A DNA stretch of 27,351 bases from a virus, in the IMG/VR virus record IMGVR_UViG_3300001683_000055, positions 1-27,351 of that record, one strand, 5' to 3'. The notes below the pieces were generated by a model. It made no database searches and was not told the DNA's origin. It saw nothing but the letters and a program-made list of their open reading frames with translations. This document shows positions 1 to 27,351 of the stretch, one piece after another; position 1 is the first letter of the stretch, and every line of letters begins with the position of its first letter. Made by a program: the position numbers and the translations under genes.

Positions 1-89
1 AAGGTAGTACTTCAATCAGAAATGATATAGGATTTCCAGATCACATCAAAAGAGTACTAGACCTTTATAAAATTATAGATATAATATAA
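1..89 (+). CDS. C-terminal end of an upstream virion gene (partial)
   Basis: The frame reading through positions 3-86 is open from the window edge to a TAA at 87-89. It encodes about 28 residues ending in FPDHIKRVLDLYKIIDII. The stop overlaps the ATG of the next gene as TAATG, the same junction used repeatedly downstream, which supports a real co-translated gene. By position (before the neck and tail terminator genes of a lambda-like order) it could be a head-completion or connector protein. Too little is visible to identify the family. Confidence 0.5.
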   Translation, partial: GSTSIRNDIGFPDHIKRVLDLYKIIDII

Positions 90-1699
90 TGTCATTAAAA
101 GCATTAAAAGACTGGGGGGGTGACATAACTATTATGTTAGGTAATGCTATTGTAGATCAATTACAAAATGCCTCTTTAATAACTTTAAAACTAACAAGAA
201 AAGGAATAGCTCAGTCTATGCATAGGACTTTAACAAGTCCTATGGTAAAGGTTAGAGGTACGATACCTACTGAAAAGCAGATCATTAATGCAGTCAAGAA
301 GTATGATAGTTTTATAGTAAAGGAATGTAAAAAAATTGTACCCTCTTATCCAGCTAATGTAAGCGGTAGCTTAACTACTGGATTATACATTGTACTTTGG
401 ACAGGATCAGGTAAAGGCTTAGCAATGACTGCAGGTGGAAAAAAATTAAAGACTTTTAGAGATGTTGAAAACTATGTTATAACTGAATTAAAAGAAGTAT
501 TTTTCTTAGTCTTAAGGAAACATTTTGGACCAGCAGGTTCTAATAAAAGTTATGAAAGTTCTTCTTCCAAAAGATTAAATGTAGACACACTCCAAACTAA
601 TAGAGTATCAGGAATAACTGCAGGTAAAGATAGCTGGAGACAAGAATTTAGTTTATCTCATAAACCTGGCAGTACAAGAGGTCAACAAGGAGCCGTTAGT
701 TTAAAAGAGCAAACAGCTCAAAAGGGGAGAGATGCACAGGATGAGGCAGACTTTGCCTTACCAGGTAAAGGAGACTTTCTTCAAAGTAAAGCAGACTTCT
801 ATACTTTTATGGAGAAACGACTTGCAAATTTTTTGACACCTGCTTTGAGATCAAGAATATCTAGTGTTAATAAACCTGTAACCTTAGGAGATGGTACACA
901 GATTAAAGTTCAAGGATTAACACATCTAGAAGTAGAATTTGACGATAGGTCATTTCAAGCTGCTGAAAACGCAGGATTTGATAAACCAAAATTCAAAGCA
1001 GAGTTAAATAAAATTTTAGCAAAAGAAGCAGAGAGACTTAGAACCAAATTAGGTAATTCAAGAGAATTTTCTGATGAATGGTGGAGATTAAGCGGGAGTC
1101 CAAGTAGAAAAGAAGTATGGGAATCTGCTACTACAGAACAAGTAATGAGAACTCTTACTAGAGGAAAGCATGTTAAAATAAAGAAGAAAACAAAATTAAA
1201 AAAACCTAAACAAGGAAAAGGAACAGCAAAAAAGAGTACAAAAGCTAAAGCACGAGTAACTACGAGAAAACGACCCAATAAATCATGGGGTAAAACTCCT
1301 GTAACCAAATCAGGTAGACCTGACATGCGTTATAAAGCAAATAAACAGGCATTTGGAAGAGGAGCTAATAGTCCAATAGCTTTAATGAGTTTATTACAAA
1401 AGGCACTTCCAATTGAATTAAGAAAAGAAATGACAGGAGCTTATCCTAAAGGTTTAGAATGGAGAACAGGTCGATTGGGTACAAGTGCAAGAATACAAAA
1501 TATACTTCCAATAGGTAATATGACAACAATTCAATATACTTATCAAAGAAATCCTTATGAAGTATTTGAACCAGGCTCAGGAAGTCCTTTAGCAAGTGCA
1601 ACAAGAGATCCACAAGCACTAATAGGTGGAACTATAAGAGAAATAGCTCAATCTATAATGGGCACAAAATTTGGTTTAATTAGAACTAAGAGAGTATAA
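89..1699 (+). CDS. Putative neck / tail-completion protein (position of lambda gpZ)
   Basis: This 536-residue protein has no sharp motif that I recognise. It lies immediately before the tail terminator gene, where lambda has gpZ and HK97-type phages have a gp10-like tail-completion protein. The C-terminal ~100 residues (about 440-536) have a compact alpha/beta look with a short segment YQRNPYEVFEPGSGSPLAS, reminiscent of small neck proteins. Residues about 360-405 are a lysine/arginine-rich low-complexity stretch, probably a flexible linker or a nucleic-acid-contacting segment. At 536 residues it is much longer than usual neck proteins, so it may be a fusion of an N-terminal domain (1-350) to a neck domain. 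The start ATG overlaps the preceding stop as TAATG with no strong ribosome binding site, suggesting translational coupling; the stop overlaps the next start in the same way. Virion role is inferred from context; the exact function is unsure. Confidence 0.55.
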   Translation: MSLKALKDWGGDITIMLGNAIVDQLQNASLITLKLTRKGIAQSMHRTLTSPMVKVRGTIPTEKQIINAVKKYDSFIVKECKKIVPSYPANVSGSLTTGLYIVLWTGSGKGLAMTAGGKKLKTFRDVENYVITELKEVFFLVLRKHFGPAGSNKSYESSSSKRLNVDTLQTNRVSGITAGKDSWRQEFSLSHKPGSTRGQQGAVSLKEQTAQKGRDAQDEADFALPGKGDFLQSKADFYTFMEKRLANFLTPALRSRISSVNKPVTLGDGTQIKVQGLTHLEVEFDDRSFQAAENAGFDKPKFKAELNKILAKEAERLRTKLGNSREFSDEWWRLSGSPSRKEVWESATTEQVMRTLTRGKHVKIKKKTKLKKPKQGKGTAKKSTKAKARVTTRKRPNKSWGKTPVTKSGRPDMRYKANKQAFGRGANSPIALMSLLQKALPIELRKEMTGAYPKGLEWRTGRLGTSARIQNILPIGNMTTIQYTYQRNPYEVFEPGSGSPLASATRDPQALIGGTIREIAQSIMGTKFGLIRTKRV

Positions 1700-2145
1700 T
1701 GGCAAGAAGCACATCAACAAGAAGATCACAAATTTTAGACGCTTTAGTTGTCAAATTTAAGAATATTGACGGCACAGGAGATTATAGAACTGATATTGCT
1801 GATCAAGTGTTCCCAACAATGAAGTTTTGGGACGAAATTAGCACTTACCCTGCAGTACATCTATCTGCGGGAACAGAAACAAGAGAATATTACGGAAGTA
1901 ATAATAGGTGGAGATTTTTAGTAATTACAATTCGAGCATATGTAAACCAAGAGGACCCAGTTGAGGCACTTTGTTTACTACTCGAAGATATAGAATACGT
2001 ACTGGATAACAATTTAAGTATTGCTTATTCAGATTCATACGGAAGCGCGAATACCGCACAGCAAACCATCATCAGTATTGATACTGATGAAGGAGTGTTA
2101 GCACCTCTCGGTATTGGTGAAATGATAATAGAGGTGCGATATTAG
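1699..2145 (+). CDS. Tail terminator protein (lambda gpU-like)
   Basis: A 148-residue protein with the size and make-up of siphovirus tail terminators, which form a hexameric ring that caps the tube once it reaches tape-measure length and provides the head-joining surface. The N-terminal helix (RRSQILDALVVKFKNI) is followed by a target-side segment containing TYPAVHLSAGTETREYYG, then a beta strand RWRFLVITIRAYV and the helix VEALCLLLEDIEYVLDNN, ending in the strand GEMIIEVRY. This helix-strand-helix order is typical of the family. It overlaps the upstream gene by one base (TAATG at 1697-1701) and precedes the tube gene by 62 nt. Call rests on recalled family appearance plus exact synteny with lambda U-V. 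Confidence 0.75.
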   Translation: MARSTSTRRSQILDALVVKFKNIDGTGDYRTDIADQVFPTMKFWDEISTYPAVHLSAGTETREYYGSNNRWRFLVITIRAYVNQEDPVEALCLLLEDIEYVLDNNLSIAYSDSYGSANTAQQTIISIDTDEGVLAPLGIGEMIIEVRY

Positions 2146-2187
2146 AAAACGGGATGTTGAAGCAAAAGCGTAAATATTCCCCTTTTC
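2145..2187 (+). repeat. Imperfect inverted repeat in the gap before the tail tube gene
   Basis: The arms GAAAACGGGA (2145-2154) and TCCCCTTTTC (2178-2187) pair over 10 bp with one C-C mismatch, leaving a 23-nt loop. It sits in the only sizeable gap among the first genes, directly before the strongly translated tube gene. It could be a weak terminator, an mRNA-processing or stabilising hairpin, or chance. No consensus promoter is seen here. Confidence 0.35.
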
Positions 2188-2196
2188 AAGCCAAAT

Positions 2197-2201
2197 AGGA
2201 G
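2197..2201 (+). promoter_or_regulatory. Strong ribosome binding site of the tail tube gene
   Basis: AGGAG lies 6 nt before the ATG at 2208. It contrasts with the neighbouring genes, whose starts overlap the previous stop and lack a good site. This fits the need for many copies of tube protein relative to the terminator and neck proteins. Confidence 0.6.
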
Positions 2202-2207
2202 ACTATA

Positions 2208-3389
2208 ATGGCAACAAAACTATATTTTAGCAGAGATACGAAAGTATTTGCACATGTACCAATGGCAGCAGCCGGTACTTTAAATATGTATTATGACTTA
2301 CCCGTCTTAGACGGTTTTTCGTTTTCTCAAGCAACAAATACTAGTGAAATTATGTTAAATGAGGCACAGAGTGCCACAGGCGTAAGTAGAAGAGGTCGTG
2401 CAATGTTTAACGACTCATATGCACCAGTTGAGTGGAGTTTCTCCACTTATATGATGCCCTACACTTCTGCAGGAGGTACTCAAGGTACTTCAGGAATAGG
2501 CGATGCAACAGATGGAGACCACAGAGAAGTTTCAGAAGCTATGTGGGCTATGTTCTTTGGACAAACTGTCAATGCAGGGCTAGTTTCAGATGCAACTGAC
2601 TTAGACATAGTACAAACTGGAGCTAATAAAGCTACAGTAGGTGTATTTGACCTTTACTTTGTACTAGGAGCATCTCAATCTGCAACTGCGTATAATTATA
2701 CGACAGGAGTCACTTCAGCACTTCAGATGGTTTATAAAATCTCTGATTGTTCTGTTGGAGAAGCATCATTTGATTTTGATCTTGATGGAATTGCTACTGT
2801 AAATTGGTCTGGAAACGGAAAATTAATTACAGAGCACGCGGGTCTTAATGCAACAAGTACAAGCATTTATGAAGGTGTAACTAATACTTCTGGTTTCATA
2901 AGAAACAGAGTATCTGATTTAGAAATGACCGGAGATTCTGGTGGAGGAGCTGGGGGTGGTACTGATGTAACTTATGTTACTACCTTAACAGGTGGTAATA
3001 TTACTATGAGTAATAACCTTACTTATCTGACTCCAGAAACTCTAGGGGTTGTTAATCAACCATTAGGACATGTTACAGGTAGCAAATCAATTGGAGGAAA
3101 CTTCACTTGCTATCTAGATAACCAAAGTGCTACTTCAAGTGCAGAACTCTTTGAAGATTTAGTAGAAGCAACTACTGATATTCAAAACTCATTTAGTTTG
3201 ACTTTTGATATTGGAGCAAGTACAATACCGTATGTAAAAATACGAATGCCACAATGTCATTTAGAAGTACCTTCTCATTCAATTGAAGAAGTAATTTCAA
3301 TGGAAACTAATTTCCACGCGTTACCAAGCGATTTCGATTCAACAGACGAAATAGATCTTTTCACATTTTTTGGAAAAGATGTTGCTTAA
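2208..3389 (+). CDS. Major tail tube protein, probably two fused tube domains
   Basis: This 393-residue protein lies between tail terminator and tail chaperone genes, the place of lambda gpV. It should polymerise as stacked rings around the tape measure and form the DNA conduit. The chain appears bipartite: an N-terminal half (1-215), a glycine-rich joint (residues about 243-250, GDSGGGAGGG), and a second half. Each half holds a similar strand with a cysteine (KISDCSVGEASFDFD around C181; RMPQCHLEVPSHSIE around C350) and an earlier element with an SFSTY- or NFTCY-type strand. It is longer than lambda gpV (about 246 residues). Phage T5 pb6 is a known fused two-domain tube protein forming trimeric rings, and the same solution is inferred here. 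It has its own ribosome binding site, a gap in front and a strong terminator behind, as expected for an abundant protein. Confidence 0.8.
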   Translation: MATKLYFSRDTKVFAHVPMAAAGTLNMYYDLPVLDGFSFSQATNTSEIMLNEAQSATGVSRRGRAMFNDSYAPVEWSFSTYMMPYTSAGGTQGTSGIGDATDGDHREVSEAMWAMFFGQTVNAGLVSDATDLDIVQTGANKATVGVFDLYFVLGASQSATAYNYTTGVTSALQMVYKISDCSVGEASFDFDLDGIATVNWSGNGKLITEHAGLNATSTSIYEGVTNTSGFIRNRVSDLEMTGDSGGGAGGGTDVTYVTTLTGGNITMSNNLTYLTPETLGVVNQPLGHVTGSKSIGGNFTCYLDNQSATSSAELFEDLVEATTDIQNSFSLTFDIGASTIPYVKIRMPQCHLEVPSHSIEEVISMETNFHALPSDFDSTDEIDLFTFFGKDVA

Positions 3390-3402
3390 CGCATAACTAG
3401 GT

Positions 3403-3434
3403 TGTTAGGGCGGTACGCCGCCCTAGCATTTTTT
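3403..3434 (+). terminator. Rho-independent terminator after the tail tube gene
   Basis: A perfect 8-bp stem TAGGGCGG (3406-3413) / CCGCCCTA (3418-3425) closes a TACG loop. Three more pairs (3403-3405 with 3426-3428, one a T-G wobble) extend it to 11 bp, and six T follow at 3429-3434. It begins 14 nt after the tube stop codon. In an AT-rich genome a GC-rich stem with a T-run is a strong signal. No promoter consensus is seen between it and the next gene, so it probably attenuates read-through rather than stopping it. Confidence 0.88.
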
Positions 3435-3462
3435 AACAAACAAACAATAGGAAACAACCAGC

Positions 3463-3909
3463 ATGAACGAACCAAACCCAGCAACACAGACAACACAACC
3501 TGTATCGCTAGCTACACTACTTACACCCAGTAAGACAGTTTCTGTAGACTATCCTGAATTCGAAGGATTTGAAGTTAAATTAACATATCTCGCTAGAGAA
3601 GAGTTATTAAAACTTAGAAATAGAACTTTAAAACAGAAATTTAATAAAAAAACTCGTGCATTTGAAGAAACAATGGACGATGATTTATTTCTTACTGAGT
3701 ATGTAAAAGCTGTGATAAAAGGTTGGAAAGGTTTAAAATACGAATATGTATCTAAATTACTTTTAATTGATACTAGTAGTATAGACCTTCAAGATGAGTT
3801 ACGATTTACTATAGAAAATGCAGAATTACTTATGAAAAATTCTGCCGATTTTGATACTTGGGTAACAGAAGTAGTAGGTGATCTTGAAAATTTTACCAAC
3901 GACAAGTAG
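3463..3909 (+). CDS. Tail assembly chaperone G (lambda gpG-like)
   Basis: A 148-residue, charged, mostly helical protein preceding the tape measure gene. Its length matches lambda gpG (140 residues). Such proteins coat the tape measure and recruit tube subunits; they are absent from the finished virion. Residues 1-25 are a flexible T/Q/P-rich tail, followed by a beta-rich segment (SVDYPEFEGFEVKLTYLARE) and helices. The terminal codons carry the heptamer A AAT TTT (3888-3894) in the zero frame, allowing a fraction of ribosomes to shift -1 into the T frame before the TAG at 3907-3909. A ribosome binding site AGGAAA lies 8-14 nt before the ATG. Identification rests on position, size, and the frameshift architecture, which is diagnostic for this family. 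Confidence 0.88.
   Translation: MNEPNPATQTTQPVSLATLLTPSKTVSVDYPEFEGFEVKLTYLAREELLKLRNRTLKQKFNKKTRAFEETMDDDLFLTEYVKAVIKGWKGLKYEYVSKLLLIDTSSIDLQDELRFTIENAELLMKNSADFDTWVTEVVGDLENFTNDK
3888..3894 (+). other. Programmed -1 ribosomal frameshift site (A AAT TTT)
   Basis: The heptamer AAATTTT fits X XXY YYZ exactly in the G frame (gaA AAT TTT acc). In the -1 frame the last stop upstream is TGA at 3885-3887, immediately before the heptamer, while the zero-frame stop is TAG at 3907-3909. The shift can therefore happen only in this 20-nt window, and it yields one continuous product. I see no obvious strong stem just downstream; lambda G-GT also works largely through its slippery sequence. Confidence 0.92.
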
Positions 3910-4325
3910 ATTATATACTACATCTACTTGAGAAACAGATAAATGGACTTCCATATAAAAATATAGATGAATACTATAAAATTATGGAAAATATGGGTAA
4001 AGACCCCAATCCTGATACTGTAAAACTAATTGAAGGAACTATATTTCCCCTAGAAGTAGCCTACGCTCAAGAAATTCATACCCTTTTACCAGATAGTTGG
4101 GACGGAGCAGGAGGAAACTACCTAGGAAAAGATTGGAGTGCTTTAGGAGCTTTATTAAAAGCAATAAAAATTGAAGAACCTCAATATGTTATTCTTTTTT
4201 TAAGAATGATAGATAGTTTTACAACTAGAAAAATGAACGAAGATATAGAAAAAAATAGAAAACGAAGAGACTTACAGTCTAAGGCCCCAACAGGGCAAAG
4301 TAAAGGTATAGAAGTACATGGCTAA
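3894..4325 (+). CDS. T domain of tail assembly chaperone GT (made by -1 frameshift)
   Basis: The -1 frame is open from the slippery site to TAA at 4323-4325. Joined to the first 144 residues of G, it gives a GT fusion of about 287 residues, close to lambda gpGT (279). The segment after the shift begins YQRQVDYILHLLEKQINGLP. An internal ATG at 3984 would give a 113-residue protein, but it lacks a ribosome binding site and lies well inside the open frame, so independent initiation is unlikely. In lambda the T part binds tube subunits while the G part binds the tape measure; a correct G:GT ratio is essential for tail assembly. The end overlaps the tape measure start at 4318 by 8 nt, so translation is probably coupled. 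Confidence 0.88.
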   Translation, partial: YQRQVDYILHLLEKQINGLPYKNIDEYYKIMENMGKDPNPDTVKLIEGTIFPLEVAYAQEIHTLLPDSWDGAGGNYLGKDWSALGALLKAIKIEEPQYVILFLRMIDSFTTRKMNEDIEKNRKRRDLQSKAPTGQSKGIEVHG

Positions 4326-7300
4326 AAATAAAGTCAACATAGATGTCGATATTGATGATAAAGGCGACCTGAAAAAGCTTGGAAGAAATGCTAAAGATGC
4401 AGGTAAAAACTTAGAAAAGGGAGCTAAAGGTGCTCACTCTATGGATAGACGAACTAGAGGAGCTGCCGCAATGTCCTCTAGTGCTACTAAAAATTTCTCT
4501 AAGATGTCTCAAGGGATATCTGGAGGACTTGTTCCTGCCTACGCTACTTTAGCGGCTTCATTATTTGCTATAGATGCAGCATTTAGGGCACTTAAACGTG
4601 CTTCTGACCTTCGTGTACAACGAGCAGGTATGGAAGCTTATGCAGCAACAACAGGTATTGCACTTAAATCTATAGCAAAAGACCTTCAGGCAGCTACAGG
4701 CTATCAACTAGACTTTAAAGAAGCAGCAGAATCAGCTTCAATTGCTATATCAGCAGGATTCTCTGCAGATCAAGTAACTCAGATTGGTAAAGCAGCAAAA
4801 ATGGCCTCTATAGCACTTGGTAGAGATTTTGCTGACTCATATCAAAGATTATTAAAAGGTATAACAAAAGCTGAACCCGAACTTTTAGATGAATTAGGTA
4901 TTATACTTAGACTAGAAAAAGCAACAAAGGTTTATGCTGCAACTATTGGTAAAACAGCACAAGATTTAACAGCTTATGAAAGACAACAAGCTGTATTTAA
5001 TGAAGTTATAGACCAAGTAGCCGATAAGTATGCTGCAGTAGGTGACTCAATACCTGTTAGTGTAATGGGACAATTAGGGGCAAAAATGACTGATTTAACA
5101 GATACTTTTTTAACAGGAATTGCTCCAATAGCAGAATTCTTCGGAAGTGTATTAGTAAATAGTACTACAGCAGCAGTAGCAGCTTTAGGTATTTTTGCAG
5201 CTTCTATACTTAAAAATGTTATTCCACCTTTAGATCAAATGATGATAAAAGCTAAAGCAGCATGGTCAGCTGCAAAAGGACAAGGAAAAGCGGCATGGGG
5301 ATCAATGAAAGGTATTGGATCGGAATTTGGTAATGCAAAAAGAATAATGACAGGTACTTCAAAAAAAGGATTATCAGGTGCTCAAGCTATGGCTAAAGGT
5401 GGTATGAAAGGAGCAAAAGGAGCAGGATTAGAATCTTTACGAAAAGGTGGAGGTTTAACTAAAGGACAATTAGCTGGACTTAAAAAATCATTAAAGCATG
5501 CAGAAGCCCAATGGAAACAACATGGAGCAATAGTTAGTGGTAATCTAGCAGGAATGAATATAAAGAATGTAAAAAGTATGCAAGCTTCTTTAGTTATGAT
5601 GGAAGCTTCACACATAAAGTTCTTTGCAGCCGTAAAAGTAGGATATAAAGCTTTAGCAACTACAGCAGTATTAGCTTTTAGAACTATAAGAGCTGCATGG
5701 AAAGCAACTGCTGCTTCTATGAGAGTTGTAGCGGCTGGATTAGGAGCTGCATTAAATAAAGCTTTAGGTATCATTGGGTGGATCGGTATGATAGTAATGG
5801 CTAAAGATATATTTGCAGATATGGCAAATAGTTGGGACAAAATTTTAAAGAGTATCGGAGGCATGATACAAAAAGTAGGAGAGTGGATTAAAAATCTTGC
5901 TAGGCATTTTGCTCCTGATTCTATCATTGGTAGATTTATGAAATGGGCAGGTGAAAGGATATCAGCAGGAGGTGTGATAGTAATAGAACATGGACAAAGG
6001 CTGGAAGAGAAGTTGGAAGCAAAGAGACGACAGGTGGCATTTGCTGGCCAAGCTGAACTTGCTGCAAAAAATTTCATAGATAGAACTGCTGAAGTAGTAC
6101 AACAGCAAGTAAACTGGGAAGGACTGGAAGGAACAGAGGGCTTTAGCAAGAGAGCTGCTGAAACTCAAATGTTAGCAAGTACCGGTGGTTTACAAGATTT
6201 TGCTAATATGTGGGCATTAGAAAAAAAGAGAGTAGAATATGGAACAACAGCAGGTAGAGAAGGAGCTCCTGATGTATCTAAATATAGTGCTACTGAAAGG
6301 GAACAAATAAAATCAGGTTTGGCCATAGAGGCAGATAAAGATTTAGAGTATGAGAACAAATTAAGGTTAAGAGAGAAATACTTGATAGAGGAAGAAGGTT
6401 TATTGCAGCGCTTCGCTGCGAGGAGGGCAAAAGAGGAGATAAAGGAGCACATTACCCTCGACCCGAAACTGAGAGGAGAAGAAAGGACTCAAATAATTGC
6501 AGAGGATGAATTTAAGAGCATGACAGACTCTTTAAACGTTAGTACACCAGCACTAATAGCCCATTACAAACATCTAGGAAAAACAGATGAAGGATATACT
6601 AAAGTGGCTGAAGCTATAGAGGCGGGAAAATGGAAAGAGGCTAAAGATGGAATAGTAAAGTTAACAAATCAATACGGAAGTCATGTTCAAGCATTAAAAG
6701 ACATGAAATCTGCAGAAGAAGGCAGAAATAAAAGAATAGCAGAATACATAACAAAAACACAAGAGTTAGGTAAATATGGACAGGAAGTAAAAACCTTGGC
6801 CAAGTCTATGCTGGAACTAACAGGTCAATTTGATGAAACAGTTGATTTAGAGAAATTTAGAGAATTTTATGGTGAGGCAGCAGTAGGTAAAATTACAAAA
6901 TTAGCAGATGCACAAGCCTATGCAACTGCACGGTATCTAGAACAATTAGAGGCAGTTGAAAAATTAAGAAATGCAAAAACAAGTTTAGCACATGCAGAAT
7001 TAGCAGTAGCAGAGGCATCAGGTGGAGCAGCTTTATTCAGGAGCTTAGCTGCAGAAAAAATGAATCTACTAAATATAGAAATAGCTTATTTAGAATTTAA
7101 AAGAACTGAAACAGCTAATAGACAAATACATCTAGATGCAGTAGCTAAACTAGAAATGGATGTTGCTACACGTTTGAAGGAGGGTGGTGTGGCAATGACT
7201 GAGGAGGAAGCATTATCCATAAAAATAGATAGAGATAAAATAAAGAGAATTAATACGTTAATTGAGGCAAAAAGAGTTGGCTGGGAGACAGAAAAAGTGT

Positions 7301-7860
7301 TAATAACTGATATGGGTAAATTAAGACAGTCATTTAAAGAAAGTTTTGTAGATGGTATCTCAAAAGGCATAGAAGGTCTTATAAATGGAACTAAATCGCT
7401 AAAAGAAGCGTTTGCTGATATGGCTAAAGGCATACTTGCTAGTATGGCAAAAGTACTAGCTCAAATGATGACTGAAAAGTTACTTAAAAATGCCTTTGGA
7501 GGTTTTTTCGCAACAGGTAGATCAGGAGGCGTATTTAGTCCCCCAGGCTATAGATCATTTCAAGGCGGAGGAATATCAACAGGTAATTCAGGTCCAGGAT
7601 ATCTAGCGAAACTACATGGTACAGAGGCGGTAGTTCCTTTAGGAAATGATAGAAGTATTCCTGTTACAATGAAAGGTGGAGTAGGAAATACAAATAATAC
7701 AAGTGTTACAGTAAATGTAGCAGAAGGTGGAGCAAGTTCAGAGGTTACAGGAGAAAGTAGAGGAGCACTGTTAGGAAATGTAATTGCTAATGCAATAGAA
7801 GAAAGATTACAAGATGAACAAAGACCAGGCGGAATACTATATAGACCAGGAGGCGGATAA
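4318..7860 (+). CDS. Tail tape measure protein (lambda gpH-like)
   Basis: This 1180-residue protein is the longest before the tip genes and directly follows the G/GT chaperone. It sets tail length and is ejected ahead of DNA, where it may help cross the envelope. Residues 1-60 are charged and glycine/alanine-rich. Two hydrophobic segments, at about 282-305 (AAVAALGIFAASILKNVI) and 481-500 (ALGIIGWIGMIVMAKDIF), could act in membrane penetration. Residues about 560-1060 are highly charged, helical and coiled-coil-like. The C-terminus has the glycine-rich region and HGTEAVVPLGND (about 1100-1111) typical of tape measures. At about 1.5 angstrom per residue the predicted tail is near 175 nm. A short GC-richer stretch with a 6-bp hairpin lies at 6405-6419. 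The stop overlaps the next ATG as TAATG. Confidence 0.93.
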   Translation: MAKNKVNIDVDIDDKGDLKKLGRNAKDAGKNLEKGAKGAHSMDRRTRGAAAMSSSATKNFSKMSQGISGGLVPAYATLAASLFAIDAAFRALKRASDLRVQRAGMEAYAATTGIALKSIAKDLQAATGYQLDFKEAAESASIAISAGFSADQVTQIGKAAKMASIALGRDFADSYQRLLKGITKAEPELLDELGIILRLEKATKVYAATIGKTAQDLTAYERQQAVFNEVIDQVADKYAAVGDSIPVSVMGQLGAKMTDLTDTFLTGIAPIAEFFGSVLVNSTTAAVAALGIFAASILKNVIPPLDQMMIKAKAAWSAAKGQGKAAWGSMKGIGSEFGNAKRIMTGTSKKGLSGAQAMAKGGMKGAKGAGLESLRKGGGLTKGQLAGLKKSLKHAEAQWKQHGAIVSGNLAGMNIKNVKSMQASLVMMEASHIKFFAAVKVGYKALATTAVLAFRTIRAAWKATAASMRVVAAGLGAALNKALGIIGWIGMIVMAKDIFADMANSWDKILKSIGGMIQKVGEWIKNLARHFAPDSIIGRFMKWAGERISAGGVIVIEHGQRLEEKLEAKRRQVAFAGQAELAAKNFIDRTAEVVQQQVNWEGLEGTEGFSKRAAETQMLASTGGLQDFANMWALEKKRVEYGTTAGREGAPDVSKYSATEREQIKSGLAIEADKDLEYENKLRLREKYLIEEEGLLQRFAARRAKEEIKEHITLDPKLRGEERTQIIAEDEFKSMTDSLNVSTPALIAHYKHLGKTDEGYTKVAEAIEAGKWKEAKDGIVKLTNQYGSHVQALKDMKSAEEGRNKRIAEYITKTQELGKYGQEVKTLAKSMLELTGQFDETVDLEKFREFYGEAAVGKITKLADAQAYATARYLEQLEAVEKLRNAKTSLAHAELAVAEASGGAALFRSLAAEKMNLLNIEIAYLEFKRTETANRQIHLDAVAKLEMDVATRLKEGGVAMTEEEALSIKIDRDKIKRINTLIEAKRVGWETEKVLITDMGKLRQSFKESFVDGISKGIEGLINGTKSLKEAFADMAKGILASMAKVLAQMMTEKLLKNAFGGFFATGRSGGVFSPPGYRSFQGGGISTGNSGPGYLAKLHGTEAVVPLGNDRSIPVTMKGGVGNTNNTSVTVNVAEGGASSEVTGESRGALLGNVIANAIEERLQDEQRPGGILYRPGGG
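6405..6419. repeat. GC-rich palindrome inside the tape measure gene
   Basis: GCAGCG (6405-6410) and CGCTGC (6414-6419) form a 6-bp stem around CTT, inside codons for LLQRFAARR. The surrounding codons up to about 6480 use more G and C in third positions (ctc gac ccg, ctg) than the rest of the gene. It may be a recombination scar, a translational pause or chance. Confidence 0.45.
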
Positions 7861-8255
7861 TGGCAACAGGATTAACACAATCAGGTGGAAGTAATATAAC
7901 AGGCTTTAGCGCAGCTGTAATGCCCGATAAGGGCTTTCAAAAGAAAGATAAAGCTAAAATTTATCAAACTAAATTTGGTGATGGATATGAACAACGATTA
8001 GCAAACGGTATAAATGCTTTAGACCAAATGTTTACACTAAATTTTAAAACCAGAGCTAAAGCAGAAATTGATGATTTAGTAGCTTTTTTTGTAGGATTAA
8101 ATGGAGTAGATCCTTGTAGATTTACTTATGCAGATAGTAATGCAGGTGGAAGTGAAACTGCTATAAAAGCAACTGCAATAGAATGGACACAAACTTTTGA
8201 TCATGGAGACTTTTATAGTTTATCAGTAACTTTAAATAGAGTTTATGAGCCATGA
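7860..8255 (+). CDS. Minor tail protein M (distal tail, lambda gpM-like)
   Basis: A 131-residue protein placed directly after the tape measure, as in lambda H-M-L. It carries the family signature of a lysine/threonine strand followed by FGDGYEQRLANGIN (about residues 38-51), then a helix with RAKAEIDDLVAFFVGLNG. Aromatic strands follow (CRFTYADS, then WTQTFDHGDFYSLSVTLNRVYEP). These proteins form the hexameric ring between the tube and the tip, equivalent to a distal tail protein. It overlaps the tape measure by one base (TAATG) and the next gene by ATGA (8252-8255). Slightly longer than lambda gpM (109 residues) owing to an N-terminal extension. Confidence 0.87.
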   Translation: MATGLTQSGGSNITGFSAAVMPDKGFQKKDKAKIYQTKFGDGYEQRLANGINALDQMFTLNFKTRAKAEIDDLVAFFVGLNGVDPCRFTYADSNAGGSETAIKATAIEWTQTFDHGDFYSLSVTLNRVYEP

Positions 8256-9952
8256 CAGATGTAACTGATGCTATAATAAAAGACGTACAATCCCTTGCTA
8301 TTTCTTCAGAAATAGTAGAAGTATACGAATTACAAGTAAATCAAGACCCTGACCAATATATCTATTTTTCAGGAACATATTATGATGATACTACTAGTAC
8401 AAAGATCAAATTAAGAGATCAAGAATCTCCTTATGATATACGAGAGTACCATGTAATACCCGCCTCTTTAACAGGATTAGACTTTAAAGCAGGAGGACCC
8501 CTTCCCCAACCTAAACTTAAAATTGCTAATGTTTTAAGAACAAGTGATAATACAAGTTTAGCAGGAGTATTAGGAGATGCAAAATATGAAGATATATTAG
8601 GATTCAAATTTTATAGAAGAAGAACCTTAAAAAAATATTTATATAATGTAGACACCTCTTCGGGAGCCCCAACTGAATTTCCAGCAGATATGTACTATTT
8701 AGATAGAATAGATGCAGAAACCCCTATAGAGGTAACTTTTACACTAGTATCACCTTTTGATCTATCAGGAGTTACTTTACCTCGAAGAACAATTATTGGA
8801 AATATGTGTCCGTGGCAGTATCAAGGAGCAGCAGATGATTTAAATAATTGGGACAAGAGAGGTGGTTGTACTTGGAATACAGAAAGTAAAATATACATTG
8901 AAGGAGTAGAACATAGAACTTTTGTTAATGCAGATGATGAATATGTTGTGCCTTCGACTCTATCTTTCACTGATGATCCTGGTTCAGGAACAAGAGTTAT
9001 AGATACGTACTATCAAACAGATACTAGTGCTATAACAAAAATTAATTGGGGCGGTGGACAGGCAGCTGCAGCTGTAATTTCAGATGGTAATAGGTGGCAG
9101 GCAGCAACAGCGGCAACTACTAATCCTGCAGATAATAGTACAGCTTGGAGAAGATTAAGAACTTTTGCCAACTATACTAAAGCTAATGCTGTTAATGTAT
9201 ATATAGAAAGTAAATACAACTCTTATATACTAGACGGTCAAATAGAAAATATATCAATATCAAATAATGGTAGTGGGTATAGCAGTGTTCCTGCTGTAAC
9301 AATAAGTGCTCCAGCAATCGGAACTACAAACGGAGTTCAAGCCACAGGAACAGCTCTAGTAGAAAATGGAGCAGTTACAGGAATAGTTATTGATGAATCA
9401 GGACATGGGTATGTAGCAGGAGAAACAGTAACAGTAACGATTGCAAGTAATGCTACAGCAACTAATCCAACAGTAGTTACTCGTCTTTGGCAGGCTCGAA
9501 AAGAAAGTCAGACAGGTACTACAAATAGAGTAGATCCTGGATTTAATAGTTATTGGACAAGAGGAGATGTATGTGGTAAAAAAATAACTTCTTGTAAAAT
9601 GAGATATGGATATAATCCTATAGTAACTTTAAGTTATGATGCTCAAAGTGCTAATTTTACAGCTTATACACAATTAACAGGTGGAACTAGTAAAGCAACA
9701 GCAACTATATCTGCAGCTCCATCAGACCAATCTGGTTCTACAGGTACTCTAACTTTAACTAACATAATAGGAACTTTTATAGATAATGAAACAATAACTG
9801 ATGATAATGGTACTCCAGGATCAGCAACAGTTAATGGTTCAGCAGGTGGAGCAGTAAATAGTAAAGGTAAAGCAATTTTAAGAACTTTAGACTCTGGTAT
9901 AGGTCTTCCTCATGGCGGGTTCCCAACAGCACGAAGAATGGGCGGAAAATAA
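8252..9952 (+). CDS. Minor tail protein L with inserted domains (lambda gpL-like, Fe-S cysteines)
   Basis: The first ~215 residues match the gpL layout: a beta-rich N-terminal domain, then NMCPWQYQGAADD and GGCTWN. The last conserved block is DVCGKKITSCKMRYG and GLPHGGFPTARRM at the C-terminus. Four cysteines (C186, C206, C441, C448) correspond to the set that binds a [4Fe-4S] cluster in lambda-type gpL, so a cluster is inferred here too. Lambda gpL is about 232 residues; this one is 566. About 230 extra residues lie between the second and third cysteine, including a repeat-like unit with SNNGSGYSSVPAVTIS and DESGHGYVAGETVTVTIA. About 85 more lie between the fourth cysteine and GGFP. The insertions are serine/threonine/glycine-rich and probably surface-exposed on the tail tip. 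Overlaps M by ATGA and K by TAATG. Confidence 0.87.
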   Translation: MTDVTDAIIKDVQSLAISSEIVEVYELQVNQDPDQYIYFSGTYYDDTTSTKIKLRDQESPYDIREYHVIPASLTGLDFKAGGPLPQPKLKIANVLRTSDNTSLAGVLGDAKYEDILGFKFYRRRTLKKYLYNVDTSSGAPTEFPADMYYLDRIDAETPIEVTFTLVSPFDLSGVTLPRRTIIGNMCPWQYQGAADDLNNWDKRGGCTWNTESKIYIEGVEHRTFVNADDEYVVPSTLSFTDDPGSGTRVIDTYYQTDTSAITKINWGGGQAAAAVISDGNRWQAATAATTNPADNSTAWRRLRTFANYTKANAVNVYIESKYNSYILDGQIENISISNNGSGYSSVPAVTISAPAIGTTNGVQATGTALVENGAVTGIVIDESGHGYVAGETVTVTIASNATATNPTVVTRLWQARKESQTGTTNRVDPGFNSYWTRGDVCGKKITSCKMRYGYNPIVTLSYDAQSANFTAYTQLTGGTSKATATISAAPSDQSGSTGTLTLTNIIGTFIDNETITDDNGTPGSATVNGSAGGAVNSKGKAILRTLDSGIGLPHGGFPTARRMGGK

Positions 9953-10326
9953 TGTTAGAAACACACTTATCAGAAATATTAGAGTATTTAGAAGCAGAGT
10001 ATCCAAAAGAGGGCTGTGGAGTAATTGGTAAAGTAAATGGAAAAACTAAATGGTTTCCTTGTAGAAATCAGTCAGAAGACCCAGAAGAAGAATTTGAGTT
10101 AAATTCAAAAGATTATATGAAAGCAATATTAGCGTCAGATACTATAGAATCAGTAGTACATAGTCACCCTGACTATAGACCTGATCCAAGTGACCATGAT
10201 ATAAGAACATGTAATTTTTTGAATTTACCTTATTATATAATAAGTATACCCAATAAAGAAGTGGTTAAATTAAACCCAGGCGATAGGACAACAAGCGATG
10301 CAGAGAGACGTTTATTTACACGGTGA
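9952..10326 (+). CDS. Tail tip peptidase of JAMM/Mov34 type (N-terminal half of lambda gpK)
   Basis: This 124-residue protein has a complete JAMM zinc-peptidase motif, HSHPDYRPDPSDHD, with metal and catalytic residues H70, H72, S80 and D83. The upstream catalytic glutamate is E20 in PKEGCGVIG. Lambda gpK carries a JAMM domain followed by an NlpC/P60 peptidoglycan hydrolase domain; only the JAMM half is present here and no NlpC/P60 gene follows. The protein may process tail proteins during tip assembly or contribute to cell-wall penetration. Its substrate is not known from sequence. It overlaps L by one base, and the next gene starts 29 nt before its end. Confidence 0.9.
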   Translation: MLETHLSEILEYLEAEYPKEGCGVIGKVNGKTKWFPCRNQSEDPEEEFELNSKDYMKAILASDTIESVVHSHPDYRPDPSDHDIRTCNFLNLPYYIISIPNKEVVKLNPGDRTTSDAERRLFTR

Positions 10327-11002
10327 ATTAGCTAAATTTGGAAATCATTGGAATATGAGTGCTCCAAAGATAGCTGATGCTATAAAACTTATTGATTGTC
10401 AAACTATAGGTTTTAAAAAATATCTAATAGAAGCTGCAGAGGCAGGTTTAGAACTGGCTATGACTGTAGACAATAAAAGAATAGAAGACCCTTTAGAACT
10501 TGCATTAGATAATATAAACGGAGATATGCATATAGCCTTAATGCCCTCAGGCTCAAAGAAAGGTTGGGGTAGAATCATTTTAGGAGCAATTTTATTTGCA
10601 ATAGCAGTTATAGCATCTGGTGGTTGGGCAGCAATAACAGCCGAAGGTGCCAGCATGTCTACGGGAATGACAATGTTAGCATCTATTGGTGTTAATTTAA
10701 TGATGGCAGGAATAACAGAATTAACTATGAAAGCTCCAAAACATAATAAAGACGAAGAAAAGGGGTTATTTAATGGACCAGAAAATACTTTAATACAAGG
10801 AACTCCTGTACCTATAGCTTATGGAAAATTACTTATAGGTGGGAAGCCTATAAGTGTTAATTTTAAACCTTCCGGTGGAATAGGTAGTACTATAACTAGT
10901 GGAGCAGTCATGACAGGATTAGCTCTAGCATACATGGCAAATGACTCTTTAATTGATTGGATCCTAGACTATGATCTTCATCATCAGGAGGATTCAGAAT
11001 AA
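10298..11002 (+). CDS. Tail tip assembly protein I (lambda gpI-like)
   Basis: The 234-residue protein starts with VYLHGELAKFG, the N-terminal signature of the gpI family, followed by a ubiquitin-like region to about residue 85. A small-residue-rich hydrophobic stretch (about 91-143) probably forms one or two membrane-seeking helices. The conserved C-terminal block has LIQGTPVPIAYGKLLIGGKPIS. It sits between K and J as in lambda. gpI is needed to build the tip complex around J, though its final place in the virion is uncertain. The chosen ATG at 10298 lies 29 nt inside the preceding gene and puts the family signature six residues from the start, as usual. It ends on TAATG with J. Confidence 0.83.
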   Translation: MQRDVYLHGELAKFGNHWNMSAPKIADAIKLIDCQTIGFKKYLIEAAEAGLELAMTVDNKRIEDPLELALDNINGDMHIALMPSGSKKGWGRIILGAILFAIAVIASGGWAAITAEGASMSTGMTMLASIGVNLMMAGITELTMKAPKHNKDEEKGLFNGPENTLIQGTPVPIAYGKLLIGGKPISVNFKPSGGIGSTITSGAVMTGLALAYMANDSLIDWILDYDLHHQEDSE

Positions 11003-14000
11003 TGTCTAATGCAGCAGAAATAGTAGCAGCAGCTATAGCAGCAGGAGTCATGGATGATCCTGCAGCGTCAGGATTAGTAGGAATGCGAGGGGGAGAGAAT
11101 CAAGTTGGTGTAGTTTATGATTTAATATCTGAAGGGCCAATAGAAGGTTTATGTGATAGTTATGCTTCTATATATTTTAATGGTACTCCAATTATAGACC
11201 CTGGTAGTGAAGCATATAAAATGGTAAAAACAAGAAAAGGTTTTGGTACTACAACAGCTGGTAGTGCAACTGTAAATACGAGCTCTGATTTTAACTTAAC
11301 AGAAATTGATCTTTCTGATGGAGCGAGATCAGCCTATATTATAGGAGCAGGAACTCATTTAACTGGAAACGGGTCTAGTACTGGAGCAACTACAATAAAA
11401 AGAAGAGGACTAGTAAGTACAAGTACTAACTTTTTTGCTAGTACTGATGCTGATAACTCTGGTAGAGGAATGGGATCTGTCTATGTTAGAATAGACGGAG
11501 CAGGCCCAGATGGACAAAACTATTTTGGAAGGGTGGTGTATTATAAATCCGCTACTGAGGCTATACTATCTCCTGCGCCTGAGACTTCTGTTACGCATGC
11601 AACTATTATAAAAGACCACTTAAGTACTATTCAATCTATAACAGACGATGATACTTTTGTAATGACGGATCCAGCGGTTACTGCTGTAACTAATCATAAG
11701 ATGATAGTAAGCCCTCCAAAATTTAATACTGGAACTAAACTAACTGATGAGGGTTTTAACTTTGAGCATGTAAGTACTTTCTTTAGAACAGGTCGTCAAC
11801 ATCAAGATGCCCCTAGAAGCTTTGCAGGACAAATAGGCACTACTTATGCCAAAGCTTTTGGTGAGGCTATTAAACAAACCACTAATTCTAATCTAAGTAT
11901 AACAGGACAAGATATTATAATAAAAACAGCACTTGCAGATATGGATATCGTAGATCCTGGTGAGATTGATGAAGTAAGAGTAGTGTTTGAGTTCCCTAGT
12001 TTAATAAAAATAAGTAAAGAGTCAGCAAATGAGTATTCTACAAGAGTTGAATTTCAAATTTGGTTTGAGTATTATCAAGGTGGTAAATGGAAAAATAAAG
12101 CAGTCCCTATTTATGGAGTAACTGATGAAGAAATAAAATCAAGAGATTATAGTGGTGAAGATACTTTAGCAGAAAAAATAGACTATGCATTTTCTACTGA
12201 TGCAGCTTATAATGGAAAGTTTAACAATGGTGTAGTATTAGCAAAAACAAAAAATAAATACTTATATGAATTCCCTATTGATGTAGAAAAGTATAAACCT
12301 TTTTCAAACTTTAGAATAAGAATTAAAAGAGTTACTGGGAATGAAGTTTTAGAACATACTAAATATCAAAGTCAACATCAGTCAAGACTTAACGCAATAT
12401 ATGCTAATGTTCATGATAGGCAAAACTATGCACATTCTGCGTATGCAGGAGTATCTTTTAAATCTTCAGAATTTAGTGCAGTTCCAGCAAGGGCATATGA
12501 AATTAAAGGAATGAAAATTCAAGTTCCTACTAATTATGTAACTAGAGATGAAGCAACTGATGGAATAGCTGCTTATACTAGAAATATAAGTTCAGGAGCA
12601 ACTGCAAGTACGTATCAAACATGGGACGGAAATTTTAGAGGAGATATAGCTAATTCTATATGGCGTAGTAATCCTCAACATGTTAATTATCAAAAAGTAT
12701 ATACTAATAATCCTGCATGGTGTTATTATGATATAATGGTAAATAATAGGTATGGATTAGGAGACTTCTTGCAAGCAGAAAATATTGATAAATATCAATT
12801 ATATGCTATAGCAAGATACTGTGATGAGTTAGTTCCTGATGGGGAAGGAGGTTCAGAACCTAGATTTACATGTAACTTATACTTAAAAGAACGGCAAGAT
12901 GCTTATAAAGTTCTTTCCGATATGGCTAGTATATTTAGAAGTATATTACATTGGATGAATAGTCAAGCAGTAGTAGTACAGGAGAGACCAAAAGAGCCTA
13001 TATATACTTTTACAAAATCTAATGTTGTTGATGGTAGTTTCCAGTATCAAAGTTCCTCTCTTCGTATGAGAACTAATCAATGTAATGTAACATGGAACGA
13101 CCCAAAAAGATTTTATAAGCAATATGTAGAAGCTGTTGATGATGTAGATAATATAATCGATACAGGTAGAGTTATACCTAAAAGTATTATAGCTATGGGA
13201 TGTACGTCTCAAGGACAGGCAAACAGGCTTGCAAGATGGACACTACTTACAGAAAAACTGGAACATGAATTAGTAAGTTTTAAAACAGGTATTAATGCTG
13301 CATTTTTAAAACCAGGAGACTTAGTATACGTTCAAGACTCAAATGATTCAGGAGTTTCAGCTAGTGGAAGGGTATCTAATACAGGTACTAGAAGTGCTAC
13401 TGTAATACCTTTAGACAGAACAATTACTTTAGAGGAAGCAAATACTTATGACTTGCATTTAATTTATCCAAAAGGTGGAGCTTATTTAAACGCAGACGGC
13501 CCCCAATATTTAGTTGATGCAAGTACTACAGCTTTTAATCGAGGAGATTTAATTACAACTGCTAAAATACCTTCTAATACTAATACTGCAGTAGCTATTG
13601 ATTCTGAAGAAAAAGCTGCTCAAGTATTAAACTGGGCAGGTACTGCATTACAAACGTATTGGACTCCCTATAGTAGAATAGAAACTCAAACAGTCTCTGC
13701 CCCTGACAATTCTGGTGGTGATGTAAATACTAGTTCTTTAACTACTGCTGCTTTTGCAGGAGGTACTCCAGATGCTGAGGTTATGTGGGCCCTTACTAAT
13801 ACATATGCAAGTAACACCGCAAAAAGTGTTAGACCATTTAGAATTGTTTCTATTAAAGAAGATGAAAAAGCAAATTTTGACATAACTGGTCAATTTTATG
13901 ATTCAACAAAATATGATTCAATAGAAAGAGGCTATGAAGTTTATCAAAGAGAACATGAACCTTTACCTCAAAAAGATCATAGAGTTCCTTATGTTGGAAA

Positions 14001-17000
14001 TGTAAGTGTTAAATTTGAGCCTTGGACTTCTGGGAGTACTGGAAGTGCTCCCGAACAATCAGTTAATTTATATAACGCTGTTTTAACTTGGTCAGCCCCT
14101 ACAAATGTGGCAGATAATAATACCTACACATATTTAAAAGGATATGACGTATTACATAATGCTACAGCTACTGGTGGAAATTCTCAAGTTATAAAAGTAA
14201 CATCTGATACTACTAGTTATACTATTGGGCCTATACAAACAGGAGAATATAGATTTGCTGTAAGAGTTGTATCAACACTTGATCAAGTAGGGCAATGGGT
14301 AGAGATCGGAGAAGCATTTAGAAATACTGAAAAAGCTGTTTCACAAACAGTTATACCAGCAACTACAGGTCTTAATCATGGAGGCTCTATAACCGCTACT
14401 ATTAGTCTAGAAAATACAGATCAAGTGACTTTGGGGTCTGCTAACTATAACGTAACTTCTCCAACAGGAAAAGTTACTACTATTACAAGCGGTACAACTA
14501 CTTATGACTTTGGTACTGCAGGGCTACAAAGTGGAGAAACAGGATACTTTCTTTGGGACGATAGTGCTACTGATTGGAAGATGGTTGAAGAATATAGTGA
14601 CACAACCGTTTTAAATGCAGCAGGATCAGCTTTTTCAGGTGGAGTAAATTATTGGAAAGAAATAGCAACGGGTTCAGCAGGTTTAACGAGAGTTACTGCA
14701 GGGAACGCGGCTTTAGCAACTGTTGCTATTACAGAAACTGTAAATAGTGAATCCTTAACTAAATATGGAAATACTATAAGTGTTGGTACTATAAAAACAA
14801 AACTTAGTAATGATTTTTCTCAAGGAGATTTTATTAAGTTAGGTACTGGAACAGCGGCTTGGTATGGTACAGTGAAATCTGTAAGTAACCCCATTTATTT
14901 TAATCCAGATATTGCTGTAAATACTACAAATAATACTATAAAGATTCCTGGTAATACATTTATTATTAATCAAGCATTATATTATCAAAGAGATGGGAAC
15001 ACTTTAATTGGTGGTTTAACAGATAATACTTTATATTATGTAGTGGATATAGGTCATGCAGATGATACCTTTAAACTTTCTGCTTCATCAGGGGGTTCTG
15101 CTATAAGTTTAACTGGAACTGGTAGTGACGCAAATCAATATTTACAGTCAGCTACAGGAACAATTACAACTACTGAACCAATATTTAAGGCTTTTGATGG
15201 TGGTGGAGCAGATGCGTACATTTACAAACTAGCCTTTGTCCCTGATAGAGAAAACGATTTCTTATACGCAAAAATAATAAATACTAGTGGTTCTTATGCT
15301 ATAACAGTACTTGGAACACAACCTGGATCACAAGGAGCCACAGGAAGTGCAGGAGGCTCTGGACTTCGTGGTGGTAGTATATTTACTTTTGAAGAAATTA
15401 CTAATGTTAATATAAGTGACGCTAATGTTACTAATTGGACAGGTACACTTAATGAAGCTAATGCTGAAGATGTTGCAGGAGCTGTAATAGCAGCGGCTTC
15501 AGATAACTATATTAGAACTAATGACAGAATTACACTTACTGATAATAGTGCAAATAAAGCAGGTACGAGAGTATTTACAGGAACTTCTACAGCAACAGAA
15601 GCAGATGTTGATCATAATGATTTCAGCTCTCTTGTAGTAGAACAGTTTGATGGAAGTGTTATTGTAGATGGTACATTACTTGCTTCTAAAATAAATACTT
15701 CTAGTATAACAATTGCTTCATTTACTAATGATAGTGGATTTACAGATGATACAGCAGCAGACGCAGCTCAGACTGATGCAGATTCAGCTCAATCAACCGC
15801 AGATGGTAAAACAACCGCATCAGCTGCAGCTACAGCAGCTAACTCAGCAACTAAAACAGGGGGTACTGTAGGGGGTTGGACACTTAATAGTACATCTCTT
15901 ACTGGTGGAAGTGGGGTACATATAAAAAGTGGTCAAACAGCTTATAATAGTGGAACAGGTTTTTATCTAGGAAATGATAGCGGTACTCCTAAATTTTCAA
16001 TAGGAAACGCAAGTACTAAAGCACTTACTTGGGACGGAAGTACTATGACTTTAAGAGGTAACTTACAATTAGTAGATGGAACCGTTCCAACAGATGATAC
16101 AACAGCAGATCTTAAAACAACCGCCGCAGCCGCAGCTTCAGCAGCTAACTCACAGGAGAAAACTGGGGGTAAAGTTGGAGGTTTATCACTTGCTTCTGAT
16201 AAAATGTATATTGGAACAGGAACAATAAATAATGCTAATACAGCTTTCTATGTAGATAATACTGGTAAGATGTCTTTAAAAGATAAACTGTATTGGGATG
16301 GTACTACTCTAGCTATAAATGGACAAATAACATCAACATCAGGTACGATAGGTGGATTTACTATGGGCTCTAATGTTTTATATGCAGGAGCTGATGGAAC
16401 TAGGGTTTCTTTATCAACAGCAGACGGTATTCATTTAGGACATAATACATTTGGAAGTGCTCCCTTTAGGGTAACTAGAGCGGGGGCTTTAACAGCAGAA
16501 AGTGTAACTATTACTGGTGGCTCAATTGGAAATAGTGTAACAGTAGGTGGAACAACAGCAACTAATGTAGCAACTTATGCTGGATATGCAAATACGATAA
16601 ACGGATACTACTCTGGTGGTATACTAGACTCTGTCAGAGGGGGAACTGGACTCAATAATTTCTCTGATTCAAGTTATAAAAATAGTTCAATTACTTATGC
16701 TGATATATTAACAGCAAATCCATCTAGTACAGTTGTTTGGACTACAGCTGATGGAGCAAGTTATTCGCCTACTGGACTAACACAAGATATAATTGTAACT
16801 TATGATGGTGGAACAACAACTGCTGCTTGTACTGTAAGATGGACTTATGTAAATGTAACTGATAGTAATGCTGATTATTTAACTAGTGTTGCATTTCAAG
16901 GTTCGTCAACAGGTTTCGCACTTGGAAGCCCTTCTGTAACTTTACAAAGTGGAGTTAAATATGCAACTGTTGTAGTAACCCATAGTGCAAGTTCAGAAAC

Positions 17001-17052
17001 AATAACATTAGGAGCTTTAATATCACAATTAGTAACAGGAGGAGGAAAATAA
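11002..17052 (+). CDS. Central tail tip / host-specificity protein J (lambda gpJ-like)
   Basis: A 2016-residue protein with the gpJ hallmark VGVVYDLISEGPIEGL at about residues 35-50. The J core continues through AYEIKGMKIQVPTNY (about 499-513) and the region NPAWCYYDIMVNNRYGLG (about 570-587) to about residue 900. A fibronectin type III-like domain covers about 1000-1100 (AVLTWSAPTN, TGEYRFAVRVVST). The distal part (about 1110-2016) is beta-rich and low in charge, with a short collagen-like stretch GSQGATGSAGGSGLRGGS (about 1440-1457). Three related blocks follow, starting GGWTL, GGLSL and GGFTM near nt 15871, 16174 and 16348. The N-terminal part should form the trimeric tip hub and the C-terminal part a central fibre contacting the receptor. 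Lambda gpJ has 1132 residues, so the extension is large. It begins on TAATG and abuts the next gene with no gap. Confidence 0.92.
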   Translation: MSNAAEIVAAAIAAGVMDDPAASGLVGMRGGENQVGVVYDLISEGPIEGLCDSYASIYFNGTPIIDPGSEAYKMVKTRKGFGTTTAGSATVNTSSDFNLTEIDLSDGARSAYIIGAGTHLTGNGSSTGATTIKRRGLVSTSTNFFASTDADNSGRGMGSVYVRIDGAGPDGQNYFGRVVYYKSATEAILSPAPETSVTHATIIKDHLSTIQSITDDDTFVMTDPAVTAVTNHKMIVSPPKFNTGTKLTDEGFNFEHVSTFFRTGRQHQDAPRSFAGQIGTTYAKAFGEAIKQTTNSNLSITGQDIIIKTALADMDIVDPGEIDEVRVVFEFPSLIKISKESANEYSTRVEFQIWFEYYQGGKWKNKAVPIYGVTDEEIKSRDYSGEDTLAEKIDYAFSTDAAYNGKFNNGVVLAKTKNKYLYEFPIDVEKYKPFSNFRIRIKRVTGNEVLEHTKYQSQHQSRLNAIYANVHDRQNYAHSAYAGVSFKSSEFSAVPARAYEIKGMKIQVPTNYVTRDEATDGIAAYTRNISSGATASTYQTWDGNFRGDIANSIWRSNPQHVNYQKVYTNNPAWCYYDIMVNNRYGLGDFLQAENIDKYQLYAIARYCDELVPDGEGGSEPRFTCNLYLKERQDAYKVLSDMASIFRSILHWMNSQAVVVQERPKEPIYTFTKSNVVDGSFQYQSSSLRMRTNQCNVTWNDPKRFYKQYVEAVDDVDNIIDTGRVIPKSIIAMGCTSQGQANRLARWTLLTEKLEHELVSFKTGINAAFLKPGDLVYVQDSNDSGVSASGRVSNTGTRSATVIPLDRTITLEEANTYDLHLIYPKGGAYLNADGPQYLVDASTTAFNRGDLITTAKIPSNTNTAVAIDSEEKAAQVLNWAGTALQTYWTPYSRIETQTVSAPDNSGGDVNTSSLTTAAFAGGTPDAEVMWALTNTYASNTAKSVRPFRIVSIKEDEKANFDITGQFYDSTKYDSIERGYEVYQREHEPLPQKDHRVPYVGNVSVKFEPWTSGSTGSAPEQSVNLYNAVLTWSAPTNVADNNTYTYLKGYDVLHNATATGGNSQVIKVTSDTTSYTIGPIQTGEYRFAVRVVSTLDQVGQWVEIGEAFRNTEKAVSQTVIPATTGLNHGGSITATISLENTDQVTLGSANYNVTSPTGKVTTITSGTTTYDFGTAGLQSGETGYFLWDDSATDWKMVEEYSDTTVLNAAGSAFSGGVNYWKEIATGSAGLTRVTAGNAALATVAITETVNSESLTKYGNTISVGTIKTKLSNDFSQGDFIKLGTGTAAWYGTVKSVSNPIYFNPDIAVNTTNNTIKIPGNTFIINQALYYQRDGNTLIGGLTDNTLYYVVDIGHADDTFKLSASSGGSAISLTGTGSDANQYLQSATGTITTTEPIFKAFDGGGADAYIYKLAFVPDRENDFLYAKIINTSGSYAITVLGTQPGSQGATGSAGGSGLRGGSIFTFEEITNVNISDANVTNWTGTLNEANAEDVAGAVIAAASDNYIRTNDRITLTDNSANKAGTRVFTGTSTATEADVDHNDFSSLVVEQFDGSVIVDGTLLASKINTSSITIASFTNDSGFTDDTAADAAQTDADSAQSTADGKTTASAAATAANSATKTGGTVGGWTLNSTSLTGGSGVHIKSGQTAYNSGTGFYLGNDSGTPKFSIGNASTKALTWDGSTMTLRGNLQLVDGTVPTDDTTADLKTTAAAAASAANSQEKTGGKVGGLSLASDKMYIGTGTINNANTAFYVDNTGKMSLKDKLYWDGTTLAINGQITSTSGTIGGFTMGSNVLYAGADGTRVSLSTADGIHLGHNTFGSAPFRVTRAGALTAESVTITGGSIGNSVTVGGTTATNVATYAGYANTINGYYSGGILDSVRGGTGLNNFSDSSYKNSSITYADILTANPSSTVVWTTADGASYSPTGLTQDIIVTYDGGTTTAACTVRWTYVNVTDSNADYLTSVAFQGSSTGFALGSPSVTLQSGVKYATVVVTHSASSETITLGALISQLVTGGGK

Positions 17053-17643
17053 ATGGCAATAATAACAGCAAGTAATGGGTTTAAAATAAGACCTATTGTA
17101 GAAAGTGATGTAACTTTTGTAACAGAATCTTTAAAAGATTTCCCTTTAGGACAAATGTCTTATAGTAAAAGAATAGATGAATTTTCTAATTTTATATATT
17201 GTAGCGAAGGTTTTACTGATGCTAAAGTTGCTAATGGAGATACTGTAGCTGTTACCATGATACTAGAAAAAGCAGATGGTACTGAAGTAGGTTTAAGACA
17301 TTACGTTATCGATAATAAAGTTGCAGAAGTAAGAATGGGTATAATTCACCCAAGTCATAGAGGAAATAAGTATGAAACAGCACAAGGTATGTTAGGGGCT
17401 TATTGGGCTTTTACCCATTTAAGTTGTACTTCAGGCTTTTTTGAACCAGTTGATAATACACAAATCAATGAAGCTATGACTACAGCAAGTAACTATTATA
17501 CTACTGTTTCAAATAATAGAGATTCAAACGCATACGCAGGACCAATAGTTAGTTTAAATAAAGTAACTGTTACTCCTGCACAGTACGAAACACATAGAGC
17601 AGCCCATTCTACATGGAGTTCTATAACTTATACTGTCTCTTAA
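17053..17643 (+). CDS. GNAT-like protein of the tail locus
   Basis: A 196-residue protein with an N-terminal strand-helix GFKIRPIVESDVTFVTESL and a central AEVRMGIIHPSHRGNKYETAQ (about residues 91-111), the order seen in GNAT acyltransferases. The usual R-G-x-G-x-G/A acyl-CoA phosphate loop reads R-G-N-K-Y-E, with the second and third glycines replaced. Activity is therefore doubtful; it could be a structural relative. Residues 150-196 fall outside the usual fold. It starts directly at the stop of J with GGAGG at 17041-17045 (7 nt spacing), so it is translated with the tail operon and is its last gene before a hairpin. Possible roles are modification of a fibre or tip protein, or of a host surface component. 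Fold call is moderate; function is unknown. Confidence 0.6.
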   Translation: MAIITASNGFKIRPIVESDVTFVTESLKDFPLGQMSYSKRIDEFSNFIYCSEGFTDAKVANGDTVAVTMILEKADGTEVGLRHYVIDNKVAEVRMGIIHPSHRGNKYETAQGMLGAYWAFTHLSCTSGFFEPVDNTQINEAMTTASNYYTTVSNNRDSNAYAGPIVSLNKVTVTPAQYETHRAAHSTWSSITYTVS

Positions 17644-17651
17644 TAATAGGC

Positions 17652-17672
17652 GTGGCTATCTGCCACACTTTT
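17652..17672 (+). terminator. Weak hairpin terminator at the end of the tail operon
   Basis: GTGGC (17652-17656) and GCCAC (17662-17666) pair around TATCT, followed by AC and four T (17669-17672). The stem is only 5 bp, so termination may be partial. It starts 9 nt after the stop of the GNAT-like gene and before the only sizeable gap in this part of the window. Confidence 0.5.
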
Positions 17673-17727
17673 ATTTCATCAGTCAAACCGACAATACTAT
17701 ACACGTAAAATAACTCTCAATTTAAGA

Positions 17728-17769
17728 GGAGGTGTCAAAAAATTTATCTTGACATTCACCTCCATTTTT
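17728..17769 (+). promoter_or_regulatory. Inverted repeat overlapping the fibre promoter (operator or terminator)
   Basis: GGAGGTG (17728-17734) and CACCTCC (17757-17763) are perfect complements. Just inside them TCAA (17735-17738) can pair with TTGA (17749-17752), leaving CATT unpaired on the 3' side. A five-T run follows at 17765-17769. As RNA this is a possible rho-independent terminator for the upstream operon. As DNA it spans the -35 element and could be an operator. Both readings are inference. Confidence 0.5.
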
Positions 17770-17777
17770 AGTATAAT
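17749..17777 (+). promoter_or_regulatory. Consensus sigma70-type promoter for the fibre cassette
   Basis: TTGACA at 17749-17754 and TATAAT at 17772-17777 are separated by exactly 17 nt. Both hexamers match the bacterial vegetative consensus perfectly, which is rare by chance in intergenic DNA. The expected start of transcription is about 17783-17785, giving a leader of only about 20 nt with AAGGAG (17785-17790) at its 5' end. It drives the genes from 17803 onward. Confidence 0.85.
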
Positions 17778-17802
17778 TAAGAATAAGGAGAAAAATAAGA
17801 AT

Positions 17803-18144
17803 ATGGCAGCAGCACACTACAATATTGAGGTAGACCAAGGCTCAGACTTTAGCATTGATGTTGAAGTAAAAGAAGACGATGTGGTCAAGAACCTAACAGG
17901 CTATTCGGCAAGAGCACAAGCGAGAGAGGCGGAGGAAACTTCTTCTGCTTCATTTAGTTTTACTTGCACAATTCCTACACCTGCTAATGGGATAGTCAAA
18001 CTGACTTTACCAGCAGCAACTTCCTCTTCAGCAACCGCTGGACAGTATGTGTATGATTTAGAAATCTATACAGCTAGTGACGCCGCAGTTTCAAGACTTC
18101 TTAAAGGAACCTGTACAATCGACAGGGAAATAACTAGGTCATAA
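17803..18144 (+). CDS. Small beta-rich fibre-associated protein
   Basis: A 113-residue protein beginning MAAAHYNIEVDQGSDF. A longer frame starting at TTG 17749 is rejected because that TTG is the -35 box and lies upstream of the predicted transcript start; ATG 17803 follows AAGGAG. The sequence alternates strands (FSIDVEVKEDD, GYSARAQARE, NGIVKLTLPA, AGQYVYDLEIYT, SRLLKGTCTIDREITRS). This resembles a small domain I recall from many tailed phages just before fibre genes, similar in outline to the N-terminal virion-attachment domain of upper baseplate proteins (BppU-like). It probably links a fibre to the tip. Its stop overlaps the next start (TAATG at 18142-18146). Confidence 0.55.
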   Translation: MAAAHYNIEVDQGSDFSIDVEVKEDDVVKNLTGYSARAQAREAEETSSASFSFTCTIPTPANGIVKLTLPAATSSSATAGQYVYDLEIYTASDAAVSRLLKGTCTIDREITRS

Positions 18145-18524
18145 TGGCAACAACACTTACTATCTCTACACCTGTAAGTACAACTCTAACTATAGATGGT
18201 ACAAGCACTACTTATAATGTTAGTGGAACATCAACTACACTCGAAATATCGAGTACTATTGCTACACAGCTAGCTGCTTCTATAAATTATACGCCTTCGG
18301 GTCGTATGGCAGCAACAACAGTGCAAGGAGCGTTAGATGAGATTGCAGGAGACTTTTTCGTACAAGACGGTACTCCATCAGGTTCACAATTGAACGAAGG
18401 AGACCTATGGTACGATACAGACGACGATGAACTTAAAGTTTATCGTGGAACAACATGGCAAACACTTGCCGGAGCAGGGGGCGACACGGAAACGATGATG
18501 TCACTTGATGGAGGCTCATTTTAA
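18144..18524 (+). CDS. Short fibre-associated protein ending in DGGSF
   Basis: A 126-residue protein. Residues 1-45 are threonine/serine-rich strands (TLTISTPVSTTLTIDGTS); residues about 57-115 hold a domain widespread in phage fibres, with TTVQGALDEIAGDFF and LNEGDLWYDTDDDELKVYRG. The C-terminus MMSLDGGSF closely resembles that of the next gene (QQIDGGTFS). It lies between two co-translated fibre genes (TAATG in front, TAA directly followed by ATG behind), so it is probably a structural part or adaptor of the fibre assembly. No enzymatic motif is visible. Confidence 0.6.
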   Translation: MATTLTISTPVSTTLTIDGTSTTYNVSGTSTTLEISSTIATQLAASINYTPSGRMAATTVQGALDEIAGDFFVQDGTPSGSQLNEGDLWYDTDDDELKVYRGTTWQTLAGAGGDTETMMSLDGGSF

Positions 18525-20336
18525 ATGGCTACAAACGTAATTAAAATCAAAAGATCGACAGGGAACGCCGCGCCCTCGTCGTTGAATGCTGGAGAACTGG
18601 CATTTACAGGAGGCGGTGGAACCGCTGGTAATAATGGGCAACGTCTATTTATTGGTGATCCTGCTAATTCAAATGCGGTAACAGTAATTGGCGGGAACTA
18701 CTTTTCCAATTTAATGGATCATGCTCATGGCACAACTACAGCAAGTTCAGCACTAATTGTTGATTCTAGTAGTTCAACTACACAACTAAGAACCCCAGCT
18801 TTATATTTAGGAGCTTCAGGTTCAGATACACTAGTATCTTCAACTGCGGCAGAACTTAATCTAATAGATGGGTCTTCTGCAGGAACTATTGTAAATAGTA
18901 AAGCAGTAGTCTATGGCTCTGGTGGGCAAGTAAATGCAACAATTTTACAAGTAGGTGGTACAAGTATTACTTCTACACCTGCAGAAATAAACAAACTAGA
19001 TGGAGTTAATTCAACTACAGCAGAACTGAATATAACAGATGGTAGTACATCTGCAACAAGCACTACATTAGTAGATGCAGATAGAGTAGTTGTGAATGAC
19101 AACGGTACTATGGTACATGTTGCACTTTCTGACTTCGAAACTTATTTTGAATCAGCACTAGATACTCTAGCAAATGTAACTTCAGTAGGAACTTTAACAG
19201 CTCTTAATGTAGATAATGTAAATATTAATCTTAATACTATTTCTACTACAAATACTAATGGTAGTTTAACCCTAGCACCGCATGGTTCTGGTGACGTAAT
19301 AGCTACTACAGATACATTTCAAATATTAGCAACAGAAGGTGAAGCAGCAACATTGAAATTATCAGCAGATGAATCTGATGATAGTGGAGATGATTGGGCA
19401 TTTGTAAGTAATGCAGCTAACACTCTTACTATTGAAAATGATGCTTCAGGCTCAGGTGTAGCACAGATTACACTTACACCACATGCTACGGTTGCTAGTT
19501 CTACAACTGCAATCGCAGGTAATGCTACAATAGCAGGTACTCTTGGAGTAACAGGTGTAACAACATTTGCTACTCATGCAGTATTCGGTGATGACGATGA
19601 AGTTAAATTAGGGGCGGGTACAGATATGCGCCTTTACCATGATGGTACAAATTCATATGTAACGAATAGTACAGGGGCATTAAAAATTGCAACCGAAACA
19701 AGTGGTATAGCAGTTACAATAGGACATGGTACTTCTGAAGTAACGATTGGAGATAATCTAACAGTTACAGGAAATATGACAGTAAGTGGTACAACTACTA
19801 CGGTTAATTCAACTACAGTTAGTATAGCAGACCCAATCTTTGAAATCGGAGCTTCTGGCTCTGATGACAACTTAGATCGTGGTCTAAAAATGAAGTATAA
19901 CTCTAGTGGAGCAAAACTTGCATTCATGGGTTATGATGATTCAGATGGTAAGTTCGCATTCATTCCAGATGCTACAGATACCTCTAGTGTCTTTACAGGT
20001 ACTCAAGGTACTTTGAAAGCTAATATTGAGGCAGCAGCTACTGGTATTAAAGTTGGGGATTCAACTCCCTTCTCTGATAGTTCAGGAACTTTAACACTTC
20101 AAAATATTGATGCTTTAGATGCAACAACAGAAGCAACTATTGAAGCAGCAATAGATACACTTGCTAACCTTACCAGTGTTGGAACTCTTGGAACAGGAAC
20201 ATGGCAAGCAACAACAGTAGCAGTTGGGTATGGTGGAACAGGACTAACTACTCCAAGTGATGAAGGTAAAGTATTAACTTCAAACGGTTCTGGAGCATGG
20301 GTCGCACAACAAATAGATGGCGGAACATTCTCATAG
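18525..20336 (+). CDS. Tail fibre protein with IKIKRS head domain
   Basis: A 603-residue fibre. The N-terminus NVIKIKRSTGNAAPSSLNAGELAFTG is the attachment-type domain seen at the start of many phage fibres, and it recurs in the short gene at 20346. The shaft repeats motifs such as STAAELNLIDG / TPAEINKLDG / TTAELNITDG and TSVGTLTALNVDNVNIN. Near residue 365 comes a block with DMRLYHDGTNSYV. The end has GTWQATTVAVGYGGTGLTTP, a common phage fibre motif, then LTSNGSGAWVAQQIDGGTFS. Several shaft repeats are shared with the giant fibre at 20911, so the two genes could recombine. It begins directly after the previous stop and is followed by a TAGGAG ribosome binding site. Confidence 0.78.
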   Translation: MATNVIKIKRSTGNAAPSSLNAGELAFTGGGGTAGNNGQRLFIGDPANSNAVTVIGGNYFSNLMDHAHGTTTASSALIVDSSSSTTQLRTPALYLGASGSDTLVSSTAAELNLIDGSSAGTIVNSKAVVYGSGGQVNATILQVGGTSITSTPAEINKLDGVNSTTAELNITDGSTSATSTTLVDADRVVVNDNGTMVHVALSDFETYFESALDTLANVTSVGTLTALNVDNVNINLNTISTTNTNGSLTLAPHGSGDVIATTDTFQILATEGEAATLKLSADESDDSGDDWAFVSNAANTLTIENDASGSGVAQITLTPHATVASSTTAIAGNATIAGTLGVTGVTTFATHAVFGDDDEVKLGAGTDMRLYHDGTNSYVTNSTGALKIATETSGIAVTIGHGTSEVTIGDNLTVTGNMTVSGTTTTVNSTTVSIADPIFEIGASGSDDNLDRGLKMKYNSSGAKLAFMGYDDSDGKFAFIPDATDTSSVFTGTQGTLKANIEAAATGIKVGDSTPFSDSSGTLTLQNIDALDATTEATIEAAIDTLANLTSVGTLGTGTWQATTVAVGYGGTGLTTPSDEGKVLTSNGSGAWVAQQIDGGTFS

Positions 20337-20345
20337 GAGTAACTT

Positions 20346-20561
20346 ATGGCGACTAATACGATTAAACTAAAAAGAAATACAACTAATAGCAATGCTCCCG
20401 ATACAGATGATATCGCCGAAGGAGAAATAGCACTTAATACTGTATCAGGAAAGCTGTACATGAGAAAATCTGATGATTCAATTGTGAATTTCACAGATTC
20501 TTCAACTGCTGTACAAGCAAATACTGATGAAGCGGTAGCATTAGCAATAGCTTTAGGATAA
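20346..20561 (+). CDS. Mini-fibre: attachment domain only
   Basis: This 71-residue protein consists of the same N-terminal attachment domain as the 603-residue fibre (NTIKLKRNTTNSNAPDTDDIAEGEIALNT) and a short C-terminal segment ending DEAVALAIALG. That end resembles GKAIAMAMVFG, which closes the giant fibre. The shaft found in normal fibres is missing. It could be a capping or bridging subunit, or the remnant of a fibre that lost its shaft by recombination. A good start context (TAGGAG at 20334-20339, ATG at 20346) suggests it is translated. Confidence 0.6.
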   Translation: MATNTIKLKRNTTNSNAPDTDDIAEGEIALNTVSGKLYMRKSDDSIVNFTDSSTAVQANTDEAVALAIALG

Positions 20562-20565
20562 AAAC

Positions 20566-20901
20566 ATGGCAAATACATTTAAGAACGCAGCTGCAACTGC
20601 GACGGGTACTTCTGAAGTATCTGTATATACTGTACCGAGTTCTACTACTTCAACAGTAATAGGGCTTACTTGTGCAAATATAACAACTACTAGCCCTATA
20701 AAAGTTAGTATTAGAGTTTATGACAATTCTGGAACTGCACATTACTATATAGTAAAAAATGCAGAAGTCTTTGCAGGAGGAACTTTAGTTGCAGTAGGTG
20801 GAGATCAAAAACTAGTATTAGAAGCTAGTGACATAATAAAAGTTGTATCAGATACAGCAAGTTCAGTAGACACAATAGTCTCTGTATTACAACAGACGTA
20901 G
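20566..20901 (+). CDS. Small virion protein, MANTFKNA family
   Basis: A 111-residue beta-rich protein. The start MANTFKNAAATATGTSEVSVYTVP, a central YYIVKNAEVFAGGTLVAVGG and the end DTIVSVLQQT match a small protein family I recall as common in marine myo- and siphophages near fibre genes. It probably adopts an immunoglobulin-like or jelly-roll sandwich and decorates or caps a fibre. A paralogue with the same strand order lies at 25365, on the other side of the giant fibre gene. No catalytic residues stand out. Confidence 0.6.
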   Translation: MANTFKNAAATATGTSEVSVYTVPSSTTSTVIGLTCANITTTSPIKVSIRVYDNSGTAHYYIVKNAEVFAGGTLVAVGGDQKLVLEASDIIKVVSDTASSVDTIVSVLQQT

Positions 20902-20910
20902 GGGCAATTA

Positions 20911-23511
20911 ATGGCATATATAGGTAAAAGACCACAGGATACTTTCCCGTCCAATAATTCAGTAACGGCAACTATCATAGCAGCAAATGCTGTAGGTAGT
21001 TCAGAAATTGCTGGAAACGCAGTAGGCACTGGAGAGATTGCAGCTAACTCAGTAACAGCAGCTAAGATACCTGATAATACTATAACTGCAACTCATATAC
21101 CTAATGATTTAATAGACTCAGATCATTTAGCAGCAGGTGGAATTGACACAGAACATTTATCCGCTGATGCAGTCACAGCAGCAAAATTAGCTGATGCTGC
21201 AGTCGTTACAGCTAATATAGTAGATTTAAATGTAACTACTGGTAAAATTGCTAATAATGCAATAACTGCGGCTAAACTGCCCGATAATGTTATAACAGCT
21301 ACTCATATTCCAAATGGTTTAATAGTAACTGCACATATAGCAGACAATGCAGTCACAGCAGCTAAGATACCTGATAATGTATTAACAGCAACTATGTTGC
21401 CAGATAATGTTATTTTAGCAACTCACATACCTAATGCAACTAACTTAACTTTAGGAACAGTTACTGCTGCTTTAACAGGTAATGTTACAGGTAATGTATC
21501 TGGTACAGCGGCAACAGTAACAACTGCTGCTCAAACTAATATCACGAGTCTTGGAACACTAACAGCTTTAACAGTTGATGATGTAGCCATAAATGGTAAA
21601 GTTGTAACTATGACTGGTTCAACTAGTGATACAGCAGTAATTACAGCAGGAACCAACGGAACACTTAGTATAGTAACAACAGATGCTGCTGCAGCAGCGG
21701 CTAATATTCAAATTACAGCAGATGGTACAGCAGAATTAGCAGGTACAACAGTTACTTTGGATTCTGCGGGTGGAATAACACTTGACGCTGATGGTGGAAC
21801 AGTTACTTTTGCTGATGGAGGTTTGTCTTTAGGTACGATTACTTCTTCAGGGTGGACAGGAGCAGTAGTAGGTAATGTAACAGGTAATACATCTGGTACA
21901 GCCGCTACAGTAACAGGTGGAACTCAAGCATCAATTACAAGCGCTGCTAATCTAGTAACTGTTGGTACAATAGGTACTGGTGTATGGCAAGGCACCGCAG
22001 TAGCAACAGCTTATATAGCAAATAATGCTATTACAGCAGCTAAGCTACCTGATAATGTAATTACAGCAACGCATATACCGAATGACTTAATAGATTCAGA
22101 TCACTATGCCGCTGGTTCAATAGATAATGAACATTTAGCTGATGATGCTGTAGATAGTGCTGAAATAGCCGCTGGAGCAATAGACTTAGCTCATATGTCA
22201 GTTAATTCAATTGATTCAGATCAATATGTAGATGGATCAATAGACCTAGCTCATATGTCAGTTAATTCAATTGATTCAGATCAATATGTAGATGGATCAA
22301 TAGATACAGCACACATAGCTGATGATCAAGTAACGGCAGCTAAACTAGCCAATACTGCAGTAACCGCTGCATCATATGGTTCAAGTTCAGCCATTCCAGT
22401 AATAACAGTTGATGCTCAAGGACGAATAACAGGCGCAAGTACAGCTTCAACAAGTTCTACACTCACAATAGCGGCGGATAGTGGAGCAAATGATACAGTT
22501 ACAGTCGGTAGTGATACACTAACTTTCGCAGGTACATCAAACGAAGTAAACACAACAGTTTCAAATAATCAAATTCAAATTGGCTTACCTGACAACGTAA
22601 CAATAGGTGGAAATTTAATAGTTACAGGTGACTATACAGTAAACGGTACTACAAGTACTAATTCTGTTACAAACATGGTTATCGCTGATAACTTAATAGA
22701 ATTAAATAACGGTGCTGGCTCAAATGCTAACGATAGTGGTATCGTTATAGAAAGAGGAAGTACTGGAGATAACGCAATTATAGCATGGGACGAAAGTGCA
22801 GATAAGTTTGTAGTAGGAACAACAACAGCTACAGGAGCAAGTACTGGTAATTTAACTATTACTACAGGAACACTAGTAGCAAATGTTGAGGGTAACGTTA
22901 CAGGTAATGTTACAGGAAACACTTCAGGTACAGCAGCTACAGTAACAACAGCAGCACAATCTAACATAACAAGTTTAGGCACATTAACAGCCTTAACAGT
23001 TGATAATCTTGGTGTTAATGGTAATACTATAACAGCAAACTCAGGTGCTTTAAATCTAACACCTGCTGCAGGATCAGCCATAGTTTTAGACGGAACAATA
23101 AATGTAGATGCAGGAGTAGTTACAGGAGCAACAAGTGTTACTTCAACTGCCTTTGTAGGAGCATTGACAGGTAATGTTACAGGAAACACTTCAGGTACAG
23201 CAGCTACAGTAACAACTGCAGCTCAATCGAATATAACAAGTCTTGGAACTCTTACAGCCTTAACAGTAGATAATCTTGGTATTAATGGTAATACTATTAC
23301 AGCAAACTCTGGTGCTTTAAATCTTACACCTGCAGCAGGTTCTGCTATCGTTTTAGATGGAACAATCAATGTAGATGCAGGAGTAGTAACTGGTGCAACT
23401 AGTATTACTTCTACGGCGTTTGTTGGTGGATTAACAGGTAATGTTACAGGTAATGCAAGTGGTACAGCTTTGACTGTAACACAAGCAGCACAAAGCCTTA
23501 ACAGTAGATGA
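20911..23511 (+). CDS. Giant repeat tail fibre, N-terminal part (frame broken)
   Basis: 866 residues starting MAYIGKRPQDTFPSN, a recurrent phage fibre N-terminus. Residues about 15-185 and 365-480 are runs of roughly 15- to 20-residue repeats of the type NAITAAKLPDNVITATHIPN and IDSDHLAAGGIDTEHL, suggesting a repetitive trimeric shaft. Between and after them lie beta-rich modules such as GTLTALTVDD, GTNGTLSIVTTDAAAAAANI and GALNLTPAAGSAIVLDG. The frame ends abnormally at TGA 23509-23511 with TQAAQSLNSR. Here the third copy of an 89-residue module breaks off, and the next frame continues with ALTVDDVAVDGKII. This is probably the first part of a single protein of about 1486 residues, disrupted by a net loss of about 29 nt. 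It could also be a natural truncated form or an assembly error in repeats. Confidence 0.75.
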   Translation: MAYIGKRPQDTFPSNNSVTATIIAANAVGSSEIAGNAVGTGEIAANSVTAAKIPDNTITATHIPNDLIDSDHLAAGGIDTEHLSADAVTAAKLADAAVVTANIVDLNVTTGKIANNAITAAKLPDNVITATHIPNGLIVTAHIADNAVTAAKIPDNVLTATMLPDNVILATHIPNATNLTLGTVTAALTGNVTGNVSGTAATVTTAAQTNITSLGTLTALTVDDVAINGKVVTMTGSTSDTAVITAGTNGTLSIVTTDAAAAAANIQITADGTAELAGTTVTLDSAGGITLDADGGTVTFADGGLSLGTITSSGWTGAVVGNVTGNTSGTAATVTGGTQASITSAANLVTVGTIGTGVWQGTAVATAYIANNAITAAKLPDNVITATHIPNDLIDSDHYAAGSIDNEHLADDAVDSAEIAAGAIDLAHMSVNSIDSDQYVDGSIDLAHMSVNSIDSDQYVDGSIDTAHIADDQVTAAKLANTAVTAASYGSSSAIPVITVDAQGRITGASTASTSSTLTIAADSGANDTVTVGSDTLTFAGTSNEVNTTVSNNQIQIGLPDNVTIGGNLIVTGDYTVNGTTSTNSVTNMVIADNLIELNNGAGSNANDSGIVIERGSTGDNAIIAWDESADKFVVGTTTATGASTGNLTITTGTLVANVEGNVTGNVTGNTSGTAATVTTAAQSNITSLGTLTALTVDNLGVNGNTITANSGALNLTPAAGSAIVLDGTINVDAGVVTGATSVTSTAFVGALTGNVTGNTSGTAATVTTAAQSNITSLGTLTALTVDNLGINGNTITANSGALNLTPAAGSAIVLDGTINVDAGVVTGATSITSTAFVGGLTGNVTGNASGTALTVTQAAQSLNSR
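22187..22304 (+). repeat. 60-nt tandem repeat in the giant fibre gene
   Basis: Positions 22187-22244 and 22247-22304 are identical over 58 nt, giving a period of 60 nt (20 codons, unit IDLAHMSVNSIDSDQYVDGS). Left of the identity a single mismatch at 22186/22246 is followed by five more matches. Near-perfect identity down to third positions implies a recent in-frame duplication. Confidence 0.95.
22903..23493 (+). repeat. 267-nt module repeated two and a fraction times
   Basis: The unit beginning GGTAATGTTACAGG starts at 22903, 23170 and 23437, a constant spacing of 267 nt (89 codons). It encodes GNVTGNTSGTAATVTTAAQ through DAGVVTGATS and TAFVG. The first two copies are complete and nearly identical in protein, with synonymous differences. 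The third stops at about 23493, where the reading frame breaks. Confidence 0.88.
23480..23511 (+). other. Frame break in the giant fibre gene (missing about 29 nt)
   Basis: Compared with the homologous stretch near 23216-23260, the sequence jumps from GCACAA (ending 23493) to AGCCTTAACAGTAGATGATG (from 23494), lacking about 29 nt. Adding 29 nt puts both halves in one frame. The downstream frame reads ALTVDDVAVDGKIITM from 23495 and has its last upstream stop at 23477-23479, so both frames are open only across 23480-23508. Confidence 0.85.
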
Positions 23512-23539
23512 TGTTGCTGTAGATGGTAAAATAATTACT

Positions 23540-25342
23540 ATGACAGGTTCTGCTAGTGATACAGCCGTATTGACAGCAGGAACTAATGGAACACTTAGTA
23601 TAGTAACTACAGACGCTGCAGCAGCAGCAGCTAATATTCAAATAACTGCCGATGGTACAGTAGACATTGATTCAGCAGGAGTACTAACTTTAGATTCTGG
23701 AGCAGCTATTAATATAGAACCTGCTACAGGTTCAGCTATTTTATTAGATGGCACGATTAGTATAGATGCAGGAGTAGTTACAGGTGCAACTAGTATAACT
23801 TCAACAGCTTTTGTTGGTGGATTAACAGGTAATGTAACAGGAAATGCTTCAGGAACAGCAGCAACTGTAACAGGAGGAACACAAGCCTCTATTACAAGTA
23901 CAGCTAACTTAGTTACTGTAGGCACAATCGGAACTGGAGTATGGCAAGGAACAGCAATAGCTTCTGGGTATATAGCAGCAGATGCTATTACAGGAGCTAA
24001 GATAGCAGATGACGCTATCAACAGTGAACATTACGCAGCAGCTTCCATCGATAATGAGCATTTGGCAGATGATGCTGTTGGAGCAGACGAACTTGCGGCA
24101 AACGCTGTAGTTACAGCCTCTATAGTTGCTGGAAGTGTGACCGTAACAGAATTAGCCGATAATTCCGTCACTTCAGCCAAAATTGTTAATGGTACGATAG
24201 TGACAGCAGATATTGCGAATAATGCAATTTTAACTCAACATATAGACGACAATCAAATTACAGGTGACCAAATAGCCGACAACCTTGTACTCAGCGGTAC
24301 AGGGGCAATTAGAATGCCAGATGGAACGACTGCGCAAAGACCTTCAGCAGCTGCTGGAATGTTTAGATATAATACTACAACTTCCAAGTTCGAGGGTTAT
24401 ACTGACAGTTGGGGCGATATCGGTGGGGGTGGTTCAAACACTTTCACAAGAGATGCTTTTACTGGCGATGGTTTAGATGTCACTTTTACACTATCTCAAT
24501 CGGGAATAAGTGAAAACAATTTATTAGTATTTATCGAAGGTGTTTTCCAAGATCAAGATGCTTATAGCGTAAGTGGTACAACACTTACATTTGGTACTGC
24601 TCCAGTAAATGGACGTGGTATTATAGCGTATAGTGTAGCTTCAGCAGTAAGCGGATCTAATTTAAATCAAACTAGCGCCTCAGGAGATGGTCTCGAAACT
24701 CAGTTTACAATGGGGACTTCTCCAGTAAGCGAAAATAACACTCAAGTATTTATTGATGGTGTATATCAACATAAAAATACATATAGTACATCAGGTACAA
24801 CATTAACATTCTCAGCGGCACCACCAAATGGAACGGCTATTGAGATAATGATATTCACACAAACTGATGTGAATGTACCAACAGATGATACGATTGATAC
24901 AGCTCATTTAAAAGCTAGTGCAATAACTACTGCTAAAATAGCAGACAACGCAGTCACAGCAGCTAAGATACCAGATAACGTTTTAACAGCAACTATGTTA
25001 CCTGATAATGTTATATTAGCTACTCATATACCGAATGCAACTAATTTAACTTTAGGGACAGTTACAGCTAATTTAACAGGAAACGTAACTGGTAATACAA
25101 GTGGTACAGCTTTGACTGTAACACAAGCGGCACAAACAGCAATTACAAGTGTAGGTACTCTTACAGGATTAACAGTAGCTGGTGAAGTCTCAATGACTAC
25201 ACTAGATATAGGTGGAACAAATGTCACATCAACAGCAGCAGAATTAAATTACGTTGATGGAGTTACATCAGCAGTACAAACACAAATGGACACAAAAGCG
25301 TCCACAGGAAAGGCGATAGCAATGGCTATGGTTTTCGGATAA
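23540..25342 (+). CDS. Giant repeat tail fibre, C-terminal part (frame broken)
   Basis: This frame gives 600 residues from ATG 23540, but matching fibre sequence (ALTVDDVAVDGKIIT) continues upstream to 23495 and no ribosome binding site precedes the ATG. It is therefore probably the downstream part of the fibre begun at 20911. It repeats GTNGTLSIVTTDAAAAAANI, GNVTGNASGTAATVT and DNVLTATMLPDNVILATHIP units of the first part. Residues about 309-440 are two copies of a 73-residue domain (VFIEGVFQDQDAYSVSGTTL and VFIDGVYQHKNTYSTSGTTL), probable receptor-facing beta domains. The end has STAAELNYVDGVTSAVQTQM followed by GKAIAMAMVFG, a closing motif shared with the mini-fibre at 20346. Without a shift or re-initiation this part would be absent from the virion. 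Confidence 0.75.
   Translation: MTGSASDTAVLTAGTNGTLSIVTTDAAAAAANIQITADGTVDIDSAGVLTLDSGAAINIEPATGSAILLDGTISIDAGVVTGATSITSTAFVGGLTGNVTGNASGTAATVTGGTQASITSTANLVTVGTIGTGVWQGTAIASGYIAADAITGAKIADDAINSEHYAAASIDNEHLADDAVGADELAANAVVTASIVAGSVTVTELADNSVTSAKIVNGTIVTADIANNAILTQHIDDNQITGDQIADNLVLSGTGAIRMPDGTTAQRPSAAAGMFRYNTTTSKFEGYTDSWGDIGGGGSNTFTRDAFTGDGLDVTFTLSQSGISENNLLVFIEGVFQDQDAYSVSGTTLTFGTAPVNGRGIIAYSVASAVSGSNLNQTSASGDGLETQFTMGTSPVSENNTQVFIDGVYQHKNTYSTSGTTLTFSAAPPNGTAIEIMIFTQTDVNVPTDDTIDTAHLKASAITTAKIADNAVTAAKIPDNVLTATMLPDNVILATHIPNATNLTLGTVTANLTGNVTGNTSGTALTVTQAAQTAITSVGTLTGLTVAGEVSMTTLDIGGTNVTSTAAELNYVDGVTSAVQTQMDTKASTGKAIAMAMVFG
24464..24861 (+). repeat. Two diverged 73-residue domains in tandem in the giant fibre
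   Basis: GDGLDVTFTLSQSGISENN begins at 24464 and GDGLETQFTMGTSPVSENN at 24683, 219 nt apart. Both copies continue with VFI-x-GV-x-Q, Y, SGTTLTF and PxNG. They have diverged at many residues, so the duplication is old compared with the 60-nt repeat. Confidence 0.85.
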
Positions 25343-25364
25343 AAGAAAAAAGGAGAAATAGAAA

Positions 25365-25763
25365 ATGGCAAATCCAAACATAGTCTCAGTCACAAGTATA
25401 AAAGCAGGAAATGCAGGTTGGAATTTATCTAGCACGCTGACAGCTACATTATTGACAGTAGACGCAGACAAAATACTAAAAATAAATAGCATTATATGTA
25501 GTAATGTAGATGGAACAAATTCAGCAACATTAAACTTATATGTTGATGGTATGGGTTCAGGTGCTTCAGGAGTTACAACTACAGGTGCAGATGCTACTAT
25601 TTATATAGCTAAAACAATATCTGTACCAGCAGATGCAACATTAGTAGTAATAGATAAGAATTCATCAATATATCTTATGGAAGGTGATATACTTAAAGGT
25701 GGAGCAAGTGCAGCAAGTGACTTAGATTTGTTTGTATCTTATGAAATAATAGATGATGCATAA
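25365..25763 (+). CDS. Small beta-rich virion protein, paralogue of the 20566 gene
   Basis: A 132-residue protein starting MANPNIVSVTSIKAGNAGWN. The body (LTVDADKILKINSIICSNVD, TIYIAKTISVPADATLVVID, SIYLMEGDILKGGASAASDL, FVSYEII) follows the strand order of the 111-residue protein at 20566, with a loop insertion GMGSGASGVTTTGAD. It is probably a sandwich-fold decoration or fibre-linking protein. AAGGAG lies before the ATG in a 22-nt gap after the giant fibre. The two paralogues bracket the fibre gene, which suggests they act at its two ends or on different fibres. Confidence 0.6.
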   Translation: MANPNIVSVTSIKAGNAGWNLSSTLTATLLTVDADKILKINSIICSNVDGTNSATLNLYVDGMGSGASGVTTTGADATIYIAKTISVPADATLVVIDKNSSIYLMEGDILKGGASAASDLDLFVSYEIIDDA

Positions 25764-25777
25764 GGGGGTATTTAATT

Positions 25778-26215
25778 ATGGCACACTTTGCAGAACTTAA
25801 TTCAAGCAACGAAGTATTACGAGTAATCGTAGTATCTAATACAGATGTAGATGCCAACGGTGGAGATTTACACGCAGGTGCAGAAACTTTTGTTACAACT
25901 ATTGTTCCTTATGGAACAGGTGGAGTAGCTTGGAAGCAATGTTCTTATAATAATAATTTTAGAAAACAATATGCAGGCAAGGGATATACTTACGATTCAT
26001 CAAAAAATAAATTCATAGCTCCAAAACCTTACGCATCATGGTCTTTAGATTCTGATGATGATTGGCAAGCACCTGTAACTTATCCTAATGTTATAGAAAT
26101 AAGTAGCCTCCCTGTCCTAATTTCATGGGATGAAGATAATCAAAAATGGTTAGGTAAAACTGAATCAACCGATTACGAGTGGGATGCTAGTGGATTAGCT
26201 TGGAATGAGGTATAA
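25778..26215 (+). CDS. Conserved small fibre-associated protein (MAHFAELN family)
   Basis: A 145-residue protein with the start MAHFAELNSSNEVLRVIVVSN, then WKQCSYNNNFRKQYAGKGYTYD (residues about 66-87), KPYASWSLD and a tryptophan-rich end (ISWDEDNQKWLGK, YEWDASGLAWNEV). I recall this family as widespread in marine phages next to fibre genes, always without known activity. Conserved aromatic residues and the FRKQYAGKGYTYD core suggest a compact fold, possibly an assembly chaperone or fibre-tip protein. GGGGGT precedes the ATG. Family recognition is fairly firm; function is not known. Confidence 0.68.
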   Translation: MAHFAELNSSNEVLRVIVVSNTDVDANGGDLHAGAETFVTTIVPYGTGGVAWKQCSYNNNFRKQYAGKGYTYDSSKNKFIAPKPYASWSLDSDDDWQAPVTYPNVIEISSLPVLISWDEDNQKWLGKTESTDYEWDASGLAWNEV

Positions 26216-26217
26216 AT

Positions 26218-27156
26218 ATGGCTGATTCTAATGGTGGAATAGTAGGTGCATATAATGTGCCAGAAACTGGACAAGCTGAAATCGTAACAACATTCAATTC
26301 AAGTGGTACCCTTACAACAGCTTCTGAAACAACCTCACTTGAATATTTAGTTATTGCTGGTGGTGCTTCTGGTGGCGGTGAAATAGCTGGTGGAGGAGGG
26401 GCTGGTGGTTATAGGGCAGCTAGTGATTTCTCTGTTTCAGCATCAACAAGTTATTCAATTACTGTAGGTGCTGGTGGTGCCGCAGTAGCAGGTAGTGCAA
26501 ATCCTGATGCTGGTAATAATGGTAGTGATTCTGTATTTTCTTCTATAACCTCTCTTGGAGGGGGTGGTGGCGGAGGCCCCAGTACTGAATCATTAAAGTC
26601 AGGACGAGTTGGGGGTTCTGGTGGTGGAGAATGGATCGGAGGAGGCTCAGGTGGTGCTGCAGGAACTTCAGGTCAAGGCAACGCTGGCGGTACAGGTTCT
26701 GGAGATACTTATGGTAATGGTGCAGGTGGCGGCGGAAAAGGTGCTGTTGGCGTTAATGGTGGTAACACAACTAATAGTGCTTCAGAAGGTGCAGGAGGCG
26801 CTGGACTAGCATCATCAATTTCAGGTTCATCAGTTACAAGAGCTGGTGGAGGTGGAGGTGGTACTTGGAACTCGGCTGGAAATTATACTGGAGGCAGTGG
26901 TGGCTCTGGCGGCGGCGGACAAGGCTGGGGTAATACAGCAGACGGATATACAACTAATGCACAAGGTTATGGTATAGCAGGAACTGCCAACACTGGTGGC
27001 GGTGGTGGTGGTGGAGGTAATGGCGGCGGCGGTGGTGGTGGCACAGGCGGGTCTGGTGTTGTTATTATTAAACAACCCAAAACTTTAAATAACACTTCTG
27101 GTATATGGAGTATGAACGCTGTTTATGATGCTGTAGTAGCAAACAGCTGGACTTAA
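26218..27156 (+). CDS. Glycine-rich adhesin-like protein, copy 1
   Basis: A 312-residue protein. Residues 1-42 form a start domain (MADSNGGIVGAYNVP, TGQAEIVTTFNSSGTL) followed by YLVIAGGASGGG. Residues about 48-280 are dominated by glycine in runs of up to eight, broken by short S/T/N segments, with GGGGAGGYRAASDF near the front and GTGGSGVVIIKQP at the end of the block. The last 25 residues (SGIWSMNAVYDAVVANSWT) form a small terminal motif. Runs of this kind can pack as polyglycine type II helices, as in the gp38 adhesins of T-even phages such as S16, where the loops between runs bind receptors. The adhesin role is inferred. A ribosome binding site GAGG lies at the end of the previous gene. 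A second copy starts 14 nt after this one ends. Confidence 0.72.
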   Translation: MADSNGGIVGAYNVPETGQAEIVTTFNSSGTLTTASETTSLEYLVIAGGASGGGEIAGGGGAGGYRAASDFSVSASTSYSITVGAGGAAVAGSANPDAGNNGSDSVFSSITSLGGGGGGGPSTESLKSGRVGGSGGGEWIGGGSGGAAGTSGQGNAGGTGSGDTYGNGAGGGGKGAVGVNGGNTTNSASEGAGGAGLASSISGSSVTRAGGGGGGTWNSAGNYTGGSGGSGGGGQGWGNTADGYTTNAQGYGIAGTANTGGGGGGGGNGGGGGGGTGGSGVVIIKQPKTLNNTSGIWSMNAVYDAVVANSWT

Positions 27157-27169
27157 TAAGGAAAATAAT

Positions 27170-27351
27170 ATGGCTAATTTTAATGGTGGAATAATAGGCA
27201 AAGGTAATGTACCAAAGGATACTGGACAAGCTGAAATCGTAACAACATTTAATTCAAGTGGTACTCTTTCAACAGCCTCACAAACAACCTCACTTGAATA
27301 TTTAGTTATTGCAGGTGGTGCAGGTGGTGGTGGAACAGTTGGTGGTGGTGG
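27170..27351 (+). CDS. Glycine-rich adhesin-like protein, copy 2 (cut by window end)
   Basis: From ATG 27170 the visible 60 residues follow copy 1 almost position by position: NGGI-x-G, NVP, TGQAEIVTTFNSSGTL, TTSLEYLVIAGGA, then glycine runs. There is one extra residue (KD for E) before TGQAEI. AAGG (27158-27161) precedes the start in the 13-nt gap. The gene continues past 27351. It is a tandem duplicate, probably with different receptor loops in the unseen part. Confidence 0.8.
   Translation, partial: MANFNGGIIGKGNVPKDTGQAEIVTTFNSSGTLSTASQTTSLEYLVIAGGAGGGGTVGGG

Follow-up and report, generated by a model that had tools for sequence, protein, structure and literature searches.

Introduction

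How does a long tail-fibre gene come to end inside one of its own repeat modules, with the fibre sequence running on in the next reading frame? We asked this of the record IMGVR_UViG_3300001683_000055, a linear IMG/VR virus contig of 27,351 bases whose entire length is called the window here. The window encodes a siphovirus-like tail module, with a major tail protein, a tape measure and minor tail and tail assembly proteins, and fibre and glycine-rich genes follow 3' of a J-like central fibre (Table 1). Cultured phages yielded no close match to the window by DNA, nor by the protein encoded at 89-1699. The 3' piece of the broken fibre showed partial protein similarity to 63 phage records, and since these include cyanophages and Pelagibacter phages an aquatic host is likely. 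PHROG tail-fibre families matched the fibre pieces. In Pfam the 5' piece fell into no family and the 3' piece matched DUF4183 only, and a search of solved structures returned a single weak match, of the 3' piece to the tail adaptor 7y22 (E 0.0021). The fibre is probably trimeric.

Two further repeats were seen in this part of the window. The second glycine-rich gene starts at 27170, repeats the start of the gene at 26218 and is cut by the window end; 26218-27156 and 27170-27351 share a 134-nt direct repeat (86%). Inside the fibre, 22173-22304 holds a 60-nt tandem repeat (2.2 copies, 97%), an in-frame unit that could alter fibre length.

Table 1. Positions of the fibre pieces, the joint between them and the exchanged blocks, numbered along the window
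Feature	Position	Strand	Remarks
J-like central fibre	11002-17052		tail module of the window
5' fibre piece, frame 1	20911-23511	+	866 aa; ends with TGA at 23509-23511
Second short near-identical patch	23223-23322	+	98/100 identical to IMGVR_UViG_3300037808_000035
Final in-frame module stretch 5' of the joint	23431-23494	+	TGNVTGNASGTALTVTQAAQ
3' fibre piece, frame 2	23480-25342	+	first ATG at 23540, 600 aa from there
Joint	23494/23495	+	relatives are 29 nt longer here; net frame change +1
Recent exchange tract	23498-23813	+	314/316 identical to IMGVR_UViG_3300037808_000035

Results

The fibre gene is split between two frames and is 29 nt shorter than in its relatives

The 5' piece begins with MAYIGKRPQDTFP, an N-terminus like that seen in relatives with intact fibres. 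A TAA at 23477-23479 closes frame 2 upstream, and from 23480 this frame is open; the fibre is taken up again in it at 23495 with ALTVDDVAVDGK, and no ATG, GTG or TTG occurs in it between 23480 and 23540. The 3' piece bears the DUF4183-like stretch and the distal fibre end, and its 600 codons are open without decay. A preliminary description of the locus had noted that the first frame stops at 23511 and that the fibre continues in the next frame from 23495 ahead of any ATG, and both can be read directly from the letters. Its estimate of about 1486 residues for the rejoined protein is also consistent, as 4432 nt plus 29 nt make 1487 codons including the stop.

We compared the locus with related contigs, as the same description had recommended. 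In the nearest relative as judged by a neighbouring gene (L009, 81%), the fibre is one ORF of 1550 aa, and the DNA alignment of the two contains exactly one gap, of 29 nt, at the joint. A gap of the same 29 nt appeared against IMGVR_UViG_3300037808_000035, the contig of loci L031, L119 and L189. The supposed absence of about 29 nt from one fibre gene thus proved exact, and the relatives carry intact single fibre ORFs with 29 nt more at this point. The fibre is a single ORF also in L011, L014 and L017, and in L010 and L013 it stays open as far as the contig reaches; L018 and L012 each have two adjacent fibre genes. The two genes of L018 overlap (11782-14430 and 14415-17090, about 880 and 890 aa) and differ at their N-termini (MAYIGKK... 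versus MALTKV...). The loss had further been called repeat-associated, which holds only loosely: the fibre arrays have periods of 30, 60 and 267 nt, and the loss lies inside a module and does not amount to a repeat unit.

The arrangement at the joint was found nowhere else. The 34-nt word on its left (23461-23494) recurs exactly in five contigs and a 33-nt word on its right in two, and all seven carry the full in-frame segment beside the word. Among 86 distinct SGTA..VT module contexts, taken from 175 loci and the window's own modules, the frame is left at the window joint only; the other contexts flagged as irregular were an ITT variant in L060, a differently worded module in L107 and one in L127 truncated where its contig ends. 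These 175 loci correspond to about 167 distinct contigs (a count by eye), in which we found no further break within a module. A scan for frame changes within continuous fibre homology, covering 176 locus-strands with fibre hits and 263 ORFs of at least 200 aa, returned the window and three further candidates (L029, L052 and L053) that read as ordinary gene boundaries. A degenerate joint pattern that matches the window gave no hit in viral_contigs, a set from which the window's own or very near records were possibly excluded. Because the window junction alone leaves the frame among the 86 module contexts, the frame break is not a chance feature.

Two observations were made alongside these counts. 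The contig of L188 (IMGVR 3300025168_015838, positions 1-71) ends 38 nt past the module word that follows the window joint, as if its assembly had halted inside the repeat. The C-terminus GKAIAM..FG, considered as a general fibre trait, matched by pattern only 6 of the 198 long ORFs that include a stop codon, and the idea was dropped.

A near-identical tract begins at the break

Comparison with IMGVR_UViG_3300037808_000035 revealed a feature that the preliminary description had missed. Left of the joint the two fibres agree at 53 of 71 positions (23424-23494, 75%), then follows the tract listed in Table 1, which differs solely at 23617 and 23665, each a third codon position of frame 2, and to its right the agreement falls to 65 of 83 (23817-23899, 78%). 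The fibre end and the next genes (25172-26478) are 71% identical. Measured against the mean divergence outside, a slightly wider span of 319 nt with 4 mismatches has a binomial P of 8e-17. The tract is thus near-identical throughout, ends abruptly on both sides and is set in diverged sequence. As this block and the short patch at 23223-23322 are both near-identical to the related contig, we read the window fibre as a recent mosaic. The left edge of the tract and the break coincide within 3 nt. This edge is 29 nt short of register with the related contig, and the right edge is in register. By a rough reckoning, a random 29-nt loss near the tract would meet its edge roughly once in 15 cases.

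These features suggest the following course of events. The ancestral state would have been a modular tail-fibre gene in a single frame, carried by a siphovirus-like phage, and the block now lying at 23498-23813 would have been swapped with the fibre gene of a related phage via homeologous recombination. At the left joint the partners would have been out of register, costing 29 nt of the conserved in-module segment ITSxGTLT and moving the frame by +1. The predicted product is an 866-aa fibre from which the distal 600 residues are missing; no evident start signal was seen for the distal part, which is probably left untranslated. Fibre loss may be tolerated here, as it is for the disposable side fibres of lambda. 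We regard it as probable, if well short of certain, that an off-register homeologous joint deleted a portion of a conserved segment within the module and changed the reading frame. We infer that the event took place in a virus, not in a library or an assembly, and likewise infer the direction of the exchange; the fibre would then be lost from the virion or shortened in it, and the virus would tolerate the loss.

Several lines of evidence argue for such a swap: the jump in identity at the joint and the fall past the tract, the near absence of frame loss at other tract edges (see below), and a second ORF with neither a Shine-Dalgarno motif nor a fibre-type N-terminus. Other facts weigh against it. 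The joint occurs in one contig only and is known from assembly alone, its coincidence with the tract edge could be chance, it has hardly any microhomology in known relatives, and other exchange edges are in register. The undecayed 3' piece fits a very recent event, but it fits an artefact equally well. The comparisons support a broken single fibre gene that is 29 nt shorter than in relatives. Of the origins considered in the preliminary description, a fixed truncation comes close to the reading that we prefer; what has to be added is the cause, an off-register joint at a tract edge.

Tract edges in related fibre genes mostly keep the frame

We surveyed the edges of near-identity tracts beside flanks of at most 85% identity in 126 non-redundant fibre regions (of 176). 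Of 93 edges, 88 keep the frame, four mark the boundary of a gene (L041, L091, L145/L170 and L023), and the remaining one is the window joint. One of 89 within-gene edges is therefore out of frame, and this fraction is a lower bound on misjoining because the edges are not independent and failures are hidden by selection. For the same lack of independence (52 pairs, 52 regions), P-values are rough. An earlier count made on ORFs only (92 edges, three off frame) was biased to in-frame edges and is superseded.

The edges tend to lie near the repeated TGNVTGN/SGTA linker. Within 36 nt of TGNVTGN we counted 16 of 85 edges versus 4.5 expected from the same alignments, and within 36 nt of SGTA 14 versus 4.2, with no enrichment at GTLT (4 versus 3.7); all three linker motifs had been picked after the sequence had been seen. 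A second expectation model gave like numbers. In the window the right tract edge falls at a TGNVTGN/SGTA linker and the left edge 40 nt past SGTA, narrowly outside the 36-nt limit. For the window, the clustering at the linker was noted at 23434 and 23825. Near the repeated TGNVTGN...SGTA linker of these aquatic-phage fibres, tract edges are three to four times as frequent as would be expected. One may speculate that the linker is a recombination seam along which phages trade fibre modules with one another, and that out-of-register joints at the seam or close to it give a population an inherent way to switch long fibres off and, through another exchange, back on, but we rate this idea as rather unlikely.

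Other possible origins of the joint

The joint could be technical, in the form of a chimeric read, a chimera from library preparation or amplification, or a faulty join of strains in assembly, and the fibre of the real virus would then be intact. We take this to be a possibility worth keeping in mind but a doubtful one. In keeping with it, neither the joint nor any other mid-module break was found in the other contigs searched, and all of the downstream sequence is still open. The fibre is moreover full of diverged repeats and a near-identical donor tract exists, which is described as the setting where inter-strain chimeras form (PMC11443906). A collapse of repeats, however, would drop 30, 60 or 267 nt and not 29. 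For an assembler to collapse a repeat, a shared word longer than the graph k (21 or more) is needed. Graph assemblers change path only within shared words, and words across this junction are barely shared: if 5 nt or more must lie on both sides, they recur up to a length of 10 nt (181 loci and the rest of the window), and if 3 nt or more must, none longer than about 12 nt was found elsewhere. Values of 10 nt or less were likewise reached by 39 of 343 control cuts in the fibre, so the joint is not unique in this respect. Since the shared junction-spanning words reach only 10 nt, a molecule or read with the joint probably existed, possibly a chimeric one. The repeat-collapse error put forward in the preliminary description is accordingly unlikely in that exact form, and we rejected the collapse of a repeat unit.

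An ordinary replication error could have deleted the 29 nt independently of the exchange tract that starts there. This would explain the clean gap against L009, a contig not involved in the exchange. It would leave the proximity of break and tract edge to coincidence, and in relatives the ends of the lost segment have about 1 nt in common. We consider such a deletion improbable.

That the fibre is genuinely built from two genes, the 600-aa part being a separate protein that assembles on the first, we hold to be very unlikely. Two-protein fibres are described for the T5-like phage DT57C (PMC4728585), and the paired fibre genes of L018 and L012 likewise count in its favour; translation could start at ATG 23540, where ribosomes might re-initiate having terminated at the stop 29 nt upstream. 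This ATG, however, has no Shine-Dalgarno motif from our own word list, its duplex energy (-3.4 kcal/mol) does not stand out from those of 98 internal ATGs, and the ORF begins mid-module, whereas second fibres of relatives start with MALTKV.... For the gene at 25365 an AAGGAG box was found. The start-signal test alone is weak, since the fibre's own start at 20911 likewise has no listed Shine-Dalgarno motif (-5.6 kcal/mol). Neither a start signal of its own nor an attachment-type N-terminus of the LtfA/LtfB kind was found in the second ORF, and nothing similar to such an arrangement turned up in the 86 module contexts or the frame-change scan; an independent second gene was rejected on these grounds.

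A programmed +1 frameshift or an on/off (phase) switch at the joint is hardly credible: the frames overlap at 23480-23508, so that a +1 slip there would rejoin them, but no relative has the arrangement or a conserved overlap with a slippery site, no known slippery site was seen by eye, the RNA fold at the joint is ordinary (z -1.35), and a slip product would still be minus the conserved ITSxGTLT segment. Phase variation by slippage would change the length by a repeat unit or within a simple tract, and the joint has no unit-length repeat or homopolymer. Inverted pairs are imperfect (70-94%) and dispersed in repeat-rich sequence, none bracketing the joint convincingly, and an invertible switch was rejected. 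The on/off or length switch among the early suggestions is thus not positively supported: there is no slippable tract, unit-length repeat or convincing invertible segment for it to act on, and no other contig was found with the same joint.

Discussion

A broken fibre gene, be it natural or artefactual, is a known kind of feature. Only its link to a recombination edge and the linker seam that may exist would perhaps surprise a specialist. If the joint is real, the receptor-binding fibre of an uncultured phage was knocked out by its own diversifying process, and recently so, because the tract is near-identical to IMGVR_UViG_3300037808_000035. If it is an artefact, it marks where metagenomic fibre genes fail. 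For annotation, adjacent fibre ORFs of which the second has no start may be one broken gene.

The closest precedent is the stf gene of lambda PaPa, also a siphophage fibre gene that became two ORFs after an out-of-frame change. The lambda split is described as orf401/orf314 (PMC2762979), and stf is reported to be frameshifted in laboratory lambda, with Stf absent from the virion (PMC10721106). Loss of the lambda side fibres was selected in a biofilm-like setting, where stf was changed in 19 of 21 mutants, 15 of them by frameshift (PMC2762979). As with stf, relatives of the window fibre have an intact single ORF and an out-of-frame indel splits one homologous protein. The two differ in that the change here is 29 nt at the edge of a recombination tract and not a small indel in a homonucleotide run, and the Pfam search turned up no family shared by the two.

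Recombination within repeat-bearing fibre loci has been described for the LtfA-LtfB genes of the T5-like phages DT57C and DT571/2, where exchange between repeats results in compromised fibres (PMC4728585). The deletions recorded there keep the register and turn two genes into a single one, whereas in the window one gene is split. Rad52-like phage recombinases carry out relaxed recombination and mosaic exchange of diverged genes, as tested with the lambda side-fibre region, and the authors remark that phage genomes are usually without repeats and hence tolerate it (PMC3945230). No recombinase was among the genes identified in the window, which is a partial record. In contrast to that remark, the window fibre is full of diverged repeats, and a misregistered joint is therefore possible.
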